Assembly (NCBI RefSeq): GCF_038967635.1
Contig: NZ_CP152413.1
Location: 3,782,001 to 3,846,000, forward strand
Source of the DNA: Bradyrhizobium sp. B124
GTDB lineage: Bacteria; Pseudomonadota; Alphaproteobacteria; Rhizobiales; Xanthobacteraceae
DNA: 64,000 nt
Direction: 5' to 3'
The position numbers were made by a program, and so were the translations under genes. Shown piece by piece: positions 1-64,000 of this stretch. The notes under the pieces are model-generated. The model did no database searches. It had not been told where the DNA came from and saw nothing but the letters and a program-made list of their open reading frames with translations. Numbering within the stretch: position 1 is the stretch's first letter; every line of letters starts with the position of its first letter.

Positions 1-29
1 TGGACTGATTCAGATCACCCAACCGATAG

Positions 30-59
30 CTGATAAGCTTTCAGCGATTTTCTTATCAG
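30..59. repeat. Inverted-repeat site, copy 1 (CTGATAAG-N14-CTTATCAG)
   Basis: Perfect 8-bp arms CTGATAAG (30-37) and CTTATCAG (52-59) separated by 14 nt. The same arms with the same 14-nt spacing recur at 8016-8045. It could be a recombinase core site, an operator or a hairpin. The identical spacing with a different spacer sequence favours a protein-binding site. Confidence 0.6.
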
Positions 60-288
60 TCCGCACGCTGACCCCACTTGGGCCAACCCAATCAGAGCGC
101 GGCGCCGTCGTGAATATTGTGGAGCGACGGAACTAACCGAGTCAGCACCGATGCAGATCGGCATAGCGAGTACGGTAAGATAGAGACGGCGGCGAGCGGC
201 GATAAGCCGATCGCGCGCCGCGCCGCATGGAGATGTACGAAAGCAATGATGGATTATCAATTACCAACGCCAGATGAGGTGATGGATT

Positions 289-927
289 TTGGATCCGCTC
301 ACAATGCGGCCGTGTGGACTAAACATAGGTTTCGCCTCTCAGATCCTTCGAACTTGGATGCAGTTTTGCGGGCATGCGCATCGCCACCCCGAAAGCTTTC
401 CCGACGGCAGGTTTTTCAAATGGCCGACGCGAAACCGGAATGGGGGGGTGATAGCATCCATTGTTTGGGGATTTCCGCGCGGTTCGATGCCGGGCGGGAA
501 ATGGCTTGGCTTTGCGAACGCATTTGAGTCATCCTCGCAGTTTGCTGAAGTCTTGGCCGGCTTCAGGACCACCCCGCAGTCGGCGACCACCACAATCGCA
601 AGACTGAACAATCTGGTGACAGGACTAGGGTTCGCCACGACGACCAAGATGGCTTATTTTGCAAGACTGACGTTTCGGGAGGGACCGGCATTAATTTTCG
701 ACGCCAACGTCATCAAAGCGATCATTGATCCCTTGACTCCTTGGGGAGGCGCATTTCCAAAAACGAGATCGTTGCTCGGTTCAACGAACTTCCACGCAAA
801 AGGTGTACTGAGCTACAGCTGCTACGTCGAAGAAGCCTCAATTCTTGCGCGACTTCACAACGCGACGCCGGATGTGATCGAGGTGGCTCTCTTTCGTTCC
901 GCAGCTCGAGCTGGCACCTGGTCCTGA
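289..927 (+). CDS. OGG-fold (8-oxoguanine glycosylase-like) DNA glycosylase
   Basis: Protein of 212 aa that looks like the bacterial 8-oxoguanine DNA glycosylase OGG-fold family, a helix-hairpin-helix group that excises damaged bases. Seen: an aromatic N-terminal segment (residues 43-75, with WGFPRG at 60-65) and the core ATTTKMAYFARL (116-127), followed by ALIFDANVIKAI (134-145). K120 and D138 are the expected catalytic Lys/Asp pair. Start: TTG at 289, because an in-frame TGA lies at 280-282; ATG at 304 is the alternative. It is the first of three glycosylase-like genes in 3.4 kb. The family call comes from motif memory and the N-terminus is uncertain. Confidence 0.6.
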   Translation: MDPLTMRPCGLNIGFASQILRTWMQFCGHAHRHPESFPDGRFFKWPTRNRNGGVIASIVWGFPRGSMPGGKWLGFANAFESSSQFAEVLAGFRTTPQSATTTIARLNNLVTGLGFATTTKMAYFARLTFREGPALIFDANVIKAIIDPLTPWGGAFPKTRSLLGSTNFHAKGVLSYSCYVEEASILARLHNATPDVIEVALFRSAARAGTWS

Positions 928-1128
928 TTTCGACTCCGACCAAGGCAGGATCGCATTCGTAGGGCTCAAACTCGGAGGACCATCCGGACGAGATCGACGA
1001 CAAAGTTTCGAAGGCACCAATTCCTTTCAGAAGCGCTGGCAACTTGCAACTAAACCACTAGGCTTGCCACTTGAGAGGTGTACGAAAATTTCGATTGCAA
1101 ACAGAATTTTTTAATCGAGAGTTCGACG

Positions 1129-1872
1129 ATGAATGAAGCCCTCGAACTGGACTTGAACCAGTTGCCGCAATTGGACAATCAGTTCTTCGAAGAGGAGAAT
1201 GTTGACATTGTGGCACAAAAGCTGATTGGAGCGATCCTCATATTCGACGACGGCGAGGCCGGCCCAGTTGGGGGCAGCATTGTTGAGACCGAAGCGTACG
1301 ATGATCGTGATCCGACTTCTCATAGCTATTCCGACGACCATTACCCTCCAAAAAAGGGAAGTGAGGCGATGTTCTTGCCGGGCGGACATGCCTACGTTTT
1401 CGCTGCGTCACACGGGTTTTGCTTGAATTTCGTCGTCGGTCCGAAAGGGGTTGGGAGCGCAGTTTTGATTCGGGCACTGAAGCCCTTGCGCGGAAAGAAA
1501 GTCATGCGCATCAGACGTGGCCCTTATTGTCGTGACGCGATTGAAAATGAAGCGCTACTCTGTCACAGCCCCGTCACCTTATGCGAGGCTTTGGGTGTAT
1601 CTGACTATCAGAATGGCGCGTCGCTATTTGAGCTGCCATTCCGACTGTACGCGAGACAATGCGTTCCGCAGCTTATGTCTGGGCCGAGAGTTCGGGTTGC
1701 GTCGACGATAAGAAGGCTTCGTCCCAAACTGGCTGGTTCAGCAAGCGCTGCCGTGAATGCCAAAAGACGTTGGATTGATAAGGCTCATACGAAGTTCGTG
1801 AAGGAAAGAATTGAGCAACCCATCCTCACGAGCCTAGGTCGCACAACCGAAGAAACCGCGGAGAGAACGTAG
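1129..1872 (+). CDS. DNA-3-methyladenine glycosylase, AAG/MPG family
   Basis: 247-aa member of the alkyladenine glycosylase family (human AAG/MPG, Bacillus Aag), which flips out and removes alkylated or deaminated purines. Seen: VDIVAQKLIGAILI, then GGSIVETEAYDD with the catalytic Glu (second residue of VETEAY), TSHS with the conserved His, the PGGHAYVFAASHGFCLNFV strand, and VLIRALKPL with the conserved Arg. The start is ATG 1129; an in-frame GTG at 1078 would add 17 residues. The C-terminal 40 residues are basic and not family-typical. It lies between the OGG-fold gene and a recombinase, all on the same strand. Confidence 0.88.
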   Translation: MNEALELDLNQLPQLDNQFFEEENVDIVAQKLIGAILIFDDGEAGPVGGSIVETEAYDDRDPTSHSYSDDHYPPKKGSEAMFLPGGHAYVFAASHGFCLNFVVGPKGVGSAVLIRALKPLRGKKVMRIRRGPYCRDAIENEALLCHSPVTLCEALGVSDYQNGASLFELPFRLYARQCVPQLMSGPRVRVASTIRRLRPKLAGSASAAVNAKRRWIDKAHTKFVKERIEQPILTSLGRTTEETAERT

Positions 1873-1952
1873 CGCGCACTTCGTCGCCGTTTTCCTCTAA
1901 ATCGTAGCTATGCAGCTCCGTTCGGACACGGCGTGCCTTGAGCGAGCTAAAA

Positions 1953-1960
1953 CTGATAAG
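1953..1960 (+). repeat. Single CTGATAAG half-site upstream of the recombinase gene
   Basis: One arm of the inverted-repeat site, 62 bp before the recombinase start; the opposite arm is absent at the expected 14-nt spacing. Only 8 bp, so chance occurrence is possible. Confidence 0.3.
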
Positions 1961-2021
1961 CTTTTATTGTGTTGCGTGCAGAACGTGATCAGCTAGAATC
2001 TCGTCAGTCGGTTTGATTGAG

Positions 2022-2597
2022 ATGGCAGGCAAACAAGCCAAAATCCTCTCTGCTCAAGCGGCGCGAGACTTAGTTCTCTTCGCCGAAACGACGAGACACC
2101 CGGATAGAAATCGCGTTATCGTCTTACTGTCGTTGAAGGCTGGCTTACGCGCGGCCGAAATCGCCAAACTCACTTGGGAAATGGTCGAGACCGCCGACGG
2201 AGAAATCGGCACAACGATTGAACTGCGCGACGCTGTCGCGAAGAAGCGCCACGGTCGCCGGATCCCGATTCAAAGCGATTTACGCCGCGCGCTGATCGCC
2301 TGGCGTAGGAAATCGCAGGGAGAAGGGCCCGTCATTCGATCTGAGCGCGGCGGCCCCATGACCCCGTTGAGCATCGTTGTCTGGTTCAACCGCGTCTTTC
2401 GCGCGACAGGATTAGACGGATGCTCCTCTCATTCGGGACGCCGAACCTTCATCACTCGCGCAGCTCGCCTGGTTCATGAAGCCGGCGGATCACTCAGGGA
2501 TGTCCAACTCCTGGCGGGCCACTCATCGATCCAGACAACTCAACGATACATCGACGGTGATAGTGATGCTCAGAGGAGGTTGGTATCGCTGATCTAA
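2022..2597 (+). CDS. Core-only tyrosine recombinase (XerC/D type)
   Basis: 191-aa tyrosine-family site-specific recombinase consisting of the catalytic domain only; the N-terminal SAM-like core-binding domain of XerC/XerD is absent. Seen: GLRAAEIAKLTW (catalytic R43), SSHSGRRTFIT (H137 and R140), LAGHSSIQTTQRYID (H167 and nucleophile Y176). Start ATG 2022; an in-frame TTG at 2013 adds three residues. Similar short recombinases occur in rhizobial plasmids and islands. It lies between the AAG-type and HhH glycosylase genes on the same strand, 20 bp before the latter. Its target is unknown; the CTGATAAG sites are candidates. Confidence 0.85.
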   Translation: MAGKQAKILSAQAARDLVLFAETTRHPDRNRVIVLLSLKAGLRAAEIAKLTWEMVETADGEIGTTIELRDAVAKKRHGRRIPIQSDLRRALIAWRRKSQGEGPVIRSERGGPMTPLSIVVWFNRVFRATGLDGCSSHSGRRTFITRAARLVHEAGGSLRDVQLLAGHSSIQTTQRYIDGDSDAQRRLVSLI

Positions 2598-2617
2598 GAA
2601 AGCATCGGAAGCTAAGC

Positions 2618-3616
2618 TTGTTACCCCGCAAGCGGCATGACGGGCCCATCTATTTCGCGATAGGGCTCATCGAAGCGATCGCGCGAGAGACCGCCAGCCG
2701 GTCGAGCTTCGGCCAAGCGACCGTCGCTTCACCTGATCCAAACCTACGTCAAATCGTTCGATCCAAAGATACACCGGCCCTGTTCGACTGGATGGTCGAG
2801 ACCTTCAACTTTCAGGGAATCTCCGACGGCGCCGCAGCATCATATCTGGCGGCTCACGGCGGCATTATGTGGCATCAGATCAAGGCTGAGATTGACCATG
2901 ATCCGACCTGCTCGCTCCTGCAGAGCTACTGGGCTTACGAGGACTGCCGCTACGACAAGACCAAACGAGGGTGTAGTCATCAGCGTCACTTTCGGGGATG
3001 CCCAGTCCCTGCTCATCCCTTGAGAAATGGCCGTCTCAACCAGACCGCGTTTAGCTTCTTCCTCTTCGTCAGAGACGTAGCTGAATCAGATCTCTTCCGG
3101 TGGATCGACGATCAGCTCGCGGCCGCGGCCGACGTTGGCAATTTGTCTGCGCAAGAGTCGTTGATCGGACCGACGCGTCATATCTTCGGAATATCGGACA
3201 AAGTCCTCACCATGACGCTGTCATCAGTGCTGATGGCCGATCGGGAACGCCGGCCCGATTGGTTCGAGGTCGGCAGCCAGATGATCGTCGTCGACCGGCT
3301 CGTGCACAATCTGCTCATCCGCACCGGAATCCTGGCGAAGTCTGGCGCGCCTCACGGTTATGGCCAGCGCTGCTACAGCGAGAACGGCTGCGCCGATATC
3401 TTGCGGCGCGTTGCGGCGCAGATCGACGCGCGGCAATTCGATGCCAGCTTTCCGGCGAATTTTCCGCGCTATATTCAACATGCGCTTTGGCATTACTGCG
3501 CCGGCAGCGGCCTGAACATCTGCAACGGCAACAATATTGATGATCGTAAGTCTTGTGAGCAAATATCGTGTATTGCTTATAGTAATTGCGCTCGAATAGC
3601 GCTGAAAAGGCATTAA
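2618..3616 (+). CDS. Endonuclease III-like HhH protein with a four-Cys (Fe-S type) cluster
   Basis: 332-aa protein I place in the HhH-GPD glycosylase superfamily by motif. Residues 191-199 GISDKVLTM occupy the place of the HhH GVG-KTA motif, with K195 as the catalytic lysine. QMIVVDRLVHNLLIRTGIL (221-239) parallels the VDTHVFR-NR segment of endonuclease III, with D226 as the catalytic aspartate. The C-terminus has C302-X10-C313-X4-C318-X5-C324, close to the C-X6-C-X2-C-X5-C 4Fe-4S loop of EndoIII. Further cysteines at 110, 119 and 128 may bind a metal. Start TTG 2618 is preceded by GGAAG. Its substrate is unknown; the fold is inferred, not tested. Confidence 0.55.
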   Translation: MLPRKRHDGPIYFAIGLIEAIARETASRSSFGQATVASPDPNLRQIVRSKDTPALFDWMVETFNFQGISDGAAASYLAAHGGIMWHQIKAEIDHDPTCSLLQSYWAYEDCRYDKTKRGCSHQRHFRGCPVPAHPLRNGRLNQTAFSFFLFVRDVAESDLFRWIDDQLAAAADVGNLSAQESLIGPTRHIFGISDKVLTMTLSSVLMADRERRPDWFEVGSQMIVVDRLVHNLLIRTGILAKSGAPHGYGQRCYSENGCADILRRVAAQIDARQFDASFPANFPRYIQHALWHYCAGSGLNICNGNNIDDRKSCEQISCIAYSNCARIALKRH

Positions 3617-3751
3617 TATCTGCAATAATTCAAGCAACAAAACTTCAATTAAAGTATTGAAATGATTGATATTTTCACGATAATTGGCGAGTATACTTCT
3701 ACGAGGCTAAGTGTGCTTGCCTCGTGATTTTCAGAAAGAGGAAATAGACAG

Positions 3752-3868
3752 ATGCCAAAACCTAGATTGTCCGGGCCCTCCCGGAGCCAGAATAGATCGA
3801 TCGTCGCAGAAAGGGGCCCAAATCGGGCCCCTTCTGCTTTTGAGGGAGGCTGCAATGACCAAGCCTAA
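3752..3868 (+). CDS. Possible 38-aa leader ORF overlapping a terminator and the next start
   Basis: ATG 3752 follows a purine-rich stretch (AGAAAGAGGAAA) and runs to TAA 3866-3868, 14 nt past the ATG (3855) of the next gene. The intrinsic terminator at 3806-3841 lies inside the ORF, so translation could decide whether transcription continues. No family resemblance. It may simply be an open frame. Confidence 0.3.
   Translation: MPKPRLSGPSRSQNRSIVAERGPNRAPSAFEGGCNDQA
3806..3841 (+). terminator. Strong intrinsic terminator
   Basis: 13-bp stem GCAGAA(A)GGGGCCC / GGGCCCCTTCTGC with one bulged A and a 5-nt AAATC loop, followed by TTTT. It lies 14 bp before the start of the 286-aa gene, so either it ends transcription from upstream or it acts as an attenuator. 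Confidence 0.8.
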
Positions 3869-4715
3869 GGCCTCCAAATCCTCTGCACCTTTGAGTCCTC
3901 CCGTCATCGTCTACGGCCTGGATCCGGCCGGTAAGCCAAAGGCCGGCCGATTTCCCGGGAAGCAGGCCAACCTAGCCAGGAAAGCCGCGCTGGCGTTGAA
4001 GCTGGCGGTCTGCAACGTCAATCGGCCTAAGCTGATCGAGATCGCCTCCAAGATCCCGATTGGCCGTCTGCACGCCCAGGGCAAGGCGTTCCTGCCGTTC
4101 ATCAAACGCGAGCTGTACGACGAGCTCGCGACTGTAGTCTCGCCCGCTTCACGGGCCGCCACCGCGAAAGCCGGTCCAAAGGTGGCGGCGGAAGCGGCAA
4201 GAGCGAGCGCCAAAGTCTATGTCATTCTCGGCTTTGACGAGCGCCTCAAGCCGCGCGGCGCGAGATACCTGAGCCGGAATGAGGACCAGCTGATCAGTGC
4301 GGCCGCCGAGATGAACTTGTGTCTCTATGAAATGCAGTCAGCCGACCTGGTCAGCTGGATCGAGCCGCTTCCGCTCGGCAGACTTCCGCTGACCGGCCGC
4401 AGCTCGGTGCCGGAAATCCGCCAAGCCCTCTACAGCGAGCTCGTCTCGTGGATCGCAGTAGAGGCCGACGCCGTGCCGCGCGGCAAGGCGGACGGCCCCT
4501 TGCCGGCTCAGAAGGGTTTTCCAGAGAACTGGGAAACTATCGAAGCTGGACATCTCGTCGTCGCCCAGGAATCGCAGGAGCACGGCTGGGCAGAGGCCAT
4601 CGTTGTGGAGCGCAAGGGTGATCTTCTGACGCTTCGCTATCGTGATTATCCGAAGGTGCCGCGGTTCTACCGGCACCACCGAGCCGTCGCGCTTCTAAGC
4701 CCGGCGGCCACGTAG
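3855..4715 (+). CDS. Unknown protein: tandem duplicated domain plus a C-terminal Tudor/SH3-like domain
   Basis: 286 aa. Two imperfect repeats of about 80 residues are visible: VIVYGLD-GKPKAGRF to ELYDELAT (roughly 16-95), and KVYVILGFDERLKPRGARY to ALYSELVSWI (roughly 118-200). Each ends in a GRL-P-I/R-L-Y-EL pattern. A third domain (about 225-280) has WETIEAGHLVVAQE-GWAEAIVVE-GDLLTLRYRDYP, which reads like a small beta-barrel of Tudor/chromo/SH3 type. I know similar C-terminal domains from uncharacterised Bradyrhizobium proteins. Start ATG 3855 has a GGGAGG-like RBS. No enzyme motif. Nucleic-acid or chromatin binding is a guess. Confidence 0.75.
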   Translation: MTKPKASKSSAPLSPPVIVYGLDPAGKPKAGRFPGKQANLARKAALALKLAVCNVNRPKLIEIASKIPIGRLHAQGKAFLPFIKRELYDELATVVSPASRAATAKAGPKVAAEAARASAKVYVILGFDERLKPRGARYLSRNEDQLISAAAEMNLCLYEMQSADLVSWIEPLPLGRLPLTGRSSVPEIRQALYSELVSWIAVEADAVPRGKADGPLPAQKGFPENWETIEAGHLVVAQESQEHGWAEAIVVERKGDLLTLRYRDYPKVPRFYRHHRAVALLSPAAT

Positions 4716-4736
4716 CACTGAACTCGTAGCACCCCA

Positions 4737-4764
4737 ATGGCGCGGCTCAAGCCGCGCCATCTTT
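4737..4764 (+). terminator. Intrinsic terminator after the 286-aa gene
   Basis: ATGGCGCGGCT / AGCCGCGCCAT inverted repeat with a tight loop followed by CTTTC, 20 bp after the stop codon. Confidence 0.65.
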
Positions 4765-4804
4765 CAACTCACATCCCCAAATACTGCACTGATAGGAGCA
4801 AGCC

Positions 4805-5134
4805 ATGTCTAACGACAAGGCGCGGATTCGCGCGCTCAATGACGATCTACGCCGGCATCTGCTAGGTGGCGGCGCCGTGATGACCATAGGGATTGCATCT
4901 CTTGGTCCCGAAGCAGTCCTTCGGCTGGTCCAGACCATCGCGGTGTTCGACGATTTCTGTACCGAGAACGACCCACACAGTGAGCATGATTTTGGCGCCT
5001 TTGACTTCGAGGGCGTCAGAGTCTTTTTCAAGATCGACTACTACAATCTCTCGATGACCGGACACTCGCCCAATCCAGCAGATCCAACGGTCACGGAGCG
5101 AGTGATCACACTCATGTTGGCTGACGAGTACTAG
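4805..5134 (+). CDS. DUF3768 protein
   Basis: 109 aa. RIRALNDDLRR at the N-terminus, then FDDF-NDPHSEHDFGAFDFEGVRVFFKIDYY (about 48-79) and a C-terminal VTERVITLMLADEY match the DUF3768 family, common on rhizobial plasmids and islands and of unknown function. Preceded by GATAGGAGC (RBS). It converges with the XRE regulator, the stop codons being 6 bp apart. Confidence 0.9.
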   Translation: MSNDKARIRALNDDLRRHLLGGGAVMTIGIASLGPEAVLRLVQTIAVFDDFCTENDPHSEHDFGAFDFEGVRVFFKIDYYNLSMTGHSPNPADPTVTERVITLMLADEY

Positions 5135-5140
5135 CCTTGT

Positions 5141-5386
5141 TCAGTCGTCCTTGCTCGCCATCATCCGTTTGATGGCTTCCCGAGGATCGAAACCGATTGC
5201 TTCGGCAAAGGCAATCAGTTGAACAGCATCCACCTTCCTCTGGCCGGTCTCTATCGAGGCCACAAAAGACTGGTACCGCTTCAACTTTGCGGCAACCGCG
5301 GCCTGCGTGAGACCGGCCTTCTTTCTCTTTTCGATCAAGAACAGCCGAAGCGTCTCATGTCGCGTCGACTGCAAGGTACGTGACAT
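5141..5386 (-). CDS. XRE-family transcriptional regulator
   Basis: 81 aa, a single helix-turn-helix of lambda-Cro/XRE type: LRLFLIEKRKKAGLTQAAVAAKL, then YQSFVASIETGQRKVDAVQLIAFAEAIG. ATG 5386 is preferred over GTG 5398. It is divergent from the large exported protein at 5608. The 220-bp space between holds two AT-rich palindromes (5432-5473), probably its operators, so it may repress itself and the exported-protein gene. Confidence 0.85.
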   Translation of the reverse strand: MSRTLQSTRHETLRLFLIEKRKKAGLTQAAVAAKLKRYQSFVASIETGQRKVDAVQLIAFAEAIGFDPREAIKRMMASKDD

Positions 5387-5431
5387 GGGTCCGCCCACCG
5401 AACAGGTGGAGCGAACAAATAATCCTGCTTC

Positions 5432-5473
5432 TAGATAATCTAAAAAACGGATAATATCTGAAATTCAGATATT
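5432..5473. promoter_or_regulatory. Two palindromes, candidate operators of the XRE regulator
   Basis: TAGAT-A-ATCTA (5432-5442), and AATATCTGAA-A-TTCAGATATT (5453-5473) with perfect 10-bp arms. Both are AT-rich, lie in the XRE/exported-protein divergent region, and suit a dimeric HTH repressor. Confidence 0.55.
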
Positions 5474-5607
5474 TTGAGCCGTTGCAACCTCTCAGCCAGC
5501 CCTCTCACCCACATCCGACATTGCCGACGGATTTCCAGCCACTTCTTCCAACATCGCCGCACAATCCTGCATTGCGACACGGCGGTATGATTGCGAAAGG
5601 ATTATCG

Positions 5608-7887
5608 ATGTCTGCGGTTCTATGTGGCTTCCAAGCGCGACTTTTTGAACTGGTTACCTTGGTTTCGATCGGTTCGTTGGCCACCGCACATGCACAATCG
5701 CCGGCCGACCTCTTTCGTCAGTTCGACCGAACGATCAATTCAGCCGTTGCAGAAGCCAATCAATCCCGCTGGGAGCGGCTGCCAACAACCGAGCTGGTCT
5801 GCATCGACAGGGCACTCCAGCGCAAAGGCTCGAGCCTCTCCATCGTCGTTCCAAACCTGCAGCCGACCGATCCGAGACTTGCCGAGATCCGCAGCCACTG
5901 CCGGCCAGCCAGCGGTCCGCCGGCACCAGATGGCCTGGCTTCTCTACCCAAGCCATCTGTTTATGCCGTCGACGGCCTTGCACTCGGCGGCAAGGTCAAT
6001 TTCCAAAGCTCGGCCTACGCTCAGTATGACTGCCAAGCGAGCAATAGCTTTCCAGGATTTACCTGGTGCCAGAAAGCCAAGCACGACCCCGACCCGAGAG
6101 GCCCGACTACTACCGCAACCTCGATCCTGCATGCGGAAGATGGCACGGCGGTCTACGTCAATCGGTCGCTGAAGCCGGCGTTCTTGAGAGCGACCGACGC
6201 TCAAGCCGAGATCACGCGCCTCTCCGCCAAGTACGGCTCGGCCGACGTCCGGCGCGCGACCGATCCTTCCGCGGCCGCGAATTCCGTCATTGCAACCTTC
6301 GGCGAAGTAACCTTGAAGCCGCTAACCGAACCAGAGGTTCAGCTCGCAGCGACCGGCCGCCAGCCGCGCGACCGAATTCCGTTCGACTTTTTCGGCGATT
6401 TCCAACGCTCGGCGCAAAATGGTCTTCCGGTCTTCTGGATTCACGGCGGCAGCGGCTTCGTCTGGTCGGCCAGTTTCGACGCGAATGGACGCGGCCATCT
6501 CCGGTTCGCAGCAGTCGATGGCAGATCCTTCACCAAGCCATTTGGGCCAGTCGACCAAGCGTCTTCCGATTCAAAGGCCGGTCCCGGAAGAACTTCGCCG
6601 CCACCATCGAATGGGGAAGTGGGGGATGCCGACAATTCACAGCCTACTTCAACTCAGACCGCAGAGCCGTTCTACATCGGTCCATCGGTTCGGATCCGAT
6701 CAAGAACGCCGATCGGCACGATTGCCTCATCCGACGCGATCTGCGCCCTGTTGAACCACCCGCTGTTCTCACGTGGCGAGGTCGAGACCGGCTACTGGAA
6801 ATCCGTCGCCGATCTAGATCCGGATCATTCCGGCAAGCAGTGGATTGTTGCCCACCTTCCCCCCGAAGTCCGTGAGCCTCAATTTGTCTCGGAAATCGAC
6901 AACGAAACAGCGGCGAAAGCAGAAGCCAACCTCCGAATTTGCCTGCAGAAGCTGGTCGCCACTAACGCCCGCGCACCGGCTGCGGTAAAGCGGATCCTTA
7001 TCCCCAATCTGAACGTCGTTTGCTTCGACCCCGCACATTCTGATTCCAGTGCTCGAACGAACCCAACTGGCGACTGGCCGAAACGACGGCAACTCCAGCT
7101 CCAGTGCATTGGCTCGACACGGATCGACACCACAAGAACGGACAAATCGTCGGAAAGCTTTCTGATGTTGACCATGATGGAGGCTCAGCCAACCTTGCGG
7201 ACTCTGCTCGATAGAGCGGACCAAGCGTTACAGACCGAGATTGCTGCAAAACAGGACGAGCAGCGGAAACTAGACAACCAGAAGTCAGAGGATCGCCTGC
7301 GCCTCGAACAGATCCAACTGAAGCAAAAGCAAGATCTGATCGACCAACAGGCGGCTCGCCAAAATGCCGAGCAACTCCGGTTAGAGGAATTGCGCCAAGT
7401 CGCCGCAAAAATGGGTCCCGAGTATGCGAACAAGCGTGAAACTGAATGGTCCATCTCGTCCAAGATCGACGAAATGACCGACAAAGCGGTTCTGACGGCC
7501 TATTCGAGACAAGGCGCAGCTGGCGTCGTCGCCGAGATAAAGATCAGCTGCGGCGCCTCAGGACTCGCCATCACAGCGTTGGTCGTCGACCAGGCCGGCA
7601 AACCCACCGTGGAGCTGCCCACTATGGGCGGCATGCCAGGCAACCCCGTCGTCGGTCAAATGCGGCTCAACGACGAGCCGCCGAGCCCGGCAGGCTTCTT
7701 TCCTGCGAGCGATTTCCGGAATGAGCTCAGCATCCCCACCATGACGGCAGGCCAATCGCTCGCGGACGGCATCTACTGGCGAGTCTATGCTTCGATTCCG
7801 ACGGACAAAGGCCAGCTCTTCATCAAGATCCCGATTTACGCGCCGCAGATCCAGGAAGTCATCAAGAGCTGCCCGCCTCCTCATTGA
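5608..7887 (+). CDS. Large exported protein with a C-terminal coiled coil, function unknown
   Basis: 759 aa from ATG 5608 (AAAGGA RBS; an upstream in-frame start at 5482 would add 42 residues). Signal peptide of about 29 residues with cleavage near AHA|QS. The middle is polar, Pro/Ser-rich and beta-like, with scattered Cys pairs suiting a periplasmic protein. A 60-residue charged Gln/Glu/Arg-rich coiled coil follows at roughly 535-600, then a terminal domain with PTMGGMPGNP and a final SCPPPH. Shared with no family I recognise. Its only regulatory partner in view is the divergent XRE gene. Confidence 0.75.
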   Translation: MSAVLCGFQARLFELVTLVSIGSLATAHAQSPADLFRQFDRTINSAVAEANQSRWERLPTTELVCIDRALQRKGSSLSIVVPNLQPTDPRLAEIRSHCRPASGPPAPDGLASLPKPSVYAVDGLALGGKVNFQSSAYAQYDCQASNSFPGFTWCQKAKHDPDPRGPTTTATSILHAEDGTAVYVNRSLKPAFLRATDAQAEITRLSAKYGSADVRRATDPSAAANSVIATFGEVTLKPLTEPEVQLAATGRQPRDRIPFDFFGDFQRSAQNGLPVFWIHGGSGFVWSASFDANGRGHLRFAAVDGRSFTKPFGPVDQASSDSKAGPGRTSPPPSNGEVGDADNSQPTSTQTAEPFYIGPSVRIRSRTPIGTIASSDAICALLNHPLFSRGEVETGYWKSVADLDPDHSGKQWIVAHLPPEVREPQFVSEIDNETAAKAEANLRICLQKLVATNARAPAAVKRILIPNLNVVCFDPAHSDSSARTNPTGDWPKRRQLQLQCIGSTRIDTTRTDKSSESFLMLTMMEAQPTLRTLLDRADQALQTEIAAKQDEQRKLDNQKSEDRLRLEQIQLKQKQDLIDQQAARQNAEQLRLEELRQVAAKMGPEYANKRETEWSISSKIDEMTDKAVLTAYSRQGAAGVVAEIKISCGASGLAITALVVDQAGKPTVELPTMGGMPGNPVVGQMRLNDEPPSPAGFFPASDFRNELSIPTMTAGQSLADGIYWRVYASIPTDKGQLFIKIPIYAPQIQEVIKSCPPPH

Positions 7888-7920
7888 TGACTGAAGTCGC
7901 CATGAAGGCGCAGTGAGAGA

Positions 7921-7947
7921 GGCGGAGCGGCATAACGGTGCTCCGCC
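7921..7947 (+). terminator. Stem-loop downstream of the exported-protein gene
   Basis: GGCGGAGC / GCTCCGCC, 8-bp stem and 11-nt loop, 33 bp after the stop codon; only a short CTT tail. Confidence 0.45.
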
Positions 7948-7984
7948 CTTCTCTGCCGACCGGCCACGGCCACTACATTCCGAA

Positions 7985-8001
7985 GCCGGATTCGAACCGG
8001 C
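7985..8001 (-). other. tRNA T-arm-like fragment
   Basis: On the minus strand GCCGG-TTCGAAT-CCGGC, a perfect 5-bp stem with a canonical T-loop, but no matching acceptor stem or anticodon arm nearby. It could be a tRNA 3'-end relic from an earlier integration, or coincidence. It is 15 bp from the second inverted-repeat site. Confidence 0.3.
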
Positions 8002-8015
8002 CGAGGACCGTCCAA

Positions 8016-8045
8016 CTGATAAGGAAAGACAACAAACCTTATCAG
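8016..8045. repeat. Inverted-repeat site, copy 2 (CTGATAAG-N14-CTTATCAG)
   Basis: Arms 8016-8023 and 8038-8045 with the same 14-nt spacing as 30-59. The arms extend here to AACTGATAAGG / CCTTATCAGTT, 11 bp each. Confidence 0.65.
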
Positions 8046-8092
8046 TTCCAATGACGCGTACTGGGCTCACTTTCGTCGGTTCACCGCCAGAT

Positions 8093-8779
8093 CTACGGAT
8101 CGCGGGGCTGCTGCAACAAGTAATCGCAGAACTCCTTGGCGACCCGCATCTCGATAAACGCCAATCTGCTCCGTCCGGCTAGGGCACTCTTTGTCTTTTC
8201 AGATTCGCGCTCAATAAGCGAAGCTAGTAGATCGACATATTCGCATTCCGGATCCTTGGCAATTTGAATTGGATCGTCGTAGTCAAACCACCTCAGTATC
8301 ATTTCCTTCGGGCTGCCCTTGGCAGATGTACCCGGGCCTTGACGGCTCACATCCTTGATCAACTCGTTGAAGAACAGCGAGGCGGTTTCATATAACCAGG
8401 GGGACCCGACGCCTGTTGCGAGATCGCTGATAATGTCCAACAGAGGCTGCTTAACGGCTTCAGGTTTGTAAGCGATGGCCAGCTCAGTCAGCTTTTTCAA
8501 CAAACGCTTCGGCATTTTGTCTACAGTCATTGATAGTTCAACAAGAGCGCCGAGATGGTCTTCGCGATTCCTCTTCCACATGCCGTTGTCGTAAAGAGGA
8601 TGAAAGCTTTTACGCGGCAGTTTTTTGACCCGCTCTTGGTCCACCAAAATGGCCTCCGCAAACCTCGCGAGAAACTCTTTGATATCTTCATGAGTGAGCG
8701 CCTTCGTCGCCTTAACTACTTCGGCTTTTCCGCCCGGAATTACCTTGAAGGAATTCATCTTCGTAGAGTGTTTTTTCAT
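8093..8779 (-). CDS. Unknown protein, 228 aa
   Basis: Soluble, helix-rich and highly charged; no signal peptide or membrane segment. I recognise no domain. The N-terminus is lysine-rich (MKKHSTKMN) and the middle has KKLPRKSFHPLYDNGMWKRN. A clear AAGGAGA RBS precedes ATG 8779. A TTTACAAGATTG repeat lies 66 bp upstream. It may form a unit with the other minus-strand genes of the 8-14 kb block that have the same upstream repeat. Confidence 0.7.
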   Translation of the reverse strand: MKKHSTKMNSFKVIPGGKAEVVKATKALTHEDIKEFLARFAEAILVDQERVKKLPRKSFHPLYDNGMWKRNREDHLGALVELSMTVDKMPKRLLKKLTELAIAYKPEAVKQPLLDIISDLATGVGSPWLYETASLFFNELIKDVSRQGPGTSAKGSPKEMILRWFDYDDPIQIAKDPECEYVDLLASLIERESEKTKSALAGRSRLAFIEMRVAKEFCDYLLQQPRDP

Positions 8780-8844
8780 TTCCCTATCTCCTTTGTCCGA
8801 ATTTGCTCGGACGCCACCGCGACGGTTTGATCGCAGCCAGCTAT

Positions 8845-8856
8845 TTTACAAGATTG
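8845..8856. repeat. TTTACAAGATTG repeat, copy 1
   Basis: TTTACAAGATTG; on the minus strand CAATCTTGTAAA. It lies 66 bp before the 228-aa gene. See 9098, 13264 and 14205. Confidence 0.6.
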
Positions 8857-8878
8857 CTTTTTCAAGCCCCGAAACCGC

Positions 8879-9112
8879 TCAGTTCATCCAGGCACCGTGA
8901 TCAACCGCCCGATCAGGATCTGTCGCGGTGAACAACGTGGTATGTCCCGCGCAGAATTTCTTCTCGCCGAACGAGCTCTTCGACCGAACACCAGCTGCTT
9001 CCCCGCACGCGGCGCGATCCCTCAGAAGCTGGGCAACTTCATTCTTCGCTCCTCGCGAAGAAACCGCCGGGACAGGATTCCTGCCGACTAAGCGCCATTT
9101 ACAAGATTCCAT
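8879..9112 (-). CDS. Possible small protein, 77 aa
   Basis: Open frame starting inside repeat copy 2, with C4, C36, C54 and a GEKKFCAGHTTLF segment. The plus strand of the same stretch (8928-9164) is also open, so which one is real is uncertain. No family recognised. Confidence 0.35.
   Translation of the reverse strand: MESCKWRLVGRNPVPAVSSRGAKNEVAQLLRDRAACGEAAGVRSKSSFGEKKFCAGHTTLFTATDPDRAVDHGAWMN
9098..9108. repeat. TTTACAAGATT repeat, copy 2
   Basis: CATTTACAAGATT followed by CC instead of G(A); it matches the other copies over 11-12 bp. Confidence 0.5.
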
Positions 9113-9399
9113 TTTCCGCCCCTCTTACGACCAGATAGTGCACCACCGCTGGCATCGGAGATGAAGCGGCTCCAATCAGCCATCAGCGCTGACAGATTGT
9201 GTTTTCATGCCGCTCGAAAAGGGGCCGTTGGCCTCGCGAGAGGCGACGAACTTCGCCTTCAACATCGCTTCTGAGCACCAAGCCGTTTTCTAATTTTCGC
9301 CTCGACATTCGCCTGAGGGCTTGGCCCGGCACCGCTGCCCAGAAACTCCGACCGATGCGCACACTAATTTTAGCAGCAGTTGTGGCTCTGGAGGCTCAA

Positions 9400-9978
9400 A
9401 TGAAGAGACGCTCGCTCATCCGGCAAATCAAACGGAGCGAAATAAATCAAATCCGGGCGCAGCTCGACCGAGTACGAAAGGCGGCGAAGAAGGTTGGGAA
9501 GAGCAAAAAGCGGTTTGCCGACTATCGGTACTTGCGGGCCGTCTATCGCGCCCTCCACACTCTTGGGGACGACAATCTATTGCCGATTTTGGCTCGGGTC
9601 GTTCGCCAGGAGTACAACATCCCGAAACGCGCTGGTACGCACGCACTGCGGACAATCATTGATGCAACAGCGACTGCTGCTACGAATATCTCTACCCGTA
9701 GCAGGTGGGCTCGTGCACTCGAATGGGCATACGACCAGGAGGTTCGGCCGAACGAACTCATTTGGTTTTTAAAGGCGAACAACGGGATCGCTGGCTGCGC
9801 GCGCCTGGCGAACATGGGCCTCCCGCTCTACCGGCGGCCCCGGGAATACACCTGGAACGACGATCTGCCGGAATCGAATGGGAACGACACCTATGGCCCG
9901 TTGCGGACTCCCTATCGATACGGGCAGAGGCGTCCTAGTGACACGCCGCGCTCGACTTTCAACGTAGCACGCCGCTAA
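9400..9978 (+). CDS. Unknown basic protein, 192 aa
   Basis: ATG 9400 has a GGAGG RBS at 9390-9394. The N-terminal third is very basic and helical (MKRRSLIRQIKRSEI to KKVGKSKKRFADYRYLRAVYRAL), suggesting nucleic-acid contact. It continues with HALRTIIDATATAAT and ends in a proline/arginine-rich tail after PESNGNDTYG. No known domain. Two of its motifs recur in a short frame at 10316-10477. It is on the opposite strand to most of its neighbours. Confidence 0.65.
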   Translation: MKRRSLIRQIKRSEINQIRAQLDRVRKAAKKVGKSKKRFADYRYLRAVYRALHTLGDDNLLPILARVVRQEYNIPKRAGTHALRTIIDATATAATNISTRSRWARALEWAYDQEVRPNELIWFLKANNGIAGCARLANMGLPLYRRPREYTWNDDLPESNGNDTYGPLRTPYRYGQRRPSDTPRSTFNVARR

Positions 9979-10307
9979 ATCTGCGACGACTCTCTGCGGT
10001 CCGACAATTCTGACAGGGCGCGAGGTAAAACCAACACATCCCGCTCGTCTTCGACCCTGATGGATTTGAACGTATAGGAAGCCATCGATCCATCTTCAAT
10101 CGGCGTGACGTGGATCCTCGCGAGGCGAGGAGGACGGATATATGGCTCCCGTGGCAAGTCACGCTCAGGGTGCAAAGCTCCCCTGCCAAAATCAGAGAGC
10201 ATCAATATTCCGTTGAAGTGGATTCCCTTGTTGGCGACCACGAGGCGCTCATTGCGTTTGTCTCTCTTGGGAACGGGGACATCGGGACATCCGAAGCGGC
10301 GCCGCAT
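9975..10307 (-). CDS. Possible unknown protein, 110 aa
   Basis: Open frame with plausible codon use; the C-terminal half reads as folded protein (LARIHVTPIEDGSMASYTF and KSIRVEDERDVLVLP). It converges with the 192-aa gene, stops overlapping by 4 bp. The plus strand of the same stretch is open too (10029-10319) and its stop overlaps a GTG at 10316, so the coding strand is undecided. Confidence 0.4.
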   Translation of the reverse strand: MRRRFGCPDVPVPKRDKRNERLVVANKGIHFNGILMLSDFGRGALHPERDLPREPYIRPPRLARIHVTPIEDGSMASYTFKSIRVEDERDVLVLPRALSELSDRRESSQI

Positions 10308-10315
10308 ATGGATCT

Positions 10316-10477
10316 GTGATCGAAACGATCATCGACGCCACCACTACCACCACGACGGATCCAAAAGAAGATCCTGATGATGACACTACGCTGGAGTCAA
10401 ACGGGACTGACATATTCGGGCTATATAGGGAACGCTTCCCCAAGAGACCAAAGCCGGCCGCAGCCTGGTCATCGTAA
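10316..10477 (+). CDS. Short ORF resembling the tail of the 192-aa protein (possible relic)
   Basis: 53 aa from GTG 10316. It contains ETIIDATTTTTT and LESNGTDIFG, similar to RTIIDATATAAT and PESNGNDTYG in the gene at 9400-9978, but with the stretch between deleted. It looks like a partial, decayed duplication. No independent evidence of expression. Confidence 0.35.
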   Translation: MIETIIDATTTTTTDPKEDPDDDTTLESNGTDIFGLYRERFPKRPKPAAAWSS

Positions 10478-10582
10478 ACTTCATCGTGCTAGTGACGACG
10501 CGGACCCCACTGATCCTTACCGCTAAGTGTTCCTTGGAAACACTCACGATCACGCTCTGGCCGACTCGTAACTTCGCCAGCA

Positions 10583-10618
10583 GAGGACCCCCTTCGGCTT
10601 TGACTCGGAAGGGGCCTC
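10583..10618 (-). terminator. Stem-loop downstream of the helicase gene
   Basis: GAGG(A)CCCCCTTC / GAAGGGG(C)CTC stem about 20 bp past the helicase stop in the direction of transcription. No T-run, so terminator function is uncertain. Confidence 0.4.
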
Positions 10619-10637
10619 CTTACGCCGGCGGAGATAG

Positions 10638-12647
10638 CTAGCCTCCCCGACCGGCTCGCGCTCTCGTGTCAGATCGCAACTCTCGCTCGAAACATCCATA
10701 GATTTTCTGCGGAATGAATCGAGACGGCAGCGAATATACGTTTGCTCCAGGATATCGACCATTTGGCTGGAAGTTTCGTCTTGGAAGAACAAGCTCAAGC
10801 CGATCCTTCGCTCTCGTCATCGCCACATAGAGCAGCCGGCGCTCCTCCTCAATCTCCTCGTCGGCTTTGCATTTACTGGACGGGATACAACCCTCCATGA
10901 CGCTGAGAACCGTTACTGATTTCCACTCACATCCCTTCGCCGAATGAATTGTCGAGAGGGTCAGAATGTCGTCATCGTTCTCCTTTGCGGGCTGTTGTTC
11001 GGCAAGCATCCCCGGAGGATCCAACGCCAAGTCGGTCAAGAACTCACGGCACGAGCCGAATGCTCCGGCCAGCGCGACGAGTTGATCAAGATCGGCCTGC
11101 CGACTTTCTGCGTCTTCACTATGCCGCCGTTCCAGATGAGGTTTATACCAGCGAACAACTACCTCCAGAGACATTGGCCAATCCGAACTGTAAAGCCGAC
11201 CAAACATCTTGACGAGAGCTTTCCAGTGCTTTGCAGCCGCACTCGGCACGACTGCCTGTGAAATCAACTTCATGAACTTCGCTTTGCACAATTCCTGAGA
11301 CAAGCGATCTGCAGTTGCCTTTCCGATCCCGTCCAAGAGGTTCAAAACCCGACACGCAGCGACCTGGTCGCGCGGATTTTGCCACCATTTTAGGACTGCC
11401 ATGACGTCTTTAATATGCGCGGAATCCAGAAACTTTGAGCCGCCCCATTTCTGAAACCGTATCTTTGCCTTGTTTAGCGCGACTTCCAATTGCAAGCTCT
11501 GTTGCGAAGTCCGGAACAGAACAGCCTGCCGTGCGAGCGGCATTCCCTGCTCCCGTAGGTCAAGTACTGTTCGCACCACGTGATCCGCCTGCACCAGTTC
11601 ATCCGCCACAGTCGTCAACAGCGGGAGTTGATCAGATTTTCGCTTGGACCACAGCTTCTTCTTAAAGGCATCAACTGCCAGGGACATCACGGCATTCGAT
11701 GATTGCAGGATCGGTTCAGTAGATCGATAGTTGCGGGTTAGCGAGATGATTTTGGCTGGGAATGGAAAGCTCTGTGGGAAATCCCGAATGTTTTTCACCG
11801 TCGCCGCGCGAAACGAATAGATCGCCTGAGCATCGTCTCCGACGACCGTTAGCCCTCGACCGGACGGCTTTAATAGTTTGACGATCTTGAACTGAAGCCG
11901 ATTAGTGTCCTGGAATTCGTCGATAAGGACATACTTGAACCGTCGCCTGAGACGCGGCCCTACCTGTGGATGCTGAAGGAGTTCGGTCAGTAGCACAAGA
12001 AGGTCGTCGTAATCCACCGCGGATTGCAACCTCTTCGCTTCCGTGAAACTAGCAAATATCCTCGACAGGGACTTTGTATTTTTCTCCCAACGTCGGTACC
12101 GGTCACGCTTTATCGTCGCTTTGAGTGATAAGCAGGCATTCCTCTGGTACGAATGAATTTCGCTACAGACATGGCGATCCGGGAACGCACTATTCTTGTC
12201 TAATTCGCCAGAACGGGTTCGTACCAGATCCATTAGATCCGCTGCGTCGTCGCGATCTAGCAAGGTGAAGTTCTCGCCTAGCCCGACATGGTCGTGGTAT
12301 TCGTTCAAGAGGCCGTAGGCAATCGAATGAAATGTTCCGGCATAGGGCAATTTCACTCCGGCATTGCCGACCGCAGTGCCGATTGCCTTCTGAGCGCGTT
12401 CAACAAGTTCCTTTGATGCCCTTCGGGTGAAGGAGGCAGCTAAAATCTCGCTCGGCTTGGCTCCGCAAGCGACGAGCCAGCCGGTCCGCATTCCCAATGT
12501 CTCGGTCTTGCCGGTACCCGCGCCAGCAACAATGAGCAGTGGCCGATGTCGAGTTACTTTGCCGCTTTGCATTCCAAAAGTGACGGCCTTTCGTTGTATC
12601 ACGTTGAGATGTTCAAGGGCCGATGGGTTCGCAGTCTGATTTGGCAT
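10638..12647 (-). CDS. UvrD/PcrA-like superfamily 1 DNA helicase
   Basis: 669 aa, a 3'-5' SF1A helicase of the UvrD/PcrA/Rep group. Motifs in order: Q-motif region (LNVIQRKAV), Walker A AGAGTGKT (41-48), Ia (AASFTRRASKEL), Walker B/II DEFQDT (243-248), III GDDAQAIYSFRAA (270-282), IV NYRSTEPI (about 306), V TIHSAKGCEWKSV and VI LLYVAMTRAKDRLEL (about 570-625). Slightly shorter than chromosomal UvrD (about 720). RBS AAGGAA before ATG 12647. Its neighbour is the HUH Rep-like gene. Helicases of this class unwind DNA for rolling-circle replication, so a joint role is plausible; DNA repair is the alternative. Confidence 0.9.
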   Translation of the reverse strand: MPNQTANPSALEHLNVIQRKAVTFGMQSGKVTRHRPLLIVAGAGTGKTETLGMRTGWLVACGAKPSEILAASFTRRASKELVERAQKAIGTAVGNAGVKLPYAGTFHSIAYGLLNEYHDHVGLGENFTLLDRDDAADLMDLVRTRSGELDKNSAFPDRHVCSEIHSYQRNACLSLKATIKRDRYRRWEKNTKSLSRIFASFTEAKRLQSAVDYDDLLVLLTELLQHPQVGPRLRRRFKYVLIDEFQDTNRLQFKIVKLLKPSGRGLTVVGDDAQAIYSFRAATVKNIRDFPQSFPFPAKIISLTRNYRSTEPILQSSNAVMSLAVDAFKKKLWSKRKSDQLPLLTTVADELVQADHVVRTVLDLREQGMPLARQAVLFRTSQQSLQLEVALNKAKIRFQKWGGSKFLDSAHIKDVMAVLKWWQNPRDQVAACRVLNLLDGIGKATADRLSQELCKAKFMKLISQAVVPSAAAKHWKALVKMFGRLYSSDWPMSLEVVVRWYKPHLERRHSEDAESRQADLDQLVALAGAFGSCREFLTDLALDPPGMLAEQQPAKENDDDILTLSTIHSAKGCEWKSVTVLSVMEGCIPSSKCKADEEIEEERRLLYVAMTRAKDRLELVLPRRNFQPNGRYPGANVYSLPSRFIPQKIYGCFERELRSDTRARAGRGG

Positions 12648-12854
12648 CGCTGATTTCCTTCATGAGAGTTGGAGAGCGCATCGATTGCGAGCGCGCTTCA
12701 TGTTCCGGTTAAATTTGGGAGGGCAGGCTCTCAGCGGCTGCCCGGCGGACGGCATAGATATGCGGGAGCGAGGCCCGGCATATCGCCGGGCATCGCCTTC
12801 GCCAGTCCGGCCTTGCATAGAGTTTATGGGGTATCCGCAATCCTCGGCGCAGCT

Positions 12855-13229
12855 CTACCGTCTCGCCGTCGGCTTTTCTTTCGGTCGCTTGCCAGACTGC
12901 TCAAGCAACACTTCTTCCAGGACTGATTGGCTATCGCGCAAGTCGTGAAACAGCTTCATCAGCTCGGTGATGACGGCCTTTGTCTCTCGTAGCCACCGAT
13001 TCAGAATCTTGATCTGCTTTGCTCTTTCCGCATCCCAATCCTGGACCGCCCGTTCGTCGAAGGATGCTTCAAGCTCAGCTGACGAAAGTCGATCCAAGAC
13101 GTCGAACTTGCGCCTAGCGGCAACGACTCGGTCGCGATAGTCGTCGGGGAAGTACCCTGGAAGCTCGCCGAAGTCAGACGTGAGTGATGTATCCTCGACC
13201 CGGCTTTCTATCTTTCTTGCCATCTTCAT
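12855..13229 (-). CDS. Unknown protein, 124 aa
   Basis: Charged and helical, with RDRVVAARRKFDVLDRLSSAELEASFDERAVQDWD and a coiled-coil-like middle; the C-terminus is basic (GKRPKEKPTARR). Good RBS (CAGGAG) before ATG 13229. It lies between the helicase and HUH genes on the same strand, and an 18-bp repeat copy sits 35 bp upstream. No known domain. Confidence 0.65.
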   Translation of the reverse strand: MKMARKIESRVEDTSLTSDFGELPGYFPDDYRDRVVAARRKFDVLDRLSSAELEASFDERAVQDWDAERAKQIKILNRWLRETKAVITELMKLFHDLRDSQSVLEEVLLEQSGKRPKEKPTARR

Positions 13230-13263
13230 ATGCTCCTGATTTCGCCAGCAGCATCGCTGGCTT

Positions 13264-13281
13264 GATCATTTACAAGATTGA
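13264..13281. repeat. 18-bp direct repeat, left copy, flanking the HUH gene
   Basis: GATCATTTACAAGATTGA, identical to 14205-14222. It overlaps the stop codon of the HUH gene: minus strand TGTAAATGATC, where TGA is the stop. Confidence 0.8.
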
Positions 13282-14210
13282 GAAAACAGGTCGGATGGCT
13301 TCAAACTCCGCGATTTTGGTCGCGCTCGCTCTGTTCGTTCGTGACGACGAATGGCGGCTCTAGAGCGGTGCTTGACGCGACCAAGAATTGCCTTTCCTTC
13401 TTTTCCGGCGATCCACAAATCAGGCAGAGATAGGTGTTTGAGCTGCAAGTAGAGCGTCAGGCGTTCGCCCGGCCGCAGTTTGCTTTGATACTGGATATGC
13501 CTCTGTTCGCCCGAGGCGACGGACTCCGTACGTAGCCCGAGACGGTAAGAATTTCTCGGAGGCTTTAGGAGATAGCCTACCGCGCTTGCAAGCTCATATT
13601 CGCGCACTTGTCGTTGGTGTGCTCCGGCTTGGCCGGGGCTGATGGGGATATATCTGCGAGAGCCATTCAATTTGGCGACAAGCTGCTTTGCATCCTTCCT
13701 TGTCATCCCCCACACTAGGGCATGCAGATGCCAAGAGATGCATTTCGACTGCTTCAGGTTCGCACCCGGAGTGTTGACGTGACTGTACAAGCCCGGCTCA
13801 ATCACTCCGATATAACTTCGATCCCGCAGACCTTTTCTCAAGCATCGAGTTATCGGACTGAGGTCAACTTGCAGCTCCTCAGATGACCTGGCGCAGCTTA
13901 TATCCACCAAGGTGAACAAGAAGACCCGCTGATTGATGGTTCGGTCATCAACGTCGTAGTCAAAATGATTGGCTAGTTCGCTACAGAGGAAATGGGCCCA
14001 ACACAGCCGTCCCGAATGGCACACGGCGCTAAGGTTCGCCCCGTCGTCAGCTAGAACGAGATCCTCGTCGTCAGCGTAGATAAGATGACGTTTGCGGGAC
14101 GTCTCGAATGCTTCCAGGAGTTCTGCCGTCGCAAGCTGTTCCGCAGCGGCGGCACCAGAGTGTTCGAAGAGGGTCATGACCATCGTCCATTTTGTGAGGA
14201 TGACGATCAT
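13266..14210 (-). CDS. HUH-type Rep-like endonuclease
   Basis: 314 aa with the three rolling-circle Rep motifs in order: motif I RVFLFTLVD (95-103); motif II WHLHALVWG with the metal-binding H161-x-H163; motif III VGYLLK with Y213-x-x-K216 (YxxK). These enzymes nick one strand and stay bound through the tyrosine. One motif-III tyrosine makes it a Y1 type. It is not an IS91, IS200 or typical plasmid Rep by overall look. Start ATG 14210 overlaps a repeat copy and has no clear RBS; ATGs at 14183 and 14177 are alternatives. The 18-bp repeat at each end provides both its start and its stop codon. Confidence 0.65.
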   Translation of the reverse strand: MIVILTKWTMVMTLFEHSGAAAAEQLATAELLEAFETSRKRHLIYADDEDLVLADDGANLSAVCHSGRLCWAHFLCSELANHFDYDVDDRTINQRVFLFTLVDISCARSSEELQVDLSPITRCLRKGLRDRSYIGVIEPGLYSHVNTPGANLKQSKCISWHLHALVWGMTRKDAKQLVAKLNGSRRYIPISPGQAGAHQRQVREYELASAVGYLLKPPRNSYRLGLRTESVASGEQRHIQYQSKLRPGERLTLYLQLKHLSLPDLWIAGKEGKAILGRVKHRSRAAIRRHERTERARPKSRSLKPSDLFSQSCK

Positions 14211-14222
14211 TTACAAGATTGA
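14205..14222. repeat. 18-bp direct repeat, right copy, flanking the HUH gene
   Basis: GATCATTTACAAGATTGA, identical to 13264-13281, 941 bp away. The minus-strand ATG of the HUH gene lies inside it (AAATGATC). The TCTTG core resembles the nick motif of pC194/phiX174-type Reps. Confidence 0.8.
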
Positions 14223-14307
14223 AAAGCCGGCCTGAGACTTTGCTCAAGAATCTGCATTCAAGGGGATAAAGCTGCAGATTTGGCGTCAAACACTGCAATA
14301 TGAGTAG

Positions 14308-14560
14308 ATGAGTGTGTCAACAACACACAACAACAGCGAAGCAGCCGCTGATGATGGCAATGGCAGCCAAGCTCAAGCGCGGTGGCTATCGAAGTCGATA
14401 TTGGCTGGGGTCGAGCCAGTGTTTGGACAAATCAAACAGGCAAGAGGTTTCCGTCAATTCTTGCTGCGAGGGGTCGACAAAGCCCGGTGTGAGTGGGCGT
14501 TGGTTTGCACCGCCCACAATTCTTAAACTCGTCGGCGCCCGTTAATCTCAAACGCGCGGG
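14308..14560 (+). pseudogene. IS1182-family transposase remnant (C-terminal end)
   Basis: VEPVFGQIKQARGFRQFLLRG-DKAR-EWALVCTAHN is the conserved C-terminal segment of IS1182-type DDE transposases. A one-base insertion after TAHN shifts the LKLVGAR continuation into another frame. The rest of the gene and the IS ends are missing. Confidence 0.75.
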
Positions 14561-14623
14561 CGCCGACCTCTCTGCTTCGCGCACGTTGAGGCATTACTCA
14601 GACGAGCTCCTAGACATACGCCT

Positions 14624-15180
14624 ATGTCCGACACGTTTTCGAAGGTGGAAGTCATCACCGGCGTTGCCCGCCGGTGATGACTTACGGCGGAGCAGAAGCT
14701 CTTGGTCGTGAACGAGACGCTGAACCCGGTATGTCGATCAGGCTATGCTGCTCGTCGCCATGGGCTCTCCCCGAGCTTGGTCTTCCAATGGCGACGGCTG
14801 ATGAGGAAGGAGGCAGCGATCAGTGCAAGCGGACAAGGTTGTGGCCGCCGCGTATCAGGTCCGTAGCAGGTAGCAGGAGCGGGTTCGAGATCTCGAACGC
14901 CTGGCGGCAGCAAGACCATGGAAATTGAGGATACTCAAGGCGGCGCTTGACCTTGCACGGTAAAAAGGTCCGCCTTGCTGTCGCTATCGCAGCCGGAGGA
15001 TACCCGACTAACGGGTCGCAGAAACTTGCGGTGGCCGGTTGAACGAGTGGGTGGCAAGCATTCTAGCGCGATTACACCCACTCTAGCGATGCGGAGCTCA
15101 CGTTGGATACTGGCCCGGTAAACACCCCGCGATCAGTGCACCGCAATATGCCCTACCGAAACACCACAAAGAGACGGCAC
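14624..15180 (+). pseudogene. IS3-type transposase remnant (orfA and start of orfB), frameshifted
   Basis: Across changing frames one can read SDTFSKVEVITGVARR, then EQKLLVVNETLNPGMSI, RRHGLSPSLVFQWRRLM and a heptad-like RELERL-KTMEIEILKAALD, the usual order of an IS3/IS911-type OrfA (HTH plus leucine zipper). A much weaker OrfB trace follows. Several frameshifts and stops make it inactive. The right limit is approximate. Confidence 0.65.
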
Positions 15181-15253
15181 GAGTTCACTGATCTGGCTCA
15201 AGGCGCACTGGGGCGATAGTCGAGGTCGCCCCGGTGCGTTAGGCTAGTGATGA

Positions 15254-15760
15254 TTAGACCACCCGCAACTTCGGGGCAATTAACGGCCCCCTCTTTCTCA
15301 GAGCGATGGAAGGCACCGGCAGCCTCGGAGCGATTGATGACAGCCGCCGTTTTCGGCATTTTGCTGCTTTAGGTCGCTTGAGGAAATCACGAAGATCTTC
15401 GGGTGCAATGCCCTCTTCGTCAGCTTCTCGTAGCTTGCCAACGTATTTGCCACGCGTACTCTTGGATACCTTCGACGTCCCGAGTATCGACACGCCTAGC
15501 AAACAAACGTCGTTCCTAACTTTCAGGCCACGGAGCTTGCAAATCCGGGTCCTATCTCGCCTGGTTGTGCCTCTCTCCTTCGATTTCAGATAGTTGCGAT
15601 AGATCGGCTCCAGGTACTTGGTGTAAGCATGTCGCCCATCGGCCAGCTCCAACGTGTGGGAAGTAAGTTCGATTTCTTTCAGAACGGCATCGAGCTTGGG
15701 ATACTTGGCGCTCGCGGCTTTCATTGCCGCCAACTTTCCTCGTTCAGTTTTGATCGTCAT
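15254..15760 (-). CDS. Unknown basic protein, 168 aa
   Basis: ATG 15760 is preceded by CAGGAG; an upstream in-frame start at 15838 lacks this. Rich in Lys/Arg, with an internal LADGRHAYTKYLEPIYRNYLKSKERG segment and a basic Pro-rich tail, so possibly nucleic-acid binding. No known domain. Divergent from the 319-aa gene, with 21 bp between their starts. Confidence 0.6.
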   Translation of the reverse strand: MTIKTERGKLAAMKAASAKYPKLDAVLKEIELTSHTLELADGRHAYTKYLEPIYRNYLKSKERGTTRRDRTRICKLRGLKVRNDVCLLGVSILGTSKVSKSTRGKYVGKLREADEEGIAPEDLRDFLKRPKAAKCRKRRLSSIAPRLPVPSIALRKRGPLIAPKLRVV

Positions 15761-15781
15761 AAGAACTCCTGAAGCGCCAGA

Positions 15782-16741
15782 ATGGCGCTCGCGACCTTGC
15801 AACAATCGCAGATCAATCGCATTCTTTGTGAGGAGCATTTAGTCCCCTTAATTCGAGCCACTAAGCGATTACTAAAGGCCACGATGACCCCTGATCTAGA
15901 GCGTTTCTTTCAAAGCGGGGCTTTTGACTTGGAGCGCGATTTTCCGAATGAATACCCTGCTATGTGCGCAATCGTGTCGAAGGTCGCGCCATCAGCAGTT
16001 GCTAGAGAGAACGATCAGCTTCGGTACGAGCTCGCCGACTTCGCTTATGGCTATTCCCGAGATCGGCTTGCCACTGAGTACCGAAAGCAAGCGAGCGACC
16101 TCGAGGATAAGGCCAAGGAATTGTTCGATACCTTAGATTCAGTTTTGCAGATGATGGAGAGTCTTGATTCGTACTATAATTGTCGATTGGTCGAGTTCAT
16201 GAGAATGAATCCATTATTGGGCGCCGACTACGGTTTCGGACACCTTGATCGGGATCTCGAACATGCAAAGATGGTTGCAGCTTATCTTCGTTTGGCAATT
16301 CATATGGCAGGGCATTTCGAGGCGCGGCCGAGCGGCCGGTCCCGCCCGCGGCTTCCTCAGTTTGTCCCGGCCGTTCGGCTGATGGATTTGTGGGAACGTC
16401 TCACGAGAACAAAGATCGTTACACCAAAAAGCCCCGCCCCTGGAAAGAACAAACCTGAGGCCGTCCAGCCTTCTACAGAATTTGTTCGATTGGGGCTCAA
16501 GATGATTGATTCCGAAATCACAGCAGCGAACACTGTGACCCTAATCAAACGTGCGCTGACTGAAAGAAGGCAAAATCGAGCTGCAACGTTCAGTGAGCTG
16601 GTCGAGATCCCAAGTGTGCTCGAAGGTTTAAGCGCCTTGTTCGATGGTTCGATCGAACTCACCGACGAACTTCGGGACCTGAAGAAGCTTTTTGAAGATT
16701 GGCACCAAGCAAAAGCTGGAGTCTCCGACTACGAGGATTAG
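15782..16741 (+). CDS. Unknown protein, 319 aa
   Basis: Helix-rich soluble protein with no recognised motif. The middle (about 100-190) looks like a helical bundle (YRKQASDLEDKAKELFDTL, MESLDSYYNCRLVEFMRM). A proline-rich linker near 235-245 precedes a second helical part. Start ATG 15782. It shares a very short promoter region with the divergent 168-aa gene, suggesting joint regulation. Confidence 0.65.
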   Translation: MALATLQQSQINRILCEEHLVPLIRATKRLLKATMTPDLERFFQSGAFDLERDFPNEYPAMCAIVSKVAPSAVARENDQLRYELADFAYGYSRDRLATEYRKQASDLEDKAKELFDTLDSVLQMMESLDSYYNCRLVEFMRMNPLLGADYGFGHLDRDLEHAKMVAAYLRLAIHMAGHFEARPSGRSRPRLPQFVPAVRLMDLWERLTRTKIVTPKSPAPGKNKPEAVQPSTEFVRLGLKMIDSEITAANTVTLIKRALTERRQNRAATFSELVEIPSVLEGLSALFDGSIELTDELRDLKKLFEDWHQAKAGVSDYED

Positions 16742-16969
16742 TCGCTGCCCGCAACTGACGTTGTCGCAAACCGACGCATCGAACGAAGCGCCGGCGAAGA
16801 GCCGATAGCACATACAACAGGCAGTGCCGTGCGAGCACATTTCGATCGATGCCCGCGATGGTTCAGCACCGCGCAACTTCACATTATTTCTGGTCGATAT
16901 GGGCGATGCATTTAGTCACGGATTCTACGCGGACTTGTTGGACCGGATCTCGCTGGCTCTCCGGCTCTC

Positions 16970-16985
16970 GGCGAATATATTCGCC
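16970..16985. promoter_or_regulatory. Perfect 16-bp palindrome upstream of the excisionase gene
   Basis: GGCGAATATATTCGCC, 23 bp before the ATG at 17009. It is likely an operator or an accessory binding site for the excision/integration region. The remainder of 16742-17008 shows no gene. Confidence 0.5.
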
Positions 16986-17008
16986 TTCGAATAATTGGTG
17001 CCGAGGCC

Positions 17009-17395
17009 ATGGTCCACGACTCAAAAACGATCCATACAGAGCGCTCCGTGGACTCATCTGCCCCTCTCCGGCTTGAGTTCGCCGCGAAGTTTGCGTTTCC
17101 GGACGGCTCGATGACAGCGTCTGGTCTACGCCGCGAAGCCGCTCGAGGCCGTCTCACGATAGAACGGATCGCAGGTAAAGATTATACTACCTTGCAAAAC
17201 ATTAGGCTAATGAGAGAGCTATGCCGCGTCAAAGTAAAGGAGCCCGGCTCTACAAGCGAAGAGCACGCTATCGCGACGGAAGACTCATCGCCCAAGCCGT
17301 CTGGATTATCAAAGACGGCGACCGGCATGTCGCCACAGGCTGCCTTGCGAGTGCGTCTGCAACAAAGCCGCCTCGCGAAGCAGAGCAAGCCCTAG
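17009..17395 (+). CDS. Probable excisionase / recombination directionality factor
   Basis: 128 aa. Residues about 25-70 (LEFAAKFAFPDGSMTASGLRREAARGRLTIERIAGKDYTTLQNI in part) read as a MerR/Xis-like winged HTH, in which a helix, a GRL wing and a Y-TT second helix recur. This gene type precedes the tRNA integrase in many Bradyrhizobium islands. Its last 175 nt overlap the integrase gene in another frame, which is unusually long. The C-terminal third is low-complexity and may be an unselected extension. Confidence 0.65.
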   Translation: MVHDSKTIHTERSVDSSAPLRLEFAAKFAFPDGSMTASGLRREAARGRLTIERIAGKDYTTLQNIRLMRELCRVKVKEPGSTSEEHAIATEDSSPKPSGLSKTATGMSPQAALRVRLQQSRLAKQSKP

Positions 17396-18501
17396 CGGAA
17401 TATATCGCCCGAAAGTACCAACCCGAGCGCACCCGGCGCGACATCGAGGACATCGATTGCGCGGACGTCCTGTCGATCTATTTGACCGACATAGGCGAGC
17501 CAGGCGACCAGTTTGAAATTGAAACCAGGATCGACCGCCTTAACGACTTTTGGGGCGGCAAGAAGCTATCAGGGGTCAATGCTCAGACCTGTGCAGCTTA
17601 CGCCAAGCATCGCGGCAATCAGGGCGGCGCGCGGCGCGACCTTGAGACCCTGCGCGCTGCGATCAACCATCATGCAAAAGAGGGCCTTCACCGCGGCACC
17701 GTTCGCGTATCCCTCCCGCCGAAGGGCGAGGCGCGCGACCGATGGCTGACACGCAAGGAAGCGGCAGCACTGGTTTGGCAGTGTTGGCGGTATCGGGAAA
17801 AGCAGACAATCCACACTGGCGGCTTCAAGGGCGATCCGGTCCGGACCGACCGCCGACCACTACGTCACATAGCCAGATTTATCCTGATCGGCCTCTACAC
17901 CGGCACGAGGGCGGGCGCTATCGCGACGGCATCGCCCTACCCCGAGGTTGGGCACTCGTACGTCGATCTCGAGCGTGGTATCTTCTACCGCAAGCCGATC
18001 GGAAAACGAGCCACCAAAAAGCGCCAGACACCGGCTCCGCTTCCACCCCGGTTGCTTGCTCACATGCGTCGTTGGAAAAGCCGGAAGCTGATCAGCACCT
18101 GCTTTGTCGAGTTCAATGGCAAGCCGGTTGCTTCCGTCAAAAAAGGGTTCAAATCTGCCGTGGATCTGGCCAAGCTACCCGGGAAGGTCACCCCGCATAC
18201 GCTCCGGCATACGGCCGCGACGTGGCTGATGCAGCGCGGCGTGCCGATTTGGGAGGCGGCCGGGTTCCTGGGCATGTCGCCGGAGGTGCTACAGGACACC
18301 TATGGTCACCACCACCCTGACTATCTCCAGGGGGCGGCGGCCGCGATTGGCCAAAAGGGCCGGTACGTTTCGGTGGTTGAATCGGTGGTTGACTCGGGAA
18401 CAGCCGCCAACGAGAAGAAAAAGTCTAAGGAAATCTGGTCGGAGTGGCAGGATTCGAACCTGCGACCCCTGCGTCCCGAACGCAGTGCTCTACCGGGCTG
18501 A
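17221..18501 (+). CDS. Island integrase, tyrosine recombinase
   Basis: 426 aa. It catalyses integration at tRNA-Pro. Catalytic residues: R230 (TGTRAGAI), H326 and R329 (HTLRHTAATWL), Y361 (DTYGHHHPDY). Met352 sits where most family members have His/Trp (FLGM). An N-terminal DNA-binding part (about 80-170) precedes a conserved RDRWLTRKEA linker. The last 20 residues (from SEWQDSNLRPLRPERS) are encoded by the antisense strand of tRNA-Pro and the stop lies inside the tRNA, so this C-terminus exists only in the integrated state. Confidence 0.93.
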   Translation: MPRQSKGARLYKRRARYRDGRLIAQAVWIIKDGDRHVATGCLASASATKPPREAEQALAEYIARKYQPERTRRDIEDIDCADVLSIYLTDIGEPGDQFEIETRIDRLNDFWGGKKLSGVNAQTCAAYAKHRGNQGGARRDLETLRAAINHHAKEGLHRGTVRVSLPPKGEARDRWLTRKEAAALVWQCWRYREKQTIHTGGFKGDPVRTDRRPLRHIARFILIGLYTGTRAGAIATASPYPEVGHSYVDLERGIFYRKPIGKRATKKRQTPAPLPPRLLAHMRRWKSRKLISTCFVEFNGKPVASVKKGFKSAVDLAKLPGKVTPHTLRHTAATWLMQRGVPIWEAAGFLGMSPEVLQDTYGHHHPDYLQGAAAAIGQKGRYVSVVESVVDSGTAANEKKKSKEIWSEWQDSNLRPLRPERSALPG

Positions 18502-18512
18502 GCCACACTCCG
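18436..18512 (-). tRNA. tRNA-Pro (CGG), island attachment site
   Basis: Minus strand: 7-bp acceptor stem CGGAGTG/CACTCCG, anticodon stem-loop CTGCG-TTCGGGA-CGCAG with anticodon CGG, T-loop GGTTCGAATCC, discriminator A and encoded CCA (18436-18438). The 3' half is the attachment site; the island lies on the 3' side. The tRNA stays complete after integration. Confidence 0.95.
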
Positions 18513-18573
18513 ACTAAGAGGCCGGCTTATAGCGTCGGGTTTCGGGGACCGCAAGGGATCACAAGGCACCCAA

Positions 18574-19578
18574 TTGAGGAATCTAGTCACAGTGGATACA
18601 GGCCTGAAAACGCACATTTTGCCCGCCGGTGCCGCCGCCACTGCGACCGCGGCCGGGGTCCTGGCTGAGGGCGGCCTGGTGGCGTTTCCGACCGAGACGG
18701 TTTATGGCCTCGGCGCCGACGCCGGCAACGCCGCCGCGATCGCCCGGCTCTACCAGGCCAAGGGCCGGCCGGCCTTCAATCCGCTGATTGCCCATGTCGC
18801 CGATCTCGGCGCCGCGCGCCGGATCGCCCTGTTTGACGGGCAGGCGTTGCGCCTGGCGGAAGCGTTCTGGCCCGGTCCCCTCACCCTGGTGCTGCCGAAG
18901 GCGCTCTCCTGCCCGGTCGCCGAACTCGCGACCGCCGGGCTCGATACGGTCGCGATACGCATTCCGGCCCACAAGGTGGCGCGCGACATCATCAAGGCGT
19001 TCGGCGGTGCCGTGGTAGCACCGTCGGCCAATCTCTCCGGCCACGTCTCGCCAACCACGGCCGAGCATGTGAACGGCGATCTGGCGGGCCGGATCGACAT
19101 GATCGTCGACGGCGGCCCGGTCGAGGTCGGCGTCGAATCCACCATCGTCGGCTGCTTCTCCGATCCGGTGCTGCTGCGGCCGGGCGGGCTGACGCGCGCC
19201 GAGATCGAGCGCGTGCTCGGACATCCGCTGCAATCGCCGCCGCCCGATGCGGAAGGCGACGCTCAGCCGATCGCCCCGGGCATGCTCGCGTCACATTATG
19301 CACCGCGGACACCGGTCCGGCTCAATGCGAGCGATGTCCATGTCGGCGAAGCCTTGCTGGCGTTCGGGCCGGCCAAGGTCGGGCGGCGTGAATGCGCCTC
19401 CGTGGAGATGAACCTGTCCGAGCGCGGCGATCTTGCCGAGGCCGCCGCCAATCTGTTCGGCTACCTTCGCACGCTCGACACGAGAAACGCAGATGCTATC
19501 GCCGTGATGCCCATTCCCGAGGACGGGTTGGGCGAAGCCATCAATGACCGGCTGCGCCGCGCAGCGGTTGGGCGGTAA
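18574..19578 (+). CDS. Threonylcarbamoyl-AMP synthase (Sua5/YwlC type)
   Basis: 334 aa. It makes threonylcarbamoyl-AMP from Thr, bicarbonate and ATP for t6A37 of ANN-decoding tRNAs. YrdC domain (about 20-205): FPTETVYGLGADA, KGRPAFNPLIAHV (K/R substrate site), WPGPLTLVLP, AVRIPAH-like VAIRIPAH, APSANLSG, and VESTIVG. The extra C-terminal Sua5 domain (about 235-330) distinguishes it from short TsaC. TTG 18574 start; GTG 18592 possible. First core gene after the tRNA. Confidence 0.93.
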   Translation: MRNLVTVDTGLKTHILPAGAAATATAAGVLAEGGLVAFPTETVYGLGADAGNAAAIARLYQAKGRPAFNPLIAHVADLGAARRIALFDGQALRLAEAFWPGPLTLVLPKALSCPVAELATAGLDTVAIRIPAHKVARDIIKAFGGAVVAPSANLSGHVSPTTAEHVNGDLAGRIDMIVDGGPVEVGVESTIVGCFSDPVLLRPGGLTRAEIERVLGHPLQSPPPDAEGDAQPIAPGMLASHYAPRTPVRLNASDVHVGEALLAFGPAKVGRRECASVEMNLSERGDLAEAAANLFGYLRTLDTRNADAIAVMPIPEDGLGEAINDRLRRAAVGR

Positions 19579-19689
19579 CAAGCATGACCCGGAAAGGTGC
19601 GAGCCGGTTTCCCCCGCGACAAACGCCAAGCGTTTGCGCAGAGGTCATGCCTCGATAAAGATCCCGACTGAGTGAAAGACCAAGAAAAA

Positions 19690-21117
19690 ATGAACATCGT
19701 CCAATCAGCGGTGCCGCCGCTTCCGCCCGAATTGCTTGCAAAATTCCGCGCTATCGTCGGCGACAAATATGCCGTGACTGATGCCGCCGACATCGAGCCT
19801 TACGTCACCGAGGAGCGCGACCTGTTTCACGGCCGCTCGCCGCTGGTGCTGCGCCCGGGCTCGACCGCCGAAGTCGCTGCGATCTGCAAGCTTGCGAGCG
19901 AGCACAGGATCGCGCTGGTGCCGCAGGGCGGCAACACCGGCCTGGTCGGCGGGCAGACACCGCATCATGGCGAGGTCGTGGTGTCGCTGCGGCGCCTCGA
20001 CAAGATCCGCGACATCGATGTCGAATCCAACACCATGACCTGCGAGGCCGGCGTAGTGCTGCAAATCGCGCAGCAGAAGGCAGCCGACGTCGACCGGCTG
20101 TTCCCGCTGTCGCTCGGCGCCGAAGGCAGCTGCACCATCGGCGGCAACCTCTCGACCAATGCCGGCGGCACCGGAGCGCTCGCCTATGGCGTGGCGCGCG
20201 AGATGGCTCTCGGCGTCGAGGTCGTGCTCGCGGATGGTCGCGTGCTCAACGCCTTGTCCAAGCTGAAGAAGGACAACACCGGCTACGACCTGCGCAACCT
20301 CTTCATCGGTGCCGAAGGCACGCTCGGCATCATCACGGCCGCAACCTTGAGGCTGTTTCCGAAGCCGCGCGCGGTCGAGACCGCCTATGTCGGCCTGAAG
20401 TCACCGGCGGCAGCCCTCAAGCTGCTGTCGATCTCGCGCAACGAGGCGGCGGGCAGCCTGACGAGCTTCGAATTGCTCGCCGACATCGCGGTCGATTTCT
20501 CGATCCGCCACGGCATCGATATCCGCGATCCGCTGGAGAGCAAGCATCCCTGGTACGTGCTGATGGAATTGTCGTCGTCGCGCGACGATGCCCGCGACGC
20601 GCTCGAGGCGATCCTGGCCCAGGGCATGGAGGACGGCATCGTCGATGACGCGGTCATCGCCGCCAATCTGAGCCAGCGCCAGGCGTTCTGGAAGCTGCGC
20701 GACGAGATGTCGGCGGCGCAGAAGCCGGAGGGCGGCTCGATCAAGCACGACATCTCGGTGCCGGTCGCAGCTGTTCCCGCCTTCATCGCGGAGGCCAATG
20801 CGGCGGTCGTGAAGCTGATCCCGGGCGCGCGGCCGGTGCCGTTCGGCCATCTCGGCGACGGCAATATCCACTACAATGTCAGCCAACCGGTCGGCGCCAA
20901 TGCCGCCGACTTCCTGGCGCGCTGGCACGACGTCAATGCCGTCGTGTTCGAGATCGTGCTGCGGATGGGCGGCTCGATCTCGGCCGAGCACGGCATCGGC
21001 GTGCTCAAGCGCGACGAGTTGCCCGACGTCAAGGACAAGGTCGCGATCGAGCTGATGCGGCAGGTCAAGGCGATGCTCGACCCGCTCGGCATCATGAACC
21101 CGGGCAAGGTGCTGTGA
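19690..21117 (+). CDS. FAD-linked oxidase of the GlcD / D-2-hydroxyacid dehydrogenase type
   Basis: 475 aa from ATG 19690. FAD-binding PCMH domain with VLRPGSTAEVAAICKLA, PQGGNTGLVGGQTP (FAD pyrophosphate loop), GAEGSCTIGGNLSTNAGGTGAL, and GAEGTLGIITAATLRLFPKP. The C-terminal oxidase domain has GHLGDGNIHYNV and SISAEHGIGVLKRDELP. It oxidises a D-2-hydroxyacid such as glycolate, lactate or 2-hydroxyglutarate; which one cannot be told here. No Fe-S GlcF partner is nearby, which favours the D-2-HG/lactate type. The acetyltransferase gene overlaps its stop. Confidence 0.88.
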   Translation: MNIVQSAVPPLPPELLAKFRAIVGDKYAVTDAADIEPYVTEERDLFHGRSPLVLRPGSTAEVAAICKLASEHRIALVPQGGNTGLVGGQTPHHGEVVVSLRRLDKIRDIDVESNTMTCEAGVVLQIAQQKAADVDRLFPLSLGAEGSCTIGGNLSTNAGGTGALAYGVAREMALGVEVVLADGRVLNALSKLKKDNTGYDLRNLFIGAEGTLGIITAATLRLFPKPRAVETAYVGLKSPAAALKLLSISRNEAAGSLTSFELLADIAVDFSIRHGIDIRDPLESKHPWYVLMELSSSRDDARDALEAILAQGMEDGIVDDAVIAANLSQRQAFWKLRDEMSAAQKPEGGSIKHDISVPVAAVPAFIAEANAAVVKLIPGARPVPFGHLGDGNIHYNVSQPVGANAADFLARWHDVNAVVFEIVLRMGGSISAEHGIGVLKRDELPDVKDKVAIELMRQVKAMLDPLGIMNPGKVL

Positions 21118-21572
21118 CCGTGCAGGCGACAATGCCCTCCTCTCTCGCCATTGCAGAGATCACCGACGCCGACGTCGCCGCTGTCGTCGCGCTGTGGCAG
21201 GCGTGCGGCCTGACCCGGCCGTGGAATGATCCCTCTGCCGACATCGTGCTGGCGCGGCGCGGACCGAGCTCGGCCATCCTTGTCGGCCGCAGCTCGGACA
21301 CGATCGTCGCAACCGCAATGGTCGGTCATGACGGCCATCGCGGCTGGGTCTATTACGTCGCGGTCGATCCCAACCTCCAGGGCAAGGGGCTTGGCCGCAC
21401 CATCATGGCGGCGGCCGAGGACTGGCTGCGCAACGCCGGCGTGCCGAAGCTGCAATTGCTGGTGCGCCGGGAGAACGCCAGGGCCGGCGCATTCTACCAA
21501 TCGCTCGGCTATGAGGAGTCGACCTCGGTGATGCTGGCCAAATGGCTCGACGGTCGCGAAGCGACGCCGTGA
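21114..21572 (+). CDS. GNAT acetyltransferase, YpeA-like
   Basis: 152 aa. Starts LAIAEITDADVAAVVALWQACGLTRPWNDP, typical of the YpeA group; acetyl-CoA loop VDPNLQGKGLGRTIM (motif A, about 80-95), then VPKLQLLVRRENARAGAFYQSLGYE. GTG 21114 overlaps the oxidase stop (GTGA), indicating translational coupling. Substrate unknown. Confidence 0.88.
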   Translation: MTVQATMPSSLAIAEITDADVAAVVALWQACGLTRPWNDPSADIVLARRGPSSAILVGRSSDTIVATAMVGHDGHRGWVYYVAVDPNLQGKGLGRTIMAAAEDWLRNAGVPKLQLLVRRENARAGAFYQSLGYEESTSVMLAKWLDGREATP

Positions 21573-21591
21573 CAGAGTTAAGGATCGACGC

Positions 21592-22173
21592 ATGAGCATC
21601 GCCGACCGCGTCCGCGTCAAGGACGTCCAGCTGCTTTCGAAGCGCCGCTACGAGCTGAAGAGCGCGACATTCGACTACCGCCGCAGTAATGGCGAATGGC
21701 AGACCCAGGTGCGCGAGGTCTATGACCGCGGCAACGGGGCGGCGCTGCTGCCCTACAATCTCAACACCCGCACCGTGGTGCTGGTGCGCCAGTTCCGCTA
21801 TCCCGCATTCGCCAACGGCTATGACGATCTCCTGATCGAGGCCGCCGCCGGCATGCTCGACGATGCCGCGCCGGAGGCACGCATCCGCGCCGAGGCGGAG
21901 GAAGAGATCGGCTACCGGCTCGCGCATGTGCGCAAGGTGTTCGAAGCCTTCATGACGCCGGGGGCGGTGACCGAGAAGCTGCATTTCTTCGTCGCCGAAT
22001 ACGACGCCGCGATGCGCGTCAGCGACGGCGGCGGGCTCGCCGACGAGGGCGAGGACATCGAGGTGCTGGAGCTTGCGATCGACGACGCGCTCGCCATGAT
22101 CGGCGATGGCCGCATCGTCGACGGCAAGACCATCATGCTGCTGCAATACGCAGCACTGCATCTGTTCAGGTGA
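21592..22173 (+). CDS. nudK: Nudix hydrolase, NudK-like (GDP-mannose pyrophosphatase)
   Basis: 193 aa. N-terminal dimerisation strand, then LVRQFRYPAF and the Nudix-like box GMLDDAAPEARIRAEAEEEIGY (EEEIGY end intact, residues about 88-109). ETLEAFMTPG-like KVFEAFMTPGAVTEKLHFFVAEY is typical of the NudK/ADP-ribose pyrophosphatase group. 19 bp after the acetyltransferase stop, so probably one operon of three genes. Exact nucleoside-sugar substrate is inferred. Confidence 0.82.
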   Translation: MSIADRVRVKDVQLLSKRRYELKSATFDYRRSNGEWQTQVREVYDRGNGAALLPYNLNTRTVVLVRQFRYPAFANGYDDLLIEAAAGMLDDAAPEARIRAEAEEEIGYRLAHVRKVFEAFMTPGAVTEKLHFFVAEYDAAMRVSDGGGLADEGEDIEVLELAIDDALAMIGDGRIVDGKTIMLLQYAALHLFR

Positions 22174-22365
22174 ATGCTGCCCCGTCCCGGCCTGGACCGA
22201 GGCGGCTCGCGCCATCAGCTAGACAAAATATCGAAAACAACCCCATGCAAAGTAGCCGGCGGCGGCCGGCGCTCGACTTGACACGTCGGGCAACTCACGG
22301 ATACGCTTCCAATATTCCGAAATCACGCAAGGCGCACGCTGGCCCCTCGAGCCATAATGCTCCAG

Positions 22366-22476
22366 CCCCGTCATCCTGAGGTGCGAGCGAAGCGAGCCTC
22401 GAAGGATCGACGGCCCCGCTGGTGGCCGATTCATCCTTCGAGACGGCCGCGTTGCGGCCTCCTCAGGATGACGGGG
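22366..22476. repeat. Palindromic intergenic repeat, family A copy 1
   Basis: 111 bp with ends CCCCGTCATCCTGAG / CTCAGGATGACGGGG and internal GCGAGCGAAGCGAGC-type hairpins around a GGCCCCGCTGGTGGCCG core. Related copies at 48222-48326 and 51873-51979. It occupies most of the 375-bp gap between nudK and the next gene. Confidence 0.85.
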
Positions 22477-22548
22477 ATGGATTGAGTCCGCCTAAACGCC
22501 AGACATGTGTTGGGCTGGCGATCTGCTGCTCGTTGCTCCCGCGATACT

Positions 22549-22989
22549 CTACCGCATCGTGATCGCAAGCCCGCTCAGATCGGCGTTGGCCATCAGGCCG
22601 ACCTGGTGGCCGGTCAATTCGAGCACCGCGCCCTTCTGATTGGTCAGCACGATCGCGCGGGCACCGCGGCCGACGGCAAGCCCCGCGCCCGCCGCGCCAT
22701 AGACGCCGGCAACGTCGGACGGACGATTGATGTTGCTGACGCGGCCACGCAGCACGGTCTTGGAGCCGCCGAACACCAAGCCGTAGTCGAGACCGCCGGT
22801 GGACAGCCGATAGGAGCGGCCGCGGAACGTCAGCACGCCGCTGCCGCCGGAGCCGCCGATGAACCATCCGGCCTTGTAGATCGTGAGCGTCACGAAGCCG
22901 CTGTCGGCGCGAGCGGCGGTGGAGACAGCGAGGCCGGTGAAGGCCATCAGTGCGACCAGCGCGGCGCGAAGGGTGGATGAAAGTTTCAT
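22549..22989 (-). CDS. Exported protein of unknown function (EipA/DUF1134-like)
   Basis: 146 aa, signal peptide of about 28 residues (MKLSSTLRAALVALMAFTGLAVSTAARA). The mature part is Gly-rich beta: IYKAGWFIGGSGGSGVLTFRGRSYRLSTGGLDYGLVFGGSK, GVYGAAGAGLAVGRGARAIVL, LELTGHQVGL. The pattern resembles the envelope proteins EipA/DUF1134, but I am not certain of the family. Divergent from the small exported gene at 23249. Confidence 0.7.
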   Translation of the reverse strand: MKLSSTLRAALVALMAFTGLAVSTAARADSGFVTLTIYKAGWFIGGSGGSGVLTFRGRSYRLSTGGLDYGLVFGGSKTVLRGRVSNINRPSDVAGVYGAAGAGLAVGRGARAIVLTNQKGAVLELTGHQVGLMANADLSGLAITMR

Positions 22990-23248
22990 GTGCGGTCTCC
23001 CCGGGATTTTCTCACGTCGATTTGCTCGCGTCGCGACGCGGGCGCGAATCGCAATGCGCCGACTGTAGCAAGCGCATCGTCAGGCGCAATTTGGCACAGC
23101 AGGCGTCCATTGGTGACGGGAATGTCCGCGCAAGCGGCGTTGAACCTGTTCCCGGGGTTGCAACACTCACTGCATGTCCGGGGCGATCGGCCCCTGAGCT
23201 CCAGGATTTCCCCGCGGAGCATTCACATTTTCAAACCGGAGATTTTCC

Positions 23249-23503
23249 ATGCGTCGTCTTGCGATTGCCTGTGCCGCCATCGCCGCCACTGTGTCCGTGC
23301 TTGCCGCGGCAAGCCCGGCCAGCGCCACGCCCTATCATCTGATCCGTTGGCAAGACACCGGCTTCTGCCAGATCTGGGACCAGAGCATTCCGACCACGCC
23401 GTGGCCGGCGAACTTCGCCGTCGTCAGCGAGGAGCTGCCGACCTTCGACGCCGCGTTCAGCTACAAGACCGGCCTCCTCAACAACGGCACCTGCTCGTTC
23501 TGA
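23249..23503 (+). CDS. Small exported protein, 84 aa
   Basis: Signal peptide (about 26 residues, ending ASPASA) and a mature 57-aa chain with two cysteines (C43, C82) and an aromatic FCQIWDQSIPTTPWP stretch. Unknown function; the likely disulfide suits a periplasmic or secreted product. Confidence 0.7.
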   Translation: MRRLAIACAAIAATVSVLAAASPASATPYHLIRWQDTGFCQIWDQSIPTTPWPANFAVVSEELPTFDAAFSYKTGLLNNGTCSF

Positions 23504-23524
23504 GCGCCTCCCCGACCACGCACA

Positions 23525-23558
23525 GGGCGGACGCGCGGCAACGGCGCGGCGTCCGCCC
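23525..23558 (+). terminator. GC-rich stem-loop after the small exported gene
   Basis: GGGCGGACGC / GCGTCCGCCC with a GC-rich loop, 21 bp past the stop; no T-run, so it is terminator-like only. Confidence 0.5.
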
Positions 23559-23588
23559 TCGTGCTGTCGGGCATGACGCAATCAGGCG

Positions 23589-24062
23589 TCAGTGATGCTT
23601 GATCAACGCGTCACGCGCGGCGGCGAGTTCGAGGAATGCCGGGCCGTTGCCGCCACCGTCGGGATGCACCGTCTTGGCGGCGCGCTTGAACGCCTGGTGG
23701 ACCTCGTTCGCCGCGAGGCGGCGGCCGAACGGCAGGCCAAGCAATTGCCGGTAGCGCTCTTCCTGCGTCAGCGCCTTCGGCGTCAAGCCACGCCGGCCGA
23801 ACTGCGGCGCGGACAGCATATGAAGCACATCGTTGACGATGCCGAGACGGCGCAGCGCCATCGATCGGGTGCGGCGGTCGGCCGATTTCAGCGCCGCCTG
23901 GCGCAGGATCGGCAGCATCTGTGCGGCCGCATGCCGCAGCGTGTCGTCGATGTCGGTGGTGGCGATCTCGGCGATCATTTTGGCCATTTCGCGATAGTCG
24001 GGATCAGGCGCCGCGCAGAAGCGCTCGATCGCACCTTTCCAGTGTCTGATATTCGGGTCCAT
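23589..24062 (-). CDS. J-domain protein
   Basis: 157 aa from ATG 24062. The C-terminal 60 residues hold a J domain: YRQLLGLPFGRRLAANEVHQAFKRAAKTVHPDGGGNGPAF with the HPD motif that stimulates DnaK ATPase. The N-terminal 95 residues are helical and have no zinc or glycine-rich region, so this is a class III J protein with a specialised client or site. Convergent with nothing close; divergent from the SDR gene. Confidence 0.85.
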   Translation of the reverse strand: MDPNIRHWKGAIERFCAAPDPDYREMAKMIAEIATTDIDDTLRHAAAQMLPILRQAALKSADRRTRSMALRRLGIVNDVLHMLSAPQFGRRGLTPKALTQEERYRQLLGLPFGRRLAANEVHQAFKRAAKTVHPDGGGNGPAFLELAAARDALIKHH

Positions 24063-24185
24063 GATCGGTCCGCCTGTCATCCGAATCCGGATAACAGCAA
24101 CGCGCAAACGCGGCTTGGCGTTTCGGTTGGCGCAGTTTTGAATAGTGTTGTCGGCAACGCTCATAAATCAGAACGAGGAAACACC

Positions 24186-24953
24186 ATGGCCCTTCTCGAC
24201 AATCACATCGCCGTCATCACGGGTGCAGGCTCGGGCATCGGCCGTGCCATCGCCGCGGGCTACGGCCGCGAGGGTGCGCGCGTGGTGCTGCTCGACATGA
24301 ACGGCGATGCCGCGGCGGAAGCGGCCAAGGAGATCCGCGACGCCGGCAGCAAGGCGGAGAGCTTTGCGCTCGACGTGACCAATCTCGACGCCTGTATCGC
24401 GATGGCGAAGCAAATCGCCGACAAGGTCGGACCGGTCTCAATCCTGGTCAACAATGCCGGCATCGCGCGCCGCAACGGTATGCTCGGTGCCGACGAGGCC
24501 GTGATCAAGGATTGGGAAGACATCATCTCGATCAATCTCACCGGCGTCTTCAATGTGACGCATTCGTTCCTCGCACCGCTGCGCAAGAGCAAGGGCCGCA
24601 TCGTCAATATCGGTTCGATCCAGTCCTTCGTGCATCTGCGCACACCGAGCTCACCGGCCTACACCGCCTCAAAGCACGGCGTGCTCGGCTTCACCAAGGC
24701 TTTGGCCGCAGAGCTCGGCAAGGACGGCGTGCGTGTCAACGCGATCGGCCCCGGCTTCATCGAGACGCCGCTGAACGAGAAGGTGCGCGCCAGCAATCCC
24801 GACCTCGTGAAAGTCTTCATGGACCACACCCCGCTCGGCCGCGCCGGCAAGCCCGAGGACATCGTCGGCCCCGCGATCTTCCTCGCCTCGGACCTCTCGG
24901 CCTATGTCTCGGGATCGATCGTGATGGTCGATGGCGGCTACCGGACACTGTGA
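24186..24953 (+). CDS. Short-chain dehydrogenase/reductase
   Basis: 256 aa from ATG 24186 (GAGGAAA RBS). Classical SDR: NAD(P) site TGAGSGIGRA (13-22), NNAG (about 93), catalytic Ser/Tyr/Lys in GSIQSFV...YTASKHG, and the PG-IETP loop. LLDMN after the second strand (acidic Asp) suggests NAD(H). FabG-like overall; substrate not determinable. Confidence 0.92.
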   Translation: MALLDNHIAVITGAGSGIGRAIAAGYGREGARVVLLDMNGDAAAEAAKEIRDAGSKAESFALDVTNLDACIAMAKQIADKVGPVSILVNNAGIARRNGMLGADEAVIKDWEDIISINLTGVFNVTHSFLAPLRKSKGRIVNIGSIQSFVHLRTPSSPAYTASKHGVLGFTKALAAELGKDGVRVNAIGPGFIETPLNEKVRASNPDLVKVFMDHTPLGRAGKPEDIVGPAIFLASDLSAYVSGSIVMVDGGYRTL

Positions 24954-25122
24954 CCGATGGAACCGCAATCGTGGCGATTTCTGGGTATTTTGCTTACAAA
25001 GCAGGGAGTTAGGGGCGCGTTAAGGACTTGTTAACCAAACCGGCACACCGTGGATATACGGGGTAGTTGGTTCTCGATGTCTCCGCCTCATCGACGAGGC
25101 GGGCGTTGATCGGGAGGAGTTC

Positions 25123-25383
25123 ATGTCTTACGCGTCCACCGTACCGTCGCCGGAAGCACTGCTGCCGTCGCTGGCTCCAAATGAAATCGTCCCACTGCTG
25201 ATCGGCGCGACCGTCGATGAGGTCGAGCGGGAACTGGTGCTGCAAACGCTCGCACGCTGCGACGGCAACCGCACCCGTGCCGCGCGCGTGCTCGGACTGT
25301 CGGTGCGGACCTTGCGGAACAAGATCCGCGAATATTCGGCCGACGGCATCGACGTGCCGCACAGCGAGCACGCCGCGGCCTAG
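25123..25383 (+). CDS. Fis-type HTH DNA-binding protein, 86 aa
   Basis: Residues 30-75 VDEVERELVLQTLARCDGNRTRAARVLGLSVRTLRNKI are a Fis/NtrC C-terminal HTH (HTH_8) without receiver or AAA+ domain. FlbD-like C-terminal domains in Rhizobiales look similar. RBS GGAGGAG before ATG. Its stop overlaps that of the convergent acetyltransferase gene. Confidence 0.88.
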   Translation: MSYASTVPSPEALLPSLAPNEIVPLLIGATVDEVERELVLQTLARCDGNRTRAARVLGLSVRTLRNKIREYSADGIDVPHSEHAAA

Positions 25384-26384
25384 ATCGGCAGGTCGATCGC
25401 AAGACGCCGCCAGCGCGACAGCAACGCGGCGTCATCGTCGCCGAGGCAGCGTGCGAGATGCACGTCGGCCACCGCGGTCCGTTGCAGCGTCTGGCCCACC
25501 AGTGCGGTCGCATAGTCCCAATAGCCGCGCCGGCCGTTCGGATCCGCCGCGACCAGGGATTTTGCGAGGATCTCGACATAGATTGCGGTGGCAGCCTTGT
25601 GCCAGAGCTGACCTGCGCGCACCTCAGCTGCGGCCGCGCCGGTCCGCGCCTGCCACATCAGCCAGTAGCTCTCTTCTCCGGCCGCCCAATCCGATGACGG
25701 CAGCGACGGATCAAGACATGGCGAGCGGCACGCGAGTGGCCGCATCGCGCGCGCGTCGCAGAACACGGAGTAGTCAAGCCTGTCGTACCAGCTCGCGCGC
25801 AGCAATCGGCGGATCTCGTCCTGCTCGCTCGCCGCGAGCTGCCGCCCGCCCGCTCGCTCGAGATCGGCGATGATCGCGGCCACGCGATCACGATCAAATG
25901 GCTCGACCTCGAGCACCACGCCGATATTGTTCGGAAACAGCGCATCGAGCATGGCGACCATCTCGCGATAGAACGCGCGCGCCAGGCCGCCGCCGCGCCA
26001 GGCCTTCGCGATGCCGACATGGTTGCAGAAGATCAGGTCGCTTGCGTGATCGTAGGTGAAGAAGCCGAGCCCGATCGCGCGCCCGGCGCCGGCGCGCAGG
26101 ATGAAGCAGCGCGAGTCGAGACGATAGGACATCTCGTGGCCGCCGACGCTGAAGTGTCGCCGCACGCCGACATCATCCGACAACAGCCAACGCACGATGT
26201 CGTCAGGGCTGTCGCGCTCGCTCGCAGGAAACAGCTCTTCATAGAGCGCGAGCACGCCCGTGCTGCGAAAGGCCGCTTCATCAAGCACATCGTGTCGCGT
26301 CACGACGATGTCGAGCGATTGCGGTTCGCCCGCGGCTTCGCGGTACATGCCGTCCAGAACCCGCAACACTCCCTCCGTTGTCAT
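25380..26384 (-). CDS. GNAT-like acetyltransferase, 334 aa
   Basis: N-terminal GNAT-type domain: FFTYDHASDLIFCNHVGIAKAWRGGGLARAFYREMVAMLDALFP has the strand-4/motif-A arrangement (with RGGGLAR in place of Q/RxxGxG/A). The C-terminal 150 residues have no recognised domain. Substrate unknown. Confidence 0.6.
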   Translation of the reverse strand: MTTEGVLRVLDGMYREAAGEPQSLDIVVTRHDVLDEAAFRSTGVLALYEELFPASERDSPDDIVRWLLSDDVGVRRHFSVGGHEMSYRLDSRCFILRAGAGRAIGLGFFTYDHASDLIFCNHVGIAKAWRGGGLARAFYREMVAMLDALFPNNIGVVLEVEPFDRDRVAAIIADLERAGGRQLAASEQDEIRRLLRASWYDRLDYSVFCDARAMRPLACRSPCLDPSLPSSDWAAGEESYWLMWQARTGAAAAEVRAGQLWHKAATAIYVEILAKSLVAADPNGRRGYWDYATALVGQTLQRTAVADVHLARCLGDDDAALLSRWRRLAIDLPI

Positions 26385-26495
26385 ATGCGCATGGAATTAT
26401 GACTGTTGATCGCTTGCATCGGCGCCGGCAGGCAGAATTGAAGCCGTGCTCCAACCTCTGTTACAAGCAACTTCAAATCGCGACGGAGCATAGCA

Positions 26496-27023
26496 GTGGC
26501 TGACGAGACAGTTTCCCGCCAGGGGTCACGAGGGGCACAGGGGCCGCAGGGCCGTCAGGGCGAGCCGGGAAAGCCCGGACCGCAGGGACATCCGGGGCGG
26601 CCGGGGCCCGAAGGTGCGCGCGGCAAGCCGGGTCCGCAGGGCAAGGCCGGCGTGGTCGGAAAGGCTGGCCCCCAGGGCAAGCCGGGGGCGCAAGGCAAGG
26701 CTGGCGTGCAGGGTCCGCGCGGCGAAGCTGGTCCACAGGGCCCGCAAGGTCCGGCCGGCCCGCGCGGTGAAGCCGGCCCGCCCGGCCAATTGCCGTCGAT
26801 CGAGCAGGTGATGCCGTGGCTGCACATGATCTTCGACGCCTGGGAAGACTACAAGCGCACCAAGGAGCGTGAAGCCGCAGAACTCGCCGAACGCGATGCC
26901 GCCGAGCGCGCGGCAGCAGAGGCGATCGCCCTTGACGTCGACGCGATCGATTTCGCTGATGATGACGACGAGGACGACGATCACAAGAAAAAGAAGAAGC
27001 ACCGCAAGAAGGACAAGAAGTAA
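26496..27023 (+). CDS. Collagen-like (Gly-X-Y) protein
   Basis: 175 aa, GTG start. Residues 8-98 are about 30 uninterrupted Gly-X-Y triplets rich in Pro, Gln, Lys and Arg ([19 protein letters not shown]...), predicting a triple helix. A helix follows with [23 protein letters not shown] (trimerising coiled coil?), then an acidic run DDDDEDDD and a lysine-rich tail [12 protein letters not shown]. No signal peptide or anchor, so the cellular place is unclear; collagen-like proteins are usually surface or spore/phage-fibre proteins. Confidence 0.85.
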
Positions 27024-27041
27024 CCCTTCTTGTCCTTGCGC
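27007..27041 (+). terminator. Stem-loop spanning the collagen-like gene stop codon
   Basis: AAGGACAAGAAG (coding) pairs with CTTCTTGTCCTT just past TAA, a 12-bp stem. The stop codon is in the loop. No T-run. Confidence 0.5.
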
Positions 27042-27079
27042 AGCGACACGGCCAGCTATGTCCGTGTCGCGCTCGATGT

Positions 27080-27307
27080 TTACCGCTCCGCGCCAGGATT
27101 GGCCGGAGGATCGGACGGCCGGGCAAGCTGCATGAGCTGGAAGACCCAGCGCATCGCGTAGTACCAGGCAACACCCGCGAACGCCCCGCAGGCCGACAGG
27201 ATGATGACGTTGGCGAGGTCGATCGTGCCGCTCGACCACAGCATGCCGCAGGTCCAGAGAACGGCGAACGCAATCGAACAGAATGTGAGCAGGGCGGCAG
27301 GCTTCAT
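27080..27307 (-). CDS. Small membrane protein, 75 aa
   Basis: From ATG 27307 (CGGAGC upstream). Two hydrophobic segments: LLTFCSIAFAVLWTCGMLW and VIILSACGAFAGVAWYYAM; Pro-rich cytosolic tail. Unknown function. Confidence 0.7.
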   Translation of the reverse strand: MKPAALLTFCSIAFAVLWTCGMLWSSGTIDLANVIILSACGAFAGVAWYYAMRWVFQLMQLARPSDPPANPGAER

Positions 27308-27405
27308 GGCGTTTGCTCCGGGACCGGGGGGAACGGCCATGGTGCCCGCGCGCAGTGCGCCCCACCGTGACCTGCATCACGGAATGCGCGAGCCTCAGCT
27401 TGGCC

Positions 27406-27672
27406 TCAGCCGAACCGCAGCCGCGAACGCTCCCTCGCCTTCTCCGCCTCGACCTCGCGATCGCGCGCCGGCGACGTGGTCTGCAACGAGATCAGGAGCC
27501 TGCGCGCGGCGTCCGAGACCTCGGTCACCGCAACGTTGAAGGCGGCCTCATTGGCCTGCGACGGCTTGTTGAAGCCGGACAGTTTGCGCACGAATTGCAG
27601 CGCGGAAGCGTGGATCTCGTCCTCGGTGGCGGGCGGCTCGAAGTTGAACAGCGTCTTGATATTGCGGCACAT
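27406..27672 (-). CDS. DUF2277 protein
   Basis: 88 aa from ATG 27672. MCRNIKTLFNFEPPATEDEIHASALQFVRKLSGFNKPS is the signature of DUF2277, widespread and uncharacterised. GGAGA RBS. Confidence 0.9.
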   Translation of the reverse strand: MCRNIKTLFNFEPPATEDEIHASALQFVRKLSGFNKPSQANEAAFNVAVTEVSDAARRLLISLQTTSPARDREVEAEKARERSRLRFG

Positions 27673-27791
27673 GTCGGTCTCCCTCGCCCGCACCTCGGGG
27701 CTTGCGTCTCAAAGACGATCGGCTGCTGCAAAATACGACATCGTGGTCTATTCTGGCAGCCTCATCGTCCACTGCGGAAACGAGGTTCCGG

Positions 27792-28037
27792 ATGAGCCAC
27801 GTGATCTACAAGGTCGTCCAGCACGACGGCGGCTGGGCCTATACCGTCGACGGGGTGTTCTCGGAGCCGTTTCCAACCCATGCCGCGGCGCTTGCCGCCG
27901 CCCGGCGCGCCGCCAACGAGCAACGCGTTCCCGGCCGCACCGAAGCGATCCAGTACGAGACGTCGGACGGCAAATGGCTGACCGAAACCGCCTCCGGCAA
28001 CGACCGCCCGGAGACCGAGGTCGAGGACGGCCGCTAG
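27792..28037 (+). CDS. DUF2188-like protein, 81 aa
   Basis: MSHVIYKVVQHDGGWAYTVDGVFSEPFPTHAAALAAARRAANEQR reads as the DUF2188 fold (short beta strands and a helix with A-rich repeat). Start ATG 27792; acidic C-terminus. Function unknown. Confidence 0.75.
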   Translation: MSHVIYKVVQHDGGWAYTVDGVFSEPFPTHAAALAAARRAANEQRVPGRTEAIQYETSDGKWLTETASGNDRPETEVEDGR

Positions 28038-28052
28038 CACGGTCTCGCGGCT

Positions 28053-28769
28053 TCAGAATGGAACCTCGACGCCAAGCCGGTCGAAGAACGCCCGCCCCCG
28101 GTCGGTGATCCGCAACGCGCGCGGAATCCGATGCGGCGCAACGCCGCGCATCGCGACCAGCCGCGCCAGCACGGCATTGGCGAACGGACCCGCGAGATGC
28201 GGCACGCGCTCGGTCCAGTCATTGCAGAGCCGCAGGTGCGGCTGCCGCGCCGGATCGAAATCGATCTCTTCGGCGCGGCACCAGGCCAGCCCCTGCTCGG
28301 TCACGCGACCATCGCGGCCGTCGATGACGACGAGGCGGCGCCGCACCAGCGCATTCGACAGCAGCACGCCGAGGTGGCCCGCCAAATGATGGTAGCAGGT
28401 GCGCGATTGCCTGAGCTGCTCGGCGGGCATCGCGCGCTTGCGCCCGACTGTTGCTTTCGCCGCAAGATCGACCAGGTTCTCGATCAGCGCCGCGACGTCG
28501 TCGTCCCTGATCCGGTAATATCTGAACCTGCCCTGGGCCCACACCGATAGCACGCGCGCATCCACCAGCTTCTGCAGATGCGCGCTGGCGCCTTGCGGCG
28601 AAATGCCGGCCACCGCGGCAAGCTCGCCTGCCGGCAGCGCCTTGCCGTCAGCCAGCGCGCTGACCATGGCCTCGCGCACCGGATCGCCCAATGCCTCGGC
28701 GATCCGCGAAAATCCCGTCTGCACGGATTGGGATGATCTCACCGCATCGTCCTCCGGATCGCGCAACAA
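28053..28769 (-). CDS. ArsR-type winged-helix transcriptional regulator
   Basis: 238 aa. N-terminal wHTH (about 20-95): IAEALGDPVREAMVSALADGKALPAGELAAVAGISPQGASAHLQKLVDARVLSVWAQGRFRYYRI. A long C-terminal ligand-like domain contains LAGHLGVLLSNALVRRRLVV. No metal CxC motif. Divergent from the NTF2-like gene at 28881, which it may control. Confidence 0.87.
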   Translation of the reverse strand: MLRDPEDDAVRSSQSVQTGFSRIAEALGDPVREAMVSALADGKALPAGELAAVAGISPQGASAHLQKLVDARVLSVWAQGRFRYYRIRDDDVAALIENLVDLAAKATVGRKRAMPAEQLRQSRTCYHHLAGHLGVLLSNALVRRRLVVIDGRDGRVTEQGLAWCRAEEIDFDPARQPHLRLCNDWTERVPHLAGPFANAVLARLVAMRGVAPHRIPRALRITDRGRAFFDRLGVEVPF

Positions 28770-28880
28770 CGTCCTATCCGTATTCGCCGCGCCGTGAAAC
28801 TCATTTCAGTTTTTCCTGAAACGTCGCGACAGCCTCTTCCTATCAAATTGGTGCCATCAGACGAACACAAGGGAACAATC

Positions 28881-29282
28881 ATGACAGCCAGCAATACCGA
28901 CGTGGAACGCATCTACAAACTCTGGGACGAGGCCCTCGGCTACAAGGACCTCGAGGCGGCGCTGGCGCTCTATGCGCAAGATGCCTCGATCGAAAGCCCG
29001 CTGGTCCAGCACCTGATGCAGACCACCGACGGGATCGTCCAGGGTCGCGCCGCGCTGCGCGAGTTCATCACGCGCGTGTTCCGCACCAACCCGCCGCAGC
29101 GGCGGCGCTTCAAGCAGGGCTTCTTCAGCGACGGCCGGATCCTCACCTGGGAATATCCGCGCCAGTCGCCGGACGGCGATCAGATGGATCTCGTCGAGGT
29201 CATGGAGATCAGGGACGGCCTGATCCAGCGTCACCGTGTCTATTGGGGATGGTATGCGCTCAACGTGCTGAGGGCGAGCTAA
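28881..29282 (+). CDS. SnoaL/NTF2-like protein, 133 aa
   Basis: VERIYKLWDEALGYKDLEAALALYAQDASIESPLVQ, then GRAALREFI and a C-terminal IRDGLIQRHRVYWGWYAL: the cone-shaped NTF2 fold. RBS AAGGGA before ATG 28881. Enzyme or ligand role unknown; beside a divergent ArsR-type regulator. Confidence 0.82.
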   Translation: MTASNTDVERIYKLWDEALGYKDLEAALALYAQDASIESPLVQHLMQTTDGIVQGRAALREFITRVFRTNPPQRRRFKQGFFSDGRILTWEYPRQSPDGDQMDLVEVMEIRDGLIQRHRVYWGWYALNVLRAS

Positions 29283-29390
29283 GCACATCTTCGCCAGCCG
29301 CGCGGCGCAGCGCTCGGATAACGCCTTTCCGTCATGCTAGGCTTGCGTCGAAGCGGCCGGACAAGCGCGCCGCGCGTGGGGAGAAGTACC

Positions 29391-29510
29391 ATGATCCGTT
29401 TGATCCCGGCGAGCAGCGAAACACGCGGGCACCTCACGACCGGCGACGCCAAATTCTATGCCAGGCAACTGCTTGAGCTGCTGCAGACGGCACCGCAGCA
29501 CATGATGTAG
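29391..29510 (+). CDS. Small protein, 39 aa
   Basis: ATG 29391 after GGGGAGAAG; MIRLIPASSETRGHLTTGDA..., a mostly helical end LLELLQTAPQH. Ends 17 bp before the MmcQ-like gene. Plausible but unproven. Confidence 0.45.
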   Translation: MIRLIPASSETRGHLTTGDAKFYARQLLELLQTAPQHMM

Positions 29511-29527
29511 CGGTCGAGATCGAAGCG

Positions 29528-29875
29528 ATGTCCGCAAATCGCTTCCGCAAGGTCGCGCTGAGCCTGCCCGAGGTGATTGAGGGCGCGCATCACGGCACCG
29601 CCGATTTTCGCGTCGGCAACCGCATCTTCGCAACGCTCGGCTATCCCGACAAGGATTGGGGCATGGTGAAGCTGACGCCGGAGCAACAGGCTGTCGTGGT
29701 CGAGGCCGAGCCGGACATCTTCCGGCCGGTGCCGGGCGGCTGGGGCAAGGGCGGCAGCACCAATGTCCGCCTCGCGAAAGCCGATCAGGTCACGCTACGC
29801 AGCGCGCTCAAAATGGCTCGCGACAATATCGCAGCAAAGCCTGTGAAGAAGGCACGCACGAAGAAGCCGGCCTAA
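29528..29875 (+). CDS. MmcQ/YjbR family protein
   Basis: 115 aa. FRKVALSLPEVIEGAHHGTADFRVGNRIFATLGYPDKDWGMVKLTPEQQ is the YjbR/DUF419 CyaY-like fold, thought to bind DNA. Lys-rich tail. Function not established in the family. Confidence 0.88.
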   Translation: MSANRFRKVALSLPEVIEGAHHGTADFRVGNRIFATLGYPDKDWGMVKLTPEQQAVVVEAEPDIFRPVPGGWGKGGSTNVRLAKADQVTLRSALKMARDNIAAKPVKKARTKKPA

Positions 29876-30033
29876 GCGCGACGATCCCGCACTGCATCAC
29901 GGACAACAGCGCTGCCTCGCTGATTCTTTGGGCATGCATCTCGTGCGCGGTTCGTGCCTAATCGCACCAACATCGGATTCGCGCGCGGGACGCTGCGCGC
30001 GTGTCACGCACAAGGCTGTTGCGGAGGGATGCA

Positions 30034-30387
30034 ATGCGAAGGCTCACGCATGGCGCGATGCTTGCGTGGCTCGCCATGACGGCGGGCGCAGCGCTGGCGT
30101 TCGACAACGGCCAGTACGACAACGTGCCGCCCGATATCCGCGCCTGGTTCAAGAGCGTGATCGCTCCGAACGGCGTGCCGTGCTGCGATATCTCCGACGG
30201 CCATCGCACGAGCTATGACGTTCGGGGCGGCGCCTATTGGGTGCCGATCGAGGGCGAATGGATGATGGTGCCGGAGCGCGCGATCATCCGCGATCGCGGC
30301 AACCCGGTCGGCGAGGCCGTGGTGTGGTACGTGCACCACCGCGGCAACATCATCATCAGCTGCTTCGTTCCGGCGGACGCGGTTTGA
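30034..30387 (+). CDS. Exported protein, 117 aa
   Basis: ATG 30034 after GGAGGGA. Signal peptide ending near AGAALA. The mature part has VPCCDISDGHRTSYDVRGGAYWVPIEGEWMMVPERAII and a CF near the end (Cys cluster CC). This type of small periplasmic protein is common and unnamed in Bradyrhizobium. Confidence 0.75.
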   Translation: MRRLTHGAMLAWLAMTAGAALAFDNGQYDNVPPDIRAWFKSVIAPNGVPCCDISDGHRTSYDVRGGAYWVPIEGEWMMVPERAIIRDRGNPVGEAVVWYVHHRGNIIISCFVPADAV

Positions 30388-30522
30388 CGCGCCGCCACGC
30401 AGTCGCGCCAATTTGAAACAGATACCTCCTGTTAACCTTACTTTTTAACCAATAATTAAGGATGAGTTTGCGGGCACCCTCAGGCGCGGCCTAGCGTCTG
30501 GGGAAATGCTCCGTAACCGCGA

Positions 30523-30978
30523 GTGGTGCCGGCCATGGCTTGTCGAACAATGGCTCATCGACCAATGGTGTATCGAACATATGGGGCGCTGATGGCGTCC
30601 CTCGGCGTTGCAGCGCTGCTGTTTGCTTCCTCGACCGCGACCTATGCGAGGTCCGGAGCGGCGCCGCGCGGTACGTTTTCCGCGCACCATCCAGCCTTCC
30701 GTCATCATGTGCGCGTGCCCGGCATCGTGTTGCCGGGGACAAGCGGATATTACGAGGACGCCGTCGCCGGCGTTCCCTTCGCCGCCGAGGTCCCGGCGCC
30801 GGCGTCGAACGACGTTCGCTACACCTACACTCAGGACGTGCCCTGGGATTGGGCGCATCGATATCCGCCGGCCGTGGTGCTGTCGGATCGCCCCTATGTG
30901 TCGAGCTGCCCCACCGAGAGCGTGACGGTGCCCGGCCGCGACGGCGATCGCACCATCAACATCATCCGCTGCTACTGA
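30523..30978 (+). CDS. Exported protein, about 151 aa
   Basis: Signal-like segment YGALMASLGVAALLFASSTATYARS, then a Tyr/Pro-rich chain with a C-terminal pair of Cys (SSCPTESVTVPG...IIRCY). Start uncertain (ATG 30535, 30550 or 30589 also in frame). Unknown function. The terminator at 31008 follows. Confidence 0.65.
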   Translation: MVPAMACRTMAHRPMVYRTYGALMASLGVAALLFASSTATYARSGAAPRGTFSAHHPAFRHHVRVPGIVLPGTSGYYEDAVAGVPFAAEVPAPASNDVRYTYTQDVPWDWAHRYPPAVVLSDRPYVSSCPTESVTVPGRDGDRTINIIRCY

Positions 30979-31007
30979 CGATCACGCCATCCGGACCGAG
31001 AAAACGA

Positions 31008-31040
31008 AAGAGGCCGCCCGCAAGGACGGCCTCTCGCATT
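31008..31040 (+). terminator. Intrinsic terminator
   Basis: AGAGGCCG / CGGCCTCT stem-loop followed by CGCATTTTT, between the exported-protein gene and the end of bfr; may serve both strands. Confidence 0.75.
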
Positions 31041-31074
31041 TTTGAAAGCCAACCTCCGAGTGCGAAGAGGCCGA

Positions 31075-31563
31075 TCAGGACTCCTCGCCCTTCAGATGAC
31101 CGACGTGCTTCTGGGTGTAGAGCTCAAGACCGATGCGCTTGATCAGGTCGAGCTGGGTCTCGAGGAAATCGATGTGGTCTTCCTCGTCCTTCATCAGCTG
31201 CTCGAACAGGTCGCGGCTGACATAGTCCTTGACGCCGTGGCAGTAGGTCGCCGCCTCCTGATAGAGCGTTCGAGCGCCGATCTCGGCGGCCAGGTCACAC
31301 TCGATGATCTCCTTGACGTCCTGACCGATCTTCAGGGGATCGAGCACCTGCAGGTTCGGGAAGCCGTCGAGGAACAGGATGCGATCGACGAATTTGTCGG
31401 CGTGCTCCATCTCCTCGATGGATTCCTTGCGCCAGACCTTGCCCATCTCCAGGAGGCCCCAATTGTTGAGCATCCGGTAGTGCAACCAGTACTGATTGAT
31501 GGCGGTCAGTTCGCTGCGCAGCCCCTTGTTCAGATAATCGATGACCTTCGGGTCGCCTTGCAT
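31075..31563 (-). CDS. bfr: Bacterioferritin
   Basis: 162 aa from ATG 31563, usual length. Stores iron as a 24-mer with haem at subunit interfaces. Seen: ferroxidase ligands E18 (RSELTAINQYW), E51 and H54 (EEMEHADKF), further E/H in YCHG and DEEDHIDFLE, and haem ligand M52. bfd follows upstream on the same strand, 227 bp away. A perfect ICE palindrome 43 bp before the start indicates control by Irr. Confidence 0.97.
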   Translation of the reverse strand: MQGDPKVIDYLNKGLRSELTAINQYWLHYRMLNNWGLLEMGKVWRKESIEEMEHADKFVDRILFLDGFPNLQVLDPLKIGQDVKEIIECDLAAEIGARTLYQEAATYCHGVKDYVSRDLFEQLMKDEEDHIDFLETQLDLIKRIGLELYTQKHVGHLKGEES

Positions 31564-31605
31564 GATCCACTCCACCTGTCGCGGCCAAAACCGGCCAGCA
31601 CTGAA

Positions 31606-31622
31606 TTTAGAACGCTTCTAAA
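31606..31622 (-). promoter_or_regulatory. Iron-control element (Irr box) of bfr
   Basis: TTTAGAACGCTTCTAAA, a perfect 7-3-7 palindrome equal to the rhizobial ICE consensus TTTAGAA-N3-TTCTAAA. It starts 43 bp upstream of the bfr ATG. Irr binds such sites when iron is low and represses storage genes. Confidence 0.9.
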
Positions 31623-31789
31623 TCAGATTGTTGGTGAGAGCAACCCTTCGCGGAAGCTGCGCGTGGATAACCGGATTTGGGGGATTTGCGGAGACAGAGC
31701 GTTTCCGGCGGCGTGGCAGCCGGATCGCATGAAGAACACGCGTTGAAACGGGAAGCTTCGGTTCTGCGTCGATCAGAACCGGAAATGGC

Positions 31790-32062
31790 TTAGCAGGCCG
31801 CGAGCGCGAATTCGGCCGGCTCGGCGTCTTCGTTGGCGGCGTGCGGATGGCCGCTGTGGGGGCAGCCGGAGCAGCAGGCCTTGGCGCAGGGGCCAAGCGC
31901 CTCGTCGATGATCGCCTTGATGGTGCGCGCGCAGCGGCCGCATTCGGCGCTACAGCCGAGGCAGCCATAAACCTGCTTTGCGCTTCGTGTCACAGACTCG
32001 CCGCCATTGACGGCATTGCGGACATCGTGGTCGCTGAGGACGTTACAGGAACAGACAATCAT
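31790..32062 (-). CDS. bfd: Bacterioferritin-associated ferredoxin
   Basis: 90 aa from ATG 32062. N-terminal IVCSCNVLSDHDV and YGCLGCSAECGRC give the [2Fe-2S] cysteines (C4, C6, C34, C37, with extra C41, C44). It supplies electrons to release iron from bacterioferritin. A Cys/His-rich tail (CAKACCSGCPHSGHPH) is longer than in E. coli Bfd. Its own promoter lies upstream with a degenerate ICE. Confidence 0.92.
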   Translation of the reverse strand: MIVCSCNVLSDHDVRNAVNGGESVTRSAKQVYGCLGCSAECGRCARTIKAIIDEALGPCAKACCSGCPHSGHPHAANEDAEPAEFALAAC

Positions 32063-32176
32063 CAGATGAGGCGGGTCCAACGGGTGATGCTCGCTAATAT
32101 GGATATTGTCGGCGCCGGCCGGATGCAAAGGGAAAAGCCGGTTCTTGTAGCAATTCCAAACTGATGCGGGATTCAT

Positions 32177-32193
32177 ATTGGAATGAATCTAAA
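32177..32193 (-). promoter_or_regulatory. Degenerate iron-control element upstream of bfd
   Basis: Minus strand TTTAGATTCATTCCAAT, 11 of 14 consensus positions of TTTAGAA-N3-TTCTAAA, 115 bp before the bfd ATG. The rest of 32063-32447 shows no gene. Confidence 0.55.
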
Positions 32194-32447
32194 ACGGTCG
32201 GCCCTGCCTTTCGGGAATAGGAAGCCCATCAGGCCGGTCTACCGGGCCAATCCCGGCTTCCACCACTGCAAGCACCGGTTCACTGCGGCTACAAGCTTGT
32301 GCGTTGCAAGATATGCCAAAAGCTGCAAGCATTTGGACGCGAATACGGCAGCGTCGTTCATTGATCATTCAAGCGGAATATGGAACCCTTCTGGCGAGAC
32401 AGATCGCCAACGTACGCTGTCCCTGCTCCCGTGAGAAAGGTGAGGTC

Positions 32448-32753
32448 ATGAAGAAGACATTGCTGGCGCTTTGCGCCGCCGCCACTCTGGCGGTTTCGGC
32501 CGTGGCGGTGCCCGCCCCCGCCCAGGCACAACGCGGTGTCGCCGCTGGCGTCGCTGCGGGATTGATCGGTGGTGCCATCGTCGGTGGCGCGATCGCTTCG
32601 CAGAACGGCTACTACGGTCCGGGCTATGGCTACTACGCGCCCGGTCCGGCCTATGTCGCCGAGCCCGGTTACGGTCCCGATTGCTTCTGGCAGCGCCAGC
32701 GGTTCTGGGACGGCTACACATGGCGCGTTCGCCGAGTGCGCGTTTGCGATTGA
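32448..32753 (+). CDS. Small exported glycine-zipper protein, 101 aa
   Basis: Start ATG 32448 with GAGGT RBS. Signal peptide (MKKTLLALCAAATLAVSAVAV...AQA), then a glycine-zipper segment GVAAGVAAGLIGGAIVGGAIA and a Tyr/Gly/Pro region, ending RFWDGYTWRVRRVRVCD. Paralogue of the next gene; the pair arose by tandem duplication. Envelope localisation likely; function unknown. Confidence 0.8.
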   Translation: MKKTLLALCAAATLAVSAVAVPAPAQAQRGVAAGVAAGLIGGAIVGGAIASQNGYYGPGYGYYAPGPAYVAEPGYGPDCFWQRQRFWDGYTWRVRRVRVCD

Positions 32754-32990
32754 TCGCCGTTCATCTCGATTAATTCGAACCAGATGTCCCGGAAAACCGA
32801 CTGTTTGTCCGGGACGTCTGCTGTAGAAGGCCAGAAAAAACCGCTTTTCTGCGCGATGAGCCTGCCGACGTTTACTTTCGGTTGACTGTTCTGCGCTGTT
32901 TAGCAAGACAGCAGTTCGAGATCAGCGTGTGAGTCACCTAAAACCCGGCGCCGAACCACGACGCCACCACCTTCCAGGAGAGCCAAAGAC

Positions 32991-33275
32991 ATGAAGAAGA
33001 CTTTAGCTGCCCTTGTCGCCGTTACCACGCTTGCCGGTTCGCTGGCGGTTGCTCCGGCTGCCAAGGCTGGTGACGGCGGGGCCATCGCGGCCGGCGTTGC
33101 CGGTGGCCTGATCGGCGGCGCCCTGCTCGGCGGCGCGATCGCAGGCGCCCGTCCCGCTCCGGTCTATGTTGCACCGGCCCCGACCTATGTCGAAGAAGCT
33201 CCGTGCCGCTGGGTTCGTGAGCGCTTCTGGGACGGCTACGGCTGGCGCTTCCGTCGCATCCAGGTTTGCGACTGA
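32991..33275 (+). CDS. Small exported glycine-zipper protein, 94 aa (paralogue)
   Basis: Signal peptide MKKTLAALVAVTTLAGSLAVAPAAKA, glycine zipper AAGVAGGLIGGALLGGAIAGA, and the same C-terminal pattern ERFWDGYGWRFRRIQVCD. 237 bp after its paralogue. A strong terminator follows. Confidence 0.82.
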   Translation: MKKTLAALVAVTTLAGSLAVAPAAKAGDGGAIAAGVAGGLIGGALLGGAIAGARPAPVYVAPAPTYVEEAPCRWVRERFWDGYGWRFRRIQVCD

Positions 33276-33306
33276 TCGACCGACACGCTTTCAGCATCAC
33301 ACTCGA

Positions 33307-33335
33307 AAACCCGGCCTTGCGGCCGGGTTTTTGTT
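33307..33335 (+). terminator. Intrinsic terminator
   Basis: AAACCCGGCC-TTG-CGGCCGGGTTT followed by TTGTTTT, 32 bp after the stop of the glycine-zipper gene. Confidence 0.9.
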
Positions 33336-33359
33336 TTCGTCACCAGGCAGGCCTGACGG

Positions 33360-34592
33360 TCAGCGCTGCCCGTTCATCGCGCGCAGCACTGCCTCGCTCG
33401 GCCAGCAATCGACCTTGAGCCCGGCCTGCTTCTGATAGGCGCCGAGCGCGGCGCGGGTCTGCATCCCGGCCTTGCCGTCGAGCTTGTCCTTGTAGAGACC
33501 GATCTTCGTCAGCTGCTGCTGCATCGCCTCGACATCGGCGGAGCGCAGCTGCTTCGACGCCGACCATGGCGTCGCGAATGGCTGCGGGCTCGTCATGCGG
33601 TCGGCGAGATGGCCGACGAACAGCACGTAGAGATCGGAGAAATTGTACTCCTTGATCACGAAGTAGTTCGGCGTGGTCAGGAAGGCCGGACCGTAGCTGC
33701 CTTCAGGCTGCAGCAGCGAGGCCGATTGCGCCTGCTCGGTGGCGCTGAGCCTCGCGCCGCGCACCGGCACGAAGCCTGCCCGCAGCCACTGGCTGATCGG
33801 TTTTGTCACTTCGGGCACACCGATTGTGCAATCGGCATTAGCGGGTGCCGTGACCTCGTAGGCCCAGCGCACCCCGGGCTGCCAGCCCTTGTTGACGAGC
33901 TGTTGCGCGGCGGAGGCGAGCGCGTCCGGCACCGAATGCCAGATGTCGACCCGGCCGTCGCCATCGAGGTCGACGCCGTGCTTGTAATATTCCGACGGCA
34001 GGAACTGGGTGTAGCCGGTCGCCCCCGCCCACGACGAGCGCAGCTCCTTGCGCGTCACGGCGCCCTCGCCAAGGATCTTCAGTGCGAGGATGAACTCGGT
34101 GCGGTACTGATCCTTGCGGCGGCCGACATAGGCCTGCGTCGCCACCACGCGCAGCGTGTCGTAGGGCAGCGAATAGCGGCCGTAGTCGGTCTCGCGGCCC
34201 CAGATCGCCAGCACGATGGTGGGGGGAACGCCGAACCGCTTCTCGATCGCGTCGAGCGACGGACGATACTTCTGCAGCAGCCGCTGCCCCTCGGTGGCGA
34301 GCCGCGCGATCGAGGCTTCCTTGATGTAGTCGGCCGGCACCTGCACGAATTCGGCCTGCGCCGGCGCGCCGGTCTTCGGACGTCCGGGCAGGATCAGGTC
34401 GGGCAGCTTGTAGTCGGGCTCGAGGGAGCGCGTCTCGCGATCGAAGGTTTCGCGCGACACGCCGGCCGCCTTGGCTTCCGGCCACAGCGAGGCGATGAAC
34501 TGGGTGAACGCTGCGTCGGCGGCGGATGCGGGCCGCTGCAGCGGCGCACACAGCAGCACCGCGCATGCGACGATGGTGGCTGGCCATTTCAT
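33360..34592 (-). CDS. Lytic murein transglycosylase, MltB type
   Basis: 410 aa from ATG 34592 (55 in-frame residues upstream look untranslated). Signal peptide ending ASAADAAF. GH103-like catalytic domain: AIWGRETDYGRYSLPYDTLRVVATQAY with the catalytic Glu, GAVTRKELRSSWAGATGYTQFLPSEYYKHGVDLDGDGRVDIWHSVPDALASAAQ. C-terminal peptidoglycan-binding domain (about 345-405) AMQQQLTKIGLYKDKLDGKAGMQTRAALGAYQKQAGL. It cleaves glycan strands to 1,6-anhydro ends in the periplasm. Alone in its transcript. Confidence 0.93.
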   Translation of the reverse strand: MKWPATIVACAVLLCAPLQRPASAADAAFTQFIASLWPEAKAAGVSRETFDRETRSLEPDYKLPDLILPGRPKTGAPAQAEFVQVPADYIKEASIARLATEGQRLLQKYRPSLDAIEKRFGVPPTIVLAIWGRETDYGRYSLPYDTLRVVATQAYVGRRKDQYRTEFILALKILGEGAVTRKELRSSWAGATGYTQFLPSEYYKHGVDLDGDGRVDIWHSVPDALASAAQQLVNKGWQPGVRWAYEVTAPANADCTIGVPEVTKPISQWLRAGFVPVRGARLSATEQAQSASLLQPEGSYGPAFLTTPNYFVIKEYNFSDLYVLFVGHLADRMTSPQPFATPWSASKQLRSADVEAMQQQLTKIGLYKDKLDGKAGMQTRAALGAYQKQAGLKVDCWPSEAVLRAMNGQR

Positions 34593-34607
34593 GATCGATC
34601 TCACCTC

Positions 34608-34769
34608 GTGTCCCGAATCCGAAGTTCGTATCATTCGCCGCACCTTCGGAGCGAACTTCGGATTCGATAAGGACACTAGCAAACTTATGATTCTAGTGTG
34701 CTTTATGAATGCGAAGTTCGTGAAAGCGGCTGCCGCGAAATCGCACGAACTTCGCATTCAGCACACTAG
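34608..34769. repeat. Two long inverted repeats (hairpins) sharing outer motifs
   Basis: Hairpin 1, 34608-34676: GTGTCC-C-GAATCCGAAGTTCG / CGAACTTCGGATTC-GATAA-GGACAC. Hairpin 2, 34693-34769: CTAGTGTGC...GAATGCGAAGTTCGTG / CACGAACTTCGCATTC..GCACACTAG. The two hairpins share the GAAGTTCG/CGAACTTC arms. A MITE-like or operator origin is possible. They lie between the MltB-type gene and the divergent TIR gene. Confidence 0.75.
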
Positions 34770-34835
34770 CGGAAACAGGCATTGCAACGTGGATTCGGCA
34801 ATGTCAGAATTCAATTCTGGGTGGTAAGTTTTGCC

Positions 34836-35948
34836 ATGCGCATATTTTTGTCATTTCCCTCCGAATTGGAATCGCAGGCTGACAACATCGCTCAGTCCCT
34901 GCGCAATTGCGACCATGACGTCTTCTTTTCGCACGACGATCTCCCGCCGGGCGACAGCTTCGATGCGCGCGTCGAAAAAGCCATCGAAAGCAGCGATTTT
35001 ATGGTGTTCCTGATCAGCCCGGAATCGGTGACCAAGGGACGCTACACCTTGAGCGAGCTCGCCTTTGCCCGAGCCAAATGGCCGAACCCGAGCAATCGCG
35101 TGCTGCCGGTGATGATGGCGCCGACCTCGCTCGACCAGGTCCCGGCCTATCTCAAGGCGGTCACGATCCTGGAGCCGCAGGGCAGTGCCGCGGCCGAGAC
35201 GCGGGCCGCGGTGGACCGCATGCTGGCGGCCGAGCGCGCGCAGTCGCGCGGCCGATCCAGTTGGCCCTTCGTCGTGCTGGCGCTTTTCTCGGTTGTCGGC
35301 AGCTTCATTACCGTGAGGTATGCCACCGGCGTTCTGCAATATTCGTTCGTGGATTCCACGCCGACCGGTGGGATAACGATCCTGCCCGGTGTGATATTTG
35401 GATTGGTGGTCGCGATCTGCAACTTCATATTTGGCGTCAAGGACCGGTTCCAGCTGGCACTGGTGGTTGCGGTGACGGCTGCGGCCTGGATCGCGGCCTA
35501 CGATGCCAGCAGCGTCACGCTTCAGTCACTCGGCCAGTATTCGAAAGCTGTCGCCGCCGCTGACGTCGGTACCGCCGACACAACCACCACCCCCGCCGAG
35601 GTCAGGGACACGCTCGGCAATAACCCGTTCATGGGCTACGTCATCGGCAGCGTCGGAGGAGCCGTTGGCGGCGCGATCACAATTCTTGGCGTCCTGCTGA
35701 CCAATCCCGGCTTCAGGCGGCTCGACAGCGTTGTCGTGAACTGGATCGCTGCCATAGCGGCCGGAGCCGTTTACGGCGCGATCGTCAAATTTCCGGACTG
35801 GCTGGCCTGGCTGGTGCTATTCGGCGTCTGGCAGACCACATTCATCCTGGCAATGGCGCGCGGATTCCCACGCGAGGCCGCGGAAATCCCGGAATGGCTG
35901 GGCAGGATCACCGCGCCGGCATTGTTCGGCCAGCGCACGGCGCGATGA
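34836..35948 (+). CDS. TIR-domain protein with a C-terminal membrane domain
   Basis: 370 aa from ATG 34836. TIR domain (1-135): IFLSFPSELESQADNIAQSL, DDLPPGDSF, IESSDFMVFLISPES, and YTLSELAFA with E74 where NADase TIRs have the catalytic Glu. Then 5-6 hydrophobic segments from about 147 (WPFVVLALFSVVGSFITV, GVIFGLVVAICNFIF, LALVVAVTAAAWIAAY, MGYVIGSVGGAVGGAITILGVLL, WIAAIAAGAVYGAIV, WLAWLVLFGVWQTTFILA). Toll-type defence or NAD+-hydrolysing stress protein is possible; no adjacent sensor gene is seen. Confidence 0.8.
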   Translation: MRIFLSFPSELESQADNIAQSLRNCDHDVFFSHDDLPPGDSFDARVEKAIESSDFMVFLISPESVTKGRYTLSELAFARAKWPNPSNRVLPVMMAPTSLDQVPAYLKAVTILEPQGSAAAETRAAVDRMLAAERAQSRGRSSWPFVVLALFSVVGSFITVRYATGVLQYSFVDSTPTGGITILPGVIFGLVVAICNFIFGVKDRFQLALVVAVTAAAWIAAYDASSVTLQSLGQYSKAVAAADVGTADTTTTPAEVRDTLGNNPFMGYVIGSVGGAVGGAITILGVLLTNPGFRRLDSVVVNWIAAIAAGAVYGAIVKFPDWLAWLVLFGVWQTTFILAMARGFPREAAEIPEWLGRITAPALFGQRTAR

Positions 35949-35978
35949 CGCGGCGCCAGCCATTATTAGTTATCCCGG

Positions 35979-36563
35979 CTAATGCCCAACCTGCTGCTTG
36001 GCGCCCTCGATCGAGTCGTTCGACAGCCTGTCGACGATGGCGATGCCGATCGCCGACAGGATGAAGACGCAGTGGATGATGGTCTGCCACATCACGCCGG
36101 TCTCGGTGTAGGTGCCCTTGCCGGACGACAGCGCACCGGCCTCGATGAAGGTGCGCAGCAAGTGGATCGAGGAGATGCCGATGATCGCCATCGCCAGCTT
36201 GATCTTCAGCACGCTGGCATTGACGTGGCTGAGCCATTCCGGCTCGTCCGGATGTCCCTGCAGATTGAGGCGCGACACGAAGGTCTCGTAGCCGCCGACG
36301 ATCACCATCACCAGGAGGTTCGAGATCATGACGACGTCGATCAGGCCGAGCACGGCCAGCATGATCTGCTGCTCGCTGAAATCGAAGGCATGGGCGAACA
36401 GGTGCCACAGCTCTTTCAGGAACAGCACGACATAGACGCCCTGGGCGATGATCAGGCCGACATAGAGCGGCAATTGCAGCCAGCGCGATCCGAAGATCAG
36501 CATGGGAACGGGACGCAGCGGCCGGCCCTTCGAGCGGGCGGGCGCGTCTGAAAGTGCGGACAT
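35979..36563 (-). CDS. UPF0114 membrane protein (YqhA/TIGR00645 family)
   Basis: 194 aa, four hydrophobic helices (LPLYVGLIIAQGVYVVLFL, IMLAVLGLIDVVMISNLLVMVIVGGYETFVS, IKLAMAIIGISSIHLL, IIHCVFILSAIGIAIVDRL). The GLIDVVMISNLLVMVIVGGYE and HLLRTF pattern matches YqhA. Function unknown. Confidence 0.88.
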   Translation of the reverse strand: MSALSDAPARSKGRPLRPVPMLIFGSRWLQLPLYVGLIIAQGVYVVLFLKELWHLFAHAFDFSEQQIMLAVLGLIDVVMISNLLVMVIVGGYETFVSRLNLQGHPDEPEWLSHVNASVLKIKLAMAIIGISSIHLLRTFIEAGALSSGKGTYTETGVMWQTIIHCVFILSAIGIAIVDRLSNDSIEGAKQQVGH

Positions 36564-36731
36564 GTTGGAGTGCTCGCGGAATTGAAATTGCGGAGCGCTC
36601 TATCTACGCAATCCCGCGCACTTGAAAAGCGACAACTGGCCGCAGATTTGCGCCGCGATGCCGTCACGATCCTCCAAAACGAGGGAGTGGTCGAACGCGG
36701 CGCGATAGCCGCGCTCGACCACTTCAACCGA

Positions 36732-38381
<1,650 letters not shown>

Positions 38382-38651
38382 CCGCTGTCCCTGGAATTGA
38401 TCCGATTTGTGGAAATTTTGCTGTGGCCGATGTAACGGCCGGCCCCCGAAAGCGCAACCGCGGGGCGGTCGTTTTCCATCCGTTCACCACGTTCCGTCCA
38501 TTCGCCACGGGTGATTACGGGTTCGACACCATGTGCGCGCCGAATCACGACAATTGAAACTATCTTTTAATAAATCAGGCCAAAACTCGTTCTCAACGCC
38601 GAAAACGGCGATTTTCGCGGCAGAACCGCGACAAACAGTTGAGGCCACGTC

Positions 38652-38894
38652 ATGGCTACCATCATTTCAGCACCTCTTTCGCGCTCCACGACCAAACGCG
38701 AGGCGACGCTGTTCGCCGAATTCAGCGCCCTCTGGCGGGCTTTCGTTGCCAAGGCTTTCAATCCCTACCGACCGGAACTGCACTATATGCGCGGCCCGGG
38801 TCCGGCCTGCCGTGCCAAGCAGATGGCGCTGTCGCCGGCGGTCCGATCGATGCTCGCCGATATCCGCACCGCGAAGACGCGCAGGCCATCCTGA
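38652..38894 (+). CDS. Small protein, 80 aa
   Basis: ATG 38652 after GAGGCC. MATIISAPLSRSTTKREATLFAEFSALWRAFVAKAFNPYRPELHYMRG, basic and helical in the middle, no signal peptide. Unknown. Confidence 0.55.
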   Translation: MATIISAPLSRSTTKREATLFAEFSALWRAFVAKAFNPYRPELHYMRGPGPACRAKQMALSPAVRSMLADIRTAKTRRPS

Positions 38895-39019
38895 GCCGTC
38901 CGGCAATCGCCGCTTCTTGAAACCGCGGCCGCTTGCGCGCCTGCCGATTGCGCGCGACCATCAGGCGTCCCCGACGGTTGATTGTCCGCCGTCGCCCTCA
39001 CCCTGAATGGACCTTTCCG

Positions 39020-39982
39020 ATGACGCGGCTCCGCTGTGCAATCCTCGACGACTATTTCGACATCGCGCTTTCGCTGGCCGACTGGCCGGCGATCAAGGAC
39101 CGCGTCGAGGTCACCGTGTTCGACAAGCCGTTCGCGAGCGGGGCGGAAGCAGCGGAGAGGCTGAAGGATTTCGAGATCGTCTGTGCGATGCGCGAGCGCA
39201 CGCCGTTCCCGCGCAGCCTGCTCGACGCGTTGCCCAGGCTGAAGCTGCTGATCACGTCGGGCATGCGCAATGCTGCGATCGACATGGAGGCCGCCAAGGA
39301 GCGCCAGGTGGTGCTGTGCGGCACCCAATATAGCCGCGATCCCACCGCGCCCCTGACCATGGGCCTGATCCTGGAGCTGACGCGTGGCATCGGCCGCGAG
39401 AATGCGCGGATGCACGCCGGCGAGGCGTGGCAGAGCTTTGCCGGCACCGAGATCGAAGGCAAGACGCTCGGTGTCATCGGCCTCGGCAAGCTCGGCAGCA
39501 AGGTCGCCGGCATGGCCAAGGCGTTCGGCATGAACGTGATCGCCTGGAGCCCCAACCTGACGCCGGAGAAATGCAAGGAGGCCGGCGTCGGCTACGCCAG
39601 CAAGGACGAGTTGTTCGCGACATCAGACATCATCACCATCCATGTCGTGCTGAGCCCGCGCTCACGCGGACTGGTCGGCGCCGCCGATCTTACCCGCATG
39701 AAGCCACAGGCCTATCTCGTCAACACCGCGCGCGGGCCGATCGTCGACGAAGACGCCCTGCTTGCGGCGCTGCGCGAGAAGAAGATCGCCGGCGCCGGCA
39801 TCGACGTGTTCTCGGTCGAGCCGCTGCCATCAGACCACCCGCTCCGCAAGCTCGACAATGTCGTGATCACGCCGCACCTCGGCTATGCGACGCGCGAGAG
39901 CTTGCAGACGCACTATCAGCAGATGGTCGCGTGCATCGACGCGTTCACCAAGGGCAGCGAGCCGCCGCGGCGGCTGGCCTGA
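39020..39982 (+). CDS. D-2-hydroxyacid dehydrogenase (NAD-dependent)
   Basis: 320 aa from ATG 39020. NAD-binding GVIGLGKLGSKVAGMAKAFGMNVIAW, catalytic Arg in VNTARGPIVDEDALL, Glu in DVFSVEPLP, His in VVITPHLGYATRES. D-isomer hydroxyacid dehydrogenase family. Substrate undetermined. Confidence 0.92.
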   Translation: MTRLRCAILDDYFDIALSLADWPAIKDRVEVTVFDKPFASGAEAAERLKDFEIVCAMRERTPFPRSLLDALPRLKLLITSGMRNAAIDMEAAKERQVVLCGTQYSRDPTAPLTMGLILELTRGIGRENARMHAGEAWQSFAGTEIEGKTLGVIGLGKLGSKVAGMAKAFGMNVIAWSPNLTPEKCKEAGVGYASKDELFATSDIITIHVVLSPRSRGLVGAADLTRMKPQAYLVNTARGPIVDEDALLAALREKKIAGAGIDVFSVEPLPSDHPLRKLDNVVITPHLGYATRESLQTHYQQMVACIDAFTKGSEPPRRLA

Positions 39983-40000
39983 GATCGGACATCGATCGGC

Positions 40001-40035
40001 AAATAAAAAAGGCGCGCTGTTCGCGCGCCTTTTTC
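40001..40035. terminator. Bidirectional intrinsic terminator
   Basis: AAAAAAGGCGCGC-TGTTC-GCGCGCCTTTTT, between the convergent dehydrogenase and L,D-transpeptidase genes; A- and T-runs on both sides. Confidence 0.92.
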
Positions 40036-40057
40036 AGTGACGAGTTTGCCGGTTGGC

Positions 40058-41293
40058 CTAGCGCACCGTGACCGGCGCGGGCAGCGGCTGGACCGAGGTC
40101 GGCTGCGTGCCGGGCAGTGGCGCCGCCTGAGCGGGGGCCATCGGGTTAGGCGGCGGCGCGGCGGAAGCCGTCGTCGTGCCCGGGGCTGCGCCGCCGGGCA
40201 GCACAACCACACGGGTGCCGACCTTGGCGCGCTCGAACAGGTCCGAGACGTCCTCGTTCAGCATGCCGATGCAACCCGACGAGACGAACTTGCCGATGGT
40301 CGACGGCTGGTTGGTGCCGTGAATACGGTACACGGTCGAGCCGAGATACATCGCGCGGGCGCCGAGCGGGTTGCCGGGTCCGCCGGCCATGAAGCGCGGC
40401 AGATAGGGCTGGCGTTCGATCATCTCCGTCGGCGGATGCCAATCCGGCCACTCGGCCTTGCGGGTGATCTTCTGCACCCCGGTCCAGGTGAAGCCGTCGC
40501 GGCCGACGCGGACGCCATAACGGATCGCCCGGCCATTGCCCAGGATGTAATAGAGGTAGGTATTCGGCGTATCGACAACGATCGTGCCGGCCGGCTCCTT
40601 GGTCGCGAACGCCACTTCCTGGCGCCGCAGATTCGGGGCCAGTTGCGCCGGGCCGTCTTCCGGCTGCTCGTCCGCCGGCAGCGCCGCGATCTGCAGCGGC
40701 TTGCCATTGGCATCGACCGGCGCCTGCTGCTGCGGCACCGCTCCGGTCACGCCCTCGGGCGGACGCATACCGCCGCGGTCGTCGCCGTAGGACACGCCGG
40801 CGGCCGGAACGCCATTGTCGCGATTGGCTTGCTGCGCGCCCGGACGATCGCCATAGATCACCGGCGGCGGCCCCATCGGCCGGCCATAGCGCGGATCATC
40901 GGGCGACATCACCGGACCGGTCGGCGCACCGCGGTCGGAGTAGACCGGCTGGGAATTCATCGGGCGGCCATAGCGCGGATCGTCCGGCGACATCACCGGA
41001 CCGGACGGCGCACCACGATCGGAATAGACCGGCGCATTCATCGGGCGACCATAGCGCGGGTCATCCGGCGACATCACCGGGCCGGGCGGCGGCAGCGCGG
41101 CCGAATTGCGCGGCGCGTCTTCATCGTCGAGCGAGTCGAAATCCGGCATGCTGCCCTGCGAGTAGGGCTGCGGCGCGGCCGAATAGACCGGGCCCTGGGG
41201 AGCCGGATAGCTCTGCTGCGCACGCGCAAGCGAGGTTCCCGCCACGCCGAGAGCCGCGGCAGCGCAAATCGTCAGAATGCGGTTGATCATCAT
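40058..41293 (-). CDS. L,D-transpeptidase (YkuD) with a repetitive Pro-rich linker
   Basis: About 411 aa from ATG 41293 (next codon also ATG). Signal peptide (INRILTICAAAALGVAGTSLARA). Residues about 50-130 hold three tandem copies of a unit GPVMSPDDPRYGRPM...VYSDRGAP; the C-terminal YkuD domain has HGTNQPSTIGKFVSSGCIGM with the catalytic Cys. It cross-links peptidoglycan or attaches proteins to it. The Pro-rich tail may bind the wall. Confidence 0.93.
   Translation of the reverse strand: MMINRILTICAAAALGVAGTSLARAQQSYPAPQGPVYSAAPQPYSQGSMPDFDSLDDEDAPRNSAALPPPGPVMSPDDPRYGRPMNAPVYSDRGAPSGPVMSPDDPRYGRPMNSQPVYSDRGAPTGPVMSPDDPRYGRPMGPPPVIYGDRPGAQQANRDNGVPAAGVSYGDDRGGMRPPEGVTGAVPQQQAPVDANGKPLQIAALPADEQPEDGPAQLAPNLRRQEVAFATKEPAGTIVVDTPNTYLYYILGNGRAIRYGVRVGRDGFTWTGVQKITRKAEWPDWHPPTEMIERQPYLPRFMAGGPGNPLGARAMYLGSTVYRIHGTNQPSTIGKFVSSGCIGMLNEDVSDLFERAKVGTRVVVLPGGAAPGTTTASAAPPPNPMAPAQAAPLPGTQPTSVQPLPAPVTVR
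40860..41095. repeat. In-frame tandem repeat in the L,D-transpeptidase gene
   Basis: Three DNA copies of about 75 bp sharing GGCGACATCACCGG-type blocks encode the linker repeats; they are near-identical, so copy number may vary between strains. Confidence 0.8.
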
Positions 41294-41622
41294 TGCTCTA
41301 TTATAGTCCCCAAGCCACACCGGACTGTTAACGGCCCAATGCAGGAAGATAGCGGCGCATTCAAGACAAATCCGCGAAATCCGGGCCATTTCGGGCTTTT
41401 GTGATGTGCCGTCAACGCTGCGGCAAAGATGTCTCATGGGTCGGGAATGTTTGTCCACCTGCCCAAAGTCATCAATCACCCGCATTTTGTAACAAACAGT
41501 CTTCGAGGGTTGCGATATCTTCGAATCGGCCTGATTCGTCGCTCGCGACGCCAGCTTTCTTGTGTGGTCACCGCGTTCCCTCGACGTCAAAGAGCCTCCC
41601 GCAGAAGGGGGAACCCGCGCCC
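41294..41622. other. Divergent promoter region, 329 bp
   Basis: Between the L,D-transpeptidase and the Ala/Pro-rich protein. No gene, terminator or clear operator seen. Confidence 0.6.
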
Positions 41623-42465
41623 ATGCTCCCCGGCCTTCGATTCTTGTTCGCCGCGATCGTGCTGGCTACCTCGCTTCTAGTGTTCGGGTTAGGGGCAGCC
41701 GCGCTGTTTCGCGCGGCGCATGAGGAATTCGCCAGCATTCCGGCCCGCCGGGCCCCGCCCGAGCCGCAATTCGCGCAGCAGCCCGAGGCCCCGCCGGTGC
41801 TCGCCATGGTGCGGGTCGAGCCATCAGCCGCAGACAAGGCGGTGGCCGACAGCCCGGTCCCCTCGACACCCTCAGAGCCAGTTGCCGCCTCCGAGCCGGC
41901 TGCTCCTGCCGAAGCCTCTCCTCCAGCCGAGCCGGCGAAGCTCGCCGCGGTGAAGGCGGATGATCCGCCGCCCGCCCCGCCGAAGCAGGAAGCCCAGACG
42001 GTCGAAACTCCTGCACCAGCGCAGTCCGCTGAAGTCGCTCCGCAACCTCCGGCCGCGGATCCGTCGCCCGCATCGCAGCCCGCGCCGGTTTCCACGGAAG
42101 CAGCACCGGCGCCAGCCGAGGCCAAGGTCGCCGCGGTGGCCGATCCGCCTGCCGCACCCAGCGAACCCGCGCCCGCCGCACCGGCACCCGCGATGGCTAC
42201 GCCGGAGCCCGCACCGCCGCCGTCACCCGAGGCCATCGCAGCCGCGACCAGGATCGCAACGCTGGGTGGACCCGAAGTTGTCGTCGAAGCACCGGCCGTG
42301 CCGAAGGCCACTGAAGCGAAGAAGCCGGAGCGCAGTGCGACCAGCAAGCCCGCGCATCGCAAGGAGCGCCGGCGGATCGTCCGCGCGCCGCCGGTTCGGC
42401 AGGCCGTTCAGCAGCAGCTTGATCCGTTCGGCCAGCCGATCCTGGCACCGCTCACCCGGCGTTAG
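41623..42465 (+). CDS. Membrane-anchored Ala/Pro-rich protein, 280 aa
   Basis: ATG 41623. N-terminal transmembrane segment FLFAAIVLATSLLVFGLGAAALF, then about 200 residues of low-complexity Pro-Ala-Glu sequence, and a basic C-terminal part (KPAHRKERRRIVRAPPVRQ) ending QQLDPFGQPILAPLTRR. Likely spans the periplasm. Function unknown. Confidence 0.75.
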   Translation: MLPGLRFLFAAIVLATSLLVFGLGAAALFRAAHEEFASIPARRAPPEPQFAQQPEAPPVLAMVRVEPSAADKAVADSPVPSTPSEPVAASEPAAPAEASPPAEPAKLAAVKADDPPPAPPKQEAQTVETPAPAQSAEVAPQPPAADPSPASQPAPVSTEAAPAPAEAKVAAVADPPAAPSEPAPAAPAPAMATPEPAPPPSPEAIAAATRIATLGGPEVVVEAPAVPKATEAKKPERSATSKPAHRKERRRIVRAPPVRQAVQQQLDPFGQPILAPLTRR

Positions 42466-42531
42466 ACCTTCTTGTTTTGACGCGTTTTCTTCACGCGAAC
42501 CGGCATCCACTTCGCTCGAAAACGCTTTCGC

Positions 42532-43389
42532 TCAAGCCGGCCCCGTCGCGATCGGCGGGCCGCTCGCCTGTCCCCATTCCGACCACGAGCCGTCATAGAG
42601 CGCGGTGTCCGTGACGCCGAGCCGGTAGAGCGCAAGCGTCAGCACGCCGGCCGAGACGCCGGAGCCGCAGCTCGTGACAACAGGCGCGTCGAGCTTGACA
42701 CCCGCACCACTGAACGACTTGCGCAGATCGTCGAGCGGCTTCATCTCGCCGGTGGCAGCATCGAACAGTTGGTTGTAGGGCACGTTGCGGGCGCCCGGGA
42801 TGTGGCCGGCGCGGATGCCCGGCCGCGGCTCCGGCGCGCGGCCCTCGAAGCGCTCGGCGGCGCGCGCATCGATCACCTGCTCGGCACGGCTTTCGACATT
42901 GGCGATCATCTGCTCGATGCTGCGCACGCGCTTCGCATCATAGCTCGCCTTGAACATTGCAGGCTTCGGCTTCACCTCGCCGCTCTCGACCGCCCTGCCC
43001 TCGGCGCGCCACTTCTTCAGGCCGCCGTTGAGAATGCGCACGTTGCGATGGCCATAGGACAGGAACATCCACCAAGCGCGCGGCGCCGCGACCCAGCCGC
43101 CGGAATCATAGATCACGACGGTATCGGCATTGCTGATGCCGAGCGCGCCGATGTCGCGGCCGAACTGCTCGGCGCTCGGAAACATGTGCGGCAGTGGATT
43201 GGAATGATCGGACACCGCGTCGACGTCGAAGAACACAGCGCCGGGCAGATGCGCGGCGAGATAGTCGTCCTTCGGCAGCGGCAGCACGCCGGGCAGCTTG
43301 AAGGTCGCGTCGAGCACCTTGACGTTGGCGTCGCCGAGATGCGCAGCCAGCCATTCGGTCGAAACGAGCGGATCGTCGGTGGTGGTCAT
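42532..43389 (-). CDS. sseA: 3-mercaptopyruvate sulfurtransferase
   Basis: 285 aa from ATG 43389. Two rhodanese domains: VSTEWLAAHLGDANVKVLDATF...HLPGAVFFDVDAVSD (about 8-125) and the catalytic one (about 165-280) with VTSCGSGVSAGVLTLAL; loop CGSGVS suits mercaptopyruvate rather than thiosulfate. It moves sulfur from 3-mercaptopyruvate to thiol acceptors. Confidence 0.93.
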   Translation of the reverse strand: MTTTDDPLVSTEWLAAHLGDANVKVLDATFKLPGVLPLPKDDYLAAHLPGAVFFDVDAVSDHSNPLPHMFPSAEQFGRDIGALGISNADTVVIYDSGGWVAAPRAWWMFLSYGHRNVRILNGGLKKWRAEGRAVESGEVKPKPAMFKASYDAKRVRSIEQMIANVESRAEQVIDARAAERFEGRAPEPRPGIRAGHIPGARNVPYNQLFDAATGEMKPLDDLRKSFSGAGVKLDAPVVTSCGSGVSAGVLTLALYRLGVTDTALYDGSWSEWGQASGPPIATGPA

Positions 43390-43406
43390 CTTACCTGTCA
43401 CTCCAT

Positions 43407-43482
43407 CGTCATTGCCGGACTTGATCCGGCAATCCATCTTGCCTCGAAACGATGGACACGCGGGTCAAGCCGGCGTGTGACA
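43407..43482. repeat. Palindromic intergenic repeat, family C
   Basis: CGTCATTGCCGGACTTGATCC...GGGTCAAGCCGGCGTGTGAC. Related to repeats at 53898 and 60679. Confidence 0.7.
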
Positions 43483-43489
43483 TCTTGGC

Positions 43490-43903
43490 TTAGCCCTTCT
43501 TCTTCGGCTCCCACGCCTCGATCGGACCGCCGGCCTCGCGCCAGGCGGCGAAGCCGCCGCCCATATGGGCGACCGGCTTCAGGCCCATGTCCTTCGCGGT
43601 CTTGGCGGCGAGCGCCGAGCGCAGGCCGCCGGCGCAGTGGAAGATGAACTTCTTGTCTTCCTGGAAGATCGGCTTGGCGTAGGGGCTGTTCGGATCGATC
43701 CAGAACTCGAGCATGCCGCGGGTGCAGGAGAATGCGCCGGGGATCTTGCCGTCGCGCTCGATCTCGCGCGGGTCGCGGATGTCGACGATCACGACGTCGT
43801 TCTTGCCGATCAGCGTGATCGCATCGGCCGCGCTGATGGTCTCGATCTCGGCATTGGCCTCGTCGATCATCACCTTGATGCCGCGGTGGATGTTCTGGGG
43901 CAT
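43490..43903 (-). CDS. Single-domain rhodanese
   Basis: 137 aa from ATG 43903. Active-site FHCAGGLRSALAAK, preceding GKNDVVIVDIRDPREIERDGKIPGA. It sits between sseA and the CoxE-like gene, on the same strand as both. Sulfur-carrier role inferred. Confidence 0.9.
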   Translation of the reverse strand: MPQNIHRGIKVMIDEANAEIETISAADAITLIGKNDVVIVDIRDPREIERDGKIPGAFSCTRGMLEFWIDPNSPYAKPIFQEDKKFIFHCAGGLRSALAAKTAKDMGLKPVAHMGGGFAAWREAGGPIEAWEPKKKG

Positions 43904-43958
43904 GGAGCTCTCCCTGGATGTTGTTGGCGCGCCCGTCGGCGCGCGACGCCTTGCGCGT

Positions 43959-45134
43959 TTACCGCACCAGCTCCCGCATCGCGTGCTCCAGACCCTCGAT
44001 CGTGATCGGATACATGCGCTCGGAGAACAGGCGGCGGATGATGGTGGTCGATTCCGAATAGTCCCAGTGCTTCTGCGCCACCGGATTGAGCCACACCGCA
44101 TGCGGATAGGTGCGGGTGATGCGGTCGAGCCAGACCGAGCCGGCCTCTTCGTTGACATGCTCGACCGAGCCGCCGGGCACCATGATTTCGTAAGGCGACA
44201 TCGAGGCGTCGCCGACGAACACCACCTTGTAGTCGTGCGGGTACTTGTGCAGCACGTCCCAGGTCGGCGTGCGATCGGTGAAGCGCCGCTTGTTCTGCTT
44301 CCAGACGCCTTCATAGAGGCAGTTGTGGAAGTAGAAATATTCCATGTGCTTGAATTCGCTCTTGGCGGCCGAGAACAATTCCTCGACCTGCTCGATATGC
44401 GAATCCATCGAACCGCCGATATCGAAGAACACCAGCACCTTGACCGCGTTGCGCCGCTCGGGGCGCATGTGCACGTCGAGATAGCCGTGGTTGGCGGTCT
44501 CCTTGATCGTGGTGTCGAGATCGAGCTCGTCGGGCGCGCCGGTGCGCGCGAACTTGCGCAGCCGCCGCAGCGCGACCTTGATGTTGCGGATGCCGAGCTC
44601 GACATTGCCGTCGAGATCCTTGAACTCGCGCTTGTCCCACACCTTCACGGCGCGGTTGTTGCGGTTCTTTTCCTGCCCGATGCGTACGCCTTCGGGATTG
44701 TAGCCGTGGGCGCCGAACGGCGAGGTGCCCGCGGTGCCGATCCACTTGCTGCCGCCCTGGTGACGGCCCTTCTGTTCCTCGAGCCGCTTCTTCAAGGTCT
44801 CCATGAGCTTGTCCCAGCCCATGGCCTCGATCTGCTTCTTCTCTTCCTCGGTGAGATATTTCTCGGCGAGCTTCTTCAGCCACTCCTCGGGGATCTCCGC
44901 CTTGCCCATGGCGTCGAGCAGGCTCTCGAGCCCCTTGAACACGGTGCCGAACACCCGGTCGAACTTGTCGAGATTGCGCTCGTCCTTCACCAGGGCGGCA
45001 CGCGACAAATAGTAGAAGTTCTCGACGGTCTGTTCGGCGAGATCGGCGTCAAGCGCTTCCATCAAGGTCAGATATTCCCGTAGCGTCACGGGGACCTGGG
45101 CGTCGCGCAGCGATGTGAAGAACTGCAGGAACAT
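43959..45134 (-). CDS. VWA-domain protein, CoxE-like
   Basis: 391 aa from ATG 45134 (GTG 45140 alternative). FLQFFTSLRDAQVPVTLREYLTLMEAL at the N-terminus and a C-terminal von Willebrand A domain with MIDAS-like FFDIGGSMDSH (about 241). Such proteins work with MoxR AAA+ ATPases, one of which is encoded 600 bp away on the other strand, in inserting metals or assembling enzymes; no metallo-oxidoreductase is adjacent here. Confidence 0.87.
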   Translation of the reverse strand: MFLQFFTSLRDAQVPVTLREYLTLMEALDADLAEQTVENFYYLSRAALVKDERNLDKFDRVFGTVFKGLESLLDAMGKAEIPEEWLKKLAEKYLTEEEKKQIEAMGWDKLMETLKKRLEEQKGRHQGGSKWIGTAGTSPFGAHGYNPEGVRIGQEKNRNNRAVKVWDKREFKDLDGNVELGIRNIKVALRRLRKFARTGAPDELDLDTTIKETANHGYLDVHMRPERRNAVKVLVFFDIGGSMDSHIEQVEELFSAAKSEFKHMEYFYFHNCLYEGVWKQNKRRFTDRTPTWDVLHKYPHDYKVVFVGDASMSPYEIMVPGGSVEHVNEEAGSVWLDRITRTYPHAVWLNPVAQKHWDYSESTTIIRRLFSERMYPITIEGLEHAMRELVR

Positions 45135-45420
45135 ACTCACCTAGATCGCCCGCTGGACCGGTGGCGTCAAGGGGCCGAGCCATGCCGAGACCGGCGATCC
45201 GCCTTGATTTGGCCCCTGGCGCCATGTCTTGCGGGGGTCCACCCAACGACGCCCCGCCCCGTATCCGTGCGGCGGTCATTCCGCGCGGCGGAAACATGAC
45301 GGTCGACATTCCATGCGTGCCGCGCCGTTCAGGGTACCGCTGCGCTGCGGAATCCGCCCTAGACCGCCCGGCTTTTTCAATTACAATTGCGCCTGACAAG
45401 ACATTGGGCAGGACGTTTGA

Positions 45421-45666
45421 ATGGGCATCATTGCGGCACTGGTGATCGGTGCGATTGCCGGCTGGCTCGCTGGGCTGATCGTGCGCGGCGCGGGCTTCGG
45501 GCTGATCGGCAACATGGTTGTCGGCATCATCGGCGCGCTGGTGGCGAGCTGGCTGCTGCCGCGCCTCGGCGTCGGCCTCGGCGGCAGCGCGATCCGCGAC
45601 ATCCTCAACGCGACGATCGGCGCTTGCATCGTGCTGGCGATCGTATCGATGATCAGACGAGCGTGA
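45421..45666 (+). CDS. GlsB/YeaQ/YmgE family membrane protein
   Basis: 81 aa, three Gly-rich membrane segments: IIAALVIGAIAGWLAGLIVRG, GFGLIGNMVVGIIGALVASWLLP, and a final TM. GxxGNxxVGxxGA motif of the transglycosylase-associated family; stress-related, exact role unknown. Confidence 0.92.
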   Translation: MGIIAALVIGAIAGWLAGLIVRGAGFGLIGNMVVGIIGALVASWLLPRLGVGLGGSAIRDILNATIGACIVLAIVSMIRRA

Positions 45667-45771
45667 TCGAAAAATTTGCATCTCCGACGGCCGCTGCGAG
45701 AGCGGTCGTTTCATGTTGAGGCCCAAGGTGAGACCCATGCGGCCAACGAACGAAACAAGGCAACCAGATAG

Positions 45772-46614
45772 ATGAAATTCACGGGTACCAAGGACTACGT
45801 CGCCACCGATGACCTCAAGGTCGCCGTCAATGCCGCCATCGTGCTCGAGCGCCCGCTGCTGGTGAAGGGCGAGCCCGGCACCGGCAAGACCGTGCTGGCC
45901 GAGGAAGTCGCCAAGGCGATCGACGCGCCGCTTTTGACCTGGCACATCAAGTCGACCACCAAGGCGCAGCAGGGCCTCTATGAATACGACGCGGTGTCGC
46001 GGCTGCGCGACAGCCAGCTCGGCGACGCGCGCGTGTCCGACATCAAGAACTACATCAAGCGCGGCAAGCTGTGGGAGGCCTTCACCCACGAGAAGCGTCC
46101 GGTGCTCCTGATCGACGAGATCGACAAGGCCGACATCGAATTCCCCAACGACCTCTTGCTCGAACTCGACCGCATGGAGTTCCATGTCTACGAGACCGGT
46201 GAGACCATCAAGGCGAAGCTGCGCCCGATCGTGATGATCACGTCGAACAACGAGAAGGAACTGCCGGACGCGTTCCTGCGCCGCTGCTTCTTCCACTACA
46301 TCAAGTTCCCCGACGCCGACACCATGAACAAGATCGTCGACGTGCACTTCCCCGGCATCAAGAAGCGGCTGGTGGAAGAGGCGCTGCGGATCTTCTTCGA
46401 GGTCCGCGAGGTGCCGGGCCTGAAGAAGAAGCCCTCGACCTCGGAGCTGCTCGACTGGCTCAAGCTACTCTTGAACGAGGACATCACGCCCGAGATGCTC
46501 AGGGAGCGTGATCCGCGCAAGCTGATCCCGCCGCTGCATGGCGCGCTGCTCAAGAACGAGCAGGACGTGCACCTGTTCGAGCGGCTGGCATTCCTCAGCC
46601 GCCGCGAAGTCTAG
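45772..46614 (+). CDS. MoxR-family AAA+ ATPase
   Basis: 280 aa. Walker A GEPGTGKT (about 33), Walker B VLLIDEIDKAD, sensor-1 ITSNNEKELPDAFLRRC with arginine finger. MoxR ATPases act as chaperones for metal-enzyme maturation with CoxE-type VWA proteins, such as the neighbour at 43959. A terminator follows. Confidence 0.93.
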   Translation: MKFTGTKDYVATDDLKVAVNAAIVLERPLLVKGEPGTGKTVLAEEVAKAIDAPLLTWHIKSTTKAQQGLYEYDAVSRLRDSQLGDARVSDIKNYIKRGKLWEAFTHEKRPVLLIDEIDKADIEFPNDLLLELDRMEFHVYETGETIKAKLRPIVMITSNNEKELPDAFLRRCFFHYIKFPDADTMNKIVDVHFPGIKKRLVEEALRIFFEVREVPGLKKKPSTSELLDWLKLLLNEDITPEMLRERDPRKLIPPLHGALLKNEQDVHLFERLAFLSRREV

Positions 46615-46622
46615 TTCACGCA

Positions 46623-46651
46623 AACGCCGGGGCATTCGCTCCGGCGTTTTA
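46623..46651 (+). terminator. Intrinsic terminator after moxR
   Basis: AACGCCGG / CCGGCGTT with a 10-nt loop, then TTA. Confidence 0.75.
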
Positions 46652-46686
46652 CTGAACCGCTCCAACCAAGAAGAAGACCAGGGAAG

Positions 46687-48189
46687 ATGAACGTCCAGAC
46701 CCAAATCCGCGCCGCCGAGCCCGTCACATCAGAGCATTTCGACGTCCTGATCGCGGGCGCCGGCATCTCCGGCGTTGGCGCCGCCTACCACCTCACCACG
46801 CAATGCCCGGGCACCAGCTTCGTGGTGCTGGAGACGCAGAAGACGTTCGGCGGCACCTGGTCCACTCACCGCTATCCGGGCATCCGCTCCGACAGCGACC
46901 TGCATACGTTCGGCTACCGCTTCAAGCCGTGGACCAGCGCCCCGATCGCCAGTGCGGCCGAGATCCTGAAATACATGGGCGAGGTGATCGACGAGAACGA
47001 TCTCGCCCGCCACATCCGCTATCGCCACACCATCACCGCGGCGAAGTGGTCGAACGAGACCAATCTCTGGACCATCGACGCGACGCGTATCGACACCGGT
47101 GAGCAGCTGCGCTTCACCACCAACTTCTTCTGGATGTGCCAGGGCTACTACCGCCACGACGCGGGCTATACGCCCGAATGGACCGACATGGCGAAGTTCA
47201 AGGGCACGGTCGTGCATCCGCAGACCTGGCCCGACCACCTCGACTACAAGGGCAAGCGCGTGGTCGTGATCGGCTCCGGCGCAACGGCTGCGACCCTGAT
47301 CCCGGCGATGGCCAAGGACGCCGGCCATGTCACCATGCTGCAGCGTTCGCCGACCTATTTCCGCACCGGCCGCAACGCGATCGAGATCGCCGAGGAGTTG
47401 CGCCGGCTGCAGGTCGACGAGGCCTGGATCCACGAGATCACCCGCCGCAAGATCCTGTTCGAGCAGGACGCCTTCACCAGGCGGACCTTCGCCGAGCCCG
47501 AGGGCGCCAAGAAGGACCTGCTTGCGGCGGTCGAGGCCGTCCTCGGCAAGGACTACGACATCGCCACCCACTTCACGCCGCGCTACCGGCCGTGGCGGCA
47601 GCGCATCGCCTTCATTCCGGATGCCGACCTGTTCCACGCCATCAAGGGCGGCAAGGCCTCCGTCGTCACCGACGAGATCGAGCGCTTCACCGAGAAGGGC
47701 ATCCTGCTCAAGTCCGGCAAGGAGCTCGAGGCCGACATCATCATCACCGCGACCGGCTTCCACCTCTCCGCCAATGGCGGCATCGACTTCGCAATCGACG
47801 GCAAGCCGCTCGACTTCAAGGACACCGTGACCTATCGCGGCATGATGTTCACCGGCGTGCCGAACCTCGTCTGGGTGTTCGGCTATTTCCGCGCCAGCTG
47901 GACCTTGCGCGTCGACTTGGTCGGCGACTTCGTCTGCCGCATGCTCAAGCACATGAAGGCAACCGGTGTGAAGAAAGTGACGCCGGCGCTGCGCCCCGAA
48001 GACCACAACATGCCGCTGCTGCCGTGGATCGATCCGGAGAACTTCAACCCCGGCTACATGATGCGCGGCATGCACCTGTTGCCGAAGCGCGGCGACAAGC
48101 CGGAGTGGCAGCACAACCAGGACTACTGGGCCGAGAAGGACGAATTCCCGGCGATCGACCTCGAGGACAAGGCGTTCGTCTACGGCTGA
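46687..48189 (+). CDS. Flavin-containing monooxygenase
   Basis: 500 aa. FAD fingerprint VLIAGAGISGVGAAYHL (about 19-35), GGTWSTHRYPGIRSDSD, NADPH site VVVIGSGATAATL (about 198), and a conserved ATGFH. Class B monooxygenase of the FMO/Baeyer-Villiger type that oxidises ketones or heteroatoms. Substrate unknown. Confidence 0.9.
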   Translation: MNVQTQIRAAEPVTSEHFDVLIAGAGISGVGAAYHLTTQCPGTSFVVLETQKTFGGTWSTHRYPGIRSDSDLHTFGYRFKPWTSAPIASAAEILKYMGEVIDENDLARHIRYRHTITAAKWSNETNLWTIDATRIDTGEQLRFTTNFFWMCQGYYRHDAGYTPEWTDMAKFKGTVVHPQTWPDHLDYKGKRVVVIGSGATAATLIPAMAKDAGHVTMLQRSPTYFRTGRNAIEIAEELRRLQVDEAWIHEITRRKILFEQDAFTRRTFAEPEGAKKDLLAAVEAVLGKDYDIATHFTPRYRPWRQRIAFIPDADLFHAIKGGKASVVTDEIERFTEKGILLKSGKELEADIIITATGFHLSANGGIDFAIDGKPLDFKDTVTYRGMMFTGVPNLVWVFGYFRASWTLRVDLVGDFVCRMLKHMKATGVKKVTPALRPEDHNMPLLPWIDPENFNPGYMMRGMHLLPKRGDKPEWQHNQDYWAEKDEFPAIDLEDKAFVYG

Positions 48190-48221
48190 GCTCCTTCTGG
48201 TTCGATCATTCAGACGCCGAT

Positions 48222-48326
48222 CCCGTCACCCTGAGGTGCCCGCGAAGCGGGCCTCGAAGGGTGCACGGCCCGGCTGGTGGCCGTCGATCCTTCGAGGCTC
48301 GCTCCGCTCGCACCTCAGGATGACGG
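48222..48326. repeat. Palindromic intergenic repeat, family A copy 2
   Basis: CCCGTCACCCTGAGG / CCTCAGGATGACGG ends with a GGCCCGGCTGGTGGCC core; homologous to 22366-22476. Confidence 0.8.
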
Positions 48327-48384
48327 TGATGGATCGAACGCGCTGATCGACGAGCATCGGCGCGAATATCACCGCGCAATCGCC

Positions 48385-50028
48385 TCACGCATACTCCGGC
48401 AGTTTCGCGGCGGCTTCGGGGGTCTTGCCGCGGATCATGTCGGAGGCCTTGTCGGCGATCATCAAGGTCGAGGCGTTGAGGTTGGCCGATATCATCCGCG
48501 GCATGATCGAGGCGTCGATCACGCGCAGGCCCTCCATGCCATGGACCCGAAGCTGGTCGTCGACCACGGCCCAGGACGCATCGGCCGGTCCCATCCGGCA
48601 GGTACAGCCGGGATGGAAGGTGGTGGTGCCGCGCTGGGTCGCGGCCGCGAGCAGCTCCTCGTCGCTCGTGACCTTCGGACCCGGAAAGTCCTCATAGGCG
48701 AAATACGGCTTGAGCGGCTCGGAGGCGAGCAGCCGGCGCGCCAGCTTCATGCCGGCGACGACGACGCGGCGGTCGATCGCCTCGGCAAGATAGTTGGTCT
48801 GGATGATCGGCGGCGCGAACGGATCGGCGGAGCGGATCCGGACATAGCCGCGACTCTCCGGCCGCTGCTGCCATGAGGCCACCGTCATGCCGGGCTCGTC
48901 CTCGAGCTGGCCCTGCACGCCTTCCTTGTAGCTCGCCGGCGTGAAGGTGAGCTGCAAATCGGAGCTCTCGGTGGTCTCGCCAGAATGCCAGAAGCAATAG
49001 ACCATGGTCGGCGACAGCGACAGCAGCCCGCGCCGCGTCGTCGCCCATTTGATCGCCTCGCCCCACAGGCTGAAGCCGCGGCGCAGCTCGTTGATGGTCC
49101 GGATGTTCTTGACCCGCGCCACCGAGCGCGGTGCGTAATGATCCTGCAGGCCCTCGCCGACACCCGGCAGCGCGTGGCGCACCTCGATGCCGTGCGACTT
49201 CAGCAGGTCGGGCGAACCAACGCCGGAGAGCTGCAACAGCTGCGGCGAGTTATAGGCGCCGCCGGAGAGGATGACCTCCTTGGTGGCGCGGATCTCGAGC
49301 GGATCGCCGTGCTTGCCGCCGCGGTTGTAGCGCACGCCGACCGCGCGCTTGCCCTCGAAGATGATACCGGTGACATGCGCATGCGTGCGTACGTCGACAT
49401 TCGGCCGCTTCCGCGCCGGATGCAGGAACGCGGTCGCAGCGCTGACCCGGCGCCCGTTCAGGATGGTGCGCTGGCAGTACGACACGCCCTCCTGGATCTG
49501 GCCATTGTAGTCGGGATTGCGCGGAATCCCGAGGCTGACCGCGCCCGCCATGAAGGCTTCGCAGAGCGGGTCCTGCCAGTCCATCGTGGTGACGGTGAGA
49601 TTGCCGTCGCGGCCGCGATAGGTATCGTCGCCCTCGCCGATCCGCCGCTCCATGCGCCGGAAGTACGGCAGCACGTCGGGATAGCCCCAGCCGCGATTGC
49701 CGAGCTGCGCCCAGGTGTCGAAATCCTGGCGCTGGCCGCGATTGTAGATGTGGCCGTTGATCGACGACGAGCCGCCGAGTGTCTTGCCGCGCGGCGCGTA
49801 GATGCTGCGCCCGCCGGTGTAGGGACCCACCTCCTGCTGATAGGCCCAGTTCACGCTCGTCATGTGGAAGGTCTTGATGAAGCCGGCCGGCAGATGGATG
49901 TAAGGATGCCAGTCACTCGGCCCCGCCTCGAGCACGCACACCCTGACAGCAGCGTCTTCACTCAACCGGTTGGTCAGCACGCTCCCGGCGGAGCCTGCGC
50001 CGATGATCACATAATCGAACGTTTCCAT
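48385..50028 (-). CDS. GMC oxidoreductase (choline/alcohol dehydrogenase type)
   Basis: 547 aa from ATG 50028. ADP-binding DYVIIGAGSAGSVLTNRL, PRGKTLGGSSSING, catalytic HPGCTCRMG and NLNAST near the end. FAD-dependent, close to choline dehydrogenase/alcohol oxidase; no betB or betI adjacent, so the substrate is open. Confidence 0.9.
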   Translation of the reverse strand: METFDYVIIGAGSAGSVLTNRLSEDAAVRVCVLEAGPSDWHPYIHLPAGFIKTFHMTSVNWAYQQEVGPYTGGRSIYAPRGKTLGGSSSINGHIYNRGQRQDFDTWAQLGNRGWGYPDVLPYFRRMERRIGEGDDTYRGRDGNLTVTTMDWQDPLCEAFMAGAVSLGIPRNPDYNGQIQEGVSYCQRTILNGRRVSAATAFLHPARKRPNVDVRTHAHVTGIIFEGKRAVGVRYNRGGKHGDPLEIRATKEVILSGGAYNSPQLLQLSGVGSPDLLKSHGIEVRHALPGVGEGLQDHYAPRSVARVKNIRTINELRRGFSLWGEAIKWATTRRGLLSLSPTMVYCFWHSGETTESSDLQLTFTPASYKEGVQGQLEDEPGMTVASWQQRPESRGYVRIRSADPFAPPIIQTNYLAEAIDRRVVVAGMKLARRLLASEPLKPYFAYEDFPGPKVTSDEELLAAATQRGTTTFHPGCTCRMGPADASWAVVDDQLRVHGMEGLRVIDASIMPRMISANLNASTLMIADKASDMIRGKTPEAAAKLPEYA

Positions 50029-50056
50029 CGTCTCGCTTCTGGCGCCGACCAAAGTG

Positions 50057-50650
50057 TCAGCGCGGCTTTTCGTTGAGTTGATAGTTGAGATGCGCCTTCA
50101 CCGTCGGCCATTCGCTGGCGATGATGCTGTAAACCACGGTGTCGCGCAACGTACCGTTGGGCGCGATCTGATGGCTGCGCAGGATGCCGTCCTGCTTGGC
50201 ACCCAGACGCTCGATACCGCGCCGGCTCTGGTGATTGAAGAAATGCGTGCGGAACTCGACTGCAATGCAATCGAGCTTCTCGAAGGCGTGTTGGAGCAGC
50301 AGCAGTTTGCACTGCGTGTTGACCGCGCTGCGCTGCACACGCTTGGCGTACCAGGTCGAGCCGATCTCAACGCGGCGGTTCGGCGTGTCGACATTCATGT
50401 AGGTCGACATGCCCGAGATCCGGCCGTCGGCATCGAACACGGTGAACGGCAGCATCGATCCGGCCGCCTGCAGGCCGAGCCGGCGGTCGATCTCCTTGGC
50501 CATGTTCTCCGGCTGCGGGATCGAGGTGTACCAGAGTTGAGAGAGATGGCCGTCCTTCACTGCGTCGACGAGACCGTCGCGATGATCATGGGACAACGGT
50601 TCGAGCCACGCATGCGCACCGCGAAGGGTGACCGGTTCAAGCCAGGGCAT
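50057..50650 (-). CDS. GNAT acetyltransferase, RimJ/RimL-like
   Basis: 197 aa. VTLRGAHAWLEPLSHDHRDGLVDA, then FTVFDADGRISGMSTYMNV, VEIGSTWYAKRVQRSAVNTQCKLLLLQHAF (acetyl-CoA loop), and NHQSRRGIERLGAKQDG. Family usually modifies N-termini or small molecules. Confidence 0.88.
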   Translation of the reverse strand: MPWLEPVTLRGAHAWLEPLSHDHRDGLVDAVKDGHLSQLWYTSIPQPENMAKEIDRRLGLQAAGSMLPFTVFDADGRISGMSTYMNVDTPNRRVEIGSTWYAKRVQRSAVNTQCKLLLLQHAFEKLDCIAVEFRTHFFNHQSRRGIERLGAKQDGILRSHQIAPNGTLRDTVVYSIIASEWPTVKAHLNYQLNEKPR

Positions 50651-50664
50651 TTTGATTCCTTTCC

Positions 50665-50750
50665 GTCATTGCGAGGAGCGAAGCGACGAAGCAATCCATT
50701 CCCTCCGTGTTCGTGGCGGCATGGATTGCTTCGCTTCGCTCGCAATGACG
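50665..50750. repeat. Palindromic intergenic repeat, family B
   Basis: CGTCATTGCGAGGAGCGAAG...GCTCGCAATGACG; inverted repeat around GAAGCAATCCA. It sits between the acetyltransferase and gluconolactonase genes. Confidence 0.8.
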
Positions 50751-50758
50751 TTCTTACG

Positions 50759-51685
50759 TCACTTGTTCAGAAAATTCAGCGGCAATCCCGGCCGCGACCA
50801 GTCCATCGCGATCAGTTCGCCCTTGCCGGACAGCGTGATGTACGCGGTCTTCAGGTCGGGGCCGCCGAAGGCGATGTTGGTGGTGACGCGGTCGCCGGTC
50901 GGCACCTGCTCGACCACGGTGCCGTCAGGCGCGATCACCGAGATGCAGCCCGAAATCAGCGTCGCGACGCAGACATTGCCCGATGCTTCGACGGCGAGCG
51001 AATCGAACATCTGGTAGCCGCCGAGGCCCGCGATCGGCTTGCCGCGCTCGCCGCGATAGATCACGTCGCGCGGCTTGATGGTGCCGGGCTCGGACACCTC
51101 ATAGGCCCACAGCCGCGCCGTCGGCGTCTCCGCGATGTAGACGGTCTTCTCATCCGGCGACAGGCCGATGCCGTTGGCCGGCAGGATGCCGTGCACGGCC
51201 TCGACGATCTCGTTCATGCCGGGCTTCAGATAATAGAATGCACCGACATCCATCTCGCGGGCGCGGCGCTTGCCGAGGTCGGAGAACCACAGGCCGCCGT
51301 GCTTGTCGAACACCAGATCGTTCGGCCCGCGCAGCTCATGCTCGCCGCACTTCGTCACCACGGTCTCGACCTTGCCGGATTGCAGATCGACGCGCTGGAT
51401 CGAACCGCCGAGATAATCCTCCGGCTGCGGACCCGGCATGATCATGTTGCGGGTCGGGATCCAGGAGAAGCCGCCATTGTTGCAGACGTACATCTTGCCG
51501 TCCGGGCCGAGTGCCGCGCCGTTCGGGCCGCCCGGCACCTTGGCGACGATCTCCTTGCGCCCGTCGGGATAGATCCGGGTCAGCCGCTGGCCGCGGATTT
51601 CGACCAGCACGACCGAACCGTCGGGCATGACGACGGGACCTTCGGGAAACTCGAGATCGGTGGCGAGTACGCGGATATTGGCCAT
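50759..51685 (-). CDS. SMP-30/gluconolactonase-type hydrolase
   Basis: 308 aa from ATG 51685 (GGAGG RBS). EFPEGPVVMPDGSVVLVEIRGQRLTRI, GGPNGAALGPDGKMYVCNN, GPNDLVFDKHGGLWFSDLG, NGIGLSPDEKTVYIAET: six-bladed beta propeller with Asn/Asp/Glu metal ligands. Probable lactonase. Confidence 0.9.
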   Translation of the reverse strand: MANIRVLATDLEFPEGPVVMPDGSVVLVEIRGQRLTRIYPDGRKEIVAKVPGGPNGAALGPDGKMYVCNNGGFSWIPTRNMIMPGPQPEDYLGGSIQRVDLQSGKVETVVTKCGEHELRGPNDLVFDKHGGLWFSDLGKRRAREMDVGAFYYLKPGMNEIVEAVHGILPANGIGLSPDEKTVYIAETPTARLWAYEVSEPGTIKPRDVIYRGERGKPIAGLGGYQMFDSLAVEASGNVCVATLISGCISVIAPDGTVVEQVPTGDRVTTNIAFGGPDLKTAYITLSGKGELIAMDWSRPGLPLNFLNK

Positions 51686-51872
51686 GGCATCCTCCCGGCT
51701 CATTGGCTGCAGGCGGATTTTCGAACGGTCCCGCACGCACAACGTTGTTGTTTCATCCTGTTATGGCAAACGGGGTTTGGCTTGCCAAGCAATCAGGGGC
51801 GCAACGCTGCCCGGCGTTGAGGTGGGATGATGCCGCAGTAGCGGCGACGTCGTCCCTGCCAACACTATCAAA

Positions 51873-51979
51873 CCCGTCATCCTGAGGAGCCGCGAAGCGG
51901 CGTCTCGAAGGATGCACGGCCCCGCTGGTGGCCGTCGACCCTTCGAGACGGCCGCTCCGCGGCCTCCTCAGGGTGACGG
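51873..51979. repeat. Palindromic intergenic repeat, family A copy 3
   Basis: CCCGTCATCCTGAGGAGCCG...CGGCCTCCTCAGGGTGACGG; core GGCCCCGCTGGTGGCCG. Third copy of the family at 22366 and 48222. It lies in a 1.2-kb gene-free stretch. Confidence 0.85.
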
Positions 51980-52011
51980 TGATGGAGCCCAAGTACACGC
52001 TTCTCTCCGTT

Positions 52012-52134
52012 CGTCGTCCCTGCGAAGCAGGGACCCATAACCACAGGGTTGTGTTGTTGGAGAGGGCAGTGGCCCCAGCGTCGCGCAGCAACTTCCATTT
52101 GTGGTTATGAGTCCCGGGTCAAGCCCGGGACGAC
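52012..52134. repeat. Palindromic repeat, family F
   Basis: CGTCGTCCCTGCGAAGCAGGG at one end and GTCAAGCCCGGGACGAC at the other. Confidence 0.6.
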
Positions 52135-52199
52135 ACTGAATGTGTGGCTCGACTTTTGAGTCATGCTTCCGAATTCTCGCGACATGATCTGCCCGAGCT

Positions 52200-52590
52200 G
52201 TGCTCTTCGTTCCGCCCTCTCCCCTTCAGAGGGCGCAGGGAAAGCCGGGTGCCGATCGCACCCATGGGCCCCGAGCAAAAGGTAGAAAGCTCGGGGGTAG
52301 GACCACAGGTGTAACCGGAGCAATCCGGCTTTCCCTGCGCGATGGGTTACGGCTTACTTCGTGCTCTCCCCGGCGAGACTGGGCTTGCTTGTCACCGCCT
52401 TCGCAAGACGCGCTGCATCTTGCGAGAGGACACCTGCCGCTAGGGCGTCAGGACCACACGACTTCACCGTCCGCTTCACGCGCACTCGTCAGTTGCACGA
52501 TCGGCGTCCACCCCATCTCGACCCACGTTCGTGACGACCGCGAAGCGCCCCTCGATCGGGTGACACGCATGTATTGAACATCTGAGTTGG
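52200..52590. repeat. Long structured intergenic element, family G
   Basis: Contains inverted repeat GCGCAGGGAAAGCCGG (52233-52248) / CCGGCTTTCCCTGCGC (52325-52340), and hairpin CCCCGAGC/GCTCGGGG (52269-52296). Continues into a purine-poor block to about 52590. I recall similar non-coding elements in many Bradyrhizobium genomes, often mis-annotated as short proteins. A nearby small frame is not a believable gene. Confidence 0.6.
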
Positions 52591-52655
52591 ATCAGGCGTC
52601 AAGTCAAATTCTGAAAATCGGAACAAATTAGTGAGCGCTGACGGCGCGCAGCTCC

Positions 52656-52738
52656 GTAGGATGGGTAGAGCGCAGCGAAACCCATCATTGGCGCCACGGT
52701 ATAAGGCGATGGGTTTCGCTGCGCTCTACCCATCCTAC
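52656..52738. repeat. Palindromic repeat, family D copy 1
   Basis: GTAGGATGGGTAGAGCGCAG...CTGCGCTCTACCCATCCTAC. Related to 58947-59030. Confidence 0.85.
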
Positions 52739-52790
52739 AATCTGAGTTGCCCGTCGGGGCAGTTTGTCGCACCCGCCCGGAACACGGTGC

Positions 52791-52892
52791 GTAGGGTGGG
52801 TTAGCGAAGCGTAACCCACCATTGTCAGCCAAAATGAACGGATCGATCGATGAGAGATCGGTCGGTGGGTTACGCCTACGGCTAACCCACCC
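52791..52892. repeat. Palindromic repeat, family D variant
   Basis: GTAGGGTGGGTTAGCGAAGC...CGGCTAACCCACCC; same design as 52656, 53 bp away. Confidence 0.75.
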
Positions 52893-52914
52893 GACGAAGT
52901 AATTGCGAGCGCCC

Positions 52915-53802
52915 TCAGCTCAGCGCGCCCGCATGCACCCACCAGCCGGGATGTGCGGCGCGGAGCTTTTCGCCGGCGGCCTGGGCATCGACATCGGTTC
53001 CGAACACCGCAAAGCAGGTCGCGCCGGAGCCCGACATGCGCACCAGGCGAACGCCCTTGGTCGCACGCAGCGCGGACAAGACGTCGCTGATGACGGGCTC
53101 GATGCGCGCGGCGGGCGCTTCGAGATCGTTGGTGCCGCGCGAAAGCGCCGCGATCCAGTCGTCGACCGCGTGGCCGGCGTCCGGCCAGGACGACGCCTGC
53201 ATCACGACATCGGTGGCGCCGATCAGGAGCTCGCCATGGCGCAGCCCAAGCGCATTGAAGACATCCTTGGTCGCAACCGGCACGCGCGGATTGACCAGCA
53301 CGCACGGCATTTTCGGCAGGTCGAGCGGCAGCAGGCCCTCGCCGACGCCGGTCATGTCGCAGGCGCGCGAGGCGACGCATACCGGCACGTCGGCGCCGGT
53401 CTGCAGCGCGACCTCCATGATCCTGCTATCGTCGAGCGAGAGCTCGTTGAGCCGCGCCAAAAGCCGCAGTGCAGCCGCGGCATCCGCCGAGCCGCCGCCA
53501 ATACCGGCCGCGACGGGCAGCACCTTCTCCAGCGTGAAGTGGCCGACCTCGAGGTCCGCGACGCGCTCGCCGAGCAGTCGCGCGGCCTTGAGCACGAGAT
53601 TATCAGACGTATCGCCGCAGGCATCGGCCAGCGGCCCCAGCATCGAGAGCGACAGCTCGGGCCCCGGCTCGAGCGTGAGACGATCGGCGCAATCGGCAAA
53701 CGCGACGACGCTCTCCAGGTCGTGAAACCCATCGACGCGCCGCCCGACAACCTTCAGCGTCAGGTTGACCTTGGCACGCCCTTCTTCAATCAGCGCCGGC
53801 AC
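52915..53802 (-). CDS. ispE: 4-diphosphocytidyl-2-C-methyl-D-erythritol kinase
   Basis: 295 aa GHMP kinase. KVNLTLKVVGRRVDGFHDLESV, ATP loop VAAGIGGGSADAAAALR (about 94-110), and a C-terminal MSGSGATCFAVF. Fourth step of the MEP isoprenoid pathway, phosphorylating CDP-ME. Last gene on the strand shared with the TPR and ETF-QO genes, but 262 bp of repeat-containing DNA separates it from the TPR gene. Confidence 0.95.
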   Translation of the reverse strand: MPALIEEGRAKVNLTLKVVGRRVDGFHDLESVVAFADCADRLTLEPGPELSLSMLGPLADACGDTSDNLVLKAARLLGERVADLEVGHFTLEKVLPVAAGIGGGSADAAAALRLLARLNELSLDDSRIMEVALQTGADVPVCVASRACDMTGVGEGLLPLDLPKMPCVLVNPRVPVATKDVFNALGLRHGELLIGATDVVMQASSWPDAGHAVDDWIAALSRGTNDLEAPAARIEPVISDVLSALRATKGVRLVRMSGSGATCFAVFGTDVDAQAAGEKLRAAHPGWWVHAGALS

Positions 53803-53897
53803 GGCGATAAACCCCTAAAAACAAACATTGTGCTGCGATTAGCGTAAATCGCCTCACGATCCTATCCCTTTGTTTGCACGGAAATTCCGCCTCCGCT

Positions 53898-53986
53898 CGT
53901 CATGCCCGGGCTTGACCCGGGCATCCATCAACCGAAAATTCATCTCACGAAGGGGATGGATGGCCGGGTCAAGCCCGGCCATGACG
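53898..53986. repeat. Palindromic repeat, family C
   Basis: CGTCATGCCCGGGCTTGACC...GGTCAAGCCCGGCCATGACG; another half copy at 54010-54026. Confidence 0.75.
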
Positions 53987-54064
53987 ATGTGGAAGCGTCG
54001 CTGCCCGGAACAAGCCCAGGCATGACGTCTCGATTGGCAATGCACGCTGGCGGTTATACCGGGA

Positions 54065-55852
54065 TCAACCGCCCTTGCCGTCGTCGTCCTTCTTCTTGTC
54101 GGCGGAGGCGGCGTTCGAGGTGTCGTCCGGCAGGCCGTTGTCGATCTTGGCCTGGATCTTCGGCAGCTCTTCCGGCTCGGGCTTGAGGTCGCGGGCATGG
54201 GCCCACTGGAACTTGGCTTCCAGCGTGCGGCCGACGCGCCAATAGGCATCGCCGAGATGGTCGTTGATGGTCGGATCTTCCGGCTTCAGGTCGATCGCAC
54301 GCTCGAGGTTCTTCACCGCCTCGTCGTAATTGCCGATCCGGTAATAGGCCCAGCCGAGGGAGTCGACGATGTAGCCGTCATCAGGGCGCTGATCGACGGC
54401 ACGCTTGATCATCTTCATGCCTTCGTCGAGGTTGATGCCCTGGTCGATCCAGGAATAGCCGAGATAGTTCAGCACATGCGGCTGCTCGGGCTGCAGCTCG
54501 AGCGCCTTGCGCATGTCGGCCTCGGCCTTGTTCCACTGCTTGGAGCGCTCCTCGCAGATGCCGCGATAGTAGTAGGTGACCCAGGCGTTCTTGTCGCCGC
54601 CGGCGGCCGGCAGCGCGTCGATCGCCTGCGAATAGGTGGTCGCGCAGTCGGCGAACTTCTTGCGGCCGCGCTCGATATTGCCGAGCGCAAGGATCGCCTC
54701 GATATCCTTCGGCTGATCCGCGGTGACTTCCTTGAGGATCTTGATCGCCTCGTCGCTGCGGTCGGCGGCGTCGAGATTGGTCGCGAGCTGGATCTGCGCG
54801 TTGCGCTTCAGCGGCGAGGACGCCGGCATCCGCTCATAGACCTTGATTGCCATCTGCGGCTTCTTCACCGATTCATAGAGATCGGCGAGCGACAGCAGGG
54901 CCAGCGGATGGTTCGGCTGCAGGTAGAGCGCGAGCTGCAGATAGACCAGCGCGAGGTCCTCGCCGCCGCGGCGGGTCAGCGTCGCGCCGATGCCGTACAG
55001 CGCCTCGGCGGCGCCGGCCTGCGGTGAATCGATCAGCGGCGGCAGCTTCTTGCCGGCCTTGGTTTCCTTGATGCCTTCCAGCACCAGCGGATGACGCGGC
55101 AGCTTCTTGTCGAACGCCTCGTACATCGCGGTCGCGGCGGCGGCATCCTTGTTGCGCGAGGTCCAGCGCGCATATTCGTCGACCGTGCGCAGCATCGAAT
55201 CGTCGAGCTTGAACACCTTCTCGAAGCGGGCCCCGGCATCCTTCTCCTTGCCGGACAGCTCGTAGATCATGCCGGCGTGCAGGTCCTTGAAGATCGGATA
55301 CCATTCGGGGCCGGTCAGCTTGTCGATCGATGCGACCGCACCCTTGCTGTCGCCGGCGCCATAGGCCGCCCAGGCCGACAGCAGCGTCGCCACCAGGTCG
55401 GTGATCGGACCGCGCACCGACTGGTTGATGTTGGACTGCGCGGCGGCGTATTTCTTCAGCTTGAGGTCGCGCACGCCGACCACGAGGCGGGCGACGCGGT
55501 TGGCCTTGTCCTGGGTCAGGATGCGGTCGGCGAGCTTCACCGCCTCATCAATGTCGCCGTCGGCGAGCGAGGAGATGAAGGCGCGGTCGAGCAGCTCGGA
55601 ATTCTTCGGATCGGTGCGCAGCGCCGAGCGGTAGAACGCAGCAGCCGAGGCCGCATCGCGCTCGACACTGGCGTGGCGGGCGGCCAGATAGCTGCCGGCG
55701 GTGGTCAGCGACTTCAGGTCGGTCTTGCTCGGGAATTGCGCGGCATTGTCGGTCGGATGGTCGGGCGTCTGCGCCGACAGCTGCGCAGGCACGGCAAGCG
55801 CCGCGGCAGCAAGAACGGCAATCGTCAGGCGGTTGAAACGGGTGGACAGCAT
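54065..55852 (-). CDS. Exported TPR protein, 595 aa
   Basis: ATG 55852 (49 in-frame residues upstream are not needed). Signal peptide MLSTRFNRLTIAVLAAAALAVPAQLSAQ. About 10 tetratricopeptide-like repeats, e.g. AGSYLAARHASVERDAASAAAFYRSALRTDP and YNEAIKNLERAIDLKPEDP-like YDEAVKNLERAIDLKPEDPTINDHLGDAYWR; Lys/Asp tail. Probable periplasmic or outer-membrane scaffold; ispE follows downstream on the same strand. Confidence 0.9.
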   Translation of the reverse strand: MLSTRFNRLTIAVLAAAALAVPAQLSAQTPDHPTDNAAQFPSKTDLKSLTTAGSYLAARHASVERDAASAAAFYRSALRTDPKNSELLDRAFISSLADGDIDEAVKLADRILTQDKANRVARLVVGVRDLKLKKYAAAQSNINQSVRGPITDLVATLLSAWAAYGAGDSKGAVASIDKLTGPEWYPIFKDLHAGMIYELSGKEKDAGARFEKVFKLDDSMLRTVDEYARWTSRNKDAAAATAMYEAFDKKLPRHPLVLEGIKETKAGKKLPPLIDSPQAGAAEALYGIGATLTRRGGEDLALVYLQLALYLQPNHPLALLSLADLYESVKKPQMAIKVYERMPASSPLKRNAQIQLATNLDAADRSDEAIKILKEVTADQPKDIEAILALGNIERGRKKFADCATTYSQAIDALPAAGGDKNAWVTYYYRGICEERSKQWNKAEADMRKALELQPEQPHVLNYLGYSWIDQGINLDEGMKMIKRAVDQRPDDGYIVDSLGWAYYRIGNYDEAVKNLERAIDLKPEDPTINDHLGDAYWRVGRTLEAKFQWAHARDLKPEPEELPKIQAKIDNGLPDDTSNAASADKKKDDDGKGG

Positions 55853-56289
55853 CACGGTCGCCTTGCTCCAGGGGTTTAAGGCCACGAAGGATTTACGGCC
55901 AAGATCTTCGCGACAAGATCCTGCGATCAGTCTCAAAATGCGAACCCAAGCGGCGGCATCCCGGCGAGCGACAATGCCGCTTTTGGCGTTTATCCGCAAG
56001 GATCGCCCAAAGGTAACCCATGCCGAATCGATTGGCAGATTAGGCCGTTAGGCCTGCCGATCCAGCCAGCCCACCGCAAGACCCTCCCACTATGGCGGTA
56101 TCGTGACCGGCCCCGGCATATTCGCGTGCGGAAGCAAAAAGCGCCGGATACTGGCGCCGCGGCCCCCTGTTCCGCTTCACCATTGTATCCGGCGGTGCAA
56201 TCCGGCCGCTCCACACGACGAGAGGACAAGCGGACGCTGCGACCGGCCTCACGCAAATGTGGTCGGCCGCGTCAGCCTCACCCTTGGCC
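55853..56289. other. Gene-free stretch, 437 bp
   Basis: Between the TPR gene start and the ETF-QO stop. Apart from short GC-rich hairpins (GCGCCGG-ATACT-GGCGC) nothing was recognised. Confidence 0.6.
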
Positions 56290-57948
56290 TTACATCGCCT
56301 CGTAGTTCGGCCCGCCGCCGCCCTCCGGAGGAACCCAGGTGATGTTGCCGTTGGGGTCCTTCACGTCGCAGGTTTTGCAGTGGACGCAGTTCTGGGCGTT
56401 GATCTGGAAGCGCGGGCCGGCCGATTCCTCGACCCACTCATAGACGCCGGCCGGGCAATAGCGGTTGGAGGGACCGGCGAACACGTCGTGCTCCGACGTC
56501 TTCTGCAGATTCATGTCGGCGACCTTGAGATGGACCGGCTGGTCCTCCTCATGGTTGGTGTTGGACAGGAACACCGACGACAGCTTGTCGAACGAGATCT
56601 TGCCGTCCGGCTTCGGATAGGCGATCGGCTGGTGCTGCTTCGACGGATCGAGCGTCTTGCGGTCGGGCTTGGCGTGCGACTGGGTGCCGAACAGCGAGAA
56701 GCCGAGCGTGTTGCACCACATGTCGAAGCCGGAGAGCGCCATTCCGAGCAGGTTGCCGAACTTCGACAGCAGCGGCTTGGCATTACGGACCTTGAACAGG
56801 TCCTTGCCGATCGCGGACGAACGCCAGGCATTCTCGTACTCGACGAGTTCGTCATTGGCGCGGCCGGCGCCGAGCGCGGCCGCGACGTGCTCGGCGGCGA
56901 GCATGCCGGAGCCCATTGCATTGTGGACGCCCTTGATGCGCGGGACGTTGACGAAGCCGGCCGCGCAGCCGATCAGCGCGCCGCCCGGGAAGGAGAGCCG
57001 CGGCACCGACTGGTAGCCGCCCTCGGTGATGGCGCGCGCACCATAGGCAAGCCGCTTGCCGCCCTCGAACAGCTCGCGGATATCGGGATGCGTCTTCATC
57101 CGCTGGAATTCGTCGAACGGCGACAGGTACGGGTCATTGTAGTTCAGATGCACGACGAAGCCTACCGCGACGCGGTTGTCGTCGTAATGATAGAGGAACG
57201 AGCCGCCGCCGGTCTTGTCGTTCAGCGGCCATCCCAGCGTATGCTGAACCCGTCCCTTGCGGTGCTTGGCCGGATCGATCTGCCAGACCTCCTTGAGCCC
57301 GATGCCGAATTTCGGCGGCTCGGAGTTGGCGTCGAGCTTGAACTTCGCGATCAGCTGCTTCGACAGCGAGCCGCGCGCGCCTTCGGCGAACAACGTGTAC
57401 TTGCCGAGCAGCTCCATGCCGCGGGTGTAGGAATCCTTGTGGCTGCCGTCCTTGGCGATGCCCATGTCGCCGGTCGCGATGCCGCGCACCGCGCCCTTGT
57501 CGTCATAGAGCACCTCAGTGGCGGCAAAGCCCGGGTAGATCTCGACGCCAAGCGCTTCCGCCTTCGGCGCCAGCCAGCGGCAGACATTGCCGAGCGAGCC
57601 GATATAGTTGTGATGATTGTGCATCAACGGCGGCATGATGAAGTTCGGAATGCGGAACCAGCCTTGCGACGTCGTCCAGTAGAAGCGGTCCTCCTTGACC
57701 TGCGTCTTCAACGGACAGTCCGCGTCCTCGCGCCAGTCCGGGATCAGCCTGTCGAGCGACACCGGATCGATCACCGCACCCGACAGGATGTGCGCGCCGA
57801 CCTCGGAGCCCTTCTCCACCACAACGATCGAGAGCTCGGGATTGAGCTGCTTCAGCCGGATCGCGGCCGACAGGCCCGACGGGCCGGCGCCGACGATGAC
57901 GACATCGAATTCCATAGACTCGCGCGGGGGAAGGTCTTCAGCACTCAT
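56290..57948 (-). CDS. Electron-transfer flavoprotein-ubiquinone oxidoreductase
   Basis: 552 aa. It passes electrons from ETF to ubiquinone at the inner membrane during fatty-acid and amino-acid breakdown. Seen: FAD-binding VVIVGAGPSGLSAAIRL (15-31), HILSGAVIDPVSLD, PNFIMPPLMHNHHNYIGSLG; C-terminal 4Fe-4S segment NAQNCVHCKTCDVKDPNGNITWVPPEGGGGPNY. A good Irr-like palindrome lies upstream (57967-57983). Confidence 0.97.
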   Translation of the reverse strand: MSAEDLPPRESMEFDVVIVGAGPSGLSAAIRLKQLNPELSIVVVEKGSEVGAHILSGAVIDPVSLDRLIPDWREDADCPLKTQVKEDRFYWTTSQGWFRIPNFIMPPLMHNHHNYIGSLGNVCRWLAPKAEALGVEIYPGFAATEVLYDDKGAVRGIATGDMGIAKDGSHKDSYTRGMELLGKYTLFAEGARGSLSKQLIAKFKLDANSEPPKFGIGLKEVWQIDPAKHRKGRVQHTLGWPLNDKTGGGSFLYHYDDNRVAVGFVVHLNYNDPYLSPFDEFQRMKTHPDIRELFEGGKRLAYGARAITEGGYQSVPRLSFPGGALIGCAAGFVNVPRIKGVHNAMGSGMLAAEHVAAALGAGRANDELVEYENAWRSSAIGKDLFKVRNAKPLLSKFGNLLGMALSGFDMWCNTLGFSLFGTQSHAKPDRKTLDPSKQHQPIAYPKPDGKISFDKLSSVFLSNTNHEEDQPVHLKVADMNLQKTSEHDVFAGPSNRYCPAGVYEWVEESAGPRFQINAQNCVHCKTCDVKDPNGNITWVPPEGGGGPNYEAM

Positions 57949-57966
57949 GATCTTGATCTCAGCCCA

Positions 57967-57983
57967 TTGAGAACGCTTCTAAG
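57967..57983 (-). promoter_or_regulatory. Iron-control-element-like palindrome upstream of ETF-QO
   Basis: TTGAGAACGCTTCTAAG, sharing 15 of 17 positions with the bfr box TTTAGAACGCTTCTAAA. It starts 18 bp before the ATG; a site this near the start would block transcription or translation initiation. Confidence 0.65.
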
Positions 57984-58134
57984 CTTTTCAAAAGTCGTTG
58001 TTTCCGATTTTTGGCGGAAGGACAACCATGGAATTGCGCTTCCATGGCTTTGCACGGCCCGGATACCGCAGAGAATAATCTTTTCCGAAATCGAGCCTCC
58101 ACTTTTCTCCGCCATGCTCTAGATTGCAGCCATC

Positions 58135-58950
58135 ATGGCCCTGACGCCCGAGCCCACCCCTACACTGCAGCAATTGCTGGCCTTTTACCTCGAGGCCGGG
58201 GTCGATTGCGCGCTTGGCGACGAGCCGATCAACCGGCTGGAAGAGCCCGAGCCAGTTCCCGCCCCCGCCGCGCCGCGTCCAGCCGCACTCAATCCGCTGC
58301 GCCCGCCACCGATGCCGGTCGTTCCGCGCAGCGAAATCACCATCGCGCCGGACGCCGCAATCGCCTCCGCGCGCGAGGCCGCACGCACCGCGCCGACGCT
58401 TGAGGCCTTGCGCACGCTGATGGAGACATTCGACGGCTGCGCGCTGAAGCACACCGCGACCCGGCTGGTGTTCGCCGATGGCAATCCGCAGGCGCGCGTG
58501 ATGTTCGTCGGCGAGGCGCCGGGCCGCGACGAGGACATCGATGGACTGCCGTTCGTCGGCCGCTCCGGCAAGCTGCTCGACCGCATGATCGCGGCGATCG
58601 GGCTCGACCGCAGCAAAGCCTATATCGCCAACGTCATTCCGTGGCGGCCGCCGGGCAACCGGACGCCGACGCCGCAGGAGACGCAGGTGTGCCTGCCCTT
58701 CATCCAGCGCCATATCGAGCTGGTGAATCCCGACGTGCTGGTGACACTCGGCAATCCGTCGACGCAGGCATTGCTCGGCACGCGCGAGGGCATCATGCGC
58801 ACGCGCGGCAAATGGATCGATTACGACACTGGCACGCGCACGATCCGCGCCGTCGCCACCTTCCATCCGGCCTACCTGCTGCGCTCGCCGTCGTACAAGA
58901 GATTGTCGTGGCAGGATTTGCGCGCGATCGCGAAGGTGCTTGCTTCGTAG
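58135..58950 (+). CDS. Uracil-DNA glycosylase, family-4-like, lacking two Fe-S cysteines
   Basis: 271 aa. Motifs: FVGEAPGRDEDIDGLPFVGRSGKLLDRMI (motif A), YIANVIPWRPPGNRTP, VTLGNPSTQALLG, TFHPAYLLRSPSYKR. Family 4 has four Fe-S cysteines; here C102 and C186 stay but F99 and W170 replace the other two, so no canonical 4Fe-4S is possible. A UDG of this kind from Bradyrhizobium diazoefficiens was described, as I recall, as a new class with broad substrate range. Its stop lies inside a repeat (58947). Confidence 0.85.
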   Translation: MALTPEPTPTLQQLLAFYLEAGVDCALGDEPINRLEEPEPVPAPAAPRPAALNPLRPPPMPVVPRSEITIAPDAAIASAREAARTAPTLEALRTLMETFDGCALKHTATRLVFADGNPQARVMFVGEAPGRDEDIDGLPFVGRSGKLLDRMIAAIGLDRSKAYIANVIPWRPPGNRTPTPQETQVCLPFIQRHIELVNPDVLVTLGNPSTQALLGTREGIMRTRGKWIDYDTGTRTIRAVATFHPAYLLRSPSYKRLSWQDLRAIAKVLAS

Positions 58951-59030
58951 GATGGGTAGAGCGCAGCGAAACCCATCATTAGCGCAGCGGGCATCAATCG
59001 ATGGGTTTCGCTTCGCTCTACCCATCCTAC
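58947..59030. repeat. Palindromic repeat, family D copy 2, containing the UDG stop codon
   Basis: GTAGGATGGGTAGAGCGCAG...CGCTCTACCCATCCTAC. It begins at 58947, so the UDG stop TAG (58948-58950) is part of the repeat. Confidence 0.85.
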
Positions 59031-59044
59031 AGATCGACTGATCC

Positions 59045-60550
59045 CTACCCCTTCGGCCGCACGATCGCCCAGCCGATCCGCAGAACCGGCTGCCGGCCAT
59101 TGACCAGCCGGTCGAACGAGCGCGGCACTTCCGGCACCAGGCCGGGGAAGCGTTGCGCGAGTTCGGGCGGCGGCGTGCCGGCGGTGTCCTGCGCGCGCCA
59201 GACCACGACGCCGCCGGTCTCGTTGAACTTTGCGACCGACAGCCACGGCGTCCGTTGCGGCGCGGCGTCGAGCAAAAGATGCGGACGGCGCCCGTTCATC
59301 GCGATCAGGCTGGCGAGCTCTGGATCGCCGGCGACCGCGCGCAGGCGCTGGTTGGTGCGGCGTTCATAGCTGTCGTCGAAGAAGCGTCCCATCGCGGCTG
59401 CCGGGAGCGAGGTCGGCACCTCGGTGGTGCTGGTCCAGGGCAGGAACAGCGCCGCCGCCAGTGCGACCGCGGCAGGCGCCGCGACAGCGAAGGCCCACAC
59501 CGAGCGCAACAGCCGCTGCCGCCTGAGATGGATCAGATCGCCGGTCGCGACGACGACCGCGAGCCCCGACATCAGCAGCGCCACGCCGGCGCCGCCGAAG
59601 GCGCGATCCAGATCGAACAGCCCGGAGACGAAGCTGCTCACGATCGCCGGCGCAAACGCGAAGAAATAAACGAAGTGCTGCGCCAGCGGACTGACCGGCG
59701 GACGGTAGATGATCGGGGCATCCTCACGGTCGCGGGCGAACCAGCGCGAATTGAGGATCGCCAGCACCACGATTCCGGCGGTCGCCACGATCAGCCCGCC
59801 GAGCACGACGCCCCAGCGCAGCGCGCGCGCCTTGAGATCGGCAGCCGCGGGCAAGGCCGGCAGCGCCAGCACGTCGGCGCGGACCAGCCAGATCAGATAG
59901 GGCAGCGCCAGCACGATGATGACCAGCAGCGCATAGAGCGGATCGACCGCGCGCAGCGTGCGTCGCCCGCGCTCGGTTGCGAGCGCAAAGCCGACCACGA
60001 GCAGGATCATGCCGAGCGCTGCCGGCGTCGTCAGCAGCAGCAGGCCGCAATCGATCGACCAGGCGAACCAGGCGGCGCGCCGGTTCTGCCCGATCAGCTG
60101 CCAGGAATGCAGCAGCAGGAGCGCCCACAGCGGACGCGCCAGGATCAGCGGGCCGAACTCGACGCTTGGCGAGGAAAACACCACGACCGTCATCGACAGC
60201 AGCACCGCCAGCACGCCCTGCGGGCCGCCGACGATGGCGCGCGCCAATTGGTAGAAGGCGATGAAGGTGGCGATCTCGCAGACCTGCGCCAGCAGATAGA
60301 CACCGAACACGTGATTGCCGGCGGCGCGGAAGGCGATGTCGGCGAGCCAGAACGAAAGCGGCGGCCCCATGTCGGTGCCGACCTGATACTCACGGCCGAA
60401 GGCGAGGACGGTGGCGAGATTGCCGGGCGGGCTGCCGTAGAAGATCAGCGGCAGAAGCAGCCAGATCGCGGCCTGCACCAGCACCACGACCCACACCACG
60501 AGGCGCGGCCGGGCGCGAATCAGTTCGACAACCAGGGAGGTAAACCGCAT
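59045..60550 (-). CDS. Membrane glycosyltransferase, GT39/ArnT-like
   Basis: 501 aa with about 10 hydrophobic segments. After the first TM, GTDMGPPLSFWLADIAFRAAGNHVFGVYLLAQ shows the acidic exposed loop of polyprenyl-phosphate-sugar transferases. PMT/ArnT family assignment is by topology. Acceptor and sugar unknown. Confidence 0.8.
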   Translation of the reverse strand: MRFTSLVVELIRARPRLVVWVVVLVQAAIWLLLPLIFYGSPPGNLATVLAFGREYQVGTDMGPPLSFWLADIAFRAAGNHVFGVYLLAQVCEIATFIAFYQLARAIVGGPQGVLAVLLSMTVVVFSSPSVEFGPLILARPLWALLLLHSWQLIGQNRRAAWFAWSIDCGLLLLTTPAALGMILLVVGFALATERGRRTLRAVDPLYALLVIIVLALPYLIWLVRADVLALPALPAAADLKARALRWGVVLGGLIVATAGIVVLAILNSRWFARDREDAPIIYRPPVSPLAQHFVYFFAFAPAIVSSFVSGLFDLDRAFGGAGVALLMSGLAVVVATGDLIHLRRQRLLRSVWAFAVAAPAAVALAAALFLPWTSTTEVPTSLPAAAMGRFFDDSYERRTNQRLRAVAGDPELASLIAMNGRRPHLLLDAAPQRTPWLSVAKFNETGGVVVWRAQDTAGTPPPELAQRFPGLVPEVPRSFDRLVNGRQPVLRIGWAIVRPKG

Positions 60551-60678
60551 GAAACGCCCGAAATGCCCCAGCCACCCGCACGTAGCGGCGTCATCTGATC
60601 CCGAGGGTTCTGATAAACGGCGGCGACGGTGGAGGCAACGGTGTCGCGCCAGACTGCACTGTAAAGTCAGTCTCCGTT

Positions 60679-60780
60679 GTCATCACCCGCGAAAGCGGGT
60701 GATCCAGTACGCCGCGGCGGCTGGGCTTGAACACAACGGTCTCTGGAATACTGGATCGCCCGGTCGAGCCGGGCGATGAC
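60679..60780. repeat. Palindromic repeat, family C
   Basis: GTCATCACCCGCGAAAGCGGGTGATCC at one end and GGCGATGAC at the other; between the glycosyltransferase and rnhB. Confidence 0.7.
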
Positions 60781-60810
60781 AGTCGAGATGGTGGCTCGTG
60801 CCCGACGATC

Positions 60811-61587
60811 CTACGCCGCCGCGGACGCCGCGGCTTCGCTTTCCGCGTCCACCGTGAACAGGTCGGGCTCGGCCGGGATCGGGAAATGCTTCAGCCGCGC
60901 GGCGACGACCGGCGCGAAGAAGCTGCGGTGATGGGTGCTGGGGCCGAGCCGGTCAAGCGCCTCGAGGTGCTCAGGCACGCCATAGCCCTTGTGCTGCTCG
61001 AAACCGTAGCCGGGGCAATCCAGCGCCAGCGCACACATCAGGCGGTCGCGCGTCACCTTGGCGATGATCGAGGCCGCTGCGATCGAGGCCACGATGCCGT
61101 CGCCGCCGATCACGGCGTCGCAGTCGCAGGGTGTGGCGAGCTTGTCGCGGCCGTCGACGAAGACGTGTTTCGGCATTTCCGGCAGCGCATGGACGGCGCG
61201 CGCCAGCGCCCACAGCGAGGCGCGCAGGATGTTGTCGCGGTCGATTCGCGCCGGCGAGGCCACCGCGACCGAGAACGCTGCGGTGGCGCAGATTTCCTCG
61301 AACAGTTCCTCGCGGCGCTCGGCGGTCAGCCGCTTGGAATCGTCGAGGCCCTTGGGAACACGAGCAGGATCCAGCACCACGGCGGCGGCGACCACGGGAC
61401 CCGCCAGCGGGCCGCGCCCGGCCTCGTCGCAGCCGGCGACCGGCCAGATACCGCGCTTGATCAGCGCACGCTCGCGCCGAAAGCTCGGCCGCGTCACCGC
61501 GATGACGCGCTTGGCCGGCCTGGCTGATTTCGCCGGCGCCTGCTTCGGCGTGGCTTTTGACGCGCTTTTGGCTTTATCCCGAATCAT
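60811..61587 (-). CDS. rnhB: Ribonuclease HII
   Basis: 258 aa. [22 protein letters not shown] holds catalytic Asp/Glu (DEAGRG); later D in [15 protein letters not shown], and D-P in the FVDGRDKL and [12 protein letters not shown] motifs. Removes RNA from DNA-RNA hybrids and single ribonucleotides. Basic N-terminal 35 residues are an extension rich in Lys/Ala. Confidence 0.96.
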
Positions 61588-61665
61588 GCGGGGATGGTGA
61601 TCAAGCCGGCTCCGCGGCGCAACCGGGAACCCGACGCCCTTCCCCGTTATTCAATTCGGCTCGCT

Positions 61666-62112
61666 CTAATCCGGAATGGACACCCGCCCGCTATCGAGAA
61701 CCTCGAAGCCCGGCGCGCGCACCACTTCCCAGGCGTGGCCGTCGGGATCGCCGAAATAACCGCAATAGCCGCCATAGCTCGTCGGCTGCGCGGGCTTGAG
61801 CAATGCGGCGCCTTTCGACAGCGCAAACGCCATCACACGATCGACCTCGGCATCGTCGTTGCAGTTCCAGGCAATCGCAACGCCGCGGAACGCTGAAGGC
61901 CGCGGCTGATCGGGCAACCCGGCGTCGGCGGCGAGCAGATGCCACGGGAACAGCCCGAGCACGGTGCCGCCGGTCTCGAAGAAGGCGACCTCCTCGCCGG
62001 TCGCGCGCATCTTTCTGGTGAAGCCGAGCGATTCGTAGAAGGCGATGCTGGCGCGCATGTCGCTGACGCCGAGCGTGAGGACGGTAAAGCGGGCGGTCGG
62101 GGCGTTACTCAT
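61666..62112 (-). CDS. VOC-family (glyoxalase-like) protein
   Basis: 148 aa from ATG 62112. LGVSDMRASIAFYESLGFTRKM then GGYCGYFGDPDGHAWEV: two beta-alpha-beta-beta-beta units. Dioxygenase, lyase or resistance role open. Confidence 0.87.
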   Translation of the reverse strand: MSNAPTARFTVLTLGVSDMRASIAFYESLGFTRKMRATGEEVAFFETGGTVLGLFPWHLLAADAGLPDQPRPSAFRGVAIAWNCNDDAEVDRVMAFALSKGAALLKPAQPTSYGGYCGYFGDPDGHAWEVVRAPGFEVLDSGRVSIPD

Positions 62113-62174
62113 TGTTGCACTCACTTTATTTGTGACGTTGCCATTTTATGACGTCGTCGCGATCTTGCTTCTTC

Positions 62175-62299
62175 GTAGCCCGGATGGAGCGAAGCGTAAT
62201 CCGGGAAAGTTTTGGCCGCGGACGCAAGGCCCCGGATTTCGCGGAGCCTGTCATCGGCCGCGCGCGTTCGCGCGACCCGTTGGCTGCATCCGGGCTACG
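62175..62299. repeat. Palindromic repeat, family E
   Basis: GTAGCCCGGATGGAGCGAAG...CATCCGGGCTAC; between the VOC and radical SAM genes. Confidence 0.75.
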
Positions 62300-62308
62300 G
62301 GCTTCCAC

Positions 62309-63487
62309 CTAGAACAAACTGAGCTGCTGCCCGCTGCGCTTCGGTTTGGCGAAGTGATCGGTGGTCAGCTTGGTGCGACGCTTGTTGAGGCCGAGCTTTT
62401 CGCAGGCGATCTCGAAACGGCGACCGATCATCCAGGCCATCGGGCCGGTGCCCTTCATCCTTGTGCCCCATTGCGAGTCGTAATCGCGGCCGCCGCGCAT
62501 GTCGCGGATCAGCGTGAAGACATGACGATAGCGGTCGGGATAGTTCGCCATCAGCCATTCGCGGAACAGATCGCGCACCTCGAGCGGCAGCCGCAGCAGC
62601 ACATAGCTCGCCTCCTTGGCGCCGGCATGCACGGCGGCATCGAGGATGCGCTCGATCTCGGAATCGTTCAGCGCCGGGATCACGGGCGCGACCATCACCG
62701 TGGTCGGGATGCCGGCATCAGCGAGCCGCTTGATCGCCTCGAGCCGTTTCGACGGGGTCGAAGCGCGCGGCTCCATGGTGCGGGCGAGCTTCGGGTCGAG
62801 CGTCGTCACCGAGAGCGCGACCTTGGCGAGATTGCGTTTGGCCATCCGCGCCAGGATGTCGATGTCGCGGGTCACCAGCGCCGACTTGGTCACGATACCG
62901 ACCGGATGCCCGGCGCGCTCCAGCACCTCGAGGATGCCGCGCATGATTTTGCGTTCGCGCTCGATCGGCTGATAGGGATCGGTGTTGGTGCCGATCGCGA
63001 TCATCCGCGCCTCGTAGTCGGGCGCCGCCAGCTCCTTCTCGAGCAGCGCGGGCGCATCCGGCTTGGCGAACAGCTTGGATTCGAAGTCCAGCCCCGGCGA
63101 CAGGCCGAGATAGGCGTGGGTCGGCCGCGCGAAGCAATAGACGCAGCCATGCTCGCAGCCGCGATAGGGATTGATCGAGCGGTCGAAGCCGATATCGGGC
63201 GAGTCGTTGCGGGTGATCACCTTGCGCGAGGTGTCGAGCGCCACACTGGTCGAAAACGGCGGCAGGTCTTCGAGGCTCTGCCAGCCGTCGTCGAAGGCAA
63301 CCCGCGCTTCTGCCTCGTAGCGGCCGCTGGCGTTGGACTGCGCGCCGCGGCCGCGCCGCCGCTCGCGCTCGATCGCGACCGCAAGCTCGGGAAAAGGGGC
63401 AGGAACAGGTGAAGGTGCACCCGCCGGGTTATCGGAGGGCGCCGTTACCGGCGGGTGCTTGAGGGCATGAGAGGATGCTCGGCTCAT
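62309..63487 (-). CDS. Radical SAM protein, PA0069 family
   Basis: 392 aa. Low-complexity N-terminus (1-55), then SINPYRGCEHGCVYCFARPTHAYLGLSPGLDFE with the CX3CX2C cluster, IAIGTNTDPYQPIERERKIMRGILEVL, and KSALVTRDIDIL. The family is uncharacterised; homologous to spore-photoproduct-lyase-like proteins. TSS and partner unknown. Confidence 0.92.
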   Translation of the reverse strand: MSRASSHALKHPPVTAPSDNPAGAPSPVPAPFPELAVAIERERRRGRGAQSNASGRYEAEARVAFDDGWQSLEDLPPFSTSVALDTSRKVITRNDSPDIGFDRSINPYRGCEHGCVYCFARPTHAYLGLSPGLDFESKLFAKPDAPALLEKELAAPDYEARMIAIGTNTDPYQPIERERKIMRGILEVLERAGHPVGIVTKSALVTRDIDILARMAKRNLAKVALSVTTLDPKLARTMEPRASTPSKRLEAIKRLADAGIPTTVMVAPVIPALNDSEIERILDAAVHAGAKEASYVLLRLPLEVRDLFREWLMANYPDRYRHVFTLIRDMRGGRDYDSQWGTRMKGTGPMAWMIGRRFEIACEKLGLNKRRTKLTTDHFAKPKRSGQQLSLF

Positions 63488-63650
63488 GCTTTGAAGCTAA
63501 CACAGCCCGAGAACAAATCAAGAACAAGAGCCGAGAAAATCCACAAAGTGATGGCGTAAAAATCTGCAGGCGAAAAGGCTGCTTTGAATATGACAAGGTG
63601 ATAACACGGCCGGAGTTTCTCCACCGTTTGAGCCAGCGAAGCCTCAAATC

Positions 63651-64000
63651 ATGCTGAGCGTGATCATCCCCACCGACGGAGTCGAGCGCACCGCAGTCGC
63701 AACGCTCGCGGCGCTGGTGCCGGGCGCGGCCGCCGGCGTCATCCGCGAGGTGCTGCTGGTCGACCGCACCAACAGTGATGTGATGGAGCGCGTTGCCGAC
63801 ATCGCCGGCTGTCACTTCCTGCGTTTCGAGGGCACCCGCGCTGCGGCGCTCGCCGCAGGCGCGCGGCAGGCGCGTTCGCCCTGGCTGATGTTCTTGCATC
63901 CGGGCGCGGTGCTCGATGCCGGCTGGATCGAGGAGACCACCCAGTTCATCCAGATGGTGGCGGCGAGCGGCAAGGACCGCGCCGGCATCTTCCGCTACGC
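63651..64000 (+). CDS. Glycosyltransferase family 2-like protein, truncated by window end
   Basis: Starts ATG 63651 MLSVIIPTDGVERTAVATLAALVPGAAAG, the N-terminal GT-A nucleotide-binding strand, continuing VREVLLVDRTNSD (DxD-like region) and PWLMFLHPGAVLDAGWIEE. Open past the window end. Sugar donor unknown. Confidence 0.82.
   Translation, partial: MLSVIIPTDGVERTAVATLAALVPGAAAGVIREVLLVDRTNSDVMERVADIAGCHFLRFEGTRAAALAAGARQARSPWLMFLHPGAVLDAGWIEETTQFIQMVAASGKDRAGIFRY

Follow-up and report, generated by a model that had tools for sequence, protein, structure and literature searches.

A putative cassette platform with a dedicated core-only tyrosine recombinase in Bradyrhizobium

Gene content of the locus

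The window, the whole 64,000-nucleotide stretch analysed here, comes from Bradyrhizobium sp. B124 (contig NZ_CP152413.1, positions 3,782,001 to 3,846,000). Its first part carries an OGG-like gene, an MPG/AAG-type glycosylase gene, a tyrosine recombinase gene (REC) and the gene of a 332-aa protein (HHH), followed by several further genes and bounded by palindromic sites (Table 1). A sequence-only reading of this DNA had proposed three clustered glycosylase genes around a core-only recombinase as one joint system. The genes are real, but the single system did not stand.

Table 1. Features of the window (positions are those of the window)
Feature	Position	Strand	Remarks
Full palindromic site	29..60	.	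17 of 18 arm bases match; central hexamer CAGCGA; bounds the OGG-MPG block on the left
OGG-like gene	246..927	+	PF21790; frameshift in the G7 run 442-448
MPG/AAG-type glycosylase	1078..1872	+	PF02245; ATG at 1132 probable (own reading)
Left arm ACTGATAAG	1951..1959	.	first base of the conserved REC unit; sharp edge
Promoter-like TTGC..TAGAAT	1972..1999	+	between site and REC; conserved in 23/25 loci
REC, core-only tyrosine recombinase (catalytic domain only)	2013..2597	+	ATG at 2022 probable (own reading)
HHH, predicted HhH-GPD-fold protein, 332 aa	2618..3616	+	alignments, predicted structure
P3711, repeated domain and Tudor/Agenet-like C-terminus	3711..4715	+	ATG at 3855 probable (own reading)
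DUF3768 protein	4805..5134	+	PF12599
Helix-turn-helix regulator	5141..5398	-	domain scan
801-aa protein without family	5482..7887	+	last gene of the REC unit here
Full palindromic site	8015..8046	.	all arm bases match; central hexamer GACAAC; bounds the REC unit on the right
P8093, family gene of a mobile block	8093..8779	-	to the right of the unit in the window, to the left of REC at three further loci
Full-length tyrosine integrase	17221..18501	+	recognised by eye as an ORF

The OGG-like gene scored 44.8 bits against the PF21790 profile (cut-off 27), and its reading frame is broken by a frameshift in the G7 run; the gene placed earlier with a start at 289 is present, but had been read in the wrong frame across its first third. 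MPG reached 118.1 bits against PF02245, above the curated cut-off of 27, and is the second copy in its own genome (the other lies at genome position 1100051). PF21790 was found in eight of 265 Bradyrhizobium genomes, and only in the present one does an MPG gene adjoin it; the repeated co-occurrence that the sequence-only reading had named as its own check is thus lacking. A second, island-borne MPG was also restricted to the present genome among the 11 checked, and no plasmid relatives of OGG were detected at E 1e-5. OGG and MPG appear to be separate cargo, apparently forming one site-bounded block. The assignment of the region to mobile DNA was borne out: the island holds many defence-like genes, and a defence role for the OGG and MPG cargo is therefore plausible.

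Organization of the recombinase unit

Against the integron-integrase model TIGR02249, REC scored 16.6 bits (cut-off 265) and thus falls outside the IntI family. The DNA upstream of the arm at 1951 differs in other aligned loci, and the REC clade of the window keeps this left arm at about -62 of REC. The sigma-70 scan did not list the conserved promoter-like stretch. The predicted structure of P3711 had a mean pLDDT of 77 and a pTM of 0.54; a comparison with solved structures gave no E-value of 0.001 or below, and the matches shown were mostly Tudor and SH3-like domains. At the other end, homology of the unit to locus L044 ends at 8047. Window 1951-8046 is best explained as a mobile recombinase unit comprising REC, HHH, P3711, the DUF3768 protein, the regulator and the 801-aa protein, with an arm and a full site as its bounds. 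The integrase gene further downstream overlaps a tRNA-Pro gene (18436-18512, minus strand) and probably belongs to a host island within which the cassette system nests.

Predicted structure and linkage of HHH

HHH itself had no Pfam match, no HhH-GPD family appeared among the Pfam matches of 120 members, and sequence searches yielded no relevant relatives among solved structures. Sequence kinship with the OGG family was rejected, there being no profile match. Nevertheless, in a VIA-align comparison of the AlphaFold model, 48 of the 50 rows listed were DNA glycosylases of the HhH-GPD fold and the other two were a queuine salvage enzyme; the Foldseek E-values are weak when taken alone. Based on the predicted structure, HHH has an HhH-GPD, endonuclease III (EndoIII)-like fold, as had been anticipated from the sequence. 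The genome's own Nth gave a weak local match (probability 1.2%, E 0.043), and no phage relatives were found at E 1e-5.

Lys195 and Asp226 are invariant in two alignments (A1 and A2) and fall where the catalytic Lys and Asp of EndoIII are expected, a placement that we take from the motif and, for Asp, also from the weak Nth match. Since both positions are invariant, HHH is probably an active DNA enzyme of the glycosylase/AP-lyase type. It differs from the EndoIII/HhH-GPD glycosylases in the distance from Lys to Asp, which is 31 in HHH and 18 in the Nth protein of this genome, and in four extra conserved Cys (98, 110, 119 and 128) in an insertion. Ten Cys are invariant in the 44-row alignment, and an eleventh, Cys 318, is present in at least 90%. 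The C-terminal Cys 302, 313, 318 and 324 are conserved, in a region of low model confidence, and their spacing differs from that of the [4Fe-4S] four-Cys cluster of EndoIII.

HHH occurred in two of 385 genomes of a class-wide sample, both Bradyrhizobium. Among the 265 Bradyrhizobium genomes, REC lies directly upstream in 25 of 28 full-length HHH copies (over 900 bp; 43 of 48 listed places were taken in, and further pieces of broken copies left out). HHH tracks REC, P3711 and DUF3768, not OGG or MPG, which speaks against the joint role earlier proposed for the three glycosylase lineages.

Palindromic sites and their distribution

The site is a 32-bp palindrome, ACTGATAAG-N14-CTTATCAGT, with the layout 13-6-13. 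The window contains two full copies (Table 1), and at its REC-side border an arm only was found; 100 shuffles of the window gave no match. Across 45 loci, 55 sites were counted, 45 of them with a spacer of exactly 14, compared with 0.33 per round of base shuffling; one of the 55 is counted twice because the window and L078 overlap. The site is present in 108 of 265 Bradyrhizobium genomes (reversed-pattern control, 1/265) and is at chance level in other genera of the order (4/288; control 8/288). Genomes with a close REC, defined as a match of at least 68% identity and including one with an internal stop and shortened match (G077), have sites in 23 of 26 cases, with a mean of 4.0. The corresponding values for the remaining genomes, which take in those with partial or short matches (G012, G073, G093, G195, G208 and G257) and those with only the sister clade described below, are 85 of 239 and 0.67. 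Consequently, 85 genomes carry sites without a close REC; a scan for the REC family alone found no such gene in 12 stretches from four of them.

Several sites follow one another upstream of REC in many loci. Only 10 of 27 loci had a full site close to REC, at about -101 to -64; eight of these sites lie at -97 to -64 with a spacing of 14 or 13, one lies at -101 (L046) and one has a spacing of 12 (L063). No full site stands beside the close REC of G039, and two Paracoccus plasmid REC loci have no such palindrome within 700 bp upstream of the gene. We infer that the REC-adjoining site is a recombination site.

A sister clade of REC, 49-56% identical to that of the window, has its own arm, ACTGATGAT; in four of eight loci this variant site is found about 120 bp upstream of REC, with the 9-14-9 geometry unchanged. 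In a comparison drawing on 66 of the 265 genomes, the ACTGATGAT-type site was found in six of eight sister-clade genomes and in 3 of 58 others; judged from these sequences, the site variant matches the REC clade. No HhH gene occurs in the fetched stretches of the sister-clade loci, which suggests that the site system itself can do without HHH.

In our judgement, HHH has a little under an even chance of assisting the recombinase or the upkeep of the unit, and we rate it as only slightly less likely to be a resident defence gene. A further suggestion had been that modified bases are processed at sites belonging to the element itself; the locus does have a recombinase for which matching sites exist, and HHH may act in this way.

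Block borders and cargo

Conservation upstream of REC ends at a site or a site arm, and the sequence shared between genomes can break off precisely at sites. In 64 loci selected from the surroundings of REC, HHH, OGG or sites rather than from a survey of entire genomes, 12 of 295 homology ends had a site no more than 20 bp away in each of the two loci, compared with 0.011 expected; ends at sequence edges were left out, and the 12 are not all independent, several coming from one block or REC-side border in different pairs. A 5,587-bp block, 99.7% identical between L052 and L064, adjoins REC in one genome and lies 3.2 kb away in the other, while REC itself is about 70% identical. Likewise, a 786-bp block (92.6% identity, L050 and L063) lies at two different distances from REC.

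Many of the blocks look like phage-defence genes: the cargo resembles the PDC-S37, PDC-S26, PDC-S06, SIR2, TIR, OLD/Gabija and Dsr1 models, in comparisons that included ten proteins picked as defence-like or recurrent. Not all blocks are defence genes, however, since in one scan of ten proteins eight had no PADLOC match.

Interpretation and alternative explanations

Based on the above results, we consider it probable that the locus is a cassette platform comparable to integrons or dif modules and served by a recombinase of its own, in which the REC unit is mobile, OGG and MPG form one block, and the use is the swapping of defence and accessory genes. Comparison among genomes establishes the site structure, its genus specificity, homology borders on sites, the REC-HHH linkage and the clade-matched site variant; the action of REC on the sites, the direction of insertion and every enzymatic activity we infer. 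REC would bind the two 13-bp arms around the 6-bp centre and recombine DNA blocks bearing the same sites, so that, judging from the anatomy, blocks would accumulate beside REC, mostly on its 5' side. OGG and MPG would be one block taken in this way, and the platform would most likely serve to gather and exchange genes for phage defence and other accessory functions. Against the cassette model counts the fact that the sites flanking one block often differ in their central hexamer, since ordinary two-strand exchange would not favour such pairs. The 85 genomes with sites but no close REC also speak against it, as do the majority of loci in which REC has no full site beside it, the single arm at the REC-side border in the window, and the blocks that are not defence genes.

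The proximity of three glycosylase families, within 3.4 kb of an island with defence-like genes, might instead mean that OGG, MPG and HHH jointly attack modified phage DNA. Anti-phage glycosylases have been published (PMC11078745, PMC13160076), and in G143 a PF21790 gene, though a different one, is found 2.65 kb upstream of an HHH copy. Brig1 and Brig3 are prokaryotic DNA glycosylases with shown anti-phage action, and Brig1 homologues are often found in defence islands. However, Brig1 is described as a member of a different family, the uracil-DNA-glycosylase superfamily (PMC11078745), to which no window protein had a Pfam match. OGG is, moreover, broken here, and because the trio does not recur and HHH follows REC, the joint system is ruled out as the best reading and is quite improbable. 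We give even less credit to the idea, very improbable, that the palindrome forms an RNA hairpin, such as a transcription terminator, and merely marks gene ends. As an inverted repeat it does lie between genes, and a terminator scan lists part of it (window 29-45), but that scan gave three terminator-like matches in window 1-3700 against 4.3 in shuffles, and homology borders coincide with sites. Among 60 pure-tract sites, the tracts are complementary in 39 (28 TTT-AAA, 11 AAA-TTT) and, against a hairpin, non-complementary in 21 (11 AAA-AAA, 10 TTT-TTT).

An ordinary integrative element, with the sites as attL/attR ends of elements inserted serially by this recombinase, would fit the REC unit, with an arm at one end and a site at the other, some site-bounded stretches of 12-14 kb and the apparent position of the whole within a tRNA-Pro island with its own integrase. 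Recombinase-less blocks of about 0.7-1.3 kb recur, however, between sites in different arrays, and the successive sites upstream of REC also make this explanation unlikely. Host XerC/XerD could alternatively act on dif-like sites, with REC a passenger; sites do occur in genomes without a close REC, and dif modules are movable site-bounded blocks. The pdif sites of Acinetobacter plasmids, bound by XerC and XerD, are 28 bp long with an 11-6-11 layout (PMC6449649). The dif of B. japonicum is given as GATTCGCATAA-GGTATA-TTATGGAATAT, 28 bp long with 6 bp between ATAA and TTAT (PMC2731167), whereas the present sites have 32 bp, a distance of 16 bp and other arms. These arms change with the REC clade, and in the order's other genera, which presumably also bear Xer, the sites are no commoner than expected by chance; we regard the Xer explanation as hardly probable.

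Comparison with known cassette systems

As in integrons, the recombinase gene of the proposed cassette platform has a site near its 5' end, and movable gene blocks are lined up on the far side of that site. Groups of attC sites without an integrase exist too, just as the present sites also occur without the recombinase. Unlike in integrons, REC has the catalytic domain only, a gene for a partner of predicted HhH-GPD fold is present, and the block borders are short palindromes, not attC sites of the long hairpin type. With dif (pdif) modules the platform shares adaptive cargo and discrete blocks that recur on several replicons and are flanked by short sites with a 6-bp centre. It differs from them in that its sites are longer and have different arms, and in that the array includes a recombinase of its own. 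No description of the site or the cassette system was found in a literature search of titles and abstract beginnings, with most subscription journals outside its scope. We put forward only tentatively, as a rather doubtful proposal, that this is a third bacterial cassette platform beside integrons and dif modules, having a core-only REC, clade-specific 13-6-13 sites, blocks of Bradyrhizobium defence and accessory genes, and an HhH-GPD enzyme of the base-excision type as a built-in recombination partner.

If the cassette reading is true, its simple sequence signature would be searchable, and a dedicated recombinase with short defined sites would be available for study and use. Block genes without a family, such as P8093, would become candidates for defence functions, and the association of a base-excision-type enzyme with a recombinase would pose a new question. 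Bradyrhizobium would then have its own cassette-exchange system, trading defence genes between strains.

Gene Content of the Left End of the Window

The window (G000:C1:3782001-3846000) comes from a 9.17 Mb genome in one contig, and its left 17 kb has a GC content of 53–59% versus mostly 62–68% to the right. Coordinates of the features discussed are collected in the table. At the GC step, a full-length tyrosine integrase overlaps a tRNA-Pro gene; the cassette system described below therefore appears to be nested within a larger tRNA-Pro island.

The sequence-only reading had placed three DNA-glycosylase folds (OGG, MPG-type and EndoIII-like, the last being the HhH protein), with apparently intact catalytic residues, around a core-only tyrosine recombinase (REC) at 289–3616. 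The first three ORFs indeed matched PF21790 (OGG), PF02245 (MPG) and PF00589 (REC) in Pfam, while the OGG gene proved not to be intact: its 226-aa homologues align with 246–446 in one frame and up to 924 in another, the change lying at a G7 run (442–448). All 15 aligned sequences share the OGG Lys and Asp (GFATTTK, IFDANV). The MPG frame is open and represents the second copy in the genome (the other is at 1,100,051), whereas each of the ten other genomes checked has a single one. Neither Pfam nor NCBIfam gave a match for the HhH protein, and PADLOC matched none of the four proteins.

Coordinates of features in the window and in the fetched loci (L-numbers)
Feature	Locus	Position
Left site	window	29–60
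OGG gene	window	246–927
MPG gene	window	1078–1872
Lone left arm	window	1951
REC	window	2013–2597
HhH gene	window	2618–3616
P3711, Tudor/Agenet-like C-terminus	window	3711–4715
Right site	window	8015–8046
228-aa gene	window	8093–8779
Integrase and overlapping tRNA-Pro gene	window	17221–18512
Paired sites	L050	7972–8040
Paired sites	L054	11865–11933
Split REC	L051	10476–11553
Different PF21790 gene	L053	13089–13709
Small recurrent block gene	L045	12048–12674
Small recurrent block gene	L049	11295–11909
Small recurrent block gene	L053	11360–11836
Small recurrent block gene	L063	7173–7580

Palindromic Sites and Blocks

DNA similarity upstream of REC ends sharply at about −62 in the window's clade and at about −98 in most of a second REC clade. 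Located at this boundary is the palindrome ACTGATAAG-N14-CTTATCAGT or just the left arm of it. Allowing 3 mismatches, 55 sites (one counted twice) were found in 45 loci, versus 0.33 per base-shuffling round; the spacer was 14 in 45 and 13 in 7 of them. The source genome has five sites at this threshold, four of them in a 35-kb span around the left end of the window, and none of the reversed control pattern. At least one site with up to 2 mismatches occurred in 108 of 265 Bradyrhizobium genomes (control, 1/265) and in 4 of 288 genomes from other genera of the order (control, 8/288). The 265-genome same-genus set was taken as Bradyrhizobium, the genus of the named relatives in the searches.

The 78 distinct sites have a 13-6-13 layout: arm, base, mostly AAA/TTT tract, variable hexamer (36 kinds), tract, base and the other arm. 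All four tract combinations are present among the 60 sites with pure tracts (28, 11, 11 and 10). In L050 and L054, two sites with the hexamers CTCTCA and CTGCGA lie 5 or 6 bp apart, as if marking an empty block or a double site. Exact matches to the pattern, which may be chance occurrences, were also seen on four viral-contig stretches (L091-L094).

Among 295 inter-genome homology ends from 64 chosen loci, 12, not all independent, lie no more than 20 bp from a site in both loci (expected 0.011); most other ends do not. A 786-bp block (92.6% identity) common to L050 and L063 begins on the first base of one site and runs to one base beyond the following site; it adjoins REC in L050 and L054 and sits one position more distally in L063. 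Between L052 and L064, a block of 5,587 bp is 99.7% identical and stops at the final base of a site; it adjoins REC in L052 and lies about 3.2 kb from it in L064, and the neighbouring REC regions are about 70% identical. A SIR2 block common to L055 and L084, the latter a conjugative B. japonicum plasmid (4,403 bp at 97.3%), starts one base before a site; its other end is not on a site. Alignment of the window's REC unit with L044 begins exactly where the lone arm does (1951) and continues to 8047, a single nucleotide beyond the right site, with a gap near 7733–7777; OGG and MPG sit between the left site and that arm. Three other loci have relatives of the 228-aa gene, which lies right of this unit; there they stand to the left of REC, in two of the loci between two full sites.

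A site with the hexamer CTCTCA or CTCTCG was the farthest or sole one upstream of REC in 11 of the 14 loci having it, within about 9 kb of upstream DNA for most loci. L043 and L047 have no other site than this one, at most 190 bp from REC, an arrangement that would fit an empty array. One contig (C10, L125-L130) of genome G014, which has no close REC (at least 68% identity), carries seven sites over 140 kb; the blocks that they separate hold recurring gene families that resemble transport and metabolic genes by eye.

Does REC Act on the Sites?

By analogy with the tyrosine recombinase family, REC would probably bind the arms as a tetramer spanning two sites and would probably swap strands within the hexamer or at its edge. 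Eight of the ten REC-adjacent sites have AAAC as the tract preceding the right arm, and the left half and hexamer are more variable among these sites, a pattern that joining of blocks at this point would be expected to leave. The interval from site to REC contains a promoter-like TTGC..TAGAAT in 23/25 loci.

Genomes with a close REC are richer in sites (23/26, mean 4.0) than those without (85/239, mean 0.67; Fisher p 1.7e-7). The best evidence for REC as the acting enzyme is a sister clade (49–56% identical) with a site of its own, ACTGATGAT-N14-ATCATCAGT, some 120 bp before REC (at most 1 mismatch in 3/8 loci, 2 in a fourth). This type occurs in 6/8 sister-clade genomes versus 3/58 others, two of those three with an unrelated middle. 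Additional copies lie further upstream in G041 and G139, and the sites of G148 and G193 are more than 10 kb from REC. However, 85 genomes carry sites and lack a close REC, only 10/27 loci have a full site next to REC, the 13.5-kb stretch around the close REC of G039 has no site (this genome also lacks the HhH gene), and the two sites of one block often differ in hexamer.

The HhH Protein and the Recombinase Module

The HhH protein was matched, in full or as a fragment, in 36/265 Bradyrhizobium genomes. REC lies directly upstream on the same strand for 25 of 28 full-length copies; the other three retain P3711 and DUF3768. Of the 36 fetched Bradyrhizobium loci, some of them holding mere fragments of the HhH gene, 22 showed the complete order REC, HhH, P3711, DUF3768. 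REC, DUF3768 and the HhH protein (32% identical) are also together on two Paracoccus plasmids; a third carries REC and DUF3768 and was absent from the HhH matches. Accordingly, the HhH protein is part of the recombinase module. None of the other fetched loci gave a match to the OGG and MPG proteins of the window. The joint role in phage attack or site processing proposed for the three glycosylases was not supported.

We lean only slightly towards the HhH protein assisting recombination or upkeep; resident defence is almost as likely a task, and some other function is rather unlikely. No HhH gene was found in the sister-clade stretches, which suggests that sites can exist without this protein. 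In five genomes (L029-L033; longer stretches L070, L071) truncated HhH genes, the C-terminal half with an internal stop and equal scores in all five, are decayed copies. In G143 (L051) an apparent inversion has split REC: the first 57 codons are found nearby in reverse orientation, and a degenerate site separates the parts.

Known Relatives and Cargo

The nearest known kinds are integrons and dif modules. REC does not belong to the integron-integrase family, however, and the sites are neither of the attC type nor 11-6-11 dif sites. A survey (PMC8138268) links short 'simple' tyrosine recombinases (core-binding and catalytic domains) with dimer resolution, integrons and non-conjugative elements. 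Plasmids commonly carry REC relatives of less than 60% identity (486 of 488 matching records), above all those of Acinetobacter and Piscirickettsia.

A different PF21790 gene lies just past the third site upstream of the REC-HhH module in G143, so that OGG-like genes adjoin arrays of this kind in two genomes. The small recurrent block genes had no Pfam or PADLOC match at E 0.001 and are candidates for defence or accessory functions. All ten larger proteins chosen from blocks or inter-site stretches had PADLOC matches, strong ones to PDC-S37, PDC-S26, PDC-S06 and PDC-S65, then Dsr1-like; the matches of the TIR-helicase, of the OLD/Gabija-like protein and of two small proteins were weaker. Of ten further proteins, two matched (helicase, DUF5131) and eight did not. 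Thus, the cargo includes many defence-like genes and is not limited to them.
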